A stretch of 64,000 nucleotides of DNA from Lewinellaceae bacterium SD302 (lineage in GTDB: Bacteria > Bacteroidota > Bacteroidia > Chitinophagales > Saprospiraceae), in assembly GCA_002591745.1 (NCBI GenBank), contig PDLQ01000002.1:186001-250000 (forward strand). The letters run 5' to 3'. Made by a program: the position numbers and the translations under genes. Positions 1 through 64,000 of the stretch are shown piece by piece. Every line of letters starts with the position of its first letter. Within the stretch, counting starts at the first letter, position 1. A model generated the notes under the pieces. It did not search any database. It saw nothing but the letters and a program-made list of their open reading frames with translations, and had not been told where the DNA came from.

Positions 1-1
1 C

Positions 2-415
2 CCGTTGGCCCTGACCAAACACTTAAAGAGTAGGGTAGGGAAATCAGAAAATAAAGAAATCTACTTACCTACGGTAAACAGCAGGCGGGGTGAAGTATAC
101 GCACAAGCCTACCTGACCAACGGCGAAACTATCGGCGAATTACGCTCGGAAGTCCTGAACGAAGCAGCCTTTCCGGAAATTCAGGCAGATGTTACTGTTC
201 ACGTTGGGGGTAGTGGAACTAACAAAGTAGCAGAACTGATGGCCGGCGATCCCCGGGATTTTCGGTTTCATCCGGAGATCATGGCTACAGCAGACATTTT
301 GCTGCCACTGGTCTCTGCAAAGATCGCCACCGGGGCTTTCGAAGACTATGCCAGCTACGAGCCATTGTATTTAAAACCACCGTTTGTGACGAAGAGTACA
401 AAAAAACTGCTCTAG
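2..415 (+). CDS. tsaB: TsaB, tRNA threonylcarbamoyladenosine modification protein (5' truncated by window)
   Basis: This is the C-terminal part (137 residues) of TsaB, the inactive ASKHA-fold partner that scaffolds TsaD and TsaE when the t6A base is made at position 37 of ANN-decoding tRNAs in the cytoplasm. The frame is open from base 2, so the N-terminal half lies outside the window. The stretch NSRRGEVYAQAY corresponds to the conserved (D/N)ARRxEVY region after the first subdomain, and the end YEPLYLKPPFVTKSTKKLL is the usual Bacteroidota TsaB tail (EPxYLK). A copy of the dispersed 20-bp repeat encodes TNKVAE in the middle of the fragment. truA follows 73 bp downstream on the same strand, so two tRNA modification genes are neighbours. 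The family call is firm; the start cannot be seen. Confidence 0.85.
   Translation, partial: PLALTKHLKSRVGKSENKEIYLPTVNSRRGEVYAQAYLTNGETIGELRSEVLNEAAFPEIQADVTVHVGGSGTNKVAELMAGDPRDFRFHPEIMATADILLPLVSAKIATGAFEDYASYEPLYLKPPFVTKSTKKLL
216..236 (+). repeat. Dispersed 20-bp repeat, short form, copy 1 (in tsaB)
   Basis: This matches the consensus GGCTAACAAAGTAGCAATG over CTAACAAAGTAGCA. It is read in-frame as TNKVAE within tsaB. Confidence 0.6.
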
Positions 416-488
416 CCAGAGCCTTATAGTAAAGTTGTAGATTTACCATCCCTAAGGGATAGTTCCCCGCTGTTTACTGAGATTCTTT

Positions 489-1259
489 ATGCGTTACTTT
501 CTTCAGCTCGCTTACAATGGTGCCCGCTTTCACGGCTGGCAGCGACAGCCCAATGCCCGAAGTATCCAGGGAGAGCTCGAAGAGCGCCTGAGCTTGATCC
601 TGCGCAGCCCGATCCAGCTTACGGGCTGCGGACGGACAGACACCGGCGTTCATGCCGACGACTACTATGCTCACTTCGACTTTGACGGAATATTTCCCCC
701 CGCTTTCCTGGCCCGGCTGAATAAATTTATCGATCGTGACATCTTCGTACGGCAACTTTACCAAGTGCCTTCGTCTACTCACGCACGCTTCGATGCGGGC
801 CAGCGTTCCTATCGCTACGAGATCGGTTTCCAACGCGACGTTTTCCGCCACGACACTTTGACAATCTACCCCTTCGCCGACCGGATCGACCCGGCTGATC
901 TGCAAAGAGTAGCGGACTTAATTGCGAGTTACGAAGCCTTTACGCCCTTTTGTAAGACCAATTCCGACGCCAAGACCATGAATTGTCGCATTGACCGTGC
1001 TGAGTGGATCAACGAGCCCTACCGCTGGATTTTTCACGTGAGCGCCGATCGGTTCTTACGCGGAATGATTCGCCTGATTGTCGGGTGCTGCCTACGCGTA
1101 GCCGAAGGTAAAATTGATCTGGAAGACGTTCGCCGGGCGCTGGATCGGCAAGAACCTTTGTCCGGAATTTGGAGCGCGCCCGCCGAAGGCCTATTTTTGA
1201 CCAATATTGTGTACCCTGGTAAAAAGGATTGGAAAACCGTAAAACCTGAAATGCCGTAA
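489..1259 (+). CDS. truA: tRNA pseudouridine(38-40) synthase TruA
   Basis: TruA converts uridines 38-40 in the anticodon arm of many tRNAs to pseudouridine; it is a cytosolic homodimer. The 256-residue protein has the family's usual length. The catalytic motif CGRTDTGVHA is at residues 47-56, with the nucleophilic aspartate at D51. The substrate-binding YRYEI stretch lies near residue 110 and the late conserved segment DRFLRGMIRLIVG near 187-199. The ATG at 489 gives a complete N-terminal first strand (MRYFLQLAYNG), typical for the family. It lies 73 bp after tsaB and about 130 bp before the next gene, so it may share a transcript with tsaB. Nothing is missing or odd. Confidence 0.95.
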   Translation: MRYFLQLAYNGARFHGWQRQPNARSIQGELEERLSLILRSPIQLTGCGRTDTGVHADDYYAHFDFDGIFPPAFLARLNKFIDRDIFVRQLYQVPSSTHARFDAGQRSYRYEIGFQRDVFRHDTLTIYPFADRIDPADLQRVADLIASYEAFTPFCKTNSDAKTMNCRIDRAEWINEPYRWIFHVSADRFLRGMIRLIVGCCLRVAEGKIDLEDVRRALDRQEPLSGIWSAPAEGLFLTNIVYPGKKDWKTVKPEMP

Positions 1260-1390
1260 CTAAAGCTACCAAAGCGGCATTAATGAGTTAAGAGACTGAA
1301 CATTATTTTTTACTCCTACTTTATAGAAGCGTGACATTCCCCTGACGTTCCTACGGCAACTTACCACACATATTTTCAAATCCTTCGCAA

Positions 1391-2476
1391 TTGTCTATTG
1401 TTGCTAACTTATTGCTAAGTTTTCTGCTGTCGTTCGCTCTGGTATATACTATTATGCCGGTTGTAATCAGGATTGCCCTCAGAAAAAAGCTCGTCGCTGA
1501 GATCGACGATCGTAGTAGTCACACCGAACTGGTACCGACCCTGGGAGGCATTCCTATCTTCCTGGCCGTTCTGTTGTCTTCATTCGTATTGGTGCCTTCA
1601 CCCGCCTTTGGCAACGTACAGTATATCCTGGCCGGCTTATTGATCATTTTCTTAACCGGAGCCAAAGACGATATTGAAGCACTGTCTGCCCGTAAAAAAA
1701 CGCTCGGCTTATTATTGGGGATCGGTATCCTGATCTTTGCCGGTGATATTCGCCTCCAAAGTATGTACGGTCTGTTTGGTTACTACGGGAACCTGCCTTA
1801 CCTCATGTCGGTGGCGCTTACTTATTTTACCATCTTTGTGATCACCAATGCTTTCAACCTGATTGATGGTATCAATGGATTGGCCGGCAGTCTCGGAGCG
1901 GTAGTGGCCATTTCTTTCGGGGTGTGGTTTGGAATGAGCGGACTTACGGCTTATGGTGTCCTGGCACTGGCTATGGTTGGGGGGCTTATGGCTTTTCTGC
2001 GCTACAACGTTAGCCCGGCAAAAATCTTTATGGGGGACTCCGGGTCCTTAGTGTTAGGAGCCACTTGTGCTGTCTTTGCCATTAAGTTCATTGATCTGTG
2101 TTTCTCGGGGAATGTGGTTACGCCTTATTGTTTCAACCATCCCGTAGCGGTAGCCATCAGCTTTTTGATTGTTCCACTGTTCGATACTTTACGGGTTTTC
2201 ATTACGCGCATGTATCGGGGCAAATCACCTTTCCGCCCGGACCGCCGCCATATCCACCACTTATTGATCGACACTGGCCGCAGTCATATGGAAGCTACTA
2301 TCATTCTGCTGTTGGTTAATATTACTTTCATTTCCCTCGTATTCGCCTTGGACGAAGTAGTTGGCATGCACTACATATTATTGCTGGAAATTATCCTGGC
2401 CACTGTGCTTACCCTTATCCTTCACCGCCGGGCCAGAAACGCAAGGATAGAAGCACTGAATAGTATGGTAGTTTGA
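1391..2476 (+). CDS. Undecaprenyl-phosphate GlcNAc-1-phosphate transferase-like (MraY/WecA/TagO family)
   Basis: This is a polytopic inner-membrane enzyme of glycosyltransferase family 4 in the MraY-like sense. It transfers a sugar-1-phosphate from a UDP-sugar to undecaprenyl phosphate and so starts a surface glycan. Its 361 residues show the family signatures in order: DDRSSHTELVPTLGG (39-53), the Mg-binding DD pair at 93-94 (AKDDIEAL), NAFNLIDGINGLAG (153-166), KIFMGDSGSLVLG (about 212-224) and the histidine-rich RPDRRHIHHLL loop (about 282-292). These histidines separate WecA/TagO types from peptidoglycan MraY. About ten hydrophobic segments are visible. The start is taken as TTG at 1391; the next in-frame ATG would remove the first membrane helix. 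The real acceptor sugar is unknown. Its stop overlaps the start of crcB. Confidence 0.88.
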   Translation: MSIVANLLLSFLLSFALVYTIMPVVIRIALRKKLVAEIDDRSSHTELVPTLGGIPIFLAVLLSSFVLVPSPAFGNVQYILAGLLIIFLTGAKDDIEALSARKKTLGLLLGIGILIFAGDIRLQSMYGLFGYYGNLPYLMSVALTYFTIFVITNAFNLIDGINGLAGSLGAVVAISFGVWFGMSGLTAYGVLALAMVGGLMAFLRYNVSPAKIFMGDSGSLVLGATCAVFAIKFIDLCFSGNVVTPYCFNHPVAVAISFLIVPLFDTLRVFITRMYRGKSPFRPDRRHIHHLLIDTGRSHMEATIILLLVNITFISLVFALDEVVGMHYILLLEIILATVLTLILHRRARNARIEALNSMVV

Positions 2477-2826
2477 ATTTTCTGCTGGTTTTTCTTGGTG
2501 GTGGCCTCGGTAGCTGTGCCCGTTACGGCATCGGCCGCCTGTTGACAGGAGGTAACTGGTCCCAATTTCCCATTGCTACTTTGCTAGCCAATCTCCTCGC
2601 ATGTTTGGTACTTGGTTACGGTCTCAGCCTGGCAGCGAGCGGTCGACTGACGGAAGCCCAGAAACTCATTTTGCTGACCGGCTTCTGTGGTGGCTTCTCT
2701 ACTTTTTCCACCTTCTCTGCGGAAATTCTGAACTTATGGGCCTCAGGCCGTAGCGGTACGGCAGCTTTATACACGCTGCTGAGTATAGCGAGTGGCGTTG
2801 GTGTAATTTGGGTGCTGACGAAATAA
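2473..2826 (+). CDS. crcB: Fluoride ion channel CrcB/FluC
   Basis: FluC is a small dimeric membrane channel that exports fluoride. The 117-residue protein has four hydrophobic helices and the diagnostic GFCGGFSTFSTFSAE motif (residues 70-84), whose phenylalanines and serines line the fluoride pore. The N-terminal GGGLGSCARYG matches the family GGxxGAxxRY signature. No ATG is available in this frame; translation would begin at TTG 2473, which overlaps the TGA stop of the preceding gene (TTGA), consistent with translational coupling. The short dispersed repeat encodes IATLLAN in the second helix. No fluoride riboswitch was recognised upstream. Confidence 0.92.
   Translation: MNFLLVFLGGGLGSCARYGIGRLLTGGNWSQFPIATLLANLLACLVLGYGLSLAASGRLTEAQKLILLTGFCGGFSTFSTFSAEILNLWASGRSGTAALYTLLSIASGVGVIWVLTK
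2571..2590 (-). repeat. Dispersed 20-bp repeat, short form, copy 2 (in crcB)
   Basis: The plus strand reads CATTGCTACTTTGCTAGCCA, the reverse of the consensus with one difference. It encodes IATLLA in crcB. Confidence 0.65.
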
Positions 2827-2881
2827 TGCAACCTTTCTAGTCTGAACTGTCAAAAATCAAGTGATTGATAGCCAAGTTGTT

Positions 2882-2901
2882 ATGGCTGCAAAGTAGCAAT
2901 G
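2882..2901 (+). repeat. Dispersed 20-bp repeat, short form, copy 3 (intergenic)
   Basis: ATGGCTGCAAAGTAGCAATG is one base shorter than the consensus in the centre. It lies between crcB and the next gene, in a 315-bp gap (2827-3141) where I see no gene, so it is not explained by codon usage. Confidence 0.7.
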
Positions 2902-3141
2902 CGACATTTGAAATTCAAGATCGGATGCATCCGGACGCAGCTAAGTTAAACCGGCCGGAGTAAGGTAGATGTAGTGACATTGGAATTACTCCTTTGCGTA
3001 CTACGTCTCCGTTTATGCCATTTTTCAGGCAGGACATTTCATCATTTACTGATTTTCTTTTTAACGAAAGGCCCCGTCCTCGTGTGGCGAAGCCTTGCCA
3101 ATTATTTCCTGATGTTCAACAAACTATACAATGGGTCTTCA

Positions 3142-5304
3142 ATGACCACCAGAATCTTTAGCCGAATGCTTTTGCTCTTTATCCTCGGCGTACTGATCAA
3201 TAATTATGCTTCCGCCCAGACGGATCGACTGATCATTAGTGAGGTGACAGCTTCTGGCGAAATTGAGATTTTTAATGGCACCGGCGAGATGGTAAACGTG
3301 GGTCCTTACTGGCTCTGCAATTTCCCCGCCTACGACCAACTGGAGAGCCTGACCGTCGATTGCGGCGACCTGAACCTCCAGCCCGGAGCAACCGTCGTGG
3401 TGTCCGGCTGGGATGCTTTTGATAGCAATGATGCTGAGATCGGCCTATACAGCTCTGCTGCTTTTAGTAACTCCGCTGCCATCGTTTCCTACGTGGAATA
3501 CGGCTCCGCCGGCCATCAGCGTAGTGCGGTTGCCGTAGCCGCCGGTATCTGGGAAACAGGCATGTTTCTTACGGCTCCGATCGACGCAGCCTCTATCCAG
3601 ACCCAGGCAAACGCCGCTGGCGACTTGTCTTACGTGAACATAATGCCCACTCCCTGTACCCCGGACGCCAGCTTGCTGCCAGCAGTGGTTGTAGACGGTG
3701 GCGCAATCGCCCTGGCCGATGGCTCTACTGAAACCAGTATCTGTGTGGATGGTGTGGCCGATCCCCTGGAAGTGGTCCGTGACGGTAACGGTGAAGGCCC
3801 AAACCGTGAATTCGTGATCACCGATGATATCGGTACCATCCTGGCCCTGCCGGGAGCCGGTATGAATGGTCCTTTTGACCTGGACCCCGCCGGCCCCGGT
3901 ACCTGTGAGATCTGGTACCTGGCTTACGAAGATGGTTTGGAAGGCCTGGAAGTCGGTAATAATCTGCTGAGCGATCTGGAGGGTAATTCCGACCTGTCCA
4001 ATCCAATCACTGTGATCCGCCAGGCTGCTGACGGTGGAACCGTTAGCCTTATCGACGGGAGTACCGTCTATACCGGTGACGCCGGTGATATTGTCATTGA
4101 CGTTACCTTCGAGACGACGGCCACCGCCCTAAGCTATTGGTACGTTATTACCGATGACAACGACATCATTCTGGCCTTTGCCAACTCAGCCGAAACCAAT
4201 ACCCTGGACCTGAGCGGTGCACCCGTTGGCGAGTGTCACGTATGGGGCTGGAGCTACCGTGGCGAAGGTGATCCTGTACCCGGAGATAACATCTCCACCC
4301 TGAATGATGGTGATTGTGAGGAGATTTCGGCAAACTTCATCACGGTCATTCGTAATCCGGCTGGCGTGGTGAATGGCGGTGCTCTGGAATTGACTGACGG
4401 CTCTACGGAAACGAGCATCTGTGTAGACGGCGTAGCCGATCCCATCGAAGTTATCCGCGATGGCAACGGTGCGGGTGCGAACCGCGAATTCGTGATCACC
4501 GATGATATCGGTACCATCTTGGCCTTGCCAGGAGCCGGTATGAACGGACCTTTCGACCTGGATCCCGCCGGCCCCGGTACTTGTGAGATATGGTACCTGG
4601 CCTACGAAGACGGTTTGGAAAACCTGGAAGAGGGTAACAACCTCGATCAACTGGTCGGTGTCTTCGCACTGTCTAACCCAATCACCGTGATCCGCCAAGC
4701 CCCCGACGGTGGTGAAGTGACCCTGGCCAATGGTGAAACCACCTATACCGGGGAAGTGGGGGATATAGTGATCGACGTACAGCACACCACCACGGCAACG
4801 GCTTTAAGTTACTGGTACATCATTACCGATGAGAGTGAAAACATTTTGGCCTTCGCCAACTCGGCCGAAACCAGCACCCTGGACCTGAGTGGCGCACCCG
4901 TTGGCGAGTGTCACGTATGGGGCTGGAGCTACCGTGGCGAAGGTGATCCCGTACCCGGAGATAACATCTCTACCCTGAATGATGGTGACTGTGAGACGAT
5001 CTCCGATAATTTTATAACCGTGACCCGCCAGGAACCTAATGCGGTGAACCGTTTCGGTGAGGAAATTGGAATTCAACTCTTTCCGAATCCGGTCAGCGAA
5101 GCACTGAACGTACGGATCGATGGTCTGGACCGGAATGAGGCACGCTTCGATGTCTACAATCTGCAAGGCCAACGTATTCTGAGTCAGGTGACTAATCATG
5201 CCAACGGTACTAACGCCATCACCACCGCAAATTTGCCGTCAGGCAGCTACGTACTACGGATCGTGAGTGGTGGTCAATTGATCAGCCGTCGCTTCAGTAA
5301 GTAA
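3142..5304 (+). CDS. Secreted T9SS protein with lamin-tail-like N-terminus and duplicated central module
   Basis: This is a 720-residue extracellular or cell-surface protein. The ATG at 3142 is preferred because it starts directly with a signal peptide (MTTRIFSRMLLLFILGVLIN...ASAQ); the open frame upstream has no such signal. Residues 24-150 (IISEVTASGEIEIFNGTGE...) look like a lamin-tail domain. Then come two near-identical modules of about 225 residues, each an ETSICVDGVADP half followed by an ALSYWYVITD / GECHVWGWSYRGEGDP half. The last about 80 residues (IQLFPNPVSEALNVRIDG ... GSYVLRIVSGG) form a type A T9SS sorting domain, which is removed when the protein is anchored or released. The cysteine pairs in the modules are conserved. 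Function is unknown; an adhesin or matrix role is only a guess. Confidence 0.8.
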   Translation: MTTRIFSRMLLLFILGVLINNYASAQTDRLIISEVTASGEIEIFNGTGEMVNVGPYWLCNFPAYDQLESLTVDCGDLNLQPGATVVVSGWDAFDSNDAEIGLYSSAAFSNSAAIVSYVEYGSAGHQRSAVAVAAGIWETGMFLTAPIDAASIQTQANAAGDLSYVNIMPTPCTPDASLLPAVVVDGGAIALADGSTETSICVDGVADPLEVVRDGNGEGPNREFVITDDIGTILALPGAGMNGPFDLDPAGPGTCEIWYLAYEDGLEGLEVGNNLLSDLEGNSDLSNPITVIRQAADGGTVSLIDGSTVYTGDAGDIVIDVTFETTATALSYWYVITDDNDIILAFANSAETNTLDLSGAPVGECHVWGWSYRGEGDPVPGDNISTLNDGDCEEISANFITVIRNPAGVVNGGALELTDGSTETSICVDGVADPIEVIRDGNGAGANREFVITDDIGTILALPGAGMNGPFDLDPAGPGTCEIWYLAYEDGLENLEEGNNLDQLVGVFALSNPITVIRQAPDGGEVTLANGETTYTGEVGDIVIDVQHTTTATALSYWYIITDESENILAFANSAETSTLDLSGAPVGECHVWGWSYRGEGDPVPGDNISTLNDGDCETISDNFITVTRQEPNAVNRFGEEIGIQLFPNPVSEALNVRIDGLDRNEARFDVYNLQGQRILSQVTNHANGTNAITTANLPSGSYVLRIVSGGQLISRRFSK
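3721..5025 (+). repeat. Direct internal duplication (two units, offset about 678 bp)
   Basis: Unit 1 (about 3721-4350) and unit 2 (about 4399-5025) are highly similar in DNA as well as protein, including long identical runs around 4207-4275 and 4882-4950. This points to a recent duplication or ongoing gene conversion. Confidence 0.85.
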
Positions 5305-5450
5305 ACCCCAATTTTGGTGGCTAACCGGCTAAGTTTGCTCAGTTAGTTTCCAAAAATGAGTGCATAAGCGAATTAATAGTTTTAGTTGATTCTTTCAAGG
5401 AGTCGCCTTGCGCGAAACTCGACCGATAGGATCTCGGTATCTGGTTTTAG

Positions 5451-5479
5451 ACGGCCTTCCACTTGGGGAGGCCGTTTTA
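5451..5479 (+). terminator. Rho-independent terminator of the 3142-5304 gene
   Basis: A 10-pair stem with one wobble (ACGGCCTTCC / GGGGAGGCCGT) and a 5-nt loop is followed by TTTTAT. It lies about 147 bp after the stop. The rest of the 465-bp gap 5305-5769 holds no gene that I can support. Confidence 0.7.
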
Positions 5480-5769
5480 TATTTTATGCCGTCAGTATAG
5501 AAAAGGGAGATGCCATTTACCAGACATTGGAAGAACCCTGGGCCTATAAAAAAAGAGCCGGCGAATATTATCGCCAAGCTCATCTAATAATTTCTAAAAC
5601 ACACACACATTTCTATTACAATAAGTAGTAGGGTGAATGTTCGTTGGTAGGTTGTTAAAATTTTGACTGCAACTCCGAATATCGAAGGAACGGTCAGCGA
5701 CAACCAAGCAGCAAACTGGGTTTAACCGTTAATGCGCTTGATGTTTGACCAGACCTGGAGTTGGTACAA

Positions 5770-8466
5770 TTACCCGATTATCTCCGCCTCCTCGATGGTT
5801 GCGGAGCCAGCACCTTCAGTTAGTCCATCAGACATTGCTACTTTGTCAGCCATAAAGACTTCGCCCTCACGGGGCTGGCGGAAAACCACCACCCCGTCGA
5901 AGACATCCAGTACGATCTCGCTGCCGGCCTTGACACTACCTTCCAGCATTTGCTTGGAAAGCTGACGCAAGACACGCTTTTTGATGACGCGCTTGAGCGG
6001 GCGGGCACCGAATTCGGGATCATAACCTTCCTCGGCCAGCCAGTCCATAGCCTGAGGCGTGAGATTAAGGCTGATCTCCTGCTCGGCCAATTGTCTGCGG
6101 ACGCCGACAAGTTGAATCTCCACAATCTGGCGGATATCCTTACGGCTGAGCGGACGGAACATGACCACCTCGTCGATGCGGTTAAGAAATTCGGGGCGGA
6201 CGGTTTTCTTGAGCAAGTCGAAGACCACGCCACGGGTATTATCCACCACTTCATCCTCGTTAGCTTCGGTGATGTCTGCGAAATTGGTGCGGATCAGGTC
6301 GGAGCCAATGTTGGAAGTCATGATGACGATGGTGTTCTTGAAGTTGGCTACGCGGCCCTTATTGTCCGTCAACCTTCCCTCGTCAAGTACTTGCAGCAAG
6401 GTGTTGAACACGTCCGGATGTGCCTTTTCGATCTCATCGAGCAATACCACGCTATAAGGCTTGCGGCGTACGGCTTCAGTGAGTTGGCCACCCTCATCAT
6501 AACCGACGTAGCCGGGAGGGGCACCCACCAGCCGGCTGACGGCGTGGCGCTCCTGGTACTCGCTCATGTCGATGCGGGTCATCAGGTTTTCGTCGTTGAA
6601 GAGGTAATCGGCCAAGGCTTTGGCCAGTTCCGTTTTACCGACTCCGGTGGTACCGAGGAAAAGGAAGCTACCGATGGGCTTATCCTGGCTACTCAGTCCG
6701 GTTCGGCTGAGGCGGATAGCGTCGGCCACGGCTTCCACGGCTTCGTCCTGGCCCACTACGCGGGCGTGGAGTTCTTCTTCCAGTCGCAGTAGCTTCTCCC
6801 GCTCGCTTTCGAGCATGCGGGTGACGGGGACACCCGTCCAGCGAGCGACGATTTCGGCAATGTCTTCTGCTTCTACTTCTTCCTTGACGAGCATGCGATT
6901 GGTTTGCTGCATTTCGTCGAGGCGTTCGTTGAAGTCGGCCAGTTCCTGTTCCACTTCGGGAATCTTACCGTAGCGGATCTCGGCTACGGCGCTGAATTCA
7001 CCGCGTCGTTCGGATTGCTTGGCGTCATTTTTAAGCCGTTCGATCCGCTCTTTCGCTTGCTGGATGCCGAGTACGACTTCCCGCTCGCTTTCCCACTGGG
7101 CTTTCAGGGCATTGCGCTGCTCCTCAAGATTGGCCAGTTCCTGATTGAGGCGGTCGATCTTCAGTTCGTCGCTTTCGCGTTTCACGGCCTCACGCTCGAT
7201 CTCCAATTGGCGAATCTTGCGCTCAATCTCGTCCAGTTCTTCTGGCATAGAGTTCATTTCCAGGCGCAGACGGGCAGCAGCTTCGTCGACTAAGTCGATG
7301 GCCTTATCCGGCAAAAAACGATCGGTGATGTAGCGTTGGCTGAGTTGTACTGCGGCGACAACTGCTTCATCCTTAATATTGATCTTGTGGTGAGTTTCGT
7401 AGCGTTCCTTGAGTCCGCGCAAAATGGAGATAGCGTCCTCTTCGGTCGGCTCATTAACCTGTACTTGCTGGAAGCGACGTTCCAAAGCCTTATCTGCTTC
7501 GAAGTACTTCTGGTATTCGGCAAGAGTCGTAGCACCGATGGCCCGAAGCTCACCTCTTGCCAACGCGGGTTTCAGAATATTAGCGGCGTCCATGGCTCCC
7601 TGTCCCTTGCCGGCACCTACGAGGGTGTGAATTTCGTCGATGAACATAAATATTTGTCCATCGGCTTTGGTGACTTCATTAATAACGGCTTTGAGGCGCT
7701 CCTCAAACTCACCCTGAAATTTAGCTCCGGCGATGAGCGCACCCATATCCAGAGAATAAATTTCCTTCTCCCGCAGGTCCTCGGGTACATCGCCGTTAAC
7801 GATGCGGTGTGCTAAACCTTCAATAATGGCGGTTTTACCAACGCCGGGCTCACCGATCAGGATCGGATTGTTCTTACTACGACGAGCCAGAATGTGGAGG
7901 ACACGACGAATTTCCTCGTCACGACCGATCACCGGATCGAGCTTACCATTACGGGCGCGCTCGTTCAGGTTGATGGCGTACTTATTCAAAGAATTATAGG
8001 CGTTCTCGGCGGAGTTGGAAGTAACCTTTTCGCCATTACGCAACTCAGCGATTGCCTTGACCAAATCGTCATAACGTACGCCGGCATCTTTAAGCATTTC
8101 CGTAGCCGGGTCATTGATTTTCAGAGCGGCCAGGAGCAGGTGTTCCAGGGCTACGTACTCGTCGCCCAGATTTTTCATTTCCACGTTGGCACGCTGGAGC
8201 ATTTCGCCACCCGTGCGGGCCAGGTACTGATCACCACCCCCACTGACGGCGGGAAAACCACTGACCATACTATCTAAAGCCTGCTTTACCGCAGCGGTAT
8301 TGACGCCAAGTTTCTTAAATAAGAAAGGTGTTACGTTCTCATCTACTTCAAAAACAGCCTTCAATATATGTGCCACCTCAATGGCCTGTTGCTGATTTTG
8401 CATCGCCAGCTGACCGGCACGCTGGACGGCCTCCTGGCTTTTAATTGTTAGATTATTCAGGTTCAT
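5770..8466 (-). CDS. clpB: ATP-dependent disaggregase ClpB
   Basis: ClpB is a hexameric AAA+ unfoldase that, with DnaK, pulls polypeptides out of aggregates after heat stress in the cytoplasm. The 898 residues show the Clp N-domain (1-145), the first AAA domain with Walker A GEPGVGKT (205-212), the coiled-coil middle domain (about 410-530, charged [19 protein letters not shown]...) and the second AAA domain with Walker A GTTGVGKT and [13 protein letters not shown]. The length is somewhat above the usual 855-875 because of a C-terminal tail of about 30 residues ([16 protein letters not shown]...). Part of that tail is encoded by the dispersed repeat, so it may be a late addition. An inverted repeat lies just upstream of the start. 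The gene stands alone in its orientation. Confidence 0.96.
5833..5853 (-). repeat. Dispersed 20-bp repeat, short form, copy 4 (clpB 3' end)
   Basis: CATTGCTACTTTGTCAGCC plus AT; read on the minus strand it encodes MADKVAM in the ClpB C-terminal tail. Confidence 0.75.
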
Positions 8467-8473
8467 AATTTTA

Positions 8474-8499
8474 GCTTTTGCCGCTATAACAGCAAAAGC
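8474..8499. promoter_or_regulatory. Inverted repeat directly upstream of clpB
   Basis: The arms GCTTTTGC and GCAAAAGC are perfect (8 bp) with a 10-nt spacer, 7 bp upstream of the clpB start. The position fits an operator or a 5' UTR hairpin for heat-shock control. It does not match the CIRCE sequence. The role is inferred. Confidence 0.35.
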
Positions 8500-8589
8500 C
8501 GGGCCGGGCTTAGTTGGCTGAAAATGTGTCAGTTAAAGTTGGGCGGGGGCTGACTTTTTTTCAGGTAAGAGCCCGGAAACTTTCTGTCC

Positions 8590-9981
8590 TTACTTCCGGA
8601 AATCAAACAAGAGCTTCGCCGTCACCCCGATATTCGTCAGGTTCACCTGGCCTTGGCCGATGCCAGTGAGGGGAAGTTGGGTGTAAGCCTCTACTTGTAG
8701 GGCAGAGCGCTTACCAATCTGTTGCTGATAGCCCAGGCTGAACTGACCAAAACCCATGAGGTGACGATTAGTATTGATCTCTTGCCAGCTTTCGATACCG
8801 TCGTGAGTGGGGTCTGCGTACTCGAATTTAAAATCTTCCTTTAGCAGGATGTAAGAAGTGACACCGCCATTCAGGTAGAAGCCTTCTCCTTTATTACCAT
8901 TGAAATAGTAACTAAGCAATAAAGGAACTTCAATCACCTGACAACTGGCCTCTACGCGTTGAGCGACTACATCACCGTTCCAAAACCCATCTTTCGCGGT
9001 ATAGTCTGCTCCCTTAGCGCAGTAGGAGATGTTTCCGTAATAACTACCAGTTTTGACTCCAAATTTCTTGCCGAAGCGGTATTCAGCTTCCAGACCAAAG
9101 CGATTTTCACCCTGGCTGAAGTTTTCATCACCGCCGCCACCGTGAACCCGGCCGAAGCCAACGCTGGCGACAAAGCCGCTTGTAGCATTTTCTTGCTTAG
9201 TTGCTGCAGACGATAATCTGGCTGCCGGTTTGATTGAGCGCGTTATTTCGGGTGTGAACGGGGGAGTAAGTAACTGAAAATCATGACGCTGGATGTATGG
9301 AGTGGCGGAGGAAAGCCGAACATTGGCAATTAAAGAACTGTCCTGCTTCGCTGTGCCTTGATTGTCGTCACTTGCCGTCAGTGCACCAGGAATTGCTAAA
9401 GTTTGATCGTTTCTAGGGTCGGAATCACTCGGTAGTACATTTCCATTTCCATTGTCAGTAGTATTAATCTTTTGTAAACCGGCTAGATCATCAAGGTTGT
9501 TTTGGCGGCTAGCCTCATCCTCTTTAGTAGTTACCGTGAAGGCCGGATTGCCGGTTGCCTCCGATCTGGCTTCTCCGGAAAGCTGGTCCGCCTCAGAGTT
9601 GGTACTATTAAGCTGGCTATTCTGCTCGGCGTGACTTATAGCTTTGCTACCACGTCCGACAGTGTCAGGCCGGACAGGCTTTCGATAGTCAAAACCACCG
9701 ACCTGTTGGTCATTGACCTGATCAGGCCCCCGCTGCTCCATAGTCTGAGAAGATGTAGGTTCCTCGTCTGGTCCACCGCCAAAAAGTAACGAGAAGGTGA
9801 GTCCGCCAACCAATAAAACTGCCAGGAGAGTACCTATCCGCAACCAGCGGCGGCGGTTCATATCCTGGTCGAGCATAGCTTCCATTTGCGCCCAGGCCTG
9901 GGGGTCATAGTCGAAATCGTGGCGGTCTGCTCCTTCCTGGAAGAGTTTATCCGTGCGTTTGTCGTCGTCCATATCAGACAT
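8590..9981 (-). CDS. Membrane-anchored anti-sigma-like protein with C-terminal outer-membrane-type barrel domain
   Basis: This 463-residue protein has a short acidic cytosolic segment (1-45, with FDYDPQAWAQMEAMLD), one membrane helix (about 47-67), a long low-complexity Ser/Thr/Asn/Asp-rich linker (70-230) and a C-terminal domain with alternating strands (about 265-463: FVASVGFGRVHGGGG, EYRFGKKFGVKTGSYYG, PLLLSYYFNG, TNIGVTAKLLFDFRK) like Bacteroidota porin-family barrels. The start overlaps the end of the ECF sigma gene by 8 bp, the usual arrangement for a sigma factor and its regulator. The linker contains VGGFDYRKPVRPDTVGRGSK, encoded by the long form of the dispersed repeat. The anti-sigma role is inferred from layout; no ZAS zinc motif is visible. 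Confidence 0.6.
   Translation of the reverse strand: MSDMDDDKRTDKLFQEGADRHDFDYDPQAWAQMEAMLDQDMNRRRWLRIGTLLAVLLVGGLTFSLLFGGGPDEEPTSSQTMEQRGPDQVNDQQVGGFDYRKPVRPDTVGRGSKAISHAEQNSQLNSTNSEADQLSGEARSEATGNPAFTVTTKEDEASRQNNLDDLAGLQKINTTDNGNGNVLPSDSDPRNDQTLAIPGALTASDDNQGTAKQDSSLIANVRLSSATPYIQRHDFQLLTPPFTPEITRSIKPAARLSSAATKQENATSGFVASVGFGRVHGGGGDENFSQGENRFGLEAEYRFGKKFGVKTGSYYGNISYCAKGADYTAKDGFWNGDVVAQRVEASCQVIEVPLLLSYYFNGNKGEGFYLNGGVTSYILLKEDFKFEYADPTHDGIESWQEINTNRHLMGFGQFSLGYQQQIGKRSALQVEAYTQLPLTGIGQGQVNLTNIGVTAKLLFDFRK
9641..9695 (-). repeat. Dispersed repeat, long (hairpin-containing) form, copy L1
   Basis: The flanks are TTTGCTAC and TTTCGATAGTCA, with a central hairpin of stem GTCCG/CGGAC. It is about 51/55 identical to the copy at 44280-44334 in opposite orientation. 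It lies in-frame in the linker of the 8590-9981 product. Confidence 0.8.
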
Positions 9982-10531
9982 GCTTCAGGGCGAGTTTATC
10001 GGTGAGTAATTTACGCAGTTTTTCACGCGCTCGCACCAAATTACTTTTTGAGGTGCTTTCCGTGATCCACAATTTTTCGGCGATCTCCTGGTGCTTGTAG
10101 CCGTCGATGACGTACATATTAAATACCGTACGATAGGCCAGTGACAACGACTGCACCAGTCCGATCAGTTCCTGGTAGCTGATGCGGCTCAGGATTTCTT
10201 CTCTGTCGGCAATTTCTTTGGCGTTGTCCATATCGATTTCTACGCGGTATTTATGATTTTTTTTGATCTGGTTGAGGGCCGTGTTGACCAGAATTCGCCG
10301 AAACCAGGGCTTAAAGGGCTGGTTGGCGTCGTAGCGATCAATATTCTTATACACTTTCATGAAAGCATCGTTGAGAATACTGGTTGCTTCATTCTGATTT
10401 TCCACGTAACGAATAGCAACGCTCATCCCGTAGGGGTAAAACGCTTTATACAAAGCATGCTGATCGGCGCGTTTACGCTTACGGCATCCTTGTAAAATAG
10501 TATTCAGTTTTGCGGTATCCAGACGGGCCAT
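9974..10531 (-). CDS. ECF-type RNA polymerase sigma factor
   Basis: This 185-residue sigma-70 family protein directs RNA polymerase to a small regulon, often in response to the cell envelope. Region 2 spans about 25-95 (LYKAFYPYGMSVAIRYVENQNEATSILNDAFMKVYKN, then FKPWFRRILVNTALN), and region 4 spans about 125-180 (SLAYRTVFNMYVIDGYKHQEIAEKLWITESTSKSNLVRAREKLRKLL), a clear helix-turn-helix. Length and layout are normal for ECF factors. It is followed with an 8-bp overlap by the membrane protein gene at 8590-9981, which probably controls it. The upstream gap (10532-10846, 315 bp) holds a copy of the short repeat and no gene. Confidence 0.92.
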   Translation of the reverse strand: MARLDTAKLNTILQGCRKRKRADQHALYKAFYPYGMSVAIRYVENQNEATSILNDAFMKVYKNIDRYDANQPFKPWFRRILVNTALNQIKKNHKYRVEIDMDNAKEIADREEILSRISYQELIGLVQSLSLAYRTVFNMYVIDGYKHQEIAEKLWITESTSKSNLVRAREKLRKLLTDKLALKHV

Positions 10532-10668
10532 GCTAAGTTTAACATCTAGGCTGTGTGCTTACATTACCGACAAGTTCGGCGAAAGGCTGCGTGCAGTTTA
10601 ATTTTTATCTGACAAGCCCGGGAAGTCCCAATATTCGCCGGGAGCGATTAGTAAGCTACCATTATTTA

Positions 10669-10687
10669 GACTAGCAAAGTAGCAATG
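10669..10687 (+). repeat. Dispersed 20-bp repeat, short form, copy 5 (intergenic)
   Basis: GACTAGCAAAGTAGCAATG lies in the 315-bp non-coding gap between the divergent sigma factor and vWA genes. A related degenerate word (GAAGTAGTGATGCGACATTA) follows near 10725-10747, resembling the flank of the copy at 2882. Confidence 0.65.
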
Positions 10688-10846
10688 TTTGCTGTTATCC
10701 GAGAAACTTGTAACGGCTATTGAAGATGAAGTAGTGATGCGACATTATGAGTTATCTCGGTCGGCCAACCGACAAATCCGCCGTGCTCAAGAAATTTTTA
10801 TGTAATCCAGCGTCAGTAAGCGTCAAGGAGGCAAAAAACTCCTGCT

Positions 10847-12856
10847 ATGCGTTACACTTATTCATTTTTCCTCTTTCTATTTCTGGTCGCTTCGGCTGCC
10901 GGACAAACTTCCCTGAAGGGCAAAGTCACCGATCAGGATTCGGGTAATGAGGGTATGCCTTTTGCTTCTGTTGCTTTGAAATTAGGTGAGAAGATCATCC
11001 AGGGCGTAAATACGGATCTGGATGGCAATTACCTGTTTAAAAGCCTCAACCCCGGGGTGTACAACCTGGAGGTGAGTTATACCGGCTACGCGACTCAAAG
11101 GCTTACCGGGGTATTGATAAAGGCCGGTCAGGTCAACGTCGTCAACGTCACTATGTCTGCCGGGGTCAGTCTGGATGAAGTGATGGTCACCGGTTACAAA
11201 GTACCGTTGATCGATCAGGACAACACTACTCAGGGCAAGACTGTCTCCAGTGAAGAAATCCGGAACCTGCCGACTCGAAGTATTAACGCTATCTCGGCCA
11301 CTACGGCTGGGGTAGGGGCTGCAGATAGCCGTCGCAAAAAACGACGCCGTAAAGATCGTCATAATAAGGAAGCAATACAACCCGCCGCCGTGCCAATTCG
11401 CGGTAACCGCTCCAATTCCGGTAATTACTACGTAGACGGTATTCGAGTGCATGGCAAACTGGATACAGCGACCCCGGTCGACGCTGATAATCCCGAGCCT
11501 CGCAACGATGAACAGTACAACGAAATCACTGAAAATGAATTCATCGCTACCGAAAAAGAAGCGATCTCAACCCTGAGTACCGATGTGGACCGTGCAGCCT
11601 ACGCCAATGTTCGCGGCCTCATCAACGCCGGCCAGGAAGTACCCAAAGATGCCGTACGGATCGAGGAGATGATCAATTACTTTCGTTACAGTGATCCGTT
11701 TCCTAAAGGTAAAGACCCGGTGGCCATACGTACTGAACTCACCGAATGCCCCTGGAACAAGGACAACCAGCTGTTACGTATCGGCGTTCGCGCCCGGGGC
11801 ATGGCTCCCCAGCAGGCACCGGCCAGTAACGTAGTTTTCCTGGTCGATGTATCCGGTAGTATGAACAGTGCTAATAAGTTGCCACTGGTGACCAAGGCGC
11901 TGAAGATGCTGGCCAGTAATCTGCGGCAGGAAGACAAAGTTTCCATCGTCGTTTACGCCGGGGCAGCCGGCTTGGTATTGCCGCCGACCTCGGGAGCCAA
12001 TACGCCTCAGATAACGGCTGTACTGGATAACCTACGGGCCAGAGGCAGCACCGCCGGGGGCGCGGGCATTGAACTTGCCTACAAAACCGCCCGGGAAAAT
12101 TTCATCAAAGGCGGCAACAACCGCATCATTCTGGTGACCGACGGCGACTTCAACGTAGGAACCTCCGACCAGGAAAGCCTGGTGAAACTCATTGAGAAAG
12201 AACGGGAAAGTGGCGTTTTCCTAACCGTCATCGGTTGCGGCCGGGGCAATATTCAGGACGGTACCATGCAGGAGCTGGCCGACCGTGGCAATGGGAACCA
12301 TGGCTACCTGGATAGCTACGCAGAAGCCCGCAAACTGTTGGTGGATGAATTCGGAGGCACTGTCTACACCGTAGCCAAAGACGTAAAACTGCAACTTGAA
12401 TTCGATCCCGAACGAGTGGCTGGCTACCGCCTTATCGGCTACGAAAACCGGCTGCTGGCCACCGAAGATTTCGACGATGATACCAAGGACGCTGCCGAAA
12501 TGGGCGCAGGCCACGTGGTCACCGTGCTCTACGAGATCGAACCTGCTAAAAAGAAGCGTAGTCAGCAAAATGACCTGGGCGAATTACGCCTTCGCTATAA
12601 GCAGCCTAACGACAGTATTTCCAAGAAAATGACCTGGCAAGTAGGTGGGAGAGTTGCTGGTTTTTCCAAGGCCAGCGAAGACCTGCGTTGGGGCGCCGCC
12701 GTCGCTGAGTTCGGACTCCTATTGCGTGACAGTAAGTTCAAAGGAGAGGCTAATTGGGAAGATTTAGCCAAGCGGACTAAAGCCGCTTTAGGAGCGGACC
12801 CTTTTGGCTACCGGAAGGAGATGCTGGGGTTGATTGAGCTGGTGAAGGCTAGATAG
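10847..12856 (+). CDS. vWA-domain protein with carboxypeptidase-like and TonB-plug-like N-terminus (YfbK type)
   Basis: This 669-residue secreted protein has a signal peptide (1-19), then a CarboxypepD_reg-like beta-sandwich (about 22-105, LKGKVTDQDSG...PFASVALK). A segment resembling a TonB-receptor plug follows (107-203: SLDEVMVTGYKVP ... VPIRGNRSNSGNYYVDGIRV), interrupted by a very basic patch RRKKRRRKDRHNK (162-174). A YfbK-type N-terminal domain spans about 228-300, and a von Willebrand A domain carries the MIDAS DVSGS motif at 334-338. The C-terminus matches the DUF3520 region usual for YfbK-like proteins. The ATG at 10847 is chosen because the signal peptide starts there. Function is unknown; a metal-dependent protein-protein interaction role is known only for the vWA fold. 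Confidence 0.82.
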   Translation: MRYTYSFFLFLFLVASAAGQTSLKGKVTDQDSGNEGMPFASVALKLGEKIIQGVNTDLDGNYLFKSLNPGVYNLEVSYTGYATQRLTGVLIKAGQVNVVNVTMSAGVSLDEVMVTGYKVPLIDQDNTTQGKTVSSEEIRNLPTRSINAISATTAGVGAADSRRKKRRRKDRHNKEAIQPAAVPIRGNRSNSGNYYVDGIRVHGKLDTATPVDADNPEPRNDEQYNEITENEFIATEKEAISTLSTDVDRAAYANVRGLINAGQEVPKDAVRIEEMINYFRYSDPFPKGKDPVAIRTELTECPWNKDNQLLRIGVRARGMAPQQAPASNVVFLVDVSGSMNSANKLPLVTKALKMLASNLRQEDKVSIVVYAGAAGLVLPPTSGANTPQITAVLDNLRARGSTAGGAGIELAYKTARENFIKGGNNRIILVTDGDFNVGTSDQESLVKLIEKERESGVFLTVIGCGRGNIQDGTMQELADRGNGNHGYLDSYAEARKLLVDEFGGTVYTVAKDVKLQLEFDPERVAGYRLIGYENRLLATEDFDDDTKDAAEMGAGHVVTVLYEIEPAKKKRSQQNDLGELRLRYKQPNDSISKKMTWQVGGRVAGFSKASEDLRWGAAVAEFGLLLRDSKFKGEANWEDLAKRTKAALGADPFGYRKEMLGLIELVKAR

Positions 12857-13007
12857 CGCTGTACTGACGTGCGCCTCCGGCGGCTTCACTTTTTCGCTGC
12901 GCTGATCATCCCTTCGGTTCTCGGGCTTGGGCAATGCAAAAGAACACCTTAGGGTAGTATGTCTAGAGTAGATAATCCATGTCGACTATTTGGTCAACAT
13001 GTTTCAC

Positions 13008-13042
13008 AGGGCAATTTGCCGTTAAAAGCGGCAAATTGCCCT
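13008..13042. terminator. Perfect 14-bp stem-loop between two genes
   Basis: The arms AGGGCAATTTGCCG and CGGCAAATTGCCCT flank a 7-nt loop. It lies 152 bp after the vWA gene and 28 bp before the next start. It has only a weak A/T tail, so it may be an incomplete terminator or an operator for the downstream gene. Confidence 0.45.
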
Positions 13043-13070
13043 AAATTTATTAGCTTGTGCAGCACGAGCT

Positions 13071-13580
13071 ATGAACTACTACCTATTTTTCCTTACCGCC
13101 TTGATTCCATTGATCGTCGGGGCAATTTATTACCATCCCAAAGTGGCGGGAACGGCCTGGATGAAATCCAACAACTTCACGAACGCCGACCTCGAAGGGG
13201 GTAAGATGTGGTTGATCTTCGGCCTCGCCTACTTGGGGAGCCTGTTCATTTCTACGGCCCTTATGCCCATGACTATTCACCAGATGGGGTACCTGAGCAC
13301 CATGATGGAAGTAGAAGGCTTTGGCGTTGCCGGTAGCGAAGTAATGGAGGAGGTAAACAACTTCCGGCGCAACTACGGTGAGGTGGGGCGCGACTTCGGT
13401 CACGGCGCCTTTCACGGCGTCTTGTACACGGGTTTTTTAGTCATTCCGGTACTGGGTATCAATGCACTTTTTGAGCGCCGGTCTTTTAAATACGTCGCCG
13501 TTCACGCCGGTTACTGGTTGATTGTTCTCTGCTTGATGGGAGGCGTGATTAGCCAATTTTTGATCTTGCCAAAATCGTAG
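13071..13580 (+). CDS. DUF1761 family membrane protein
   Basis: This 169-residue integral membrane protein has four hydrophobic segments (about 2-20, 48-66, 118-136 and 145-165). The N-terminal YYLFFLTALIPLIVGAIYYHPKVAGTAWMKS, with a proline/tryptophan-rich turn after helix 1, is typical of DUF1761. No enzymatic motif is visible and the function of the family is not known. The gene ends directly at the ATG of the HhH protein gene (no spacing), so the two are probably co-transcribed. Confidence 0.7.
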   Translation: MNYYLFFLTALIPLIVGAIYYHPKVAGTAWMKSNNFTNADLEGGKMWLIFGLAYLGSLFISTALMPMTIHQMGYLSTMMEVEGFGVAGSEVMEEVNNFRRNYGEVGRDFGHGAFHGVLYTGFLVIPVLGINALFERRSFKYVAVHAGYWLIVLCLMGGVISQFLILPKS

Positions 13581-14801
13581 ATGGACCATCGACCGCCGAC
13601 CGGTTTTTTCAGTTATAATCGCGGTCAGCAAGTGGTGCTGGTCTTGCTTGGTCTGGGAATTTTACTTTTCGCTGGCCTAGCTAATTTATATCCCTACGCA
13701 CCTGAGGAATTTTCCCCGGACCCGGAATTGATTGCCAAAGCGCGAAGTCTGCTAAAACCAGTATCCGAAGAGAGACCGGACAAGCTGGCCGAAAGCTTTT
13801 TCTTCAACCCCAATACCGTTACGGAAGATGAATTGGTCCGACTCGGCCTGAGACCGGATCAGGCCGGTAGCTGGATCCGTTACCGGGGCGATCGGAAGCA
13901 AACTTTCAAACGCCCGGAGGACATCGCCCGCCTCTACAAATTGGACAGTAATGACGTAGCCAGGTTACTCCCTTTGATCAAAATGGAGGAAGCAATTTTG
14001 GCTAACAAGGTAGCAGAGCGGGAAAGCAAGCGAAAGGATAACACTTCCGGACCAGCTTACGCCACATTCTCCTTCGACCCTAATACGGTTACCGAGGCAG
14101 AGCTGAAAAAACTGGGCCTGAGCGAAAGACAGGCATCCGGTTTCGTACGTTACCGGGCCAAGGCCGGGCCATTCCGCTCCGCCGCCGATCTGGAAAAATT
14201 GCGCTTGCTGAACGACGAAGCTAAAGCCAGGCTACTGCCACTGGTGCGCATCGAAGCAGCGACTTCTACGGTTGCCGACGTGACTGAAAAGGGTAATGAT
14301 GGTCCGATAGCCGCGGATAATCAGACGGCCGCTACCGTAGGTACTTACGGAAATAGTGTGGCTCAACCCGAAGCTTACAGGCCCTCCAGTAATTATGAAC
14401 CTGCGGCCGTTGCCATCAACACTGCTACTTTGGCAGATCTGATGGAACTGCCGGGAATTGGAGAATACCGTGCCGGAAAAATCCTCAGGTTTCGGGAATT
14501 ACTGGGCGGATTTACCACCGTAGCTCAATTCGGGACTACCCGCGGACTGCCAGATTCTGTTTTTCAACGAATAGAACCTTATCTTGTACTGGAAAGCCCA
14601 CCGCAGGCCTGGCTGAAAGTAAATAGCCTTTCGGTTGATGCTATGGCGGGCCACCCTTACCTGAGTAAGAAGAAGGCCCGGGCCATTGTGCGTTACCGTG
14701 AAAATCACGGCCAATTTGCGGATAGAGATGCCCTGGAGAAAGTCTTAGCGCTCAAACCTAGCGACATCGATCGCCTGGAACCTTACCTTAGCTACGAGTA
14801 A
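13581..14801 (+). CDS. Membrane-anchored helix-hairpin-helix protein (ComEA-like)
   Basis: This 406-residue protein has one N-terminal membrane helix (about 19-37) and four helix-hairpin-helix units: FNPNTVTEDELVRLGLRPDQAGS (about 74-96), FDPNTVTEAELKKLGLSERQAS (about 163-185), INTATLADLMELPGIGEYRAGK (about 273-294) and VDAMAGHPYLSKKKARAIVRY near the end. The third unit is the classic ComEA type that binds DNA backbone. The first two have FxPNTxxxxEL, as in Bacteroidota ComEA-like proteins. A role in DNA uptake is possible but not shown; no comEC is nearby. A degenerate copy of the dispersed repeat encodes LANKVAERE between units 1 and 2. The start ATG abuts the stop of the DUF1761 gene. Confidence 0.75.
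   Translation: MDHRPPTGFFSYNRGQQVVLVLLGLGILLFAGLANLYPYAPEEFSPDPELIAKARSLLKPVSEERPDKLAESFFFNPNTVTEDELVRLGLRPDQAGSWIRYRGDRKQTFKRPEDIARLYKLDSNDVARLLPLIKMEEAILANKVAERESKRKDNTSGPAYATFSFDPNTVTEAELKKLGLSERQASGFVRYRAKAGPFRSAADLEKLRLLNDEAKARLLPLVRIEAATSTVADVTEKGNDGPIAADNQTAATVGTYGNSVAQPEAYRPSSNYEPAAVAINTATLADLMELPGIGEYRAGKILRFRELLGGFTTVAQFGTTRGLPDSVFQRIEPYLVLESPPQAWLKVNSLSVDAMAGHPYLSKKKARAIVRYRENHGQFADRDALEKVLALKPSDIDRLEPYLSYE
14001..14017 (+). repeat. Dispersed 20-bp repeat, short form, copy 6 (in HhH gene)
   Basis: GGCTAACAAGGTAGCAG has one central difference from the consensus. It is read as ANKVAE. Confidence 0.5.
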
Positions 14802-14905
14802 AAATAGATTTGCATTTTCTGTAACATCCCTATCTCACGGGACATAGAGGGACGGTGGCGCCAGCCAGCGTTGCCCTTACCCTTTTGTTCTCAAACACTT
14901 ACATC

Positions 14906-16678
14906 ATGGCTTTAAAACACACTTTCCCCCAACTCTGCATTTACCTGCTCCTGGCCGTCGGTCTGGTGAGCTGGGCTGGTTGCGACGACGACGAAATGCC
15001 GCCGCCGCCCGAATGTACTTTTGGCGATATTTTTCAGCTGAACTATACGGATTATTGTGATCCGGAGCTACTTAAGTTTCGGATTGCCAGTAGCGATGTT
15101 CCTCAGCCCGTGGGGCTGCCGAATTTCTGCTTTGACGACTACACCGATAGTCGCAGTTTTCAACTGGAAGTTCCGGCTGGCGGAACAATTTATCTGCATC
15201 GCTACCGCGACTTCCCAGCCGATATCAGTATGGAGTTCATTGGGACCAATTGCGAGGCCGGTGATTATACGCTGATCAATTCATGTTCCGATGCCACCAG
15301 CCGTAGATTAGTGGAAACTTACGAGGTCGATGCTTCCGGTTTTACCACCCTGATCGTACGTGCCGTCTTTAGGCAAAACAGTGAATACGTACCGGGAACC
15401 CGGGAGGACGATGTGCTGGATTTTGCGGCTTTCACTAGTCCATATACGCCTGCCCAGGTAGTCAATAATGGAGAAAACTCACTTGCGCTGGATTGTAATG
15501 GTGAGCTACCAAGTTTTATTCTCAGCCCGCGGGACGGAGGGGTTAGCCCAATAGATGCGGCGATTTCTCTCGGTTTCCCATTCGAGGCCTGTAACTGCGA
15601 TGAAGAAATTGTGCTGGTAGAATTGCCGCCGGGGGTAAGCCTGAATAAGGTGCGACCCCGAGTTCCACGCAACGAAACGGAAACAGATACCACTCATTTC
15701 AACCGCAACCGCTTGATTTCTACCCCGATCACCCAGTTTACTAACACCGATTTCGGCAACCCGCAGCAAGATCCGAATGTAGGCGGTAACCCCTGCCTCG
15801 ATTTCCAGGACCCTAACGTGGGTGGTGGATTTAATGGCTTACGTGTAGCGATCATTGATAGTGGAGTGGAAGGTGGCCCTAACCCATTCTTCCAAATTAA
15901 CGCGGACCCGAATCCAGATCAAAGTTGTGTTAGTCATGGCCCGCTGGGCTATGATTTCATCGAAGAAGACGGTACACCCAACGACGTGATTGGTCACGGC
16001 ACCTTGGTCGGCTCTGCTTACCTGAGTGGACTAAGTGGCAATTTTGATGTGACCCTGGTTAATTATAAATTTTTGGATACTGAATTCGGCACGCTTTTTA
16101 ATGCCATGTGTGCCACGTCTACAGCTTTAAAGACAGGTGCAAACATCATCAACATGAGCTGGGGCTTCCCCTCCAATCGTTTCCCACCGGTGTTGGAGAC
16201 GTTGTTGAATCGTGCCCAGGACCAAAACGTACTGATTGTGACGAGCGCGGGTAACGACCAGCGTAACGTACAGGATGACCCGATCTACTGGCCTGCCTTT
16301 GCCGGTGCGAGTTATCCGAATATAGTAACCGTCGCGGCACACTCCGTAGACGGAAGCAGCGGACCATTCCTGGTGGACTTTTCCAATTTTAGTTCTGATG
16401 CTGTCGGCATCGCAGCGCCTTACAGTACTCAGGCACGGGATGCCAGTGGCGCGGTTGTTTATCCATCCGGCACATCCATCAGTGCACCCATTGTGGCCAG
16501 GAAATTGACCGAAGTAGCCGAGCCAGGGATGGAACCGGAAGTGATTATCAATAATCTATTCATGGATGGTAGCAAAGTCGGGCAGAACGACAATTTTATT
16601 GGTCAGGTACGCGAAAGACGTTTTCTTAGAACACTGCAGTTCAATCCAGCTAATGGTGGTTGTGAAATTCAACTGTAA
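14906..16678 (+). CDS. Subtilisin-family (S8) serine protease, lipoprotein, first of a tandem pair
   Basis: This 590-residue protein starts at the ATG at 14906, followed by a lipoprotein-like signal (MALKHTFPQLCIYLLLAVGLVSWAGC). Residues 30-290 form an N-terminal domain of unknown fold with paired cysteines. The S8 catalytic domain has Asp318 (AIIDSGVEGG), His364 (GHGTLVGSAY), the oxyanion-hole region SAGNDQRN and Ser524 (GTSISAPIVA), so it should be active. It probably sits on the outer membrane or periplasmic face. A close paralog follows 42 bp downstream and a TPR-CHAT gene after that, so the three may form one operon. A TAGATTTG -7-like box lies about 90 bp upstream (around 14806). The substrate is unknown. 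Confidence 0.87.
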   Translation: MALKHTFPQLCIYLLLAVGLVSWAGCDDDEMPPPPECTFGDIFQLNYTDYCDPELLKFRIASSDVPQPVGLPNFCFDDYTDSRSFQLEVPAGGTIYLHRYRDFPADISMEFIGTNCEAGDYTLINSCSDATSRRLVETYEVDASGFTTLIVRAVFRQNSEYVPGTREDDVLDFAAFTSPYTPAQVVNNGENSLALDCNGELPSFILSPRDGGVSPIDAAISLGFPFEACNCDEEIVLVELPPGVSLNKVRPRVPRNETETDTTHFNRNRLISTPITQFTNTDFGNPQQDPNVGGNPCLDFQDPNVGGGFNGLRVAIIDSGVEGGPNPFFQINADPNPDQSCVSHGPLGYDFIEEDGTPNDVIGHGTLVGSAYLSGLSGNFDVTLVNYKFLDTEFGTLFNAMCATSTALKTGANIINMSWGFPSNRFPPVLETLLNRAQDQNVLIVTSAGNDQRNVQDDPIYWPAFAGASYPNIVTVAAHSVDGSSGPFLVDFSNFSSDAVGIAAPYSTQARDASGAVVYPSGTSISAPIVARKLTEVAEPGMEPEVIINNLFMDGSKVGQNDNFIGQVRERRFLRTLQFNPANGGCEIQL

Positions 16679-16720
16679 GTTATTCTAATGCCTTTCCTTA
16701 ACACCTAAAACATTATTACC

Positions 16721-18520
16721 ATGCTTTATTTTCTAACGAGCAACAGGACCATCAGCTACCAGCTGGTGGCCCTGTTCATGGTTGTTTTTATTGCTGCTGG
16801 TTGCCAGACCCCCTGGCCCCAGGATCCCGGAAACAGTTGTTTAGTAGACGGATTACCAACCGTAGCGGCTTCTGATTATTGTAAGCCCGGCTTGCGGGAT
16901 TTCGATGCCACTGAACCTATAACCGCTTCCGGGCTGCCATTCTTTGAGAACTGTAGCGCGAATTACGATAAGGTCGCCAGTTTTCAACTCGACGTTCCTG
17001 CAAAAGGCATTGTCTATTTGCACCGTTACCAAAATTTTAGTGGTCAAACGGCTCTTCAGTTTATCGGGACAAATTGTAAAGAGGGTGATTACGAGCTGCT
17101 CAGTGACTGCTTGAACAATAGGAGCGAAGCTATCTTAGGCACCTATGAAGTCAATGCCGAGGGGTATAGCACCGTAATCGTACGCGTCTTTTATGACCTG
17201 CCGGATATGGAGCAAAAACCAGTCCTCTCCTTTGCCACCTTTACTGACCGCTTTGAACCCGTAGATTATATTGGAGGGAAAAACGATAATGGTGAAGATG
17301 TACGGCGCACCGTGGATTGTCGGGGGAGGTTAAACAGCTTCATTCTCCGGCCAGCTCCCGGCGTAGACTTGATTACGGAAGTCAAAGAGCTAGGGCTCGA
17401 CTACAAGACCTGTGACTGTGATCAGGAAATGGTGGAGGTCGCCTTTCCCGCCGGGATAGATGCAAATAGAGTCAGACCCAGAGTGATCCGCGACTCTACC
17501 GCAGATGATACCACTCGCTTCTCGCTGAATTTTTTGGTCACCATCCCCTTAAATCCACTGGCCGGTTTCGATCCTCAGGATCCAACTAATGGCAACGAAG
17601 GTGTTTTGACGCCGAGTAAAGATCCCGTACTGATCAATAACCCTTGTCTGGCTTGGCAAAAACCAGTCGTCGGCCCGCAAACCAATACTTTCCGCGTTGC
17701 CATCATTGATAGTGGAGTAGACACCACGTTGTTCAAAAATGAGATCGGTCCGGAGATAGATGGCCCGGGCGCTGTTTCGGGTTGCCTGACCATGGGCAAT
17801 TTTGGTTACGATTTTCTAAACCGCGACCGTAGCCCGGAAGATCAAAGCGGCCACGGAACGATGGTGAGTTCCGCCTACTTGAATGGTTTGCGGATGAATC
17901 AACCAGTACGAATGAGCCACTATAAAATCTTCGCCGATGGTAAGGGTTCCTTTTTTGATGCTATGTGCGCCACTACCACAGCGATCAAATCCGGCCATGA
18001 TTTAATTAACCTGAGTTGGGGTTTCTCCCACGATACCTTACCGGAAGTGTTGCGGCAAGTGCTGGACTTGGCAGAAGCCAACAACGTAATCGTGGTGGCC
18101 AGTGCCGGAAACGATAGTTCACGGGTAGATCAACAACCGCACTACTGGCCTGCATCGGCTGGCGGAGACTATGATAATATGCTGACAATAGGTGCTTATT
18201 ATATGCCCGGTGATGGAGTTGCAACCCTAACTGACTTTTCCAATTTTGGAGAAAATCCGGTGGAACTGGCGGCTATTTATGGCTTGCCACAAGTGCATCA
18301 GCTCGGTGGAGGCTTTTCGGAGGCCGCTGGAACTTCTATTTCGGCTCCGATTGTGGCCCGATATCTAAGCCATGCCTGGTCGCCAGGCAGTAATGCTGCT
18401 GACGTAGTAAATAAATTTCTTTCCAACGATATGATCATCAAGGAGTTTCCAGGCCTGAACGGTCAGATCAGGCAAGGGCGCTGCTTGCTTTTACCGGTAC
18501 AAAGCAATGGTTGCCAGTGA
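16721..18520 (+). CDS. Subtilisin-family (S8) serine protease, lipoprotein, second of the tandem pair
   Basis: This 599-residue paralog of the preceding gene has the same layout: a lipoprotein signal with a good lipobox (VFIAAGC), an N-terminal Cys-rich domain (30-300, with FIGTNCKEGDYELL aligning to FIGTNCEAGDYTLI of its neighbour) and a complete S8 triad at Asp330 (AIIDSGVDTT), His378 (SGHGTMVSSAY) and Ser539 (GTSISAPIVA). The N-terminal domain is retained in both copies, so it is probably part of the mature function rather than a throw-away propeptide. The copies have clearly diverged in sequence, so the duplication is old. The CHAT gene starts 75 bp downstream with its own likely promoter. 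Confidence 0.87.
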   Translation: MLYFLTSNRTISYQLVALFMVVFIAAGCQTPWPQDPGNSCLVDGLPTVAASDYCKPGLRDFDATEPITASGLPFFENCSANYDKVASFQLDVPAKGIVYLHRYQNFSGQTALQFIGTNCKEGDYELLSDCLNNRSEAILGTYEVNAEGYSTVIVRVFYDLPDMEQKPVLSFATFTDRFEPVDYIGGKNDNGEDVRRTVDCRGRLNSFILRPAPGVDLITEVKELGLDYKTCDCDQEMVEVAFPAGIDANRVRPRVIRDSTADDTTRFSLNFLVTIPLNPLAGFDPQDPTNGNEGVLTPSKDPVLINNPCLAWQKPVVGPQTNTFRVAIIDSGVDTTLFKNEIGPEIDGPGAVSGCLTMGNFGYDFLNRDRSPEDQSGHGTMVSSAYLNGLRMNQPVRMSHYKIFADGKGSFFDAMCATTTAIKSGHDLINLSWGFSHDTLPEVLRQVLDLAEANNVIVVASAGNDSSRVDQQPHYWPASAGGDYDNMLTIGAYYMPGDGVATLTDFSNFGENPVELAAIYGLPQVHQLGGGFSEAAGTSISAPIVARYLSHAWSPGSNAADVVNKFLSNDMIIKEFPGLNGQIRQGRCLLLPVQSNGCQ

Positions 18521-18544
18521 AGATAGTGGGCGTGGCCGATTTCG

Positions 18545-18552
18545 TATATTTG
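18545..18552 (+). promoter_or_regulatory. Bacteroidota -7 box upstream of the TPR-CHAT gene
   Basis: TATATTTG matches TAnnTTTG exactly and lies 43 bp before the ATG at 18596. Confidence 0.45.
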
Positions 18553-18595
18553 AAGTGAGATTTGCCACGTTCATCCTCTATTATATTCACTCCGT

Positions 18596-21442
18596 ATGTC
18601 TTTATCCCGCTTGTTGGGTTGGCTCTTCCTGCTGTTAGGAGGGCAGTTGTTAGCACAGTCCGACCCCGCTCTGGCGCGGGCCCAGGAACTATTAGATGCT
18701 GGCTACGAACTACGTTCAGCCAAATCATTGGATAGCGCAGCCCATAGTTTTCAGACCCTTGCGGAAATGCCTGCTTCTGGCAATCCGCAATTAGATAGCC
18801 TCAGGGGCCTTGGTGCGCATCTTTGGGGGCATACACTCACCAGGATCGGCAAAAGCAGGTACGAGGAATCAAAAGAACCTTACCGTTTAGCGATTGAGAT
18901 ACGCGATGCTTTGTATCCTGATGGCCACAACGACCGGGCTAAATCTCGCTTCAATCTTGGCTATGTTCACGCTCGCTTAGGAGAATTCGAAGCAGCTGAA
19001 AGGTGGTTCCAGGAAAGCGATTTACTATACAGTCAACTCGCTTCCCCCGATACAATGCGATGGCTAAGGGTTTATGATCAGCTGGCCAATAATTACAAGC
19101 AGCGCGAAGACCCTCAAATGGCCAGAAGTGTAGTACTCAGAGCCTTGCCCATGGTAGAACTCTACTACCTCGGAGCTCCATTTGATCAGGCTGATTTTTA
19201 CTACCAGCACGTCACCAACCTGAGTAATATTGGGTTGGATGAACTGTTTGAAGAAAAAATGGCGCGCGTCCTGGAATTATACACCAGTTTAGAGGATCCC
19301 TTCGGCCAGGGGCGGGCGCATCAAGCCATCGCTACCGTGGCGATGGAGCGAGGAGAATACAAAAAGGCGATTCCTGGCTTACTGAAGGCAATGTTCTTCC
19401 TTGAAAAAGCAGGAGAAGAACAGGAGAATATTGCGTCCGTGAAATACAATTTAGCGATCAGCTATTTTGGCCTTGGGGATTTAGATGCTGCATCCAAAGC
19501 GATTGAAGAAGCTATAAAAAAATACATGGCTGTTGGGAAAGCACCGTTGTTGATTGAACCTTACAACCTAGCTGCAAATATCTACAGTAAGTCTGGGAAA
19601 CAGGAGATCGCGGAAAAGAATTTCTTACTCGGCCTGGAGGCACTTGGGTTGGCCAGCCCCATCGTTCCCGATAGCATCACGGCCGATCAACTCGTTGAAT
19701 TATCCGGCCTGCTGGATGACCGGGCCACTCACTACCACCGTTACGGCCAACGCCAAAAAGCAGAAACCGACTACGACCTCGTCTTTCAGCTTCAGGATCG
19801 TATCCGCCTCGAACTGGACAGCGAAGAAAGCCGCAATTACGTTGGAGAAAGAGTCCGCCCGGTTTATCAACGGGCAATCGAACTGGCTTACGAAAGATAC
19901 AAAGCGGACAATGATCCGGCCCAGGCCTTTCGGGCGCTGGTGCTCGCCGAACGCTCCAAAGCTTTTAGCTTATTAATTGCTGTAAACGAAGCCAGGGGCG
20001 ACCGACCACGCCGGGAGCATGAATTGGAACGTCAGATCGCAAAACTGGAACGGATGGATGATCCGGAGAGCATTAATCAACTCTCGCTGGCCCGTCTGGA
20101 ACTTCAGCGGTTAAAAGACCTGGCCAAGGATAAGGTTACGCTGCCTGAACCCTTAAATCCTGATGAATTGATCAGTTTTCTGGCCACTACTCAGACCAGC
20201 TTGCTTGAGTACGCCCAGGGCGAGAAGCAAAGCTACCGTATCAGCCTGTCACCCTCGGGCAAGATCGGTTTCGAAGAGTTAGCGGGAAAAGCCCGTTTGG
20301 CCGAATTGGTCAATGATCTTCGTGAGGCCATTCGAGCCAGCGCCTACAAGACTATAAGCCTGAAAGATAAACAGGAAGCTTTGGATCATGACTTCAAAGT
20401 AGCAGGGTGGGCAGCTTTCCAGGAAATTATCGGCTCCGCGACGAACGAGCTAGCCCTCAATAAAACTGGTTCCGGAAAATTACTAATTATCCCCGACGGC
20501 GTACTCGGCTTCCTGCCCTTTGGAACTCTGTTAACGGCAGACCCCGGTACTCCACCATATGCCTATAGTGAACTGCCGTATTTGGTCCGCGACGCCGAGA
20601 TCAGTTATAGCTATTCTGCCGCTTATTTATTGGAGTTGTCCGAACAAGAAGTAGCATTGCCCGCCGGTAACTTATTGGCCTTTGCGCCAACTTTCCGCGG
20701 GATATCAGAGAACAGTGATTACCATACCTCCCGAGCCATCAACATAAAAATGGACAAGGCAGCTGATCGTTCCTTACCCGCCTTGATGCCTCTGCGTTTC
20801 AATCAGGAAGAAGTGGAAGTCGTAGCGAAGCTTTTCTCCCGTTCGAAGGCCTATTTAGGAGAGAAAGCTGAAAGAGATCAATTTATTGCTGCGGCAGGAG
20901 ATCACCGCGTCCTCCTGATCTCATCTCACGCTTTCGTCAACTCCCGCGACCCCAACCTCAGTTTTATTGCCTTTAGCCAGCGTGGCGATAGCCTGGAAAG
21001 TAATGAGATGCTTTTCATGAACGATCTAGGGACCCTCGATCTGCCTACTCAACTGGCCGTGCTATCTGCTTGTGAAACCAGTATGGGAAAGGTGTCACCG
21101 GGGGAAGGTGTACTCAGTTTGGCCCGCGCCTTTGCCCGGGCCGGAGCCGCCAGTACCTTAACTACCCTGTGGAAAGTTGATGACGAAGCAACCAAAGAAC
21201 TTTCGGTCAGTTTCTTCCGTAATTTGAAAGCCGGTCAGTCGCGAAGCCAGGCGATCCGTAATGCCCAGTTAGAAGCAATCGAATCCAAAGACTTCATGCA
21301 TCCTTATTACTGGTCGGCTATGACTCTTTACGGCAATCCTGGGAAACTGGAGTTGAACAGTAGTCTTGGTTTAAAATGGTGGATGATTGGCGGAGTAATA
21401 CTGTCTTTTTTTGGCTTCGCAGTTTGGCGAATGATCAAATAA
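18596..21442 (+). CDS. TPR-repeat protein with C-terminal CHAT (caspase-like) protease domain
   Basis: This 948-residue protein has a signal peptide (1-21, ending LLAQ), a long helical TPR region (about 25-400) and a CHAT domain (about 590-915). The caspase-like dyad is visible as His778 (LLISSHAFV) and Cys826 (LSACETSMG), followed by the usual GEGVLSLARAFARAGA and the late WKVDD segment. A single hydrophobic helix near the C-terminus (926-943) followed by RMIK would anchor it in a membrane with the protease outside the cytosol. CHAT proteases cut partner proteins in several bacterial programmes, including separase-like and Craspase systems; the target here is unknown. The position right after two S8 protease genes suggests a proteolytic module. 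Confidence 0.85.
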   Translation: MSLSRLLGWLFLLLGGQLLAQSDPALARAQELLDAGYELRSAKSLDSAAHSFQTLAEMPASGNPQLDSLRGLGAHLWGHTLTRIGKSRYEESKEPYRLAIEIRDALYPDGHNDRAKSRFNLGYVHARLGEFEAAERWFQESDLLYSQLASPDTMRWLRVYDQLANNYKQREDPQMARSVVLRALPMVELYYLGAPFDQADFYYQHVTNLSNIGLDELFEEKMARVLELYTSLEDPFGQGRAHQAIATVAMERGEYKKAIPGLLKAMFFLEKAGEEQENIASVKYNLAISYFGLGDLDAASKAIEEAIKKYMAVGKAPLLIEPYNLAANIYSKSGKQEIAEKNFLLGLEALGLASPIVPDSITADQLVELSGLLDDRATHYHRYGQRQKAETDYDLVFQLQDRIRLELDSEESRNYVGERVRPVYQRAIELAYERYKADNDPAQAFRALVLAERSKAFSLLIAVNEARGDRPRREHELERQIAKLERMDDPESINQLSLARLELQRLKDLAKDKVTLPEPLNPDELISFLATTQTSLLEYAQGEKQSYRISLSPSGKIGFEELAGKARLAELVNDLREAIRASAYKTISLKDKQEALDHDFKVAGWAAFQEIIGSATNELALNKTGSGKLLIIPDGVLGFLPFGTLLTADPGTPPYAYSELPYLVRDAEISYSYSAAYLLELSEQEVALPAGNLLAFAPTFRGISENSDYHTSRAINIKMDKAADRSLPALMPLRFNQEEVEVVAKLFSRSKAYLGEKAERDQFIAAAGDHRVLLISSHAFVNSRDPNLSFIAFSQRGDSLESNEMLFMNDLGTLDLPTQLAVLSACETSMGKVSPGEGVLSLARAFARAGAASTLTTLWKVDDEATKELSVSFFRNLKAGQSRSQAIRNAQLEAIESKDFMHPYYWSAMTLYGNPGKLELNSSLGLKWWMIGGVILSFFGFAVWRMIK

Positions 21443-21475
21443 AAAAGCCGGTCGCTGAATTGCGACCGGCTTTTT
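21442..21475. terminator. Bidirectional terminator
   Basis: The stem AAAGCCGGTCGC / GCGACCGGCTTT with a 6-nt loop is flanked by an A-run on the left and a T-run on the right. It serves the convergent CHAT gene and the T9SS gene at 21527-22708. Confidence 0.85.
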
Positions 21476-21526
21476 AGGTGCGACACTTATTGAAGTGACA
21501 TTCCTTGCAAATAAGCAGATTGGAGT

Positions 21527-22708
21527 TTAGTTCACTCCACCCACAAACAATCGTTTCGTTGCCAAAATTCGGCCACGGGAGTTGATCAGGCTGTAAAGGT
21601 AAACGCCGCTCTGGAACTGACTGACGTCCACTTCGCTGCGCAGTTCACTGCCGCCAACCACGTTGAATTGCTGACTATAGAGTTTGCGGCCAATCGTGCT
21701 GTGGATCCGGAGTTCGTACTGACCGCTGGAGAGTCCGGTCGCCTGGAAAGTGGAAATGTTGCGGGCAGGGTTGGGAAACATCTTAACCTGATTGGCGGCC
21801 AAACTGGTTTCCTGGGTAGAACTGGTTCCCTCTACAGCAATGTAGACCATGCCGGTAACTACTTCCTCCTCTCCTTCCATCTCAACTTCAAAGACCGCAA
21901 TAGGGTCTACACTTTCATTACTCCAGAGAGTGTAGGTAATAACCGTATCCTGCTCTTCAAGTAATTCACCTACTTGTGGAAGACCGAGAACGATCGCCTG
22001 AGTGATGTCTTGCCATCCAAGGATGAAATTGTAAGCTTCCACGGTCACGCCACGGATTTCTTCGCGGCGTTCGCGTAATACGTCCCAGCTTTCAGTACCC
22101 AGTTGGGCTGTGCCATATGCGTCTACGAGATCTGTACGTTCGATCTCCGTCCGGAAGCGTACGGAATCGATACCGTCGGCAACGCCGAGATCTTCGAGTA
22201 CCATTAAAATTTCCTCTGGTATTTCTTCCAGCGGCAGGCTGACGAGGATATTGGACTCCAGGTTGAAGTTGTCGATAAACTCCAGTGGTGAACGGCGTTC
22301 TACGTAACCGGGAGAGAAAGGCGTAGTTACTTCAAAGTCTGGTAGAATATCGGATGCACCGATATTACCAATCAGTACCAGATCGCCGTCTACTATCTGG
22401 TAGTAGTTGGTCGCAACGTCTCCGGTAGGGAGTTTAAAGTCCGCTTGCGGGAATTCATCGTCCTGGGTGCCGGGCTCCAGGGCCTGGTAGTACTGCACGG
22501 AGGTACGAATGTCAATTAGCGTATTAAGGTCCCAGTTAAGCGGGCCGCCCGGCTCACCGAGCGCTACGGTCTGGACACTGGCACTATCAGCAACGCGGAA
22601 ATAAAGGGAGTCGCCGATCTCTGGCAAATAGTCTGCAGTGATTGTAGTTTGACCACAAAGGGAACCGACTAAAAGAGACAGGATTAAAGCTGGTAATGTT
22701 TTCAACAT
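21527..22708 (-). CDS. Secreted protein with T9SS type A sorting domain
   Basis: This 393-residue protein has a signal peptide (MLKTLPALILSLLVGSLCGQ). A beta-rich body of unknown family (20-300) contains YLPEIGDSLYFRVADSASVQ and LNWDLNTLIDIRT, a pattern common in Saprospiria proteins of unknown role. The T9SS sorting domain occupies the last about 85 residues (VKMFPNPARNISTFQATGLSSG ... GVYLYSLINSRGRILATKRLFV). It is exported through the outer membrane and probably surface-attached. It is transcribed alone and converges on the CHAT gene across a strong terminator. Confidence 0.75.
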   Translation of the reverse strand: MLKTLPALILSLLVGSLCGQTTITADYLPEIGDSLYFRVADSASVQTVALGEPGGPLNWDLNTLIDIRTSVQYYQALEPGTQDDEFPQADFKLPTGDVATNYYQIVDGDLVLIGNIGASDILPDFEVTTPFSPGYVERRSPLEFIDNFNLESNILVSLPLEEIPEEILMVLEDLGVADGIDSVRFRTEIERTDLVDAYGTAQLGTESWDVLRERREEIRGVTVEAYNFILGWQDITQAIVLGLPQVGELLEEQDTVITYTLWSNESVDPIAVFEVEMEGEEEVVTGMVYIAVEGTSSTQETSLAANQVKMFPNPARNISTFQATGLSSGQYELRIHSTIGRKLYSQQFNVVGGSELRSEVDVSQFQSGVYLYSLINSRGRILATKRLFVGGVN

Positions 22709-22844
22709 ACCTAAATTAGTTTTTCAGAGCAAAATAGCATCGTGGAAAAAGGCCACAACACGAAACACATTGCAATATACGGTAATACCTACGAGCAAGT
22801 TTGTTAAAGTCTGTTATTGCCCACGAAAAGACAAAGAAAACCAA

Positions 22845-25800
22845 TTAGCGTATTGAAGCCAGCCAACGCTCGGTGGTTTCTTCGTCCCAGTCCTTACGCT
22901 TGCCATAGTCTTCGGCCTGGTCGTCCTGGATGCCGCGTACGGTAAAGTACTTGGCTTCGGGATGGCTGAAGTACCAGCCGCTCACACTGGCCGCCGGATA
23001 CATGGCGTAGCTTTCGGTGAGCTTGATACCGGTTGCGGCTTCGGCGTCCAGAAGCTCAAATAGTTTACCTTTTTCAGTGTGTTCGGGGCAGGCGGGGTAG
23101 CCCGGGGCAGGACGGATACCTTGGTACTTCTCCTGGATCAGCGCATCGTTATCCAGTCCTTCGTCGGGGGCGTAGGCCCAGAATTCGCGACGTACCCGCT
23201 GGTGCATCCGCTCGGCCAGAGCTTCGGCCAGGCGGTCAGCCAGGGCTTTGAGCAGAATGGCCTCGTAGTCGTCGTGATTGGTTTCGTAAGCCTTTACCCG
23301 GTCTTCGATACCCAGACCGGTTGTAACGGCGAAACCACCGATCCAGTCTTCCTGCCCCTTGGGGGCGATGTAGTCGACGAGGCTCTGGTTAGAAAGGTGT
23401 TTGGCTTTTTTGGCCTGCTGGCGCAGGTGATAAAGTTCCTGACGTATTTTCTCCCGAGTTTCATCTGTGTAAAGTTCAATGGTGTCGGTCGCCGCTTTGC
23501 CATTCGCTGGCCAGAAACCGACTACGGCGCGGGCCGTCAGCCATTTTTCTTCAACGATGCGGTCCAGCATCTCGCGGGCATCCTTGTACAATTTAGTCGC
23601 TTCTTCTCCAACGATCTCATCAGTCAGGATGTCCGGAAACTTACCGGCTAACTGCCAGCTGCTGAAGAATGGAGTCCAGTCGATGTAATCGACCAGTTCG
23701 CGAAGGTCATAGTTGTCAAAAACTTTGGTGCCGGTGAAGGTGGGGCGAGGAGCCTGATAATTTTTCCAATCCAGTTTCAAGGCATTGCTCCGGGCCTGAC
23801 CAATGGTGAGGTACTGCTTGCGGCTGGTTTGTCCGCTGCGATGCTTGCGAACTTTGTCATATTCTTCCCGCACTGCTACTTTGTAAGCCATAGCCTCTTC
23901 CTCTTCTTCGCTAAGCAATTTTCCGACTACGGTAACCGCCCGGCTGGCGTCCAGCACGTGCACAATGGGGCCATTGTACGCCGGCTCGATCTTTACGGCC
24001 GTGTGTGTTTTGCTGGTGGTCGCCCCCCCGATGAGTAGAGGAGTAGTCATGCCCCGGCGTTCCATTTCGGCGGCTACGTTCACCATTTCATCCAGAGAGG
24101 GAGTGATCAGCCCGCTGAGACCAATGATGTCGGCTCCGCAGGCCTGAGCTTCTTCCAGGATTTTGCTGGCGGGTACCATCACGCCGAGATCGACTATTCG
24201 GTAGTTATTACAGGCCAGTACGACACCAACGATGTTTTTACCGATGTCGTGGACGTCCCCCTTTACGGTAGCTAATAGTACTGTGCCTTTATGGTGCGAA
24301 GGCCTCTCCCCTAACCCCTCTCCGGAGGAGAGGGGGACGCTCCGCGCCGAGATGACTTGCTGCTGCGCAGCAGCAAGCGTCTCTTCCTTGATTTCCTCGG
24401 TAGGAAATTTGTGCGGACGATCTTTCCTGTCCTCTATGAATTGACGAATTTTCTCTAATACCTCGTAGGTGTTGTTTAGCACTTGCTCGTTGCTAAAGCG
24501 CATTATATGATAGCCAACCTTGGTAAATACGTCATCTCGTTCCTGGTCCTTGACGATCATTTTTTCGTCAAGGTGGTACCCACCATCGACTTCAATTACT
24601 AATCTTTTTTTGATAGAAATGAAATCAGGAATTGTGTACCCCATCGGCTTTTGACGAAAGAACTTAACACCTGCTACTTGATTATTACGGAGGTATTTCC
24701 ATAGCTCTTCTTCGGCTGGAGTTTGATTTTTACGCAGTTGTTTAGCGTAGTCAAGCATTAATTTTTGATGACCCGGTTTTACTTCCCAGTAGTTATCCGT
24801 TGGGGAAGAAAAGCTTTCAAGCTTTTCCAGCGCCACGGCACGGAGCGTTCCCCTCTCCTCCGGAGAGGGGCTAGGGGAGAGGCCTTGTTCCCGCTCCGCA
24901 TCGATATACGGCTCCAGGTAAGCAACGGCCTTCTTCATCACCCTGGCGGATTTTACCACCTGGGGCAAGAACATCTTACCCGAACCAAACAGATCACCAA
25001 CCACGTTCATCCCGTCCATAAGCGGACCTTCGATGACGTGGAGCGGGCGGGGTAGGGCCTGGCGGGCCTCCTCGGTATCTTCCTCGATAAACTCAGTGAT
25101 GCCGCGCACCAGGCTGTGGCGCAACCGTTCGGCATAGCTGCTCTCGCGCCAGGCCAGATCTTTTACGACTTGCTTGCCGCCAGTGCCTTTGAGGGTCTCT
25201 GCCAGATCGAGTAGCCGCTCGGTAGCATCATCGCGACGATTGAGGATGACGTCTTCGACGCGGGTTTTAAGTTCGGGGGGAATCTCTTCGTAGACCTCGA
25301 TCATGCCGGCATTGACGATGCCCATATCCATACCGGCACCAATAGCGTGGTAGAGAAAGGCGGAGTGCATGGCTTCACGAACTACATTGTTGCCCCGAAA
25401 GCTGAAACTGACGTTGGAGACACCACCACTGATCTTGACACCGGGGCAGCGAGCCTTGATCTCACGGGTAGCTTCGATGAAATCGACCCCGTAGTTGTTG
25501 TGTTCCTCAATACCAGTAGCGATGGCGAAGATATTGGGGTCGAAAATGATGTCGGTCGGGGCCAGGCCTGCTTTTTCGGTCAGGAGTTGGTAGGCACGGG
25601 TGCAGATCTCGACCTTGCGTTCGGCGGTGTCGGCCTGCCCCTTTTCGTCGAAGGCCATGACTACGGCGGCGGCTCCGTACTGCTTCACGAGCTTAGCCTG
25701 GCGGAGAAATTCCTCCTCGCCCTCCTTCATGCTGATGGAATTAACGATGCACTTTCCCTGAACGCACTGGAGGCCGGCTTCGATGATCTCCCATTTGGAA

Positions 25801-27092
25801 GAATCGATCATAATGGGCAGCTTGGCGATATCGGGCTCGGCCATAAGCAGGTTGAGAAAGGTGACCATTGCTTCCTTGCTTTCCAGCAGGCCTTCATCCA
25901 TATTAACGTCAATGACCTGGGCACCGCCCTCTACCTGTTGGCGGGCTACGTCCAGGGCTTCGGCGTAATCACCGTTCTTGATGAGGCGGGCAAATTTACG
26001 GGAACCGGTCACATTGGTACGCTCGCCAACGTTGACGAAATTCGTTTCCGGCCGGATGACCAGCGGCTCCAGTCCACTGATCTCGGTGTAACCACTGATG
26101 GCGGCGGGTTTGCGGGGTGAGATGCCCCTGACGGCCTTGGCCATTGCGCTGATGTGAGCCGGAGTGGTGCCGCAGCAGCCACCGATGAGGTTGACGTATC
26201 CAGACTGAGCGAAATCGCGGATATACTCTTTCATCTCGCTGGCATCCTGGTCGTATTCGCCCATTTCGTTGGGCAGACCGGCATTGGGGTAAGCGTGTAC
26301 GTTACAGGCAGCTACCTTGCTGAGCGCGGCGAGGTGAGCCCGCATCTCCTGGGCACCGAGGGCACAATTCAGTCCTACGCAAATCGGGTTGGCGTGGGCA
26401 ATACTGATGTAAAAGGCTTCCACGGTCTGCCCGCTGAGGGTGCGGCCGGAAGCATCGGTGATGGTGCCCGAGATCATGACGGGCAGTTCCCGGTCTGTCT
26501 CCTGACGAACGCGGTCCAGGGCAAAAAGAGCGGCCTTGGCATTAAGGGTGTCGAAGATGGTTTCGATCAGGATCAGATCCGCTCCACCGGCAGCCAGACC
26601 GGACATTTGCTCGTAATAAGCATCGGCCAGTTCGGTAAAGGTGATGGCGCGGTAACCGGGGTCATTGACATCCGGACTAATCGATAGCGTACGGTTAGTA
26701 GGGCCGACGGCTCCGGCGACGAAGCGAGGCTTGTCCGGGTTGGCAGCGGTGTACTCGTCACAGAGCTTGCGGGCCAGGCGGGCACTCTCGAGGTTGATGT
26801 CGTAAACGGCGGCTTCCATTCCGTAATCTTCCTGGGCGATGCTGGTGCCGCTGAAGGTATTAGTTTCAATGACGTCGGCACCGGCGTCGAGGTAGGCACG
26901 ATGGATATTTTCGATCACATCCGGCCGGGTAAGGACGAGGAGGTCATGGTTGCCTTTCAGGTCAATTGCTGCGTCGGGGAAGCGATCCCCGCGGTAGTCT
27001 TTTTCCTCCAGCCCGTAACCTTGAATGAGGCTGCCCATGGCACCATCGAGAACCAGGATTTTTTGGCGGAAAGCATCATGAAGCACGGACAT
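22845..27092 (-). CDS. metH: Cobalamin-dependent methionine synthase with an in-frame DUF559 nuclease insertion
   Basis: MetH moves a methyl group from 5-methyl-THF to homocysteine through cobalamin. The start is placed at the ATG at 27092 ([20 protein letters not shown]), giving 1,415 residues. All modules are present: the homocysteine domain with zinc cysteines ([14 protein letters not shown]), the folate domain ([19 protein letters not shown]), the B12 cap and the B12 domain (DVHDIG, ligand His948), and the SAM-binding reactivation domain ([28 protein letters not shown]). Residues 737-931 are foreign: a DUF559 nuclease domain flanked by peptides from a 48-bp inverted repeat. Removing them leaves about 1,220 residues, the normal length. 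The insert lies in the loop between cap and B12 domain, just before [17 protein letters not shown], a site of variable length in the family. The frame is open throughout, so a fused protein is predicted. No B12 riboswitch was recognised upstream. Confidence 0.93.
23871..23891 (-). repeat. Dispersed 20-bp repeat, short form, copy 7 (in metH)
   Basis: CACTGCTACTTTGTAAGCCA plus T; on the minus strand it encodes MAYKVAV, between the B12 and reactivation domains of MetH. Confidence 0.6.
24301..24348 (+). repeat. Left terminal inverted repeat of the DUF559 element
   Basis: It starts GGCCTCTCCCCTAACCCCTC. It contains an inner near-palindrome CCCCTCTCCGGAGGAGAGGG and translates in metH as [12 protein letters not shown]. 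It is 45/48 identical to the reverse of the right repeat. Confidence 0.9.
24356..24377. repeat. Left subterminal palindrome of the DUF559 element
   Basis: A perfect 22-bp palindrome with half-site CTTGCTGCTGC lies 7 bp inside the left terminal repeat. Confidence 0.8.
24808..24827. repeat. Right subterminal palindrome of the DUF559 element
   Basis: The 9-bp arms GAAAAGCTT and AAGCTTTTC flank a 2-bp centre, 9 bp inside the right terminal repeat. Its sequence differs from the left palindrome, but its position mirrors it. Confidence 0.75.
24837..24884 (-). repeat. Right terminal inverted repeat of the DUF559 element
   Basis: This is the inverted partner of 24301-24348, ending at 24884. In metH it encodes [16 protein letters not shown]. 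Confidence 0.9.
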
Positions 27093-27220
27093 ACAGAAGA
27101 TTTTTTTGAAAGCAGGGCGCAATTTACGGCCTTGTCGTGGAATGGTCGAAGTAAGAAATGATGAGAATGTGTGAATGGGGTCATCTTTTAACCTTTCTCT
27201 GCGCAACTCATCAAGTCTAT

Positions 27221-27228
27221 TATCTTCG
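27221..27228 (+). promoter_or_regulatory. -7-like box adjacent to the 27234 start
   Basis: TATCTTCG (one base off TAnnTTTG) ends 5 nt before the GTG start. If used, the transcript would be leaderless or nearly so. Confidence 0.35.
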
Positions 27229-27233
27229 CCTCC

Positions 27234-28292
27234 GTGAATGATCGCTACGATTTTATCGTCATCGGCCAGGGCCTGGCTGGCACCCTGATCGGCTACCGAC
27301 TGGAAAAGGCGGGTAAGTCGGTTTGCTACGTAGATGCGCCAGAGCAGACCTCGGCCAGTTCAGTGGCCGCCGGAATCATTAATCCGATCACCGGCCGGCG
27401 CTTCGTAAAAAGTTGGCGGATCGATGAGCTACTGCCGGAAGCAGAGAAATTATATACAGAGTTGGAGGAAAAACTGGGGGGGCAATTTCGCTATGAACTG
27501 CCTTTGGTCCGAACCTTGTTCAACCGGGGCGATCAGAACGACTGGGACATCAGGAGCTGTGATGAAGAATACGCGCCCTATTTGAATAGTCAGCCAGAAT
27601 TGTCCACTTTGCCGGCTATAACAAAACCTGCCTTTGCCTACGCCGGGGTGAACCGATCGTCCAGGATAGATCTTGCCCGGTTGACGGAAGCCTACGGCAC
27701 TGCTACTTTGTCAGCCAAAAGATTGCTTTCCGAAAAGGTCGACTACCAAAAGCTGATCGTTAACGATAAAGGAATAAGCTACGGCCCAATCAAAGCCAAA
27801 GCCGTTATTTTCTGTGAAGGCTGGCGTGCCCGCCATAATCCTTGGTTCTCCTATCTCCCGCACCGGGGCGCAAAAGGAGAAGTGCTGCACGTGCGAATCG
27901 ACGCGCCTACCCCAGAACTGATGTTCAAACACCGCGTTTTTCTGGTACCCCGGGCCAACGGTACCCACTGGATCGGGGCGACGACCGAAAATGATTTTAC
28001 GGATGATATACCCACCCGAGCTAATCATGATTATCTGAAATCCCGGCTGGATGAGGTCCTGATAGCCCCCTATGAGATCGCGGATCACCGCGCTGCCGTA
28101 CGGCCAACGGTGAAAGATCGTCGTCCGTTACTCGGTGTGCACCCCGATCACGAAAATCTGTTTATTTTCAACGGTCTGGGTACTAAAGGTGCTTCCCTGG
28201 CTCCCTTGTGTAGTCGCTGGCTGGCCGATTTTATCCTGAACGCCAAGTCCTTGCCGGATGAAGTGAACATCACACGTTTTCCAAAAAAATGA
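27234..28292 (+). CDS. FAD-dependent oxidoreductase (DAO/glycine oxidase-like)
   Basis: This 352-residue flavoprotein begins with a Rossmann motif ([21 protein letters not shown], GxGxxG at about 11-16) and has the DAO-family features [20 protein letters not shown] (about 42-61) and the late [18 protein letters not shown] segment that closes the flavin site. It probably oxidises an amine or amino acid, but the substrate cannot be told. The start is GTG 27234; no ATG in frame would keep the Rossmann strand. It is divergent from metH (141-bp gap) and followed after 4 bp by a small membrane protein gene. A short repeat copy encodes TATLSAK (about residues 156-162). Confidence 0.8.
27698..27717 (-). 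repeat. Dispersed 20-bp repeat, short form, copy 8 (in FAD oxidoreductase)
   Basis: CACTGCTACTTTGTCAGCCA is read on the plus strand as TATLSA. Confidence 0.65.
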
Positions 28293-28296
28293 ACCC

Positions 28297-28482
28297 ATGA
28301 AAATCGATCCGCTACTCCTTAAGGCGTTCAAGGCTGCCCTGGGCTATGGCGTCGCCGCTTTCCTGTTTTTCTATTTCACGGACGACGAACTAAGCCTGGC
28401 CGATAAAGGCGTAAAGGCCGCTGCCACGGCGGGCATCTTTATGCTGTTGTTTTACGTAGTGGCGCGGGTGTTGAAGCGGTAG
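28297..28482 (+). CDS. Small two-helix membrane protein, unknown function
   Basis: This 61-residue protein (MKIDPLLLKAFKAALGYGVA...) has two hydrophobic segments (about 13-27 and 42-58) separated by a charged turn (DDELSLADKGVK). It starts 4 bp after the stop of the FAD oxidoreductase gene, so it is almost surely on the same transcript. I recognise no family. The short length, membrane topology and tight spacing support a real gene. Confidence 0.6.
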   Translation: MKIDPLLLKAFKAALGYGVAAFLFFYFTDDELSLADKGVKAAATAGIFMLLFYVVARVLKR

Positions 28483-28483
28483 G

Positions 28484-28533
28484 AGGTACAGGGTACCGCG
28501 TACTTGGTACCTAGTATCTTTTACCCTGTACCT
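28484..28533. terminator. Inverted repeat between convergent genes
   Basis: The arms AGGTACAGGGTA and TACCCTGTACCT are perfect; an inner GGTACC pair lies between them. The placement between convergent genes suggests a bidirectional terminator, but it lacks long T-runs and is built of GTAC words, so it may be a repeat element. Confidence 0.45.
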
Positions 28534-28537
28534 AACC

Positions 28538-29332
28538 TTACAACTTGATCTCACCCGTCAGATAAGTCACTGCTTTGCCACTCAAAAGCATCCGGTTCCC
28601 TTTGAGCTGGCAGCCCAGGTCGCCGCGGCGCTTGCTGATTTGGGCGGCTTTCATTTTGCGTTTGTTCAGTCTTTTGGCCCAGTAGGGTGTCAGTAGGGTA
28701 TGGGCGCTACCCGTTACGGGGTCTTCGCTGATGCCGAAGCGAGGATAGAAGCAACGGCTTACGAAATCTTCCTTTCTGCCGGGGGCAGTGACGATCACGC
28801 CCCGCTTCTTGACTTTCTTTAATAGTTCCAGGTTGGGCTTGAGTTTGCGCAGCTGACTTTCTTTGCGGATGACCACGAGCAGGTCGTCAGTTCCACGCAG
28901 TACGACTTCCGGTTCTACGCCTAAGGCATGACTGAGAAAACTGGGGGACTTGGCTTTTTTTGGCCGGTCGGCCGGGAGATCTAGCACGTAGCTGCCCTTC
29001 TTCTTACGGTTCACGCTCAGGTTGCCGGCTTCGCTGGTGTGGAAAGTGAGTTCTTTGATTTCCCGGTCGGCATTGGAAAACAGTACGTGGGCCGCCGCCA
29101 GGGTTGCGTGGCCGCAGAGGCGAACTTCTTTATTAGGCGTAAACCAGCGGATGTGAAATGCCGCTTCGCCGGCTGGAACCACAAAGGCCGTCTCGGACAG
29201 GTTATTTTCCCTGGCGATATCTTGCATAGTATCGTCATCAAGAAATCTTCCGAGGGGGATCACGGCGGCGGGGTTGCCCCCGAATAGGCGGTCGGTAAAG
29301 GCATCGACCTGGAACAATAGTAGGTTTTGCAT
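28538..29332 (-). CDS. PhzF family isomerase/epimerase
   Basis: This 264-residue protein of the PhzF fold (two diaminopimelate-epimerase-like halves) is predicted to isomerise a small metabolite. MQNLLLFQVDAFTDRLFGGNPAAVIPL (1-27) is the family signature, with the catalytic glutamate in NNLSETAFV (about 44-52). FTPNKEVRLCGHATLAAAHVL carries the G-H-A-T motif, and the C-terminal half has GISEDPVTGSAHTLLTPYW. Length is normal. The substrate is unknown; most family members outside phenazine clusters are uncharacterised. It is transcribed alone and converges on the small membrane protein gene. Confidence 0.88.
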   Translation of the reverse strand: MQNLLLFQVDAFTDRLFGGNPAAVIPLGRFLDDDTMQDIARENNLSETAFVVPAGEAAFHIRWFTPNKEVRLCGHATLAAAHVLFSNADREIKELTFHTSEAGNLSVNRKKKGSYVLDLPADRPKKAKSPSFLSHALGVEPEVVLRGTDDLLVVIRKESQLRKLKPNLELLKKVKKRGVIVTAPGRKEDFVSRCFYPRFGISEDPVTGSAHTLLTPYWAKRLNKRKMKAAQISKRRGDLGCQLKGNRMLLSGKAVTYLTGEIKL

Positions 29333-29498
29333 AGAAACATTTGAGGGGAAAGTAGGGCTTTATGAGAAATTTGAAAGAATTTCAGATTTTTAACGCCCAG
29401 GATTTGGAAGCGGACCTCATTCCCCCTTATATTTGTCCTCAGACGGAGGAAATATAGTTTCTCCACCTAGATATTTTAATTAGTTATTCTTTTTTAGA

Positions 29499-29678
29499 TC
29501 ATTCATTAGTTAACGCAATAAAACCACATAAAAATTCCAATACATCTTTTTTCAAGTCTGTTTTAACTCCAGTTTCCTCATCGGTTACTAACCATTGTTT
29601 AGTCTTTTTTAAGACTGGCAATTCGAGGGGCAACTTTAAAGTAATTCGGTTTCTGGCTATCAAAGTAGCAGTGCTGGT
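29499..29678 (-). pseudogene. Possible gene remnant (59 codons, no clear start)
   Basis: The frame reads ...TATLIARNRITLKLPLELP, then VLKKTKQWLVTDEETGVKTD and LKKDVLEFLCGFIALTNE before the stop. Composition looks protein-like, but it has a stop just upstream and no ATG. The short repeat forms its N-terminal end (TATLIA). It could be the tail of a lost gene. Family not recognised. Confidence 0.3.
29654..29673 (+). repeat. Dispersed 20-bp repeat, short form, copy 9 (intergenic)
   Basis: TGGCTATCAAAGTAGCAGTG, followed by CTGGTT as in the copy at 54542. Confidence 0.65.
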
Positions 29679-30004
29679 TTATTATGAGAGTAATAATTAT
29701 CAGCGAAGATCACCGAAGGCAAAGTAGCCAGATTTTCAATAATTATAAACTGGAAAGGTTTGCTTTAATTGATTTAGGTTGCTGATTTTCAATTTATTAT
29801 AAAAAATCAGTGAATTCTAAAATCATCAGTTGTTAAGCCTGATTCTTTCAGACGAGATAAACTCACATTTAATTTTATATGGTTTTCCCTTTCCGGGATA
29901 AAGCTCGCTTCGGCACCCTGGCCGGCGTGGGGCAGGTATTGCTTTTTCTAATAGAAATGAGATGAGAAAATTACACAAACAGGTATTAGATAATTCAGAT
30001 AGTT

Positions 30005-33000
30005 ATGAACAGAAAGATCATCCTTTTTCACCTGCTCTTAGTCGGAATACTCTTCGGAATTCCCACTTTGTCAGCCCAATCTTTTAATGGTACTTCCGGC
30101 GGCCAAATCCCTGGAAGCATTGACGGATTTTACTGTGAAAACGCAGCCGTCAGCACCGTGAATATTGCCATGCCGGGGCGCATCGGTGTAAACTACGAAA
30201 TTGAACGAGTGAATATCGGTGTCGTTCACGAATTCCCGGCTGAGATGCAACTCTCACTCATTTCGCCGCGTGGTAATATTATCAACCTGTCCATTGCAAA
30301 TGGTGGCTCGTTGGATAACGCCTACGCCGACATCTTTTTTACGGACGGCGGAAACGATATCACCAACTCAACCATCCCTTTTACCAGTAATAACGGTTAC
30401 GAGCCACAGGGAAATACCTTCGCTGATCAGTTCGACGGAGAGAAGATAGCCGGTGACTGGACCCTGGAAATCTGCGATCTGGCCAATAACGCCAACGGTG
30501 GGGTAATCAACAATTTTTCCATTGTCCTGAACGAATTGATGGCGCCTACCGAGCCCGAGCCAGTATATGAGATCCAGGTATCTTCTACCAATAACATTAA
30601 TCTGAATCTTGACGCCAACTGTCAGCAAATAATCATTCCGTCCCAGATACTGAATGGTGACCTCGACGCGGACGGTGACGGAAACATACCACCCAATGAA
30701 GCTTACTTCATCACCGTCATGGACGAGAACCCCTGCAACGGGCCGATCATCGACGGTTGCGGAGACTTTGAAGTGTGGGTATCTGCGGCCGATACCATGC
30801 CCCAGGTTGAAGAAGGATTCGACGGCTGCAGCATGATGAATATCCTGCCGTTTACCAGTGTACCTTCACCATTTAGTGGTCAGGAAGCTGAAGTAGACAT
30901 CAAACCGGATACCATAACCCTTACTACCTTAGGTGGCAACCAATTCACTGCTCCCGTACAGGCTGGCTTCGGTTATGAATTCAGCCGCTCCGGTACCGCT
31001 GGGTTTCGTTTCAACTTTACCAACGTGCCGCTCGGTCCTTTCGACCTGGACGTGGTGCGCGTCAGTTTCGACGGCACTGAAACGCCAGTTCCACTCACTA
31101 CCTTCCCAGTCAACGGTCTGTTTACTTTCGCCCAGCCGCTGGAAGTAGAGCCCGGTGACCTTTTACAAATTACTCTGCGCAACGAAGATGGTTCTTCCCT
31201 GCCGGGAGACGATCCCTCCATAGCTAAAGTCTTTGATTTCTTCTTTATTCCCACGGTTGCTGAAGTCAGTGTTATTGGTTCCCTGCCACTGGGTGGCTTC
31301 GTCAATGCCACTGATGCTTCGCCGGCCGCCTTCGTAAGTGTACCGACCCAGCCCGGACTACTCTTCACCTCTCAACTGAGCGACGTACTGGTGTCCGGCC
31401 TATCCCCCTCCATCTCCCGCAGCTACCGAATTGATGGTAGATCAGGTATTATCCTGAATAACTCGCTAGACGCCGAAATCTTGACCCGCCTTAACCTGGC
31501 CGGTGGTCTGCCGGATGTTTTCGATGGTTGTTCCGACGTAGTGATCTTGGTCAACGACCAGATAACCAGCGCGGGGAACTGTTCGGACATTGTCGTTACG
31601 CGCACCTTCGCGGCTAATGACGACCCGGACTGCGAATCATTGGAAGGCAATAGCGGCCCCGTGCTGGCTACACAGACCATCACTTTCACTCGGCCGAGCC
31701 TAAGCAACATCATTGCTCCAGCCTCGGTAGTGGAGGTTGATTGTAACGACTTCAGTGGATTGGAAAATCCCCTGCCGGAGACGACTAACTATCCGTTATT
31801 GATGACGGCCACCGGCCCCATCTTCCTCAACCAGACGGTAGACAACGTAGGAGTATCTTTCGAAGACAGCCCTCGCATCATCACATGTGATAATACCTAC
31901 AAATTCGTGCGTACATACAACGTGATCGACTGGTGCGACATCGACACCGTAGCCGCCTTTACCCAATTGGTAAAAGTCGGTGATTTCAATGCTCCGATGA
32001 TCACCCCGCCCAGCCAAGACCTCGATTTTGACGGTGTGCCCGACGCCGGCCCCCTCGTATTTTCTACTAACGCCCTGAATTGTACGGCCTTTTTCGACGT
32101 CACCAGCGGCGTTGTTCTTTCGGATGACTGCTCTGACGTAAATGGTCTGAATCTGGTTGGTTTCATTTACCCCGATGGCGATCTGGATCAATTTCCCCTC
32201 GGCCCTTTCAGCGCAATGGATCTGGCGGCGAATATTCCTCCCGGGCAACATACCCTGCGCTACATAGCCAGTGACCTTTGTGGAAATGCCGACACCGTGG
32301 ATACTCAAATCCTGATCACGGACCTCAATGCACCTACGGCCATTTGTGAAGACGGGCTTAACGTCAGCCTTAACGGTTTCGGGCAAGCCGTATTGATGGC
32401 AGAAGACCTGAACGCGGCCAGTATCGATGATTGCGCCGGTACCGATCTGCTCTTTGAAATTGCCTTTTTCGACGAAGACGGTAACCCCACCAGTCCCTGG
32501 ATGCCCAGTCTGACCTTGACCTGTTCGAATATCGGCACTTTATTCGTCGGCTTGCGAGTAACGGATGACGGCAACATGGACGGCGTTAACGAACCCGGCG
32601 TCGATAATTCGAATATGTGCCCAACCATCATCATGGTGGAGGATCAAAACAACCCGATTTGTGTTGCACCAACTTCCTTGCTACTGTCCTGCGCTGACCT
32701 GGAGGGAGACTTCCCCAATGACGTGGAGGCCGCTTTCGCCGCCGACCCGGAGGAAACCATTGCCCTGCTCAACGCTACCTTCGGCGCCCCCAACGGCGTG
32801 GATAATTGCCCGGGACTAACGATCACTCAAACGGTAATGGATAACCGGACCGACTGTGGCTCCGGTACCATCCTCCGCACCTTTGGTGTGGAAGATGCCC
32901 AAGGCTTTACGGCAATATCCGGTTGTGAGCAACTCGTCCAGATCGCCAATAGCCACAACTATTCCGTCATCTTCCCCTCTGATGAAACCAGTGCCAGTTG

Positions 33001-35419
33001 TCTTCAGCCCAACTTTAACGACGTAACCGTAGTGGAGGGAAGCTGCGATATGATCACCGTAGGTATGGATGTAGATACCTTCGAAGCCATTGCAGATGAG
33101 TGCCGCCTGATTCGAATCACTTACGAGGTACTCAACCTTTGCGAGTACAGTACCACCAGCCCCGCCTACGAAGTACCCAGAGATGCGGACGGAGACGGTA
33201 TCGTTGGAGAAACCGTTGTGTTGCACGTTACGCCGGGCCTTAACAGTGCCTCAATTGCCGACGACGTGGCCATTCTTGATCGTGACATCAACCGCAACAA
33301 CGGAAACAGCATTGCACCATTGGATAACGGTGATGCCGGCGGCCTGGAAGACGGCGATAACCTGGCGGGCTACGGACAGGACGGCAGCCGCGGCTACTTC
33401 CGCTACATCCAGTTCATCTCTATCCTGGACAATACCGCGCCAGTGGTGAGTATCGATGACGACAATACCGTAGCTATGGACACGAACGGTGATTGCGAAG
33501 CCGATCTGGACGTCAGTTTCTCCATTACCGATGAGTGTTCAATGGACGACGTTACGCTGATCGTGGACGTGGACCTGTTCATCAATGACGCTAACGGAGA
33601 CGGAATCTTTACCGCTAGTGAGTTTATCCCGACTTTCGCAGTAAACGCTAACGACATCAATCCGGCTCCCGGTGGTACATTCACCACGATGCTGGAGAGC
33701 CTGCCCATCGGCCGCCACGCCATCCGGGTACGGGCCAATGACGGTTGTAGTAACACCGACGTGGAGTTGCTCGTCTTTACTGCCGAAGATATGACGGCCT
33801 CCGCTCCCCAGTGCATCAATGGCCTGACGGCTACGCTCGCCCCGGATGAAGATGGTGGCGGTATCGCCGAAATCACCGCCCGTACATTTATCGTGAACCC
33901 AGGAACAACCAGTGACTGTAGTGGTCCGCTCGAATATTCTATCTACCGTATCGAGGAAGCTACCGTGCCAGGCTTCACACCTGCCATCGGAGATACCTTG
34001 CTGCGCGTAAACTGTGATGACGTAGGCCCGGTGGGCGTTAGAATCTACGCCATCGACGGAGCCGGGATGACTGACTTCTGCGAAACTTCCCTGATGGTGC
34101 AGGTCTTCGATCCCGCTATTTGTGATCCTGACCCCGATCCCGAGCCAAACCTGGCTATCGCGGGTAGCATCTCCACACCGCTTTTCGAGAGTCGGGAAGG
34201 AGTAGAAGTGCACATCAGCGCTGTACAGATGGGGCAATTCCTCACCTTTACCAATACAGATGGTAACTATGCCTTTCAAAACCTCATGGTGGGAGATGAC
34301 TACACCGTTGAACCAACGGCCAACCCCGCCATCGATCTGGGTAACGTCACTACCGGTGACCTGATCCTGATCAGCCGCCATATCCTGGCACTCCAGGAAT
34401 TCAACGATCCTTATCAGTACGTAGCGGCCGACGTTAATGCCGACCGTAACATCAACATCCTCGACCTCATCGCCATCCGCCGGGTCATTCTGGGGCTGAC
34501 CTACGATTACCCAGCCTCAGATAGTTGGAAATTCATCAGTGTCTCCCACCAGTTTGGCGACGACCCGGAGCAGTGGTTGATGGACGACCTGATGTCGGTA
34601 TACAGTGCCAATGACTTGGCTGGCAACCTGCTGACAGCCAACTTCATGGCTATCGAAATGGGTGATGTCTCCGGTGTCTCCAGCAACGATCTGAACGGTG
34701 GTGCCGAGCAGGATGGCCGCTCCGTATCCCTGTTGCAAATTCCGCAGGTGGAGATGAGCCCGGACGAAATTATCGAAGTACAGATCCCCCAGCCCCGCCA
34801 CCTGCTCGGCTTCCAGACTACCCTGGAACTGGACGAAGACCTGGAGTTGGTCGGTATTGACTTCGGTACCGCATCCGAAGGTGACTTTAACCTCACCTAC
34901 GCCGAAAACGGTCTGATCGGTGTCGCTCACGTTAACCAGCCCCTGGATGATGAAAGCGCGGAACTGCCCTTGCTGACCCTGCACCTGAAAGCCCATCGCA
35001 AAGCAAGCTTGGATGAACTACTGCGGCTGAGTGATCGACTGGTGGTGACCGAGGCTTACGTTGACGAGACCGGTTTCCCCACGGTGACCGATCTGGCTTT
35101 GGACTTCAAAGTAGCAGTGGAAGAAACTGCCGGGGGCGAGACGGTCGAGGTCCCGCAATTACGGGTAGAGCAGAACCACCCCAACCCCTTCAACGACCGT
35201 ACCCGTATCGATTTCTATCTGCCGGGCGAAGTTGAAGTATTGCTTACGATCCACGATCAGCAAGGAAGAGTCCTGTTGAAAAAAGGATTCTTAGGCCAGG
35301 CCGGCCTCAATACCCAGGAGATCAATCGTGATGAACTGGGCCTCGCCACGGGCTTGCTTTACTACACGGTCGCTACCGGCCAACAGACCATCACCAGGAA
35401 GATGCTCCTGGTGCAATAG
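30005..35419 (+). CDS. Giant secreted protein: P-domain, repeated Cys-rich modules, dockerin-like and T9SS domains
   Basis: This 1,804-residue exported protein has a signal peptide ending at LSAQ. A proprotein-convertase P-domain spans about 45-185 (EIERVNIGVVHEFPAEMQLSL ... GDWTLEICDLANNANGG). A very long region of beta-sandwich, HYR-like segments follows (IVDWCDIDT..., DNTAPVVSIDDDN, VRANDGCS...). A CnaB-like unit (about 1390-1450) precedes a dockerin-like Ca-binding segment near 1475 (VAADVNADRNINILDLIAIR). A cohesin-like stretch and a C-terminal T9SS domain (from about 1718, VEQNHPNPFNDRTRIDFYLPG) close it. No protease triad is present. It resembles the very large surface proteins of gliding Saprospiria; adhesion or a matrix role is inferred. 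A terminator lies about 200 bp downstream. Confidence 0.82.
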   Translation: MNRKIILFHLLLVGILFGIPTLSAQSFNGTSGGQIPGSIDGFYCENAAVSTVNIAMPGRIGVNYEIERVNIGVVHEFPAEMQLSLISPRGNIINLSIANGGSLDNAYADIFFTDGGNDITNSTIPFTSNNGYEPQGNTFADQFDGEKIAGDWTLEICDLANNANGGVINNFSIVLNELMAPTEPEPVYEIQVSSTNNINLNLDANCQQIIIPSQILNGDLDADGDGNIPPNEAYFITVMDENPCNGPIIDGCGDFEVWVSAADTMPQVEEGFDGCSMMNILPFTSVPSPFSGQEAEVDIKPDTITLTTLGGNQFTAPVQAGFGYEFSRSGTAGFRFNFTNVPLGPFDLDVVRVSFDGTETPVPLTTFPVNGLFTFAQPLEVEPGDLLQITLRNEDGSSLPGDDPSIAKVFDFFFIPTVAEVSVIGSLPLGGFVNATDASPAAFVSVPTQPGLLFTSQLSDVLVSGLSPSISRSYRIDGRSGIILNNSLDAEILTRLNLAGGLPDVFDGCSDVVILVNDQITSAGNCSDIVVTRTFAANDDPDCESLEGNSGPVLATQTITFTRPSLSNIIAPASVVEVDCNDFSGLENPLPETTNYPLLMTATGPIFLNQTVDNVGVSFEDSPRIITCDNTYKFVRTYNVIDWCDIDTVAAFTQLVKVGDFNAPMITPPSQDLDFDGVPDAGPLVFSTNALNCTAFFDVTSGVVLSDDCSDVNGLNLVGFIYPDGDLDQFPLGPFSAMDLAANIPPGQHTLRYIASDLCGNADTVDTQILITDLNAPTAICEDGLNVSLNGFGQAVLMAEDLNAASIDDCAGTDLLFEIAFFDEDGNPTSPWMPSLTLTCSNIGTLFVGLRVTDDGNMDGVNEPGVDNSNMCPTIIMVEDQNNPICVAPTSLLLSCADLEGDFPNDVEAAFAADPEETIALLNATFGAPNGVDNCPGLTITQTVMDNRTDCGSGTILRTFGVEDAQGFTAISGCEQLVQIANSHNYSVIFPSDETSASCLQPNFNDVTVVEGSCDMITVGMDVDTFEAIADECRLIRITYEVLNLCEYSTTSPAYEVPRDADGDGIVGETVVLHVTPGLNSASIADDVAILDRDINRNNGNSIAPLDNGDAGGLEDGDNLAGYGQDGSRGYFRYIQFISILDNTAPVVSIDDDNTVAMDTNGDCEADLDVSFSITDECSMDDVTLIVDVDLFINDANGDGIFTASEFIPTFAVNANDINPAPGGTFTTMLESLPIGRHAIRVRANDGCSNTDVELLVFTAEDMTASAPQCINGLTATLAPDEDGGGIAEITARTFIVNPGTTSDCSGPLEYSIYRIEEATVPGFTPAIGDTLLRVNCDDVGPVGVRIYAIDGAGMTDFCETSLMVQVFDPAICDPDPDPEPNLAIAGSISTPLFESREGVEVHISAVQMGQFLTFTNTDGNYAFQNLMVGDDYTVEPTANPAIDLGNVTTGDLILISRHILALQEFNDPYQYVAADVNADRNINILDLIAIRRVILGLTYDYPASDSWKFISVSHQFGDDPEQWLMDDLMSVYSANDLAGNLLTANFMAIEMGDVSGVSSNDLNGGAEQDGRSVSLLQIPQVEMSPDEIIEVQIPQPRHLLGFQTTLELDEDLELVGIDFGTASEGDFNLTYAENGLIGVAHVNQPLDDESAELPLLTLHLKAHRKASLDELLRLSDRLVVTEAYVDETGFPTVTDLALDFKVAVEETAGGETVEVPQLRVEQNHPNPFNDRTRIDFYLPGEVEVLLTIHDQQGRVLLKKGFLGQAGLNTQEINRDELGLATGLLYYTVATGQQTITRKMLLVQ

Positions 35420-35623
35420 GTCTAATAAGCGCATACGTTTGACACTATTCGATTTTTCAGTTTATCCAATCCATTTATTCCTCTGAGGTTTCCGTGGCAT
35501 AGCGCCGCCCGACCTGCGGCCCACGGAAACAGTCAGAGAAGCTTTTTAATTATCCGACCAGCGTTTAGAGTGAAGAATTTTAAAAATCTGTTTTGTGTAA
35601 TTCTTTCTTGTTGATACTTATTT

Positions 35624-35656
35624 GCCCGCCGGACTGACCTCCGGCGGGCCTTTTTG
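35624..35656 (+). terminator. Rho-independent terminator
   Basis: GCCCGCCGGA and TCCGGCGGGC pair around a 6-nt loop, followed by CTTTTT. It lies about 205 bp after the giant gene. Confidence 0.8.
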
Positions 35657-35657
35657 T

Positions 35658-35724
35658 TGGAGGACGCCGCTCTCCGAGCGGCTAGGGTCTGGGTTATTAG
35701 CCACTCGGAGAGCGGAGTCCTCCA
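35658..35724. repeat. Long imperfect inverted repeat (27-bp arms)
   Basis: The left arm starts TGGAGGACGCCGCTCTCCGA. The right arm is its reverse complement with two mismatches, across a 13-nt loop. It sits right after the terminator, so it is a separate palindromic element. Confidence 0.7.
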
Positions 35725-35823
35725 CGAGTTTTGCTGTTAGCTGGCCGTCATTTTATGAGATTCCTGGAATTGGAGCAGTAGAAATGGCTACTTTAGCTTA
35801 GGTTTAATTCGGTTTACAACCAG

Positions 35824-35874
35824 CCTTGCTACCCCGTCCGACCTGGCGTTTAGCCGGGCGGGTTTGCTAGCCAT
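35824..35874 (-). repeat. Dispersed repeat, long (hairpin-containing) form, copy L3
   Basis: CCTTGCTAC is followed by a GC-rich hairpin (CCCGTCCGAC pairing with GCCGGGCGGG), then TTTGCTAGCCAT. The two flanks joined together give the short repeat. It ends 13 bp before the ATG of the subtilisin gene. Confidence 0.75.
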
Positions 35875-35887
35875 AATCCTCCACTAA

Positions 35888-37498
35888 ATGTCCAATCCGC
35901 TTTTTAATAAGGTGTCTTTCGTTCTCTTGATGCTCACTTGCCAGCTACTGTCGGCCCAGCGGGGGAATGACAACCTTGCTCCAGGCGATCGTATTCCCCT
36001 GCGCACGCTGGTCAGACTGGCGGAACCGGAAACGGACATCAAGCGGTTGGTGACGGAGGCCGAGATCGAGCGGGTGAGTAGTCGATACGGGATCTATCAA
36101 CTGAACTACGGAAATGTGGATAACTGGCTGGCCGATTACGAGAGCTTGGAACGGCTTCCGGACATCGCAACGCTGCAATTCGATTACCGGCTGGAAAGTC
36201 GAAACCGACCAAACGACGAAGAATACGAGCGGCAGACCAACCTGGTGAGTATGGGCTTCGAGCGCGTTTGGGAAACTACCACCGGCGGGACTACGACCAC
36301 GGGTGACCAAATCGTAGTGGCCATTCTGGACGAGGGATTCGACGCCGACCATCCCGATCTGGTAAACAGCCTTTGGAGGAATACCGGAGAAATTCTGGGA
36401 GACGGCATCGATAACGATGGAAACGGCTACGTGGACGATGAGTACGGCTGGGACTTCAGTCGTGACGAGCCCAACTTGCGGAACAGTATGCACGGGACTC
36501 AGGTGGCTGGCATTATCGGTGCCAGGGGCAATAACGGAATCGGAGTAACGGGGACCAGCTGGAACAACCGACTGATGCTTTTTGCCATCGATGACGTAAC
36601 GAACATTATCCAGGCCTACGAGTATGTGCTGGAGCAGCGCAAACGGTGGAACGATAGTAACGGCGCGGAAGGCGCGCTGGTAGTGGCGACCAATGCTTCT
36701 TTTGGCCTTGAAGGGCAAAATTGTAGTGATTTTCCGATTTGGGGAGAGATGTACGAACTGCTGGGCGAGGAGGGTATCCTGACTGCGGCCAGTACCGCCA
36801 ACCGTAGCTGGGACGTAGACGAGAGGGGCGATATGCCCACAACCTGTCCTTCCGACTACGTGATCGGGGTAACCAACGTGACCGACGAAAACCGTTTAGA
36901 GCAAGGTTCTGCCTGGGGCTCCACCTCGGTGGATCTGGCCGCTATGGGGCAGGGGAGTTTTACGACCATCCTGAACGGTTACGGCGGTTTTGGGAATACC
37001 AGTGCCGCGGCACCCTACGTTACCGGTGCAATTGCCTTGCTGTACAGCCTGCCTTGTCCGCGGATCAACGCCCTGCTGCGTGATAACCCACCGGTTGCTG
37101 CCCGCTTGGTACGGCAATCGATTCTCCGAACGGTCAGCGAACAACAATCGTTGGAGCAACTGATCGCCACCGGAGGGGTGCTCGACGTGGCCGCCGCGGC
37201 CGAAGACCTGCTGGCAACCTGTTCGGCTTCTGAAGTGGAAGAATTGACCATCAGCGCAGTTTATCCCAATCCGGCGGGGGCTTCTTTTCAGTTGGAATTT
37301 GGTGACCCGGCCCTGGGGCCTTATACCCTGGAGTTCATCGACGTGGCCGGCCGGGTGGTCCGTATCGACCAGCTGGGGGAGGAAAGTGCCCTGCCTTTTA
37401 GTAACGGTATTTCCGTAGAGGATTTGCCACGGGGAGTGTATGTGTTGCGACTGAGTAACGGGGTGGAGATGACGCAGGTGCGGGTGGTTTTGCAGTAA
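35888..37498 (+). CDS. Secreted subtilisin-family (S8) protease with T9SS sorting domain
   Basis: This 536-residue protein has a signal peptide (ending LLSAQ), a short propeptide-like region (to about 115), an S8 domain and a T9SS sorting domain (about 455-536, ISAVYPNPAGASFQLEFGD ... RGVYVLRLSNGVEM). The triad is Asp148 (VAILDEGFDADHPDL), His202 (NSMHGTQVAGIIG) and Ser372 (GNTSAAAPYVTGA). The Ser motif has NTSAAAP where most have GTSxAxP, a small deviation that keeps the serine. It has no N-terminal Cys-rich domain and is therefore of a different subgroup from the two lipoprotein subtilases at 14.9-18.5 kb. It is exported across the outer membrane by T9SS. Confidence 0.88.
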   Translation: MSNPLFNKVSFVLLMLTCQLLSAQRGNDNLAPGDRIPLRTLVRLAEPETDIKRLVTEAEIERVSSRYGIYQLNYGNVDNWLADYESLERLPDIATLQFDYRLESRNRPNDEEYERQTNLVSMGFERVWETTTGGTTTTGDQIVVAILDEGFDADHPDLVNSLWRNTGEILGDGIDNDGNGYVDDEYGWDFSRDEPNLRNSMHGTQVAGIIGARGNNGIGVTGTSWNNRLMLFAIDDVTNIIQAYEYVLEQRKRWNDSNGAEGALVVATNASFGLEGQNCSDFPIWGEMYELLGEEGILTAASTANRSWDVDERGDMPTTCPSDYVIGVTNVTDENRLEQGSAWGSTSVDLAAMGQGSFTTILNGYGGFGNTSAAAPYVTGAIALLYSLPCPRINALLRDNPPVAARLVRQSILRTVSEQQSLEQLIATGGVLDVAAAAEDLLATCSASEVEELTISAVYPNPAGASFQLEFGDPALGPYTLEFIDVAGRVVRIDQLGEESALPFSNGISVEDLPRGVYVLRLSNGVEMTQVRVVLQ

Positions 37499-37692
37499 TG
37501 GGTTTGCTGATCAACAAGACCTTCGACTATGCCGATGATGGTGTGATGAGCCCTTCCGGTATCGAGGAAGATGGTAGCTGCTGAGAAAATAAGAGTATCG
37601 ATAACTTGGATTACACTTACTACCCAAATACGAATAAGTTGAGTTTCGTAGTGGACGCCATTGGGGAGGACGGGGACGGCGTAGCCGAGTAA
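37498..37692 (+). pseudogene. Decayed RHS/YD-repeat fragment
   Basis: Starting at the ATG overlapping the previous stop, the frame reads MGLLINKTFDYADDGVMSPS and so on, one internal TGA, then SIDNLDYTYYPNTNKLSFVV and a stop. The IDNLxYTYxPNTNKL pattern is typical of RHS/YD-repeat proteins. Only a short piece is left and the flanks are non-coding. Confidence 0.4.
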
Positions 37693-37824
37693 TTATTCGG
37701 CGGCGGGGTTGACGAAGGTGAAATCCCCGGTCTCGTTAATCAACAGAAAAGCTTCGGTGGACTGCCGTAGAACATAGCGGGCCATGGAGGGATAAAAATA
37801 CCCCTTTTGCGTAAAGGAATTCAT
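37693..37824 (-). CDS. Small open frame (43 residues), unknown
   Basis: This frame, MNSFTQKGYFYPSMARYVLR and so on, has an ATG and ends directly against the RHS remnant. No family or ribosome-binding site is clear. It may be another remnant. The rest of 37825-38331 has no gene. Confidence 0.25.
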   Translation of the reverse strand: MNSFTQKGYFYPSMARYVLRQSTEAFLLINETGDFTFVNPAAE

Positions 37825-37968
37825 GTTGGTGTTTGGTCAATGCGCGCCAAACTCGGGATAAAGTGGGTAATTGGCACTTGGCTTTCGAGCAAATTTAACC
37901 GTAGAACAGAAAAATCATTCTTTTAAAGAGTAATTGTAGTACACAGAAAGTCTTACTTTTTGTATCGT

Positions 37969-38001
37969 AAATATTTTTAAATCAATGATTTAAAAATATT
38001 T
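37969..38001. repeat. 33-bp near-perfect AT-rich palindrome
   Basis: Two perfect 16-bp arms (AAATATTTTTAAATCA and its reverse complement) flank a single A. It lies in a gene-free region. Confidence 0.85.
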
Positions 38002-38148
38002 TACTATTCTCAGAAAGGCGTAAAATCGCCGCAAAACGTTTTGCCAGCGCCCGCTCCCCGCCCCATCTTTGTATTGCAAGCGGGGGAAATGTCCTACCAA
38101 GCTTAGCAAGAACTGGTTTATTTCTCAATCTATCTGTCCTTGAGATAT

Positions 38149-38178
38149 CCGGCGGCGGGTTTACTGCCGCCGGTTTTT
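38149..38178 (+). terminator. Strong terminator without a nearby upstream gene (possible end of a small RNA)
   Basis: CCGGCGGC / GCCGCCGG with a short loop is followed by TTTTT. The nearest plus-strand gene ends about 650 bp upstream. A CATCTTTG -7-like box near 38063 would give a transcript of about 100 nt ending here. Confidence 0.6.
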
Positions 38179-38318
38179 AACCAAAGAATTTTTTTAACCT
38201 GATTCATCGTAAGATGCAAGGGTGTTTATCTTCAGAAGGGAAAATGAAGATAAGTAGATAGTTGCTATTTATTCGGGACCGGGGAGGGTGTTTACACCTT
38301 CACCCGGTTTCTTTTTTG

Positions 38319-38326
38319 CATTTTTG
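38319..38326 (+). promoter_or_regulatory. -7-like box adjacent to rmlD
   Basis: CATTTTTG (one base off TAnnTTTG) ends 5 nt before the ATG at 38332. A GC-rich hairpin (about 38278-38310) with a following T-run lies just upstream and may be a terminator or attenuator. Confidence 0.35.
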
Positions 38327-38331
38327 CGCTC

Positions 38332-39192
38332 ATGCAAAGAATCATGATCACCGGAGCCGGCGGGCAACTGGGGCGCTGCCTGATCGAAGCGGCCGTAGCG
38401 GACGGGAATTTTCGGGTCTTCGCTTATACCCGCTCTGAGCTGGACATCACCAAGCCGGAAGAATTGCGCGACGCCCTGGAAGAGGCCAAACCGGACATCT
38501 GCTTTAATTGCGCGGCTTACACAGCCGTAGACCGGGCGGAAACTGACCAGGAAAAGGCTGAGTTGATCAACCACACCGCTGCGGAAAGACTGGCCGCTGC
38601 CTGTGAGCAGCGCGAAGTATTGTTCGTCCACTTTTCCACCGATTACGTTTACGCCGACCGCTTCAACCGCCCCCTGCGGGAGAACGACCCGACCCAGGGC
38701 AACAGCGTCTACGCCCGCACCAAGCTACAGGGGGAACAAGCGGTGCTGCGGCAGCAACCCAATTGTTTCATCTTGCGTACCAGCTGGGTGTACAGCGAGT
38801 ACGGCCATAACTTTGTGCGTACCATGCTGCGGCTGGGGGAGGAGAGGAAGCAACTGAAAGTAGTTTCCGACCAGGTAGGCAGCCCCACCTACGCCCGCGA
38901 CCTGGCCGCCGCCGCCCTCCAGCTAGCTAAGGATGAAGAGGCTAAACGGGGCATCTACAATTACAGCAATTCCGGGGTGTGCAGCTGGTATGATTTTGCC
39001 CTGGCGATCCACGAATTCGGTGGTGTTGATTGTAACGTCTTGCCGATTAACTCGGCGGCTTACCCTACGCCAGCGGTCCGCCCCCATTTTAGTTTGCTGG
39101 ATAAAAGTAAATTCGCCGAACGTTACGGAGCGCCCCGCCACTGGCGGCTGGCCTTGAAGGAATGTATGGACAAGATTAAAGTATTAGGATAG
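38332..39192 (+). CDS. rmlD: dTDP-4-dehydrorhamnose reductase (RmlD-like)
   Basis: This 286-residue short-chain dehydrogenase/reductase performs the last step of dTDP-L-rhamnose synthesis, reducing dTDP-4-keto-rhamnose with NAD(P)H. The nucleotide motif ITGAGGQLGRCL is at 6-17. CFNCAAYTAVDRAE (about 57-70) and STDYVY (about 101-106) are family signatures, and the catalytic YxxxK is YARTK (about 124-128). WVYSEYGHNFVRTMLRL and SDQVGSPTYARDLA complete the family pattern. rmlA/B/C are not in the window. DUF3536/GH57 starts 6 bp downstream, so it heads a glycan gene cluster. Confidence 0.9.
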   Translation: MQRIMITGAGGQLGRCLIEAAVADGNFRVFAYTRSELDITKPEELRDALEEAKPDICFNCAAYTAVDRAETDQEKAELINHTAAERLAAACEQREVLFVHFSTDYVYADRFNRPLRENDPTQGNSVYARTKLQGEQAVLRQQPNCFILRTSWVYSEYGHNFVRTMLRLGEERKQLKVVSDQVGSPTYARDLAAAALQLAKDEEAKRGIYNYSNSGVCSWYDFALAIHEFGGVDCNVLPINSAAYPTPAVRPHFSLLDKSKFAERYGAPRHWRLALKECMDKIKVLG

Positions 39193-39198
39193 ACTGAC

Positions 39199-41604
39199 AT
39201 GAGTAAAACGGCCAAAAAATTCGTCTGTATTCACGGGCATTTCTACCAGCCGCCGCGGGAGAACGCCTGGCTGGAAACTATTGAAAGTCAGCCCAGTGCT
39301 GCCCCCTTTCACGATTGGAATGAAAGGATCAACTTCGAGTGCTACGCCCCCAACGCCGTAGCCCGGGTGTTGAATGATGAGCAGCGCATCACCAGTATCG
39401 CCAATAATTATGCCCGGATCTCCTTCAATTTCGGGCCAACTTTGTTGAGCTGGCTGGAAGCTAATGACCCGACTACCTACCAGCGCATCCTGCAAGCCGA
39501 CCTGGACAGCCGGGAAAGGTTCGGGGGACACGGTTCGGCGGTGGCCCAGGTGTACAATCACCTCATCATGCCGCTGGCCAACGAGCGGGACCGCTACACC
39601 CAGATCCGGTGGGGGATCGCTGATTTCGAGCGTCGTTTCAATCGTCGTCCCGAAGGTATGTGGCTCGCAGAGACGGCCGCAGACACTGCTACTTTGTTAG
39701 CCATGAAAAAGCAAGGGATCAAGTACACGATCCTGGCTCCGAGGCAGGGAAGATCAGTACGCAAAGCGGGTGAGGAACACTGGCACGATATCCACGAAGG
39801 CAATCTGAATACCCGCCGGGCTTACCGTTGCCCGCTGCCGGACGGGGAGCACATCGATGTGTTTTTTTACGACGGCATGGTCTCCCGGGCCGTAGCCTTC
39901 GAGGGGTTGCTGAATGATGGCCGTTTCCTGGCCGATAAACTGATCAATTCTCTGGAACACGAGAGCGATGAGGTACAACTGGCCAACATCGCCACGGACG
40001 GGGAAAGCTACGGTCACCACCACAAAAAAGGGGAGATGGCCCTGGCCTCCTGCCTGAACCATATTGATGACCACCCGGACTTTGAATTGACCAATTATGG
40101 GGAGTTTCTGGAGCTCCACCCACCACAGTATGAATGCCGTATTCACGATAATTCATCCTGGTCCTGCGTACACGGGGTAGAGCGTTGGCGCAGCAATTGT
40201 GGCTGCCACACTGGCGGAGAGGCCGGCTGGAACCAAAGCTGGCGCGGGCCGCTGCGAGAAGCCCTGGACTTTGTCCGTGAAAAGGGTATTCAACTTTTTG
40301 AGGATAGGGGAGCCGAGGTGCTCAATGACCCTTGGGCGGCCCGGAATGACTACATCGATCTGGTGCTGGAACGTAGTCCGGAAAACGTAAGCGCGTTCGT
40401 CGCTAGTCACTTTCAGCGCGAAACGGTGAGCGATGATGATCTGACCCTAGGCCTACGCCTCTTGGAAATGCAGCGCCACGCTATGCTGATGTACACCAGT
40501 TGCGGCTGGTTCTTCAATGAGGTATCTGGCATCGAGACCTTACAGATCCTGCAATACGCTCTGCGGGCGCTCCACCTGATCGAGGTGATTAGCGGAGAAG
40601 ACCATACCGCCGCGTTTGAGAAATTGCTGGAACAAACACCCAGTAACAAGGACGCCAATGCCGCGGTGAGCTACCGCCACCACGTGAAGCCGGCTAAAGT
40701 GGGCCTCAAAAGGGTCGCGATGCACTTCGCCGCGGCCAGTCTTTTCGAGGAAGAGCCGGAAGAAGTGGAGTTGTTTACCTATCGGGGCGCGAGCCAGGAA
40801 TTTGAGCGATTGCGGGCCGGCAGCCAGCGACTGGCAATTGGGCGGACGACTATTCAGAACTCGCTGACTTTCAGCGAATCTACCTACTCCTTCGTCTGTC
40901 TTTACTTGGGGCAACAAAACGTGATCGGGTACCTGACCAAAGAAGATCTGCCATTGGAATACGCGGCGGTAGAGGAGGAACTCAGTCAGCGCTTCCGCCA
41001 GAGTGAACTGGCCTATATGTTACACGGGATGCGAAAGTACTTTGGTGATGATTCCTTCTCGATTTACCATCTTTTTCACGATGAAAAAGCTGCCATTCTG
41101 GAGATGATTACCCAGCAGAGTCTGGACCGCGCCGCTCAAAGCTTCAGTGATGTCTACTACGACAACTACCAGCTTATGAGCAGTATGCGGGAAAACCAAC
41201 TTAGGCTACCCCGCGCCTACGTCTCCACCATCGCTTTCACTATGCAGCGGCGGGTCTACGAGGCCTTAACCGCTTCGGTGCTAGACCTGCGCCGACTCAG
41301 CCGGATCGAGGCCGATTTTCTTCACTGGGGCCACGAATGGTCACCCGAAACAAAGGATCAGCTCGAACTATACGCCGAAGAAAGAGTCTACGAGGAAATA
41401 ATGCTGCTGACTGATAATCCCTTCCGGGATACGGTAGTGTTGAGCCTACTGTCTTTTCTGAAGGCAGTAGGTTTAGAACCTAACCTCTGGAAGAGTCAGA
41501 ACGTCTTCGTCCGTTATCTGGAAGGGCTGGAGGAAACGGAGATTGAAGGAAAGGATCAGATCGCGGAACTTCTGGGAGTTGCCAAGCTGCCATTGAGCGC
41601 TTAA
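39199..41604 (+). CDS. DUF3536/GH57-type glycoside hydrolase
   Basis: This 801-residue cytosolic protein has an N-terminal GH57 (beta/alpha)7 barrel starting FVCIHGHFYQPPRENAWLE (9-27) and PEGMWLAETA (about 153-162); the glutamate of the latter may be the GH57 nucleophile equivalent. A DUF3536 C-terminal half follows (about 330-800). GH57 enzymes act on alpha-glucans as amylases, branching enzymes or 4-alpha-glucanotransferases; the activity here is unknown. The 6-bp spacing to rmlD and the glycosyltransferases downstream suggest glycan metabolism. A perfect short repeat copy encodes TATLLAMK (about 165-172) inside the barrel region. Confidence 0.85.
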   Translation: MSKTAKKFVCIHGHFYQPPRENAWLETIESQPSAAPFHDWNERINFECYAPNAVARVLNDEQRITSIANNYARISFNFGPTLLSWLEANDPTTYQRILQADLDSRERFGGHGSAVAQVYNHLIMPLANERDRYTQIRWGIADFERRFNRRPEGMWLAETAADTATLLAMKKQGIKYTILAPRQGRSVRKAGEEHWHDIHEGNLNTRRAYRCPLPDGEHIDVFFYDGMVSRAVAFEGLLNDGRFLADKLINSLEHESDEVQLANIATDGESYGHHHKKGEMALASCLNHIDDHPDFELTNYGEFLELHPPQYECRIHDNSSWSCVHGVERWRSNCGCHTGGEAGWNQSWRGPLREALDFVREKGIQLFEDRGAEVLNDPWAARNDYIDLVLERSPENVSAFVASHFQRETVSDDDLTLGLRLLEMQRHAMLMYTSCGWFFNEVSGIETLQILQYALRALHLIEVISGEDHTAAFEKLLEQTPSNKDANAAVSYRHHVKPAKVGLKRVAMHFAAASLFEEEPEEVELFTYRGASQEFERLRAGSQRLAIGRTTIQNSLTFSESTYSFVCLYLGQQNVIGYLTKEDLPLEYAAVEEELSQRFRQSELAYMLHGMRKYFGDDSFSIYHLFHDEKAAILEMITQQSLDRAAQSFSDVYYDNYQLMSSMRENQLRLPRAYVSTIAFTMQRRVYEALTASVLDLRRLSRIEADFLHWGHEWSPETKDQLELYAEERVYEEIMLLTDNPFRDTVVLSLLSFLKAVGLEPNLWKSQNVFVRYLEGLEETEIEGKDQIAELLGVAKLPLSA
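39684..39704 (-). repeat. Dispersed 20-bp repeat, short form, copy 10 (in GH57 gene)
   Basis: CACTGCTACTTTGTTAGCCA plus T, one base from the consensus. It encodes TATLLAM. Confidence 0.7.
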
Positions 41605-41855
41605 AGAAAGTTAGTAATGCTACCTCGAAAACTAGTACATACCGAAACATAACCATCTGAATTGGTATGAATACGTGAATAGAGACAGACTTTTAGGAAA
41701 TTTTTCAACATTCTATTTAAAAAGCCATTAGTTTGAAGCAACTACTGGAGAACGATCCGCCGGTTTTAATAAACCGGTTCCCTGGATGATTGCTCTTCGG
41801 CATCACATGGTCCGAATATCCTAAAGATCATGGATTTATACTAATTCACCAAATA

Positions 41856-43001
41856 GTGCGTATTGCAGTAATAGCCCATTTAAAATACCCGATTAAAGAA
41901 CCCTTTCACGGTGGGTTGGAAATGCATACTTTCCTACTGACCAAACGACTTATTGAGAGAGGACACCAAGTAACCCTTTACGCCGCTCCTTCTTCAGATT
42001 CCGAACTTAATCCTAAGCACCCCGAGCCGATTCCGCTAAAAATGGGATTGGCCGACGATCTGTTTAAAGATCATTCCGAATACGACGAGACCTTCGTCAA
42101 ACGATTACACGACTATTCCTATATCATTCGTGATATTCAGTTGAGTAATTACGATATAGTACACAATAATTGTCTTCATTTCCTGCCTCTGGCACAGGTC
42201 CACAGTATCCCTTGTCCGGTGGTTACGACTTTGCATACTCCGCCTTTCAGTTCGCTGCAGGCGGGTGTAGCCCTGGCCCGGCTGGCCGCTAATCACACCT
42301 TTGTGGCGGTGAGTGAGCATTTGGCCCAAAGCTGGTTGCCTTTCACCGGAACATTGGCGCAGGTCGTTTACAATGGAATTGATGGGAGTCAGTGGGAAGG
42401 GATTTATCCCGCCTATTTCCGAACAGCGGTCTGGACCGGCCGCATCTGCCCGGAAAAAGGTCTGGAATATGCGATTGAAGCCGCATTGATAGCAGGCTTT
42501 AAACTGGTCATTGCGGGTTCGATCTACGATCAGGCTTACTACGATCAAAAGATCAGACCGCAACTGGGGGAGAACATCGTTTACCTCGGTCATCTTTCTC
42601 ACGAGGAACTCAAACCGATCATCAGTATGAGCCAGTGCGGCTTGTTCACCAGTGTCTGGGAAGAGCCTTTTGGGTTGGTCATTGCCGAAATGCTGGCTTG
42701 CGGCGTACCGGTTGTCGGCTTTAATTCGGGAGCAATCGGGGAGATACTTACCCCACGGGTGGGGACCATTGTTCCCACGAAAGATGTGGTGGCACTGGCC
42801 GGGGCAATGGGACCTTCGGCGGACTTAGATCGACTGGGCTGCCGGGCGCACGTGCGCAAGCATTTCAGTTGCCGGAAGATGGTGGATAATTACGAAAACG
42901 TCTACCGGAAAATTTGCTCACCTGAGGTAACGAAATTCATTCCGCTAAGGCCCGGGCAAGAAGCAAACGTTAACCAAAGTTTGCCAAAGGCGGCTTGTTA
43001 G
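41856..43001 (+). CDS. Glycosyltransferase family 4 (GT-B)
   Basis: This is a 381-residue retaining glycosyltransferase. The GTG start at 41856 is chosen because RIAVIAHLKYPIKEPFHGGLEMHT is the standard GT4 N-terminus; an upstream TTG at 41790 would add 22 unlike residues. The sugar-nucleotide site is near the C-terminus: GRICPEKGLEYAIEAA (about 195-210), then EEPFGLVIAEMLACGVPVVGFNSGAIGEIL (about 268-297), with the ExFGxxxxE motif. It probably uses a UDP- or GDP-sugar. The next gene starts 9 bp downstream. The 251-bp gap before it (41605-41855) has a small CCGGTTTTAATAAACCGG hairpin near 41760 and no gene. Confidence 0.85.
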   Translation: MRIAVIAHLKYPIKEPFHGGLEMHTFLLTKRLIERGHQVTLYAAPSSDSELNPKHPEPIPLKMGLADDLFKDHSEYDETFVKRLHDYSYIIRDIQLSNYDIVHNNCLHFLPLAQVHSIPCPVVTTLHTPPFSSLQAGVALARLAANHTFVAVSEHLAQSWLPFTGTLAQVVYNGIDGSQWEGIYPAYFRTAVWTGRICPEKGLEYAIEAALIAGFKLVIAGSIYDQAYYDQKIRPQLGENIVYLGHLSHEELKPIISMSQCGLFTSVWEEPFGLVIAEMLACGVPVVGFNSGAIGEILTPRVGTIVPTKDVVALAGAMGPSADLDRLGCRAHVRKHFSCRKMVDNYENVYRKICSPEVTKFIPLRPGQEANVNQSLPKAAC

Positions 43002-43010
43002 ATCAATACG

Positions 43011-44105
43011 ATGAAAGACAAGCGACCGATCGGCTTTTACGTACATCATCATGGGAGCGGGCACGCTACCCGGGTCCGGCAGTTGGCCAGCTACTGGATG
43101 GGAAAAAGACCGGTGCACGTGCTGACCTCAGCCCCACGCTTTTTTAGCGGCTGGAAAGGAGGGCGCGTTCATATCCTGCCGCCCGACGTAAGTCCCGACC
43201 GGGACCCCAGGACTGATCTACGTCACGGTAGGGTTTTTCATTACGCTCCCGTAGAGGTCGATACCCTGCCGGAGCGGATGGCAATGATTAGTGGCTTCAT
43301 CTCGGAGTTTCGGCCCGTAGCGATGGTCGTAGATCTTTCGGTAGAAGTATCCCAGTTCTGCCGCTTGTGCGGTGTACCGGTGATTACCACCCGGTTGCAT
43401 GGCAAGCGGGACGATCTGGCTCACCTGGAAGCCTGGCGTAACAGCGCCGCCTTACTGGCTCCTTTTCCCGCCAGAATGGAAGATGAGCACACACCGTCCT
43501 GGGTAAAGGATAAAACGATCTACCTGGGGGCGTACTCACGCTATGATGGCCGGCCGGATAACCTACGCAATCCACTATTGCGTGATCGGATGCCAGGTCG
43601 CCTACTCGCGGTAGTGATCAACGGAAGTGGGGGTGGTGCCCATGACCTGTCCTACTGGTGTACGGTAGCCAAGAGACATGACCACTGGCAATGGTGGCTA
43701 CTGGGCGAGTGCCTGGAGAGGGCCGAGGCCGAATTTCCGGGTAACCTGAGCATCTACGGACATCAGTTAGATACCTATCCTTTCTTGAGGGCTGCCGACG
43801 TCGTGATCGGTAGCGGGGGCACGAATACCGTTTTTGAGATCGGAGCCGCAGAGAAACCCTTCTGCTGTTTACCCGAAGAGAGACCGTTCGAAGAACAACT
43901 CTATAAAGCAAAAGCCCTGGCCAGACTTGGTCTGGCCACGGTATGTACCGAAAGGCCCAAATTAGAGGAGTGGGCCGCCATACTGGAAAAGACACGCCAC
44001 CTGGATCCCAATGGGTGGCGTAAGATCCGTCGTTCGAACGGCTTGGAGTTTGCCTATCAACAACTTGAAAATACTTTTACCCTTAAATCTTTTAAAAATG
44101 AATAA
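43011..44105 (+). CDS. MurG/UGT-like glycosyltransferase (GT-B, family 28 C-terminus)
   Basis: This 364-residue protein has an N-terminal acceptor half starting IGFYVHHHGSGHATRVRQLA (7-26), with the GxGHxxR signature of the MurG superfamily. The C-terminal nucleotide half has INGSGGGAHD and ADVVIGSGGTNTVFEIGAAEKPFCCLPEERPFEEQ (about 262-296), where UDP-sugar is normally bound. It probably adds a sugar to a lipid or glycan; the exact substrate cannot be read. It overlaps the start of the GT2 gene, so the three glycosyltransferase genes are translationally linked. Confidence 0.75.
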   Translation: MKDKRPIGFYVHHHGSGHATRVRQLASYWMGKRPVHVLTSAPRFFSGWKGGRVHILPPDVSPDRDPRTDLRHGRVFHYAPVEVDTLPERMAMISGFISEFRPVAMVVDLSVEVSQFCRLCGVPVITTRLHGKRDDLAHLEAWRNSAALLAPFPARMEDEHTPSWVKDKTIYLGAYSRYDGRPDNLRNPLLRDRMPGRLLAVVINGSGGGAHDLSYWCTVAKRHDHWQWWLLGECLERAEAEFPGNLSIYGHQLDTYPFLRAADVVIGSGGTNTVFEIGAAEKPFCCLPEERPFEEQLYKAKALARLGLATVCTERPKLEEWAAILEKTRHLDPNGWRKIRRSNGLEFAYQQLENTFTLKSFKNE

Positions 44106-45078
44106 CCAACTTGATATCAGTGTTTTAACTTTGGTTCAAGACCGGCGGGATCACCTGGCTAATCTGGTAGCCGGTGTGCTGAAAAGCAATGTGTGGCCGA
44201 AGGAACTTATCGTCGTCCATATGGGAGAACCCGCTTGGGATGTGGCTTCGGCCGCCTATTCTCAAGTTGGGGTAGTGGGTGTTGACTATCAAAAGCCTGC
44301 CCGGCCTGACACTGTCGGACGTGGTAGCAATGCTCAATCCGCCGGGGGCAAATTTGTCAAAGGCCCGATGACCCTTAGCCTAAGACAAGTTGAATTGCCC
44401 GGTAACAAGGGGCACTTACCATTGGCTAAAGCCAGAAATCGTGCCGCCACTCTGGCGAAGGGTAAGCAGATGATCTTTTTAGACGTGGATTGCATTATTC
44501 ACCCCGATTACCTGGAAGAAATGTCGGCCGCCATTAGCAAAACCGATGGCCTGGTGATGAGTGATGTCCACTATCTGGCCTCCGGAATTAATGATTCCGG
44601 CTGGACTTTTGAAAAATTTGAAGCTTCGGCTATTCCTCACCCGCGCCGGCCCTACCTGGAGTTGGGTGACCTGAACCGCTCTGACAAGTATTATCTATTC
44701 TGGTCATTGTCTTTTGGCTGTACCAAAAAGGTCTTTGCCCGTATCGGCGGATTCGATGCCCGTTTCACTGGCTTCGGTGGAGAGGATACGGATTTTGCCC
44801 TTTCAGCCCGCCAGGCCGGGGTGCCTTTCTATCTCTGTGGAGCCATCGCATATCACCAGTACCACGCCACGATCTCACCACCACTCAATCATCTGGAGAA
44901 CATTATCGAGAATGCTAATATTTATAAGCAAAAGTGGGGTAAATGGCCAATGGAGAACTGGTTGCGAGCCTTCCAGAAAGGCGGCTTCGTAGATTGGAAC
45001 GACCGCAGACTGAAACTCAGGCGACTGCCTACCAATAATGAGTTGAAAAGCTATAAGAGCGAGAAGCTTTTTGCTTAA
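44101..45078 (+). CDS. Glycosyltransferase family 2 with an in-frame repeat-encoded peptide
   Basis: This 325-residue GT-A enzyme starts at the ATG at 44101 (MNNQLDISVLTLVQDRRDHL), overlapping the previous stop (ATGAATAA). The metal-binding motif is IFLDVDCIIHPDYLEE (about 126-141). The C-terminal GGFDARFTGFGGEDTDFALSARQAG (about 218-242) is the galactosyltransferase-like acceptor segment with the ED pair. Residues 61-78 (VDYQKPARPDTVGRGSNA) come from the long dispersed repeat. They lie in the early part of the Rossmann half, before LRQVELPGNKGHLPLAKARN, so they look like an inserted loop. A terminator follows about 36 bp after the stop. Confidence 0.85.
   Translation, partial: NNQLDISVLTLVQDRRDHLANLVAGVLKSNVWPKELIVVHMGEPAWDVASAAYSQVGVVGVDYQKPARPDTVGRGSNAQSAGGKFVKGPMTLSLRQVELPGNKGHLPLAKARNRAATLAKGKQMIFLDVDCIIHPDYLEEMSAAISKTDGLVMSDVHYLASGINDSGWTFEKFEASAIPHPRRPYLELGDLNRSDKYYLFWSLSFGCTKKVFARIGGFDARFTGFGGEDTDFALSARQAGVPFYLCGAIAYHQYHATISPPLNHLENIIENANIYKQKWGKWPMENWLRAFQKGGFVDWNDRRLKLRRLPTNNELKSYKSEKLFA
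44280..44334 (+). repeat. Dispersed repeat, long (hairpin-containing) form, copy L2
   Basis: GACTATCAAAAG, a central hairpin segment, then GTGGTAGCAATGC. It differs from copy L1 at 4 of 55 positions. The stem change relative to L1 (T-A to T-G) keeps pairing. Confidence 0.8.
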
Positions 45079-45113
45079 TGCTTACAGTCTTACCTCTACT
45101 CATACTTGAGATG

Positions 45114-45149
45114 AAGTGGTTTGGGATCATTTTCAAACCACTTTTTATT
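45114..45149 (+). terminator. Rho-independent terminator of the glycan cluster
   Basis: AAGTGGTTT / AAACCACTT around a 12-nt loop is followed by TTTATTT. Confidence 0.75.
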
Positions 45150-45187
45150 TGGTCTAAACTCCTGACTCCTTAGCTCGTTTTAATAGT

Positions 45188-46174
45188 ATGGATTACTATG
45201 ACCTGATCATCATCGGAGGTGGGCCGGCGGGCATTAACGTCGGCATCAGCGCCAAAAAGGCCGGCCTGAAGTTTCTCATTCTGGAGAAAGGTATGCTGGT
45301 AAACAGCCTTTACAACTTCCCGGCTAATATGACCTTCTTCAGCACCAGTAAAAAACTGGAGATCGGTGAGGTCCCTTTTATCTCTCACGTAGAAAAACCG
45401 ACCCGCCGCGAGGCCCTGGAATACTACCGTCGGCTGGTGGAAAGTTACGACTTGCCGATCCGTCTCTACGAAGGTGTGCAGAAGATGGAGGCGATCGAGG
45501 TTGATGGAGAACCTTGCTACTTTGTCAGTACAAAAAAGGGTAACTATACCGCCAAGAATATCACCGTGGCCACCGGCTTCTACGATACGCCCCGCCTGTT
45601 GAACGTACCGGGAGAAGAACTGCCCAAGGTGAAGCATTATTACGATGACGCCCACGTCTATATGGGGCAAAAAGTACTGGTGGTGGGCGCGGCCAACAGT
45701 GCCTGTGACGTAGCCCTGGAATGTTGGCAGAAAAATGCCGAGGTGACCATGGCCATCCGTAGTGAAAATATTTACGAGCGGGTTAAATACTGGATCAAAC
45801 CCAACGTGGAAAACCGGATCAAGGAGGGCAGTATCAAGGCTCACTTCAATACCACGGTCAAGGAAATTCGCCCGGATTCCGTTGTCCTCAGCACTCCGGA
45901 GGGTGAAAAAACGATCGAAAATGATTGGGTGCTGGCCATGACCGGCTACCAGCCCAACTATGATTTACTGGCCCGGCTGGGACTACCCGTTTCCGATGAC
46001 GACGGTCGCCTGCCAATTTTCGATAAGGAAAGCCTGGAGAGCGAATTGCCGGGTGTCTACCTGGCCGGGGTTGTCTGTGCGGGGATGAAAACAAGTACGC
46101 TGTTTATAGAAAACACCAGGGATCATGGTGACCGGATCATTAACTCCATCAGCCGGTCGGGGGTAAGCGTTTAG
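45188..46174 (+). CDS. ypdA: YpdA-like bacillithiol-disulfide reductase (Bdr)
   Basis: This 328-residue FAD/NADPH flavoprotein of the thioredoxin-reductase-like superfamily is the putative reductase that recycles oxidised bacillithiol. FAD motif GGGPAGINVG (10-19), LVNSLYNFPANMTFFSTSKKLEIGE (36-60) and the NADPH motif VLVVGAANSACDVALECWQK (about 160-179) are typical of YpdA, which lacks the CxxC of thioredoxin reductases but keeps a conserved cysteine (CDVAL here). The late MTGYQPNYDLL is present. It is transcribed alone after a terminator; its stop overlaps the end of the convergent WD40 gene by 4 bp. A partial copy of the dispersed-repeat core (TTGCTACTTTGTCAG) lies near 45518. Confidence 0.85.
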   Translation: MDYYDLIIIGGGPAGINVGISAKKAGLKFLILEKGMLVNSLYNFPANMTFFSTSKKLEIGEVPFISHVEKPTRREALEYYRRLVESYDLPIRLYEGVQKMEAIEVDGEPCYFVSTKKGNYTAKNITVATGFYDTPRLLNVPGEELPKVKHYYDDAHVYMGQKVLVVGAANSACDVALECWQKNAEVTMAIRSENIYERVKYWIKPNVENRIKEGSIKAHFNTTVKEIRPDSVVLSTPEGEKTIENDWVLAMTGYQPNYDLLARLGLPVSDDDGRLPIFDKESLESELPGVYLAGVVCAGMKTSTLFIENTRDHGDRIINSISRSGVSV

Positions 46175-47082
46175 TCCAGCGTCCACTCCAGAATTCGTCG
46201 GTCATCTCCCGCCGTTACGAAGCAACGCTCATCCAACCACAGTATGCTGTTAACGCTATTGACGTGCCCGCGGTCACGAATCGGCTCGACAGACTTGAGC
46301 AGTTTCAAGCTATCGGCTTCCCAAAGACGGATGGTCTTGTCGCGCGATGCCGTGGCCAGGTATTTCCCGTCCGGGCTGTAAGCCAATTCATTGATGGTGG
46401 CATTGTGTGCCGGGATGTTTTTTAGCACATCTACGGATAGTCCGTCCGGGCCGAGTTGCCAGCGTTTGATCCGGGCATCGCGGCCGGCACTGGTGAGGCT
46501 GTGACTACCGTCACTTTCTTTGCGCAAGACCAGACTGAAAACTGAATTATCGTGGGCTTTCCAATGATGGATTACCTGCATTTTTATCGGGTCGATGGCG
46601 TAAACGTGGTGGTCACTAACTCCGGCGTATAAAATATTTTTAGCTTCAAAGTAGCAGAGCGAACGAACGGCGGCCGCCGCCAGCGGTAAGGATTCAATGG
46701 CCCGTCCTGACTCTAACGACCATTTACTGAGCACCCCGTCGCCGCCCCCACAAAACACCCGCCCGCGACCATCGGAGTGAATGGTATAAATCCCTTTCTT
46801 GTGTAAGGCCCGGTGCTGGTTTTTCTCCTGATCTTCCGGGTACAGCCAATGCAATCCACCATTGATGTCGCCGGCCAGTAAGAGGTTTTTCTCAGCTATG
46901 GCCTGCATTGAATATAACTGCCCACCCTCCACCTTAGCCACCATTTTACCTAATTCCGGATCGTTCTGTGGCCAGTGCACCAGCCAGCCGTCTCCGGCCA
47001 CGGAATAGAAACCGTCGTCAGCCCGGATGAGCTGATAAATGGAGCCATTGTGGCCCTTGCGTTCGGCGGTGCGGGTGAGCAT
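46171..47082 (-). CDS. WD40-repeat beta-propeller protein
   Basis: This 303-residue protein contains about six to seven WD-type blades, for example AHNATINELAYSPDGKYLATASRDKTIRLWE (about 227-257) with the GH/D/W pattern, and IRDRGHVNSVNSILWLDERCFVTAGDDRRILEW at the C-terminus. No signal peptide is seen, so it is probably a cytosolic scaffold. No enzymatic domain is present. It converges on ypdA with a 4-bp overlap and is separated from the SNF2 gene by 314 bp. Partners are unknown. Confidence 0.82.
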   Translation of the reverse strand: MLTRTAERKGHNGSIYQLIRADDGFYSVAGDGWLVHWPQNDPELGKMVAKVEGGQLYSMQAIAEKNLLLAGDINGGLHWLYPEDQEKNQHRALHKKGIYTIHSDGRGRVFCGGGDGVLSKWSLESGRAIESLPLAAAAVRSLCYFEAKNILYAGVSDHHVYAIDPIKMQVIHHWKAHDNSVFSLVLRKESDGSHSLTSAGRDARIKRWQLGPDGLSVDVLKNIPAHNATINELAYSPDGKYLATASRDKTIRLWEADSLKLLKSVEPIRDRGHVNSVNSILWLDERCFVTAGDDRRILEWTLD

Positions 47083-47396
47083 GGTGGAGGATTGTTAGCC
47101 TGTAAACGTTTCAGGGCTGTATTGGATGTTAAAAATTTGCATGTTAGGGATTTCATGCGGAGTTCGCTGAAGAGCAGAGGACATATTTCAGCTGCGTAAG
47201 GCCGGGCCGAAGGACCCTACACCATGAAAAAGAAATTGAATTAATGCTTCCAAAGATAAGCCGTGCATTAGTGCGCTCGTAGCTCGCGTTAGTACAGCGA
47301 AGCCGTTAATAACGATCCGCATGAATCCGCGAATATCTGCGCCCCACAAATGCCGGCGGCCGTCCAAAAACTGGAGCGACCTGGAGATCGCTAGCC
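47083..47396. other. Intergenic region with two hairpin/word repeats
   Basis: It holds a word cluster near 47267-47300 (CATTAGTGCGCTCGTAGCTC and GCGTTAGTACAGCG) related to the array at 63100-63181. At 47373-47396 it holds a hairpin GAGCGACCTGGAGATCGCTAG related to those at 56685-56789. No gene. Confidence 0.5.
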
Positions 47397-50300
47397 CTAC
47401 ATTTTTACCAGCTCTGCCAGTTCCCGATTACTCATCTTCCCAATCCACGTCTCACCCGTTCCGGTGGTCATTTCCGCCAGTTTCCGTTTACTTTTGATCA
47501 TCTCGTCGATCTTTTCCTCAAAAGTGTTTTTGCTGATGAGGCGGTGAACGAAGACGGTTTTTTCCTGGCCTATCCGGTACGCCCTGTCCGTCGCCTGATT
47601 TTCTACCGCCGGATTCCACCACAGGTCATAATGGATGACGTGATTGGCTGCCGTCAGGTTGAGCCCCGTGCCGCCGGCTTTGATGGACAGTATGAAAACG
47701 GAGCAACTGCGATCTTTCTGAAAACGCTCCACCATGGCGTCCCGCTGCTTGGGAGAGCTACTACCATTGAGAAATGGAACTTGCAGCCCATATTCGGCTT
47801 CGATCATCTCTACCAATAAATCACCCATTTCACGGTACTGGGTAAAGATGAGGGTTTTGTCGCCGGCGGCTAGAATTCCGTCTAGTCGCTCTTTTAACAA
47901 TTGAGCTTTACCACTCTCCGAAAAACTGGGGCCAGACTGCTTTAGGAACTGCTTCGGATGGTTACAAACTTGCTTCAGCGCTGTCAGTAATTTCAGGATC
48001 AGGCCTTGGCGGCCAATACCCTCCTCACTTTGCTCTACTGCCCGCAGGTTCTCATCCACTATGCTTTGGTAAAGGGCAGCCTGGGCTGGCAGGAGGTGAC
48101 AGTTCTCGTCCTGGATCACCTTGTCCGGCAGGTCGTCGATGATGGATTTGTCCGATTTTAGGCGGCGCAGCATAAAGGGGGCCGTTACACTCTTGAAGCG
48201 ATCGGCCACTTCCTTGTCTAGTTCTCGTTGGATCGGGTTGGCGAAGGTCTTGGTGAAGTTCGCCTGGTTGCTCAGGTAACCGGGCAGCGTGAAGTCCATC
48301 ACCGACCAGTAGTCCAGCAGGCGGTTCTCCACCGGTGTGCCGCTCATGGCTACCCGCAGTGGCGCTTTTATCCGTTTAATGGCTTTGGTCTGAGCCGCTT
48401 TGGGGTTTTTGATGTTTTGGCTTTCGTCGATGACGGTGATTCGCCAGTTGCGTTTGTTCAGGGTGGCGGTTTCGTTGCGGGCAATGCCATAAGTGGTCAG
48501 AAGAACGTCCAGTGGTTCTTCCTTGGGCGGTAGTTTACGGCCGGTTCCGTGGTAGATATCATAGTCCAGTTCAGGGGCGAATTTTTGAATCTCGTTAGCC
48601 CAATTCCCCAGCAAACTCGTGGGTAATACTACCAGAGCGGGGGCTTTTACCAGTTCACCTTCCTCCTTGAGTTTCAGTAGCAGGGTAATGACTTGTAGGG
48701 TTTTGCCCAGTCCCATGTCATCGGCGATAATGCTGCCGAAACCGAAGCGAGCGTTGGCGTAGAGCCACTCGAATCCACGTTGCTGGTAGGGGCGCAGGGT
48801 CGCTTGCAGTTTGCGAGGGAGGGTGGCGGGTGGCCCGTTGCGCCACTCGTCGATCAGTTGTTTGAGCTGGGTGTCCAGTTCTACTTTCTGCCCCGCAAAC
48901 TCTTCGGTGAACAGTGCCTGCATCCGTTCGGCCGTGCTCAATACCGGCGGGCCGCTGTCGATTTTTTTGATCAGTTCGGCAATCTCGTCCGGATCGAGGT
49001 AGGCAAAGTTTTCTTTGAAACGGACCAGCCCGGAAGAATTTTTCAGCAACTTCCGAAAATCCTTTTTACTCAGCGTTTCATCGCCGATGGCGGCGCGCCA
49101 GTTGAAACTTACGATGTTGTCCAGCGAAAGCAGACCGGAAGGGAGGTCGCTGCCACTACTACTCGCACTTAATCCGAGTCTTGGCCGCAGTAGCTTATTC
49201 AGCGCGCGCGGCAGCACGACCGTGAGTCCGAAGTTTTCCATCAGCGGCAGGATGCTTTTCAACATCGGGGTGAATTCGTTGACCGAAAACCGCAAGGGCG
49301 GATCATCTCCGGAGAGGATGTCTATCAGCTGGGGGAAGTGGTCGGAAAGCTGCCCCAGGTTGCGCAACAGGCTGAATTCGGCGGAGCTCATTTTTTTCTT
49401 ACCCAGTACTTTATGAATTGGTTTCGGGAGCTTGTTCGGCTTATCCCGATCAACTACCAGGATGTCTACCAGGATGGCATCCCCTTGTTCTTCCACTTTA
49501 AAAACGGGCCGTAGCCTGTCGTCGGCTAAGTATAGCCGGTTAAGCCATTGCTGGATCGCCAGTGGAAATTTCTCGGTGCCCAGTAAGTCGAAGGAAACCG
49601 CTCCGTCCAGGTAAAAGAGCCGGCGGGCGGGCACTTCCTCCGTTTTATAGTTCAGACCCAGACGGATGATCGTGGCTAACAAAGTAGCAATGATCTGGTT
49701 GGTGGCCGCGGTGGGTTCCCATTCCAGCTTTTCTTCGGGACCGTCGTAGTAAAGTATTCCCGGAGCGACAAGAGCGGCCACGAGATCGTTCTGGCCGGCC
49801 ACGAAGGGGTCATTATTGGCGGGCAAGTAACGCAACAGAAAATCCTCCTTACTTTCCCGGTAAAGTAACTGAGGCACGAACGCACCCCTGGCTGCCAACT
49901 GGCGCGCAAACTGGAAACAGAGCCGTAGTCCGCGTAGATCATCGCAAAGTAACATTTCATCCACCCCATCCAGACTGCCCAGAAAATTGACGATCGCCTC
50001 TTCGCTGACGAATTCCAGGGTTGGCTCGTCGCTGGCGTCGTAAAGGGATAGCGTTGCATCTGCCAAATCACCGCTCAGCAGTAGATCGGCCTGAACGGTG
50101 GCGCGTAGCACCTCGGATTCGGCAAAAAAGTCTTGTTTGGCTTTCAGGAATTTCTTAGCCTGGGTAGTGGCTCGGGCGTAGATGTAATCCAGTTGCTTTT
50201 TGAAGTCCGTGACAGAGTCGAAAGGCGGATTGTCCGGCAATAGACTTAGCGTTTGCTCATTTAACTGCGGGATGCCGCCGAAATCAAGCCGTTTAGCTAA

Positions 50301-50969
50301 ATCCTGGCTCCAGCCAAAATAATCCAGCTCGCCTTCGATGGGTTGGAGCGTGTCTTCCAGAGTGAGAATCTCTACCTCACCCGCTCCCGGATCGTCTCCT
50401 CCGAATATTTCTGCGAGTTCCGTCCGCAAATCGAGGCCCCGCAAGCCGAATATACTGAAGGGGTCGGCGTCGATCTCGCCGGCTAACACGTAAAAGACGG
50501 CGGCTTCATGTTTGCAGGGTGTCGCCCAGTCCGGGCAGGAGCAGGAAACGTTCAGTTCATTCCAGTCGCGGGGAAAAAGATTTATGCCCCAGGGTTCCAG
50601 CCGGCTGACCAACCCCTGTGGCAACTCCCCGGCCAGTAAACGGCCCATCAATGCATAATCTTCACGAATCAGGTTGAGGATGCGTTTGCGCTCATTCGTG
50701 CTCAGCGGTTTCCAGTCGATCTTGATGCGGTAAGGCGCCCTTCGGCTGCCCTGGACCTTTGCGGTGATGTTGCCGTTGCCGTGGTTTTGCAGTTCTTCGA
50801 CCAATCCTTTGTTCGCATAGGTCTTGCCGCGCCCTAGCCTGGCGGAATGGTCCATCCGACCCAGGGCTTGCAAAAAGGCGTTTCCCCACCAACTGGTGCC
50901 ATACTTTCGGCGGTAGCTACCGGCCTTAGCTTTGGGGGTTGGATTGTAGTAATATTGCCAGTAGGGCAT
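47397..50969 (-). CDS. SWIM zinc-finger SNF2-family helicase/ATPase
   Basis: This 1,190-residue DNA-dependent ATPase of superfamily 2 is placed to start at the ATG at 50969 (MPYWQYYYNPTPKAKAGSYR). A SWIM zinc finger CSCPDWATPCKH is near residue 140. The SNF2 domain has FGSIIADDMGLGKTLQ (Walker A, about 745-760), VIDESQNIKNPKAAQTKAI (motif II with DESQ in place of DEAH) and LRVAMSGTPVENRL. The helicase C domain has FILSIKAGGTGLNLTAANHV and DRAYRIGQEKTVFVHRLI. Bacterial members (HepA/RapA relatives) translocate on DNA or remodel protein-DNA complexes; the target is unknown. A short repeat copy encodes IIATLLATII (about 428-437). Confidence 0.9.
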   Translation of the reverse strand: MPYWQYYYNPTPKAKAGSYRRKYGTSWWGNAFLQALGRMDHSARLGRGKTYANKGLVEELQNHGNGNITAKVQGSRRAPYRIKIDWKPLSTNERKRILNLIREDYALMGRLLAGELPQGLVSRLEPWGINLFPRDWNELNVSCSCPDWATPCKHEAAVFYVLAGEIDADPFSIFGLRGLDLRTELAEIFGGDDPGAGEVEILTLEDTLQPIEGELDYFGWSQDLAKRLDFGGIPQLNEQTLSLLPDNPPFDSVTDFKKQLDYIYARATTQAKKFLKAKQDFFAESEVLRATVQADLLLSGDLADATLSLYDASDEPTLEFVSEEAIVNFLGSLDGVDEMLLCDDLRGLRLCFQFARQLAARGAFVPQLLYRESKEDFLLRYLPANNDPFVAGQNDLVAALVAPGILYYDGPEEKLEWEPTAATNQIIATLLATIIRLGLNYKTEEVPARRLFYLDGAVSFDLLGTEKFPLAIQQWLNRLYLADDRLRPVFKVEEQGDAILVDILVVDRDKPNKLPKPIHKVLGKKKMSSAEFSLLRNLGQLSDHFPQLIDILSGDDPPLRFSVNEFTPMLKSILPLMENFGLTVVLPRALNKLLRPRLGLSASSSGSDLPSGLLSLDNIVSFNWRAAIGDETLSKKDFRKLLKNSSGLVRFKENFAYLDPDEIAELIKKIDSGPPVLSTAERMQALFTEEFAGQKVELDTQLKQLIDEWRNGPPATLPRKLQATLRPYQQRGFEWLYANARFGFGSIIADDMGLGKTLQVITLLLKLKEEGELVKAPALVVLPTSLLGNWANEIQKFAPELDYDIYHGTGRKLPPKEEPLDVLLTTYGIARNETATLNKRNWRITVIDESQNIKNPKAAQTKAIKRIKAPLRVAMSGTPVENRLLDYWSVMDFTLPGYLSNQANFTKTFANPIQRELDKEVADRFKSVTAPFMLRRLKSDKSIIDDLPDKVIQDENCHLLPAQAALYQSIVDENLRAVEQSEEGIGRQGLILKLLTALKQVCNHPKQFLKQSGPSFSESGKAQLLKERLDGILAAGDKTLIFTQYREMGDLLVEMIEAEYGLQVPFLNGSSSPKQRDAMVERFQKDRSCSVFILSIKAGGTGLNLTAANHVIHYDLWWNPAVENQATDRAYRIGQEKTVFVHRLISKNTFEEKIDEMIKSKRKLAEMTTGTGETWIGKMSNRELAELVKM
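49672..49692 (+). repeat. Dispersed 20-bp repeat, short form, copy 11 (in SNF2 gene)
   Basis: GTGGCTAACAAAGTAGCAAT plus G, one base from the consensus. On the minus strand it is read as IATLLAT. Confidence 0.75.
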
Positions 50970-51177
50970 AAAGGATGGATTTAGAAAACACCAGGGCACT
51001 AAGGGGCCCAAGGGGACACAAGTTTAGGAATTTTCTGTTTCAAATTTTTAACCATTAAGCCGATAAGGCGATGTGCCGGGCGCAGTGCGTTGGCTTGATG
51101 ACGATCTTAATGAGCTTAATGATAAAACGTACCTAGCCTTGTGCCCCCCTTTGCATCTTGGGACCTTGTTTTTTTCC

Positions 51178-52620
51178 TTAATACCTCAAGCGGAACCACC
51201 CCCGGATCAACTTCTTATTCCGTTCGTTCAGCAAGTCTCCCTGGCTGCGATTGCGGGCCGCTTTCTGATTGATGCGGCTACCGACCGGATAAGCGTAAAT
51301 TTTATTGGTCAGCTTGCTCAGGGGGAGTTCGAGAGTATTCATCAGGTGAAGTTCCTGGATCATCTCGCCGGCGGCGGGAGCGACCATGCAACCACCCAGG
51401 ATTTTAGGACTGCTGAACAGACTCCCTTTGCTCAGGTAAAGCGTCAGATGACCGCCTGCGTAATTGGCGGCGATGGCGCGGTCGTCTTCTTCCAGAGGGA
51501 GTTCTTCGGTATCGTGTTCGATGCCTTTTTCTTCCAGGTCCTTTTTGGTCCAGCCGAAGGAAGCGACTTCCGGATCGGTGAAGGTGACCCAGGTGAATTT
51601 CTCCAGGCTGTGCTTTTTCTTGAGTGGGCTGAGGAGATTGTTCCACAGGTCGAAGTTGTGTTTCTCGGCTCCGTGACTGAACATCTCCCGACCAAAGGCA
51701 TCGCCAATCACGCGGATAGAGGAGACATTGGTACGGTAGTATTCGTCGGCCACGATCTTGCCTTCCCTGACTTCCACTCCGGCGGCTTCCAGGCCAAAAC
51801 CTTCGGTACGCACCTCCCGGCCAATGGCGGCCAACACGTGGGTGAACCCTACAGTATTACCGCCGCCGGGCCGCTCGTCGCGTAGTTGGGCTTCGGTGCT
51901 GGAATTGAACTTTGCTACTTTGTTAGCCATGATGAATTCTACGCCCTCAGATTCCATTTTTTCCTGAAGGACCTTCCCGGCCTGAGGCGTGTCATTTTGC
52001 AGCAAACGCTCGCCGGTACTGACGATTGTGACCTGACTGCCCAGTCGTTGGAAAGCTTGACCCATCTCGCAGGCAATGGGGCCGCCGCCAATGATCAGCA
52101 GGTGATCAGGCAGTTCGTCCAGTTCCCAGAAAAGACTTTCATTGTCGTAGATTTTGAGTTGATCCGCGCCGGGCACGTCGAGTTGACGGGGCTTACTGCC
52201 GGTAGCCAGCACGATGAGGGGGGCGGACAGGGTTTGGCCGTTCACTTCCAGACTGTTTGGTCCGGTGAGCGTGGCGGTGCCTACGATAGTATCCACGCCC
52301 CATTCCTCCCGTAAGAATTCGGGCGTTTCGTGGGCACGGATAACGTCTTGCTTGCCGTGGACGTACTCCATCACCTTTTTGAAATCGGCTTTTCCGGAGG
52401 CCTGGAAGCCAAATTCAGTAGCGTCGCGGCCGCCCTGAAATAAACTGGCAACGTGGAGTAAGGCCTTGCTCGGTACGCAGCCGTAGTTCAGGCAGTCGCC
52501 ACCGAACTTCTTGGCGGTTTTATCAATGAGTGCGGCTTTAAGGCCGACGGCACCGGCAAAACCGGCACAGCCGAGACCGGCGGAACCGGCACCAATAACT
52601 AGGAGATCGTGGGTGGGCAA
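51178..52620 (-). CDS. Mercuric-reductase-like pyridine nucleotide-disulfide oxidoreductase
   Basis: This 480-residue flavoprotein begins with a Rossmann FAD motif (LLVIGAGSAGLGCAGFAGAVG) and has the redox disulfide GGDCLNYGCVPSKAL (about 40-54), the NAD motif LLIIGGGPIACEMGQAFQRLG and the C-terminal dimerisation domain. The last family region has AGEMIQELHLMN, where true dihydrolipoamide dehydrogenases have a catalytic HxxxxE. No N-terminal HMA domain and no C-terminal Cys pair of MerA are seen, so it is a MerA-like reductase of unknown substrate. It faces away from the gamma-CA gene across a 127-bp gap. A short repeat copy encodes MANKVAKF. Confidence 0.82.
   Translation of the reverse strand: MPTHDLLVIGAGSAGLGCAGFAGAVGLKAALIDKTAKKFGGDCLNYGCVPSKALLHVASLFQGGRDATEFGFQASGKADFKKVMEYVHGKQDVIRAHETPEFLREEWGVDTIVGTATLTGPNSLEVNGQTLSAPLIVLATGSKPRQLDVPGADQLKIYDNESLFWELDELPDHLLIIGGGPIACEMGQAFQRLGSQVTIVSTGERLLQNDTPQAGKVLQEKMESEGVEFIMANKVAKFNSSTEAQLRDERPGGGNTVGFTHVLAAIGREVRTEGFGLEAAGVEVREGKIVADEYYRTNVSSIRVIGDAFGREMFSHGAEKHNFDLWNNLLSPLKKKHSLEKFTWVTFTDPEVASFGWTKKDLEEKGIEHDTEELPLEEDDRAIAANYAGGHLTLYLSKGSLFSSPKILGGCMVAPAAGEMIQELHLMNTLELPLSKLTNKIYAYPVGSRINQKAARNRSQGDLLNERNKKLIRGWFRLRY
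51911..51930 (-). repeat. Dispersed 20-bp repeat, short form, copy 12 (in reductase gene)
   Basis: TTTGCTACTTTGTTAGCCAT; on the minus strand it is read as MANKVA. Confidence 0.7.
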
Positions 52621-52621
52621 G

Positions 52622-52667
52622 ATTTAAAATTTACGATTTACGATTTATGGATTTACGATTTTGAATT
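52622..52667. repeat. Short word array (ATTTACGA-like)
   Basis: At least four copies of TTTACGA-type words (AAATTTACGATTTACGATTT and so on) lie between divergent genes. Confidence 0.6.
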
Positions 52668-52747
52668 TGCTGCTCTCGCAACCTGCGTGACGTAAATACT
52701 ATCTTCGTCCTAACGTAGACCGTTCATTCAGGTTCTTGAAGTTTAAA

Positions 52748-53272
52748 ATGATCATGATTAATAAAACATTACGGGGGCACACTCCCACCTGGGGCGAAGA
52801 TTGTTGGTTCGCCGAAACAGCCACCCTGATCGGCGACGTAACCATGGGGGATGAGTGCAGCGTCTGGTTCAATGCCGTGGTACGGGGCGATGTGAACAGC
52901 ATCCGGATGGGCAGGCGGGTGAACGTACAGGACGGGGCCATCATCCACGCTACCTTCGAGCAGAGCAAGACGACGATCGGTGATAACGTGAGTATCGGTC
53001 ACCGGGCCATCGTTCACGGTTGCACTATCCACGATAATGTACTGATCGGCATGGGAGCTATTGTGATGGACCACGCAATTGTGGAATCCAACTGTCTGAT
53101 CGCCGCCGGTGCCGTAGTGCTGGAAGGAACCCACTGTGAGAGCGGCAGCATCTATGCGGGCGTGCCGGCCAAAAAGGTGAAGTCCATCAGCCCCAAACAA
53201 CTAAGTGGTACGGTGGAGCGGATCGCGGGGGCTTACCTGAAGTACGCGGGGTGGTATCAAAAAAATGATTGA
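52748..53272 (+). CDS. Gamma-carbonic anhydrase / left-handed beta-helix hexapeptide protein
   Basis: This 174-residue protein starts at the ATG at 52748 (MIMINKTLRGHTPTWGEDCW). Its hexapeptide repeats (TLIGDVTMGDECSVWFNAVVRGD, IRMGRRVNVQDGAIIHA, TTIGDNVSIGHRAIVHGCTI) form a left-handed beta-helix. The three zinc-ligand histidines of the gamma class are visible in IIHAT, IGHRA and IVHGC, so CO2 hydration is possible; PaaY-type relatives with the same fold act on CoA thioesters. A TATCTTCG -7-like box lies 40 bp upstream (52700-52707). The PPTase gene starts 16 bp after the stop. Confidence 0.85.
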   Translation: MIMINKTLRGHTPTWGEDCWFAETATLIGDVTMGDECSVWFNAVVRGDVNSIRMGRRVNVQDGAIIHATFEQSKTTIGDNVSIGHRAIVHGCTIHDNVLIGMGAIVMDHAIVESNCLIAAGAVVLEGTHCESGSIYAGVPAKKVKSISPKQLSGTVERIAGAYLKYAGWYQKND

Positions 53273-53288
53273 ATAATCGAATGATTGA

Positions 53289-53933
53289 ATGCTGATCCTA
53301 CAAGAAAAATTCAATAAACAACTGGGCCACCTCGGTCTTTGGCGGATCGAGGAAGACGAGCGGGCAATGGCCGACGGACTGCCCCTGAGTAAGGCGGAAA
53401 GCAGGCAGCTATCCGGCATTAAGGGACAAGGGCGGCGGATTGAATTTCTGGCGGCCCGAAGACTGCTGCACCAACTCTCCGGAAGAGAATTGCGGGGAGC
53501 CCTGGTGAAGGATGAATTTGGCAAACCGCACCTGGAAGGCTCTGACCACCACGTGAGCATCAGTCATACGGAGCAACTTTCGGCGGCAGTGGCCCACCCG
53601 GCGCCCTGTGGAGTGGACGTGCAACTGTTCGTGGCCAAGATCGGCCGCCTGGCGAAACGTTTCATGGGCGAGGCGGAGTTGGCGCAGATCACCGATGCCA
53701 ACCGACTCATCTTTCAGCACCTGGTCTGGGGCGCCAAGGAAGCTATGTATAAAGCCTACGGCCGCCGGGAAATTGACTTCAGGGATCACTTATTCGTCGA
53801 CCTGAAAGACATTCCTCTGGAGAAGGGGAGGACGACCGGATTGCTCAAAAAGGATGCGCTGGAAATCCGCTATCATCTGGAATACCGAATCTGGGAACGG
53901 AATTATATGTTGGTGGTGGCGGTAAAAGAATGA
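53289..53933 (+). CDS. 4'-phosphopantetheinyl transferase superfamily protein (Sfp/AcpT type)
   Basis: This 214-residue enzyme attaches the phosphopantetheine arm of CoA to carrier-protein serines. The Mg/CoA motifs are visible: HVSISHTEQLSAAVAH (about 91-106), then PCGVDVQ (about 109-115) and WGAKEAMYKAYGRREIDF (about 149-166), the W(x)xKEAxxK signature. The length is that of the group 2 (Sfp-like) class. No polyketide or peptide synthetase is nearby, so it may serve fatty-acid or unknown carrier proteins. It lies directly after the gamma-CA gene. Confidence 0.82.
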   Translation: MLILQEKFNKQLGHLGLWRIEEDERAMADGLPLSKAESRQLSGIKGQGRRIEFLAARRLLHQLSGRELRGALVKDEFGKPHLEGSDHHVSISHTEQLSAAVAHPAPCGVDVQLFVAKIGRLAKRFMGEAELAQITDANRLIFQHLVWGAKEAMYKAYGRREIDFRDHLFVDLKDIPLEKGRTTGLLKKDALEIRYHLEYRIWERNYMLVVAVKE

Positions 53934-53970
53934 CCTAATGAGGCAGTTATCCAATTAGCCTACATTAGAT

Positions 53971-54014
53971 CATTCCATCATTCCATCATTCCATCATTGT
54001 CTCATTCCATCATT
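53971..54014. repeat. Tandem 8-bp word array (CATTCCATCATTCC...)
   Basis: Five or so units of ATTCCATC-like words lie between the convergent PPTase and SRPBCC genes, overlapping the 3' end of the latter by a few bases. Confidence 0.75.
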
Positions 54015-54471
54015 GAAAATAAGCCCGAACCGCTTCTTCCCGAAATCGGAAAATTTCCTGCACCTGCCGATGCACGAATAGTTTATCCGCAATGGTGCCG
54101 AGAAAACCGAGTGGTGCCTGGTAGTGGAGGATGTCCGTCATTTCCGTCTCGTTGGGGCCGGTGGCTTTAAACCAGTGTTGGTGATGCCACAGGGCAAATG
54201 GGCCGACGCGCTGATCATCAACGAAATACTCTTTGTCCCTGATCTGGGTAATCTCGGTAATCCAGTCAGTTGTGAAACCGGGGAAAGGTGTAACGCGGTA
54301 TTGAATGGCGATACCGGGATACATCTCTACACCTTGCAAAGGAGTAAGGAATTCAAACTTGACATCTTTGGGTGTCAGTTCCTGAAGATTCTCGGGGCGG
54401 GAGAAAAAATCCCAGGTCTCGTCCAGAGAGCGGGGAATAGTGAGGTTAAAGGTGAGACGGCGTGGGGTCAT
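54010..54471 (-). CDS. SRPBCC (START-like) ligand-binding protein
   Basis: This 153-residue protein has a helix-grip fold. The start is placed at the ATG at 54471 (MTPRRLTFNLTIPRSLDETWDFFSRPENLQELTPKD), which opens with the family's first strand and the wDFFSRPENL helix; a longer frame upstream runs into repeats. The middle has GIAIQYRVTPFPGFTTDWITEI, and the C-terminal helix FGLGTIADKLFVHRQVQEIFRFREEAV-like segment closes the pocket. The ligand is unknown. The upstream gap (54472-54799) holds the short repeat, a GTCTAGAGTCT word pair and no gene. Confidence 0.78.
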   Translation of the reverse strand: MTPRRLTFNLTIPRSLDETWDFFSRPENLQELTPKDVKFEFLTPLQGVEMYPGIAIQYRVTPFPGFTTDWITEITQIRDKEYFVDDQRVGPFALWHHQHWFKATGPNETEMTDILHYQAPLGFLGTIADKLFVHRQVQEIFRFREEAVRAYFQ

Positions 54472-54541
54472 GGGGAGTTGTGATCGGGAGTTTAGTAGTC
54501 TAGAGTCTGGAATTTTTGATAGCAGCAGACTCTTGATTTTT

Positions 54542-54562
54542 ATGGCTGTCAAAGTAGCAATG
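54542..54562 (+). repeat. Dispersed 20-bp repeat, short form, copy 13 (intergenic)
   Basis: ATGGCTGTCAAAGTAGCAAT plus G, followed by CTGGTTA as in the copy at 29654. It is embedded in non-coding DNA. Confidence 0.75.
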
Positions 54563-54799
54563 CTGGTTATCCCATAATGTTGCGGATTTTCAAAGTGACC
54601 ATTCAATCAATGGGTCATTTAACCATTCGGGCAGTCTTGCATCCGGTCATCCATAAAATCCAGTCATTCTGTCGTCCCTTCTTTCTGGAAACGCTTACCT
54701 TGCTACTCTGGCCTCGTTGATCGTTCTTTGAGCTGCTAGCTAACAAAATATTTAATTTATAGGTGCTCTTCGGAGTCGATCGCTATAACTAAACCAACC

Positions 54800-55804
54800 A
54801 TGGAAAAACGTCCACCTACCCTCGGAGAATTTTTGATTGACAACCAGAATTCATTTCCCTACGCCACGGGAGAACTTTCGCGATTGCTGAACTCCATCCG
54901 ATTGGCGGCCAAGATGGTCAACCACGAAGTGAACAAAGCCGGATTGGTAGACATTACCGGAGCCGTTGATAGCGTGAATATCCAGGGCGAGCAGCAGCAA
55001 AAACTGGATGTGTACGCCAATGAGGTATTCACCAAAACCCTGGTCAACCGTGAAATTATCTGCGGGCTGGCCAGTGAAGAAGAAGATAGCTACGTGACCG
55101 TGCCCGGCTTCGACAAAAGTCACCGCAACAAATACGTGGTGCTGATCGATCCGCTGGATGGCAGTTCCAACATTGACGTAAACGCGCCAGTGGGAACTAT
55201 CTTTTCCATCTACCGTCGCGTTTCTCCGGTCGGAACACCGGTGACCGAGGAGGATTTCCTGCAGCCGGGCAACTTACAGGTTTCGGCGGGTTATATTCTG
55301 TACGGAACGTCGACGATCATGGTCTTCACCACGGGTAATGGCGTACATGGCTTTACACTCAATCCGGCGCTGGGTACTTATATTTTGTCGCACCCAAACA
55401 TGAAAATTCCGCCGAACGGTAATATCTATTCCGTCAACGAAGGCAAGTACGCTCACTTTCCACAGGGCGTGAAAAAGTACATTAAATACTGCCAGCAGGA
55501 AGAAGGAGACCGGCCATACACCAGCCGTTACATCGGTGCCCTGGTGGCAGATGTACACCGCAACATCCTGAAGGGCGGCATTTTTCTGTACCCCCAAAGC
55601 TCCCAGGCCGAGAATGGAAAACTACGCCTGCTGTACGAATGTAACCCAATGGCTTTTTTGATCGAACAGGCCGGCGGCCGGGCCAGCGATGGTCACCGGA
55701 GAATAATGGAGATCAAACCGACCGAATTGCACCAGCGGGTACCCTTTATCGCCGGATCGGAAGAAATGGTAGACAAGGCGGAAGAGTTTATGAAGGAAGC
55801 GTAA
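54800..55804 (+). CDS. fbp: Fructose-1,6-bisphosphatase, class I
   Basis: This 334-residue cytosolic enzyme of gluconeogenesis hydrolyses fructose-1,6-bisphosphate. The metal-binding signature [23 protein letters not shown] is near 114-136, EEEDSY near 93-98, and the late family region [40 protein letters not shown] is intact (about 254-293). Length and start ([16 protein letters not shown]) agree with class I enzymes. It is transcribed alone, about 330 bp after the divergent SRPBCC gene. Confidence 0.95.
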
Positions 55805-55902
55805 CCTGGAGGTCCGTAGGTCTAAAGTTTATGCTGGAATTCTTACATTGGCGATGATCTTCGGAGCTTCGATCCAACCATCCGTTCATTCAATCATCCA
55901 TA

Positions 55903-56682
55903 ATGCTGCGTTCTACCATCCACTTAATCCTTCTGGCTTTATTTACCGCCTGTGGCAATGCTCCGGACTCTCCCGAAAATCCGACCGACGCCATGCCACC
56001 CGAGCAAGCCGCAGAAATCGCTGAAAACGTACTGACGCCCGCGGAAGTATCCGAAGGTTGGCAGCTACTGTTCGATGGGGAAAGTACGGACAAGTGGAAA
56101 GGCTACAACCGCGACGGTTTCCCCAACCAAGGCTGGCGGGTAGAAGACGGCGTACTGATGGTCGAACACTCGGGTACGGAAGAAGATGGTTTTGGCGGCG
56201 ACATCATCACCAAGGAGAGCTTCGAAAATTTTGAATTGAAAGTAGACTTTGCCCTGACGGATACTTCCAACAGCGGCATTTTTTACCTCGTTCAGGAGAT
56301 TGAGGATACCCCGATCTGGCACAGTTCCCCGGAATACCAATTGCTGGACGACGAAACCTACAAGGCCACCTACGACGGCCTGACCGACAAACAACTGACC
56401 GGCGCCAACTACGACCTGCACGCCCAACCCGAAAATTACAGCAATCCCATCGGTGAATGGAACACCGCCCGCATCATCAAAAACGGTGATCACGTACAGC
56501 ACATCCTCAATGACGAACTGGTCATCGAATACAACCTGGGTGACGAAGATTGGAAAGCTCGCTACGCAGCGAGTAAATTCAGTGAATACACGACTTATGC
56601 CTCAGTGAAGAAGGGACCAATCGGCTTACAGGACCACGGCCACCTCTGTAAGTTCAAGAATATCAAAATTCGGGAGCTATAA
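55903..56682 (+). CDS. DUF1080 (3-keto-disaccharide hydrolase-like) lipoprotein
   Basis: This 259-residue exported protein has a lipoprotein signal (MLRSTIHLILLALFTAC, lipobox FTAC). A DUF1080 jelly-roll domain spans about 50-258 (EGWQLLFDGESTDKWKGYNRDGFPNQGWRVEDGVL ... GPIGLQDHGHLCKFKNIKIREL). The family, related to LamG/concanavalin folds, includes glycoside 3-keto hydrolases; activity here is not proven. It probably sits at the periplasmic or surface face. It ends just before a cluster of hairpin repeats. Confidence 0.82.
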   Translation: MLRSTIHLILLALFTACGNAPDSPENPTDAMPPEQAAEIAENVLTPAEVSEGWQLLFDGESTDKWKGYNRDGFPNQGWRVEDGVLMVEHSGTEEDGFGGDIITKESFENFELKVDFALTDTSNSGIFYLVQEIEDTPIWHSSPEYQLLDDETYKATYDGLTDKQLTGANYDLHAQPENYSNPIGEWNTARIIKNGDHVQHILNDELVIEYNLGDEDWKARYAASKFSEYTTYASVKKGPIGLQDHGHLCKFKNIKIREL

Positions 56683-56684
56683 CC

Positions 56685-56789
56685 GGCTAGCGACTTACCG
56701 GTCGCTCCTGGAAAAAGTGTTAGAGCTACCGGGAGGTAGCTAGCCAGATCCGCGTTCCCAAAATCAGAGCGACCAAGAGGTCGCCAGCC
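56685..56789. repeat. Cluster of three REP-like hairpins
   Basis: Hairpins lie at 56685-56711 (reverse), 56721-56745 (AGAGCTACCGGGAGGTAGCT) and 56765-56789 (GAGCGACCAAGAGGTCGCCA). All share the pattern GAGCnACCnnnnGGTnGCtAGCC. They fill the 118-bp gap; the last ends 11 bp before the next ATG. Confidence 0.8.
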
Positions 56790-56800
56790 AAAGCAAAATC

Positions 56801-57292
56801 ATGTCGCAGAAATACCGCCGCCTCCGCCGCGACGAATTAGAAGAAGTCCGCCCCCAATTCGTCAAATTCCTGGCCGTTAACGGCATCGACGGAGCATCCT
56901 GGACCAGAATCAAAGCCGATGACCCCAAACGGACGGATGCCTTACTCCTGCAATTCAGCCAGATTGTTTTCCAGGGGGTGATCGATAAAGTGGAGTATCT
57001 CCTGCAACGCAGCAAACGTGACCTGAGAACCTACCATTGCCAAGCCGACAAGATCGTAATGAACGGCATGATGATTGAAGGAACCACTGACCTGGACCTG
57101 AGTAATGAAAATATCAGTCCGGAAGAGATGCTGCGACAAATGCGGGCCTCGGGCGCTTCGGTCAAGCTATACGCCGGCGAACGGAAATACCGGGACGGCG
57201 ATCGTGATCAGGATATCTTCCTGCTGATGGAACAGGGGGCTTTGATCAGCGACGACCACATGTTCAGGACGCTGGAGAAACTGAAAGGTTGA
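56801..57292 (+). CDS. Conserved hypothetical protein (DUF6495-like)
   Basis: This 163-residue, apparently cytosolic protein starts MSQKYRRLRRDELEEVRPQF and has a helical N-terminal half (EEVRPQFVKFLAVNGIDGASWTRIKADDP...) and a C-terminal half ending MEQGALISDDHMFRTLEKLK. It resembles the Bacteroidota family I remember as DUF6495, but I cannot check this. No catalytic motif or membrane segment is visible. It sits 11 bp after the hairpin cluster and 48 bp before the PNPOx-like gene, with which it probably shares a transcript. Confidence 0.6.
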   Translation: MSQKYRRLRRDELEEVRPQFVKFLAVNGIDGASWTRIKADDPKRTDALLLQFSQIVFQGVIDKVEYLLQRSKRDLRTYHCQADKIVMNGMMIEGTTDLDLSNENISPEEMLRQMRASGASVKLYAGERKYRDGDRDQDIFLLMEQGALISDDHMFRTLEKLKG

Positions 57293-57340
57293 AGGACTGA
57301 AGCAGGTGAACCCCATCGTCACTTCAATCGTTAGGCCGCT

Positions 57341-57931
57341 ATGTACGAACGCCCCGAAGACCTCTGGCAAGCCGCCTGGCAACTACTGACCCGCGCGAAT
57401 AAAGACCGTAAACATGCTTACCGGACGGCCACGGTTTCCACGGTAACACCGTCTGGTTACCCCAGTGCCAGAACCGTTGTTATGCGGAACGCCAACCGGG
57501 AAAATTTCACCCTGCGCTTGTACACGGATCGCCGATCCCACAAAGTGGCGCAACTGGAAAAAACGCCACGGCTACACTGGCTTTTCTGGGACCCCAAAAA
57601 GCAAATCCAGTTCAGTGGAGTAGGGGAGGTTGTTTTTTGGCCGCCCGACCAAGCCCGGGAACTGTTTATTCAGCTGCCCAAACACGGCCGCAAAGCCTAC
57701 GCTACCGTAATTGGGCCGGGAGAACCGGCGCGGGAAAAAACCGACGGGCTACCCCCGAACTGGTCGGTCCTCGAACTGGAGGAAACCGATTACGCCGCCG
57801 AAAATTTTTTGGTAGTAGAAACAAGGCTCTTTAAGGTAGACTTGCTCTATTTAGATCGGGAATGCGGCAACCAGCGGCTGAACGCACAACGGTCTGGAGA
57901 TGACTGGAAACTGAACTGGATGGTGCCTTAA
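57341..57931 (+). CDS. Pyridoxamine 5'-phosphate oxidase-family (FMN-binding) protein
   Basis: This 196-residue split-barrel flavoprotein has AYRTATVSTVTPSGYPSARTVVMRNANRENFTLRLYTDRRSHKVAQLE (about 26-73), the FMN-contact region, and PKKQIQFSGVGEVVF (about 84-98). It lacks the C-terminal PNPOx dimerisation motif with the R(x)xRLSP region, so it is more like the Alr4036 group than true PdxH. Substrate unknown. The start ATG at 57341 gives the expected N-terminal helix. Confidence 0.8.
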   Translation: MYERPEDLWQAAWQLLTRANKDRKHAYRTATVSTVTPSGYPSARTVVMRNANRENFTLRLYTDRRSHKVAQLEKTPRLHWLFWDPKKQIQFSGVGEVVFWPPDQARELFIQLPKHGRKAYATVIGPGEPAREKTDGLPPNWSVLELEETDYAAENFLVVETRLFKVDLLYLDRECGNQRLNAQRSGDDWKLNWMVP

Positions 57932-58041
57932 GTCGGGTTCGTAGCCATAGATACGCTAGAATCTCTTCCTTCAACAGGAGGGGGCAGAAAGCGCGTAAAT
58001 ATCCACTTCCCGGTCTACATCAATTCCAAAATCGCTTTCCG

Positions 58042-58049
58042 TAACTTTG
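58042..58049 (+). promoter_or_regulatory. Perfect Bacteroidota -7 box adjacent to the endonuclease I start
   Basis: TAACTTTG matches TAnnTTTG exactly and ends only 4 nt before the ATG at 58054, so a normal leader is impossible if it is used. Confidence 0.5.
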
Positions 58050-58053
58050 CCCG

Positions 58054-59151
58054 ATGCAACGCTACTTCCTCCTTTCTTTCGCTGTCGTTTTGGCCGCTAT
58101 TCTCCCGGCTCAACCCTTCTTTCCTGATCTGGATGGCCAGGAACTTATTGACGCCCTGGCCCAGGAATTTCGGCCCGGTTCAGTACTCAGTTACGGTGAC
58201 GCCCGTGACCTCCTTTACGGTGAAATCGACCGCCGTAACGACTCTCTGTATTGTGTTTACACCGATTTTGGCATCCAAATGACCCCCGGCGCTGATCCCA
58301 GTAACGATGCTTTCAGCAAGGGCATCAATACCGAACATACCTGGCCCCGCAGTAAAGGCGCTGAAAATGGTTTCCCCAACTCGGACATGCATCACCTTTT
58401 CCCTACCCAGCTGGACGTGAACAACGACCGCGGCAGCCTGCCTTTCGGGGAGATAAGCGACAACGTCACCGACCGTTGGTACTACCTCAGCATTGAAACG
58501 ACCAACACCCCGAGTGCCGCTGTTCGTGATTTGTACAGTGAATTACGCACCAACGTCAGTTTCGAACCCCGCGAGGCACACAAGGGCAACGTCGCCCGCG
58601 CCATGTTCTATTTCTGGACGGTTTACCGCAACGAGGCCCTGGCCGCCGACCCCAACTTCTTCCCTTCCCAGATCAACACTCTTTGTGATTGGCACGAGCA
58701 GGACCCCGTGGATAGCCGTGAACTCCAACGCAGCGAAGCCATCGCCGAACACCAGGATGACAAGGTCAATCCTTTCGTCGTCGATTGTAATCTGCTACAA
58801 AGATCTTACTGCCCCGATGTCTCCACCGTAGCCTGTATTTCCTCCACGGAAGATGATTTCGGAGTTGATCTTCCCTTTGGTGTCAGTGGGGTAGGGCGTA
58901 GTACCAGCGGCGCTCCCTACGTCATGCTATCCTTAACCGAAGACAACCTCAGTCTGGAGGTCGATTGGTTGGATATGCTGGGCCGCAAAGTTAGTTTTAC
59001 TTCCGAAGACTGGCTTTCTACGGGTACTTTTCAACTCATTATGGCTAACAAAGTAGCAATGTCTGCGGAGAGCCGGGGGCCGATCGTTGCCCGCATCAAG
59101 CTGGGTGACAGAAGCGGAAAAGTCTATTTGCGGTCGGTACTGGTGCCTTAA
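58054..59151 (+). CDS. Secreted endonuclease I family nuclease with C-terminal sorting-like domain
   Basis: This 365-residue exported nuclease has a signal peptide (1-20, ending LPAQ). The beta-beta-alpha-metal motif is NTEHTWPRSKG (about 92-102), followed by SDMHHLFPTQLDVNNDRGSLPFG (about 110-132), the endonuclease I (EndA/NucM-like) signature, so it should cut DNA or RNA in the medium. From about 265 on the sequence changes to a beta-rich tail that may be a T9SS-type sorting domain, though without a clear YPNP motif. The short repeat (perfect consensus copy) encodes IMANKVAMSAES in that tail. Confidence 0.85.
   Translation: MQRYFLLSFAVVLAAILPAQPFFPDLDGQELIDALAQEFRPGSVLSYGDARDLLYGEIDRRNDSLYCVYTDFGIQMTPGADPSNDAFSKGINTEHTWPRSKGAENGFPNSDMHHLFPTQLDVNNDRGSLPFGEISDNVTDRWYYLSIETTNTPSAAVRDLYSELRTNVSFEPREAHKGNVARAMFYFWTVYRNEALAADPNFFPSQINTLCDWHEQDPVDSRELQRSEAIAEHQDDKVNPFVVDCNLLQRSYCPDVSTVACISSTEDDFGVDLPFGVSGVGRSTSGAPYVMLSLTEDNLSLEVDWLDMLGRKVSFTSEDWLSTGTFQLIMANKVAMSAESRGPIVARIKLGDRSGKVYLRSVLVP
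59041..59061 (+). repeat. Dispersed 20-bp repeat, short form, copy 14 (in endonuclease gene; perfect consensus)
   Basis: ATGGCTAACAAAGTAGCAAT plus G, encoding MANKVAM. Confidence 0.8.
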
Positions 59152-59231
59152 TATAACAGGTCGACAATGTTTTGGCTAAACTGCGTTTTGATGCAGTTTG
59201 GGTATCGTTGTGCGTTCATGTTTTCACTGCT

Positions 59232-59675
59232 CTATTTCAAAACCCTGATATTGAATTCCTCTCTTATTTTGAAGATAGGCGTGTCCAAATAGTTCTCATA
59301 TTCCGCCCAAGGCCAAGGTCTATTCATCTTTTTGGCTCTTAAAATGAGTAATGGAATCGCACACATTAATTTTAGCAAATTACTCAGGTAGCTCACAGGC
59401 TCAAAGTTCTTGGCTAGCTCAAAAGCATTTGCTTTTCTATACTCTTCAATGTGTTTCCAAAACCCTAATGTTGTTCCAAAAATCGTCCACATTTTCACCG
59501 AACCCTCACCAAAAAGTGAGATGTCACATCCAAATAAGACATGAGCTATGTCGTGAGACTTGAAGAAATGCCTCACTTCATCCGGCAATCCATCATCCTT
59601 GTGACTTAGATTTTCTCGATAGTCTTCGTAGAACTTTTCGAGGCCTTGCTTTAAAGTGATACTCTTTTCCTCCAT
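59232..59675 (-). CDS. Coq4-like hypothetical protein
   Basis: This 147-residue protein contains FFKSHDIAHVLFGCDISLFGEG (about 48-69), which carries the HDxxH pattern of the Coq4 family of ubiquinone-biosynthesis-linked proteins, and TIFGTTLGFWKHIEEYRKANAFELAKNF. It is shorter than Coq4. The DNA is richer in A+T than the neighbours, so a recent gain is possible. No membrane segment is strong. Confidence in function is low; the gene itself looks real. Confidence 0.5.
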   Translation of the reverse strand: MEEKSITLKQGLEKFYEDYRENLSHKDDGLPDEVRHFFKSHDIAHVLFGCDISLFGEGSVKMWTIFGTTLGFWKHIEEYRKANAFELAKNFEPVSYLSNLLKLMCAIPLLILRAKKMNRPWPWAEYENYLDTPIFKIREEFNIRVLK

Positions 59676-59722
59676 TGATTATTCTAAAGATTTTTCATCC
59701 ACATTCATGACGCAAAACTTAT

Positions 59723-60097
59723 TCATATCCGCCAGGGAGGATTAATCCTATCCTCACCGGCAAAGAAAAGAACGATCGGATTCCCATCCGGATCACGGAG
59801 CCGGGCTTCCCGCCAGCGCCAGGAACGGTCTTCGGGCATTTCGTCAAAAGTTATCCCGGACTGTATGAGTCGGGTAACTTTTTCGTCCAGATCATCGCAT
59901 TCGAAATAGACCAAAGTACGTTCCCCGACAGGCATTTTCTCCACCAGGTGCAATGAAAAGGTGCTGTCCCCTTCCGGACATAGAAAGCGGGCGTAATGCG
60001 GGAGTGCTTTCACAATGAGCTGCAAACCCATTTTTTGGTAAAACTCAATGCCCGCTGCGATATCCAGGGAGGGAGCGGTAACTTGATTAAGTCGCAT
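59723..60097 (-). CDS. VOC-superfamily (glyoxalase/bleomycin-resistance fold) protein
   Basis: This 124-residue protein of the vicinal oxygen chelate fold has paired beta-alpha-beta units: MRLNQVTAPSLDIAAGIEFYQKMGLQLI (1-28) and the second half with LVYFECDDLDEKVTRLIQSGITF and LRDPDGNPIVLFFAGED (about 100-116). The usual first metal His is replaced (NQVTAPS), so it may not be an enzyme. It overlaps the end of the Rieske-FAD reductase by 11 bp, so the two are translated together. Confidence 0.75.
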   Translation of the reverse strand: MRLNQVTAPSLDIAAGIEFYQKMGLQLIVKALPHYARFLCPEGDSTFSLHLVEKMPVGERTLVYFECDDLDEKVTRLIQSGITFDEMPEDRSWRWREARLRDPDGNPIVLFFAGEDRINPPWRI

Positions 60098-61619
60098 CCG
60101 AACGGTTTTTATTCATCTTCTCTACCATCTCCGCCACTTCCTGGTCTCTACCCAGGCCCAATACGGCCATCAACTGACCGTCCTTGAAATAACGGGCGAT
60201 GAACTCACCGTCTTCGGGCCGACCGTCGAAGTCGATTCTATCCCAGTTTTCGGCGTGGCCGGCGTAGCGAAAATTTTTGCCTTGCTGGTTGCTCCAAAAG
60301 TAAGGAAGGCTTCGGTAGGGGACCTGACCATTCGTATTGGTCGCCATATTCTTACCGGCTATCCGACCTTGTTGCCCGGCAACCTTCCAGTGTTCGATGC
60401 GTACCCGACCGGAACTTGGGTCTGGATATTCTACGATGTCACCGGCAGCATACACGTCTTTGGCTACGGAGAGGTATTGGTCGGCGGCCAGTCCGCCGTT
60501 TTCGGCCATGGCAGCGCCCACTATAAAATCTGTATTCGGGCTAACGCCGATGCCGATTACCACCAGATCGGCGGATAGTTCGTGACCGTTCTTCATCGTT
60601 ACGGAATTTACTTTGCCGTATTCTCCGGAAAGCTTTTCTACTCCGTGACCGAGTTGGAAAGTGACACCTGCTTCTTCGTGTAAAGACTGAACGTAGCGGC
60701 CAACTCTTTCCCCCCATTGCTTTTCGAAAAGCGTCGTGTCGGGAGCCACCACCGTTACGTGGCAGTCGTGCTTACCAAGGCTCATGGCAATTTCCAAACC
60801 GATGAAACCGGCGCCGATCACTACTACCCGTTCTGCTTTTTCGGCGGCAGCTAATAGTGCTTTGCTCTCTCCAAAATTGCGTACGGTAAACACGTTCTCC
60901 AAATCGGCCCCGTCTACGGACAAGGAACGTGGTGACCCTCCGGTGGCGATGAGTAGTTTGTTAAAAGTAAGTTGTTCGCCGCCTTCAAGCGTGATGGTTT
61001 TGTCGATGGCATTTGCTTCGTAGACGCGGGTATTCAATCGTAGCTCGACTTTCATTTGGTCGTACCATCCTTCGGGTAACAACGGAAGTGCCTCGGCGTC
61101 CTTGTTTCCCTGTAAATAGGCTTTACTCAGGGCAGTCCGGTCATAAGGAACTTTTTCTTCAGCGCTGATAAGGGTGATCCTGGCCTGGCAACCTGCTTCC
61201 CGCATACCGTAAATGGCGTTGGCCGCTGCCACTCCTCCACCGATGATGACGTGATGTTCGTCGTGATCATTTTTGGCTTCCTCAATGACTGGGTGACCGT
61301 TCCAATCTTCGGGTAAATGAACGTAAATATCGTTTCCTTCCACCTCCAGTTCGTAACTGGCCAAACCACCGATGCCCGGAGTTTCCAGTTGGGTACCATC
61401 GCGTAAATCAAAACAAGCGTGGTGAAAAGGACAGCGAATGCGATGTTCACATACTGCTGCGTTCTTGAGGGGCAAATTATAGTGACTACACTTTCCGTAC
61501 ACGGCGTGGTATTGACCTTGCACATTAGCAATCAGTATCGAATGATCTTCGGTGATTTCTACGTAACTGGTTTGGCCGGAAGGAATTTCAACAGTAGTGG
61601 CAATTTTTTTGCGGGTCAT
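60087..61619 (-). CDS. Rieske [2Fe-2S] plus FAD-dependent reductase (AIFM3/NirD-ferredoxin reductase-like)
   Basis: This 510-residue protein has an N-terminal Rieske domain (Cys44, His46 in CSHYNLPL; Cys63, His66 in CPFHHACFDL), so it holds a [2Fe-2S] centre. A pyridine nucleotide-disulfide-type flavoprotein follows, with FAD motif VIIGGGVAAANAIYGMREAG (about 122-141), NAD motif VVVIGAGFIGLEIAMSLGKHD and AAGDIVEYPDP near the C-terminus. This fusion occurs in AIFM3-like reductases. The electron acceptor is unknown. It runs into the VOC gene with an 11-bp overlap. It is transcribed away from the phoD-like gene (159-bp gap to 61779). Confidence 0.88.
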   Translation of the reverse strand: MTRKKIATTVEIPSGQTSYVEITEDHSILIANVQGQYHAVYGKCSHYNLPLKNAAVCEHRIRCPFHHACFDLRDGTQLETPGIGGLASYELEVEGNDIYVHLPEDWNGHPVIEEAKNDHDEHHVIIGGGVAAANAIYGMREAGCQARITLISAEEKVPYDRTALSKAYLQGNKDAEALPLLPEGWYDQMKVELRLNTRVYEANAIDKTITLEGGEQLTFNKLLIATGGSPRSLSVDGADLENVFTVRNFGESKALLAAAEKAERVVVIGAGFIGLEIAMSLGKHDCHVTVVAPDTTLFEKQWGERVGRYVQSLHEEAGVTFQLGHGVEKLSGEYGKVNSVTMKNGHELSADLVVIGIGVSPNTDFIVGAAMAENGGLAADQYLSVAKDVYAAGDIVEYPDPSSGRVRIEHWKVAGQQGRIAGKNMATNTNGQVPYRSLPYFWSNQQGKNFRYAGHAENWDRIDFDGRPEDGEFIARYFKDGQLMAVLGLGRDQEVAEMVEKMNKNRSDAT

Positions 61620-61778
61620 ACGGTGTGGGGATTTACTATTTAATTCAACGGGGCTTTTATTGTTCAGCCAGGCCTGATATCTCTACTGTTCCACCCGGGT
61701 TTTAATCCTGGACGATTTAAGTTGACTGCTCCGTAGTCTGTGTAATTATTCCCGGGGCTGGCTATCTTGGAGAAAAAA

Positions 61779-63086
61779 ATGAAGCCAACGCTACTTGCCA
61801 TTCTACTGGTTTTTACAACCCTGCTTTCTGCCCAAAGGGAACTGTTGCAATCTGGCCCCATGCTGGGCTACGCAGAGATGCGGGAAATTCTGATCTGGGT
61901 ACAAACCACCGAAGCAGCAACGGTCAGGATCGGTTACTTTCCGGTCGCCGCCGGGCCGGAGAATACTCGGTTTACTGCGTCCATTGCTACTTTGCCAGCC
62001 ACTGCTTTTACCGCCAAATTATTGGCAGATCAAGTTGAGCCAGGGATAGAATATAACTATCAACTGTACATTAATGACCAGCCCATTAAGCTGGATTATC
62101 CGACGACTTTCACCACGCCACCGGTCTGGCGCTGGCGCAACGACCCACCGGAATTTTCCGTAGCCATGGGGAGCTGTACTTATATCAACGATGTCCCCTA
62201 CGACCGCCCCGGTAAAGGCTACGGCAGCGAATATGAAATTTTCACCAGTATTGATGCCAAACAGCCGAACCTGATGCTTTGGCTGGGCGACAATACCTAC
62301 TTGCGCGAGCCGGACTGGTACAGCCGAACGGGCGTTTTTCACCGTTATACCCATACCCGGTCCGTGCCAGAGATGCAGCCGCTATTAGCCAGAACCCATA
62401 ATTACGCCACTTGGGACGACCACGATTTTGGACCGAATAACAGCGACCGGACCTGGGTCCGCAAAGAACTTACCACCGAGGCATTCGAATTGTTCTGGGG
62501 GAACTTGACCTTCGGCACGCCGGATTTTGGCGGGATTACCAGTATGTTCCGCTATAATGATGTCGACTTTTTCCTGCTTGATAATCGTTCTTTCCGCAGC
62601 CCAAACGACCTGAAGCACGGCGAAAAAACGGTTTTGGGTAAAGCTCAACTGGAATGGCTGATCGAGAGCCTGGTCTTCAGTGACGCCAGCTACAAAATGG
62701 TTTGCATCGGGGGGCAGGTTCTCAATACCCACCAGGGCGGGGAAACCTACGCCAGACTCGCACCACTCGAACGGGAATATTTGCTAAAAAGGATCGAAGA
62801 AGAAGGTATAAAAAATGTCGTGTTTCTCACTGGTGACCGCCACCACACCGAGCTTAGTGAACTCACGCTACGTAATGGTGAAAAAATCTATGATATCACC
62901 ATCAGCAGCCTGACTGCGGGTACGGGAAGCGAGCGATCAGAGATCAATAAGAACCGCGTGGACGGTACCCTGACCATCCAGCATAACTTCGGCGTACTCA
63001 CCTTCACCGGAGCGTTTCGGGAACGGGCGTTGAAGCTGGAGGTTTTTGATAAGGACGGGCTGTTGTTGTGGGAGAGGGATCTTTAG
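61779..63086 (+). CDS. PhoD-like metallophosphatase (alkaline phosphatase D family)
   Basis: This 435-residue exported phosphatase starts at the ATG at 61779, after AGAAAAAA and a signal peptide (MKPTLLAILLVFTTLLSAQ). The PhoD metallophosphatase core has FSVAMGSCTYIND (about 132), LMLWLGDNTYLREPDWY (about 166-182), ATWDDHDFGPNNSDRTW (about 205-221) and VVFLTGDRHHTELSEL (about 350-365), the metal-binding D/H/N set. It probably releases phosphate from phosphodiesters outside the cell. An upstream TATCTTGG box lies close to the start. A short repeat copy encodes SIATLPATAFTA near residues 67-78. Confidence 0.85.
   Translation: MKPTLLAILLVFTTLLSAQRELLQSGPMLGYAEMREILIWVQTTEAATVRIGYFPVAAGPENTRFTASIATLPATAFTAKLLADQVEPGIEYNYQLYINDQPIKLDYPTTFTTPPVWRWRNDPPEFSVAMGSCTYINDVPYDRPGKGYGSEYEIFTSIDAKQPNLMLWLGDNTYLREPDWYSRTGVFHRYTHTRSVPEMQPLLARTHNYATWDDHDFGPNNSDRTWVRKELTTEAFELFWGNLTFGTPDFGGITSMFRYNDVDFFLLDNRSFRSPNDLKHGEKTVLGKAQLEWLIESLVFSDASYKMVCIGGQVLNTHQGGETYARLAPLEREYLLKRIEEEGIKNVVFLTGDRHHTELSELTLRNGEKIYDITISSLTAGTGSERSEINKNRVDGTLTIQHNFGVLTFTGAFRERALKLEVFDKDGLLLWERDL
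61982..62001 (-). repeat. Dispersed 20-bp repeat, short form, copy 15 (in phoD-like gene)
   Basis: CATTGCTACTTTGCCAGCCA encodes IATLPA. Confidence 0.65.
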
Positions 63087-63099
63087 TACGCCAAGGCGT

Positions 63100-63181
63100 T
63101 AGTACGCTCGTTCCTCGCGTTAGTACACCTGCGGTGTTGGTACGCTGCGCGTTGGGCCTAACGCAGAGCGTACTAACGCCG
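63100..63181. repeat. Word array GTTAGTACGC in direct and inverted orientation
   Basis: GCGTTAGTACGC, GCGTTAGTACAC and TTGGTACGC, and inverted GCGTACTAACGCC, lie between convergent genes. A related piece is at 47267-47300. Confidence 0.75.
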
Positions 63182-63188
63182 CAGGCGC

Positions 63189-63617
63189 CTAGTCCTTAAA
63201 CACCTCTATCTCCCGGTTCTGTACCACCAGATCGGTAAATTTACCCTTGAAACGGGTGGCTTTCACGATGTGATTGTCGATCCAGTGGTAGTTGCCACCG
63301 CGGGGCTTGCCCATCAGCATACCGTGGTATTTGAAGCCATGGCGATTGAGCCATTCTTCGGTTACGCCTCGGTGGTCTTCAGTACGGCTGGTAAAGAAGG
63401 TGATGATGTGGCCTTCTTCGTACCACTTGTTCAGGATGCGCAGGGCGTCCGGATAAGGCAGGCAGGTGCCCATTCGCTCCGGCTCCTCGTTGGGAATATC
63501 GTCGCAGATGGTGCCATCAATATCGATAAGGAAGTTCTTGGTTCCATCGACCAGTATAGGGCTGATCAACTCTCCTTTTTCGTTGTAAGTCGTTTCCAGT
63601 TCGTGCGGCTTGGACAT
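63189..63617 (-). CDS. HAD-superfamily phosphatase-like protein
   Basis: This 142-residue protein has the HAD motif I NFLIDIDGTICDD (about 28-40, nucleophile in DIDGT), motif II TFFTSRTEDH (about 73-82) and a C-terminal part with GKPRGGNYHWIDNH instead of the usual motif IV, so it is a small, capsule-phosphatase-like member. It may act on sugar phosphates; the substrate is not known. A perfect -7 box on the minus strand lies about 31 bp upstream. Confidence 0.78.
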   Translation of the reverse strand: MSKPHELETTYNEKGELISPILVDGTKNFLIDIDGTICDDIPNEEPERMGTCLPYPDALRILNKWYEEGHIITFFTSRTEDHRGVTEEWLNRHGFKYHGMLMGKPRGGNYHWIDNHIVKATRFKGKFTDLVVQNREIEVFKD

Positions 63618-63648
63618 GTCGGGGTTGTTGTAAATTTTACAATAAGTG

Positions 63649-63656
63649 CAAAGGTA
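63649..63656 (-). promoter_or_regulatory. Bacteroidota -7 box for the HAD gene
   Basis: On the minus strand it reads TACCTTTG, an exact TAnnTTTG match, 31 nt upstream of the ATG. Confidence 0.5.
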
Positions 63657-63687
63657 GGGAATAGTGTTGGGAGTCGGAAGTGTGTCT

Positions 63688-63830
63688 AGTCGAGAGTCTA
63701 ATAGTCGGGAGTAGGCAGTCGGGAGTAGGCAGTCGGGAGTTCGGAACTTTTTTCCCCTCGACTAAATAACTTTTGACTATCGACTAATTATACTCTCGAC
63801 TAAAATACTCCCGACTTTTTACTCCTGACT
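63688..63830. repeat. Word array GTCGGGAGTAGGCA with inverted CTCGACTA words
   Basis: Tandem GTCGGGAGTAGGCA units (63704-63740) face inverted relatives (CTCGACTA, CCCGACT, CTCCTGACT) at 63757-63830, a mirror-like array between two minus-strand genes. Similar words are at 54486-54535. Confidence 0.7.
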
Positions 63831-63835
63831 ACAAC

Positions 63836-64000
63836 CTACTCTCCCATGTGCCGTCGCAAAATTTCCCGTTCACGATCTGTCAGACTTTTAATGCCTTTTT
63901 TGTTGATCTTGTCCAACACATCGTCTACGTTTTCCGGACTGCGCGGTGTGTCCTTAGCGTTGAGGTTGCCGGACCAGCGGAAGAGTTCACCCCAATAATC
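63836..64000 (-). CDS. C-terminal end of a rhomboid-like protein (DUF6576 tail), cut by the window
   Basis: Fifty-four codons plus a stop are visible, reading DYWGELFRWSGNLNAKDTPR and then NVDDVLDKINKKGIKSLTDR to RRHMGE. The xxILDKIxxxGxxSLTxxExExLxR pattern is the C-terminal tail of Bacteroidota rhomboid-family membrane proteases. The membrane part lies outside the window, so the call depends on the tail alone. Confidence 0.55.
   Translation of the reverse strand, partial: DYWGELFRWSGNLNAKDTPRSPENVDDVLDKINKKGIKSLTDREREILRRHMGE

Follow-up and report, generated by a model that had tools for sequence, protein, structure and literature searches.

The metH gene of Lewinellaceae bacterium SD302 probably carries a selfish mobile nuclease element that is embedded in the protein, is not spliced out and has REP-like ends. 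The gene lies in the window, the stretch of 64,000 nucleotides that we analyzed (contig PDLQ01000002.1, positions 186,001 to 250,000). The insert looked like a selfish element living inside proteins because its close kin were likewise embedded in many unrelated housekeeping proteins. At the level of sequence, the comparisons presented here established its anatomy and its in-frame embedding in many unrelated hosts. They also showed that occupancy is patchy, that a single lineage has copies in different genes, that the catalytic residues are conserved and that dN/dS is low. A broader proposal, to which we give somewhat less than even credence, is that such elements are widespread and autonomous in mature proteins and that the nuclease is an enzyme devoted to moving a REP-like repeat family for which no mover is known.

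We propose that the element consists of a homing-type DUF559 nuclease between two inverted REP-like hairpin repeats whose frames are mostly stop-free. Where a copy enters a flexible linker on the surface of a protein that the cell needs, and keeps the frame, it would be translated as an extra domain that stays in the protein without splicing out. The essential gene would serve as a shelter because most deletions would break the host protein. The nuclease may cut within or close to the repeat or an empty site, and repair would then copy the element, either as in homing or guided by the hairpin as in REPtrons. If this is true, homing nucleases and in-frame palindromes are joined in one autonomous element that persists within an essential protein, and the movement of some REP-like repeats becomes directly testable. 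The copies would also provide natural examples of sites where essential enzymes seemingly tolerate inserts of 130 to 200 residues, and would account for the oddly long MetH, IleRS, LeuRS and Gmk frames in Bacteroidota.

The insert in metH and its counterparts in other proteins

The metH open frame extended from 22845 to 27206 on the minus strand (1,453 aa from a TTG codon) and was read through the insert without a stop, as the preliminary description had claimed. The likely start is Met39 at 27092, which gives a protein of 1,415 aa. Measured from arm to arm, the element occupied 24299 to 24886 (minus strand), and its 588 bp were divisible by 3 (196 codons). The arm on the N-terminal side (24836 to 24886, minus strand) was REP-like, with CCTCTCCCC followed by the hairpin CCCCTCTCC-NNN-GGAGAGGGG, and is coding sequence within metH. 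The inverted arm on the C-terminal side (24299 to 24349, plus strand) is likewise coding on the metH strand. These 51-nt arms were 486 nt apart and differed by three mismatches. The mismatch count in the preliminary description was correct; its repeat length of 48 bp and element length of 584 bp were not, each end being 2 bp longer. The arms were beyond chance because the arm core CTCTCCGGAGGAGAGGGG, with up to two mismatches, had 17 matches in the genome, including both arms, and a reversed control pattern had 0.

Pfam placed the insert between the MetH cap domain (B12-binding_2; 24912 to 25133, minus strand, aa 692-765), which formed the upstream flank, and the B12-binding domain with the DVHDIG motif (24003 to 24284, minus strand, aa 975-1068), which formed the downstream flank; this was the location originally reported. 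Between the arms, the DUF559 domain (PF04480; 24435 to 24755, minus strand, aa 818-924) matched profile positions 4-108 of 109 with an E value of 2.1e-31, and its score of 108.5 bits against a curated cut-off of 20.6 identified it as a member of the family. The expected catalytic set was found at Asp861, Glu872, Asp874 and His878 in the 1,453-aa numbering; counted from Met39, these are Asp823, Glu834, Asp836 and His840, exactly the residues named beforehand. The whole fused protein was still classified by NCBIfam as methionine synthase (metH, 1748.9 bits against a cut-off of 1010.85). In the 5.48-Mb genome, a draft of 147 contigs, this insert was the sole DUF559 match.

A predicted model of the cap, insert and B12 domain was poor overall (pLDDT 66.5), with a well-defined nuclease block and weak linkers. 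An AF2 model of the nuclease reached a pLDDT of 88.8 and matched the DUF559 structure 3hrl (profile E 2e-26, TM 0.84) and the homing endonuclease I-Bth0305I, 3r3p (profile E 1.5e-4, structure probability 1.00, TM 0.74-0.75 by target length). The match to 1vsr was weaker, with a probability of 0.95 but an E value of 0.047 and a TM of 0.4. These matches agreed with the earlier placement of DUF559 in the Vsr-like PD-(D/E)XK fold group, and the modeled fold and catalytic residues indicated membership in the EDxHD/Vsr-like nucleases.

DUF559 was found in 68 of 148 relatives. By hand count, 26 of the 82 strong matches (E ≤7.1e-20) in the 148 relatives lay in frames of at least 400 aa, compared with 0 of 136 matches to the control family UPF0102 in the same genomes, for which the longest frame was 283 (Fisher p 5e-13). 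We then analyzed 121 distinct loci, a set that included 80 loci added from named genomes (the best 80 of 539 relatives) and from which duplicates with identical domain DNA and loci with fewer than 100 bases of flank were removed before counting. In this set, again including the best 80 of 539 relatives, a host frame of at least 100 aa was present on both sides of the domain at 36 loci, on the C side only at 25 (contig ends truncate some of these), on the N side only at 5 and on neither side at 55.

A Pfam scan of 17 host proteins identified IleRS (two sites, one with two DUF559 stretches), LeuRS (two sites), chorismate synthase, MurC, MurF, MnmE, HemE (C-terminal), a methylmalonyl-CoA-mutase-type fusion, DnaE with an intein, Eco57I-type enzymes, an M23 peptidase, a phosphoesterase and others. 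IspF, Gmk, ArgB and a TrmH-like protein were recognized by eye as additional hosts, with DUF559 fused to Gmk and IspF. The IleRS frame with two DUF559 stretches (L178) used a site other than the common IleRS site. In the DnaE of N. lacunae (L051), a DUF559 element with arms lay inside the intein (PF14890), where the homing nuclease is expected. In a sample of the phylum, 222 of 395 genomes contained DUF559. When the best 30 loci of this sample were read by eye, 14 were embedded on both sides; 5 of the 14 shared the MetH linker, and 3 were in LeuRS site A, one of them by its left flank only. Two DUF559 stretches of equal score, each with one TAG inside, lay on a single contig of another genome (G061:C2:20209-20553 and 21998-22342), possibly as a tandem pair in decay. 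In phage and plasmid records, matches were found only at <60% identity (2 phage and 38 plasmid records).

Arms, solo repeats and the means of movement

In the 121-locus set, which includes the best 80 of 539 relatives, the two flanks of DUF559 aligned as inverted repeats with a score beyond the 95th percentile for mispaired flanks at 77 loci and beyond the 99th percentile at 48. The 77 loci comprised 23 of the 36 that are embedded, 22 of the 25 with frame on the C side only and 32 of the 55 free ones; none of the 5 with frame on the N side only was among them. Arms of similar design flanked DUF559 at five of seven Pseudomonadota loci (L143, L175, L182, L188 and L194). In the phylum sample, detectable arms (score >19) were present at only 9 of 30 loci, which suggested that many copies had lost or changed their arms. 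In 18 embedded copies, an average of 84% of the arm frames contained no stop codon, compared with 75% in 28 free copies. Element length modulo 3 was uninformative as a framing test; the length was a multiple of 3 in 9 of the 18 embedded and 10 of the 28 free copies.

The preliminary description had proposed a search for the repeat with and without DUF559, and it occurred in both settings. Within the genus (Neolewinella/Lewinella), solo repeats were found in all nine nuclease-bearing genomes and in 6 of the 12 others (p 0.019). Reversed controls gave 0 to 3 matches per genome, and G018 had 3 matches against a control of 2. One genome (G020) was counted as nuclease-free, its sole DUF559 match being weak (E 6.5e-8) and unlike the element. 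Among 64 repeat units of the genus, retrieved with a search pattern that fixed the 9-bp stem, 60 had a loop of 3 nt, and the sequence after the unit was mostly (A/T)GAC. Some solo copies lay in frame in genes whose identity was read by eye, namely at a second MetH site of N. maritima and in a CusA-like loop of three genomes (G009, G019 and G002). In the CusA-like genes of the genus (L349-L368), a single hypervariable loop held solo palindromes and other in-frame low-complexity inserts; that of G005 (L351) contained a tandem peptide repeat with RQPGAYSGALPGRSDD.

The solo repeats raised the main alternative to a nuclease-driven element, which is that the REP-like repeat is the mobile unit, moved by a Y1/RAYT or MITE transposase, and that the DUF559 nuclease is cargo in a composite formed by two inverted repeat copies on either side of its gene. 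We consider this explanation unlikely, although it accounts for several observations. Solo repeats outnumbered nuclease copies and, as noted, were present in half of the nuclease-free congeners. G014 and G019 contained scattered repeat-bearing stretches of 111-131 bp that were up to 99-100% identical, and the G014 unit, a 112-bp MITE with GTGTGTATCACGAGATGCAC ends and a REP-like unit inside (L259, L260 and L263), had 8-bp target duplications at the three loci read. Matches to the MITE ends numbered 53 in G014, 10 in G002 and 9 in G010. Thus, the nuclease need not move arm-like copies, because some spread as MITE passengers. In addition, Y1_Tnp genes were present in 20 of the 21 genus genomes. 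On the other hand, of the 70 Y1 matches, 30 loci were inspected and none had the repeat within the stretch covered, although two contained loose palindromes of other sequence, and six Y1-bearing genomes had no repeat; RAYT therefore received no support as the mover. The recurrence of inverted arms at DUF559 loci, including those in Pseudomonadota, and the retention of the DUF559 catalytic residues also argued against a cargo role.

Two further MITE-like arrangements were observed. G019 contained a second unit of ~130 bp with TAAGTA...TACTTA ends and the repeat inside (L248, L249 and L253-L257), and its copies L254-L257 were 95-99% identical. In G002 (L369, L375 and L378) and G014 (L407), an element with CAGGGCTAACGCATACTC-like ends appeared by eye to be nested in the REP-like unit that the MITE carries, as though the palindrome had served as its insertion site.

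Site occupancy, nuclease phylogeny and host function

We examined the MetH linker in 19 of the 21 genus genomes, which were those with a match to the MetH cap. Aligning close relatives to look for unfilled linkers, as had been suggested, was informative: 6 of the 19 had a DUF559 insert (G000, G001, G005, G006, G009 and G014), one (G015) had an arm-like palindrome and no nuclease, and 12 had a short linker. By eye, the left arm was read in a common frame in five of the six filled MetH proteins and in another frame in G009. In IleRS, a DUF559 of a different subtype filled a loop in G003 and G014, and a normal 38-aa segment was present in 15 of 17 genomes read; IleRS matches were found in 20 of 21 genomes, and the frames of the three missed by the reading pattern (G000, G001 and G007) were of normal length. 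All 13 strong DUF559 matches in the genus lay inside host frames, one at a contig edge. For copies with a nuclease, we found neither an empty site exact to the base nor a target duplication; the MetH, IleRS and CusA-like loops vary so much that the exact target site stayed out of reach.

In the nuclease tree, the grouping of copies followed the bacterial lineage more closely than the host gene. MetH copies of the genus were intermixed with MurF, MurC, phosphoesterase and intein copies. The LeuRS-A copies required six changes and adjoined AroC copies (L165) and Sphingobacteriaceae mutase copies (L185). The nuclease alignment was short and many forks were weak; the well-supported branches alone forced two changes for LeuRS-A and one for MetH. 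Copies in IspF and in Gmk did cluster. We applied the AU test to 53 of the 121 rows, leaving out 68 (free copies and those with HsdR, RM, RecQ, HemE, RNaseH or DegT hosts). A single clade of MetH copies was rejected (p 0.0023), a single clade of LeuRS-A copies was narrowly rejected (p 0.044) and a single clade of IleRS-A copies was not rejected (p 0.31).

Together, the unrelated hosts and the tree strongly supported the earlier proposal of an in-frame mobile element in a tolerated loop, and movement over evolution is well supported by these sequence comparisons. We infer that the element's own nuclease drives this movement, a step that is kept at the level of inference because some arm copies travel in MITEs and no base-exact empty site was found.

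A second alternative is that DUF559 is an old functional domain, acquired by MetH and other enzymes through ordinary domain fusion and kept for use, with fortuitous repeats. The presence of DUF559 in the MetH linker at 5 of the 30 best phylum loci (by eye) is in keeping with such a domain, as is dN/dS, which was 0.05-0.28 in the pairs for which it was computable (9 of 16). However, 13 of the 19 congeners lacked the nuclease in MetH, the hosts of DUF559 were functionally unrelated and the MetH copies did not form one clade. An old MetH domain common to all relatives and free of repeats was excluded within the genus by the short linkers, which accounted for 12 of the 13, and by the arms still visible in filled copies. 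Overall, we regard this explanation as improbable.

Even less probable is a domesticated regulator or defence nuclease carried by housekeeping proteins. Several hosts were restriction enzymes or methylases, and there were padloc matches to DpdF and a restriction enzyme, but these scored only 15-18 bits, and many hosts were enzymes of metabolism, the cell wall or translation that shared no theme. Finally, although the window genome is a 147-contig draft, an assembly or annotation artefact is highly improbable, because the named isolates Lewinella sp. IMCC34191 and N. maritima also had MetH inserts, IleRS inserts were present in two differently named Marinilabilia salmonicolor assemblies, the metH frame was open and dN/dS was low in the computed pairs.

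Of 63 copies that are embedded or fused, 62 had the complete Q, D, E, D and H set, as did 56 of 58 free copies. These counts include the best 80 of 539 relatives and partly reflect selection, because the motifs used to find those loci overlap the set. MetE was detected in none of the 21 genus genomes (controls were positive in 10 of 14), so MetH is probably functional as a 1,415-residue fusion. One strong IleRS match each was found in G003 and G014. All six Gmk fusions, and 3 of 10 IspF fusions, lacked a start codon between the nuclease and the host part (ATG, GTG or TTG before the P-loop in the case of Gmk). In the named isolates Segatella baroniae (L167) and Hoylesella timonensis (L181), the sole form of guanylate kinase seems to be the C-terminal portion of a protein fused to DUF559. 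The hosts, then, look functional.

Comparison with known systems

Inteins with a homing endonuclease are in-frame, nuclease-bearing inserts in essential proteins with a patchy distribution, and the DUF559 element resembles them in these respects. As the preliminary description had stated, the element differs from inteins in splicing: Pfam (E ≤0.001) detected no intein splicing domain in the window MetH, and among the 17 other hosts scanned it detected one only in the DnaE noted above, so the element is presumably not spliced. Like MITEs, the element has terminal inverted repeats, is small and is dispersed; unlike MITEs, it encodes a nuclease and is kept in frame. No target duplication was seen for it in host loops that are too variable for base-exact empty sites. 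Our search of titles and the openings of abstracts, which covered part of the literature, found no description of DUF559 elements between inverted repeats inside proteins.

In-frame REPs and Rickettsia palindromic elements (RPE), as described in the accessible part of PMC3733652, are likewise short palindromes that lie in frame inside genes. No nuclease gene is described for them in that part of the source, whereas the DUF559 element encodes one; the element is thus not a palindrome without a gene, a definition that some of its solo relatives fit by eye. REPtrons and TIRtrons (RAYT/TIRYT genes) share with the element an enzyme gene between inverted hairpin repeats and dispersed solo copies. 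Some TIRs of TIRtrons share the motif GGGGWSAS (PMC3733652, accessible part), and the arm here contains GGGGAGAG. In contrast to these systems, the enzyme between the inverted repeats is an EDxHD-like DUF559 nuclease rather than a RAYT/Y1 HUH transposase, and the element is often inside host proteins. The repeat was also compared with CGTC-tagged REPs, short hairpins that have an unpaired CGTC-like tag at one end. On the reverse strand, the 64 units mostly had GTC(T/A) before the stem, which was fixed by the search pattern. Relative to the CGTC-tagged REPs in the accessible part of PMC3733652, the loop was 3 nt in 60 of 64 units instead of 4-5 nt, and the A-T pairs at stem positions 1 and 2 were absent.

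PMC9403480 outlines inteins and places a DUF559 gene among the EDxHD homing endonucleases. The nuclease fold and sequence of the element are common to I-Bth0305I (3r3p) and 3hrl. I-Bth0305I was deposited as a mobile intron protein, whereas the nuclease described here is encoded within the host protein itself. Compared with the EDxHD homing endonucleases, the element adds inverted REP-like arms and many different hosts.
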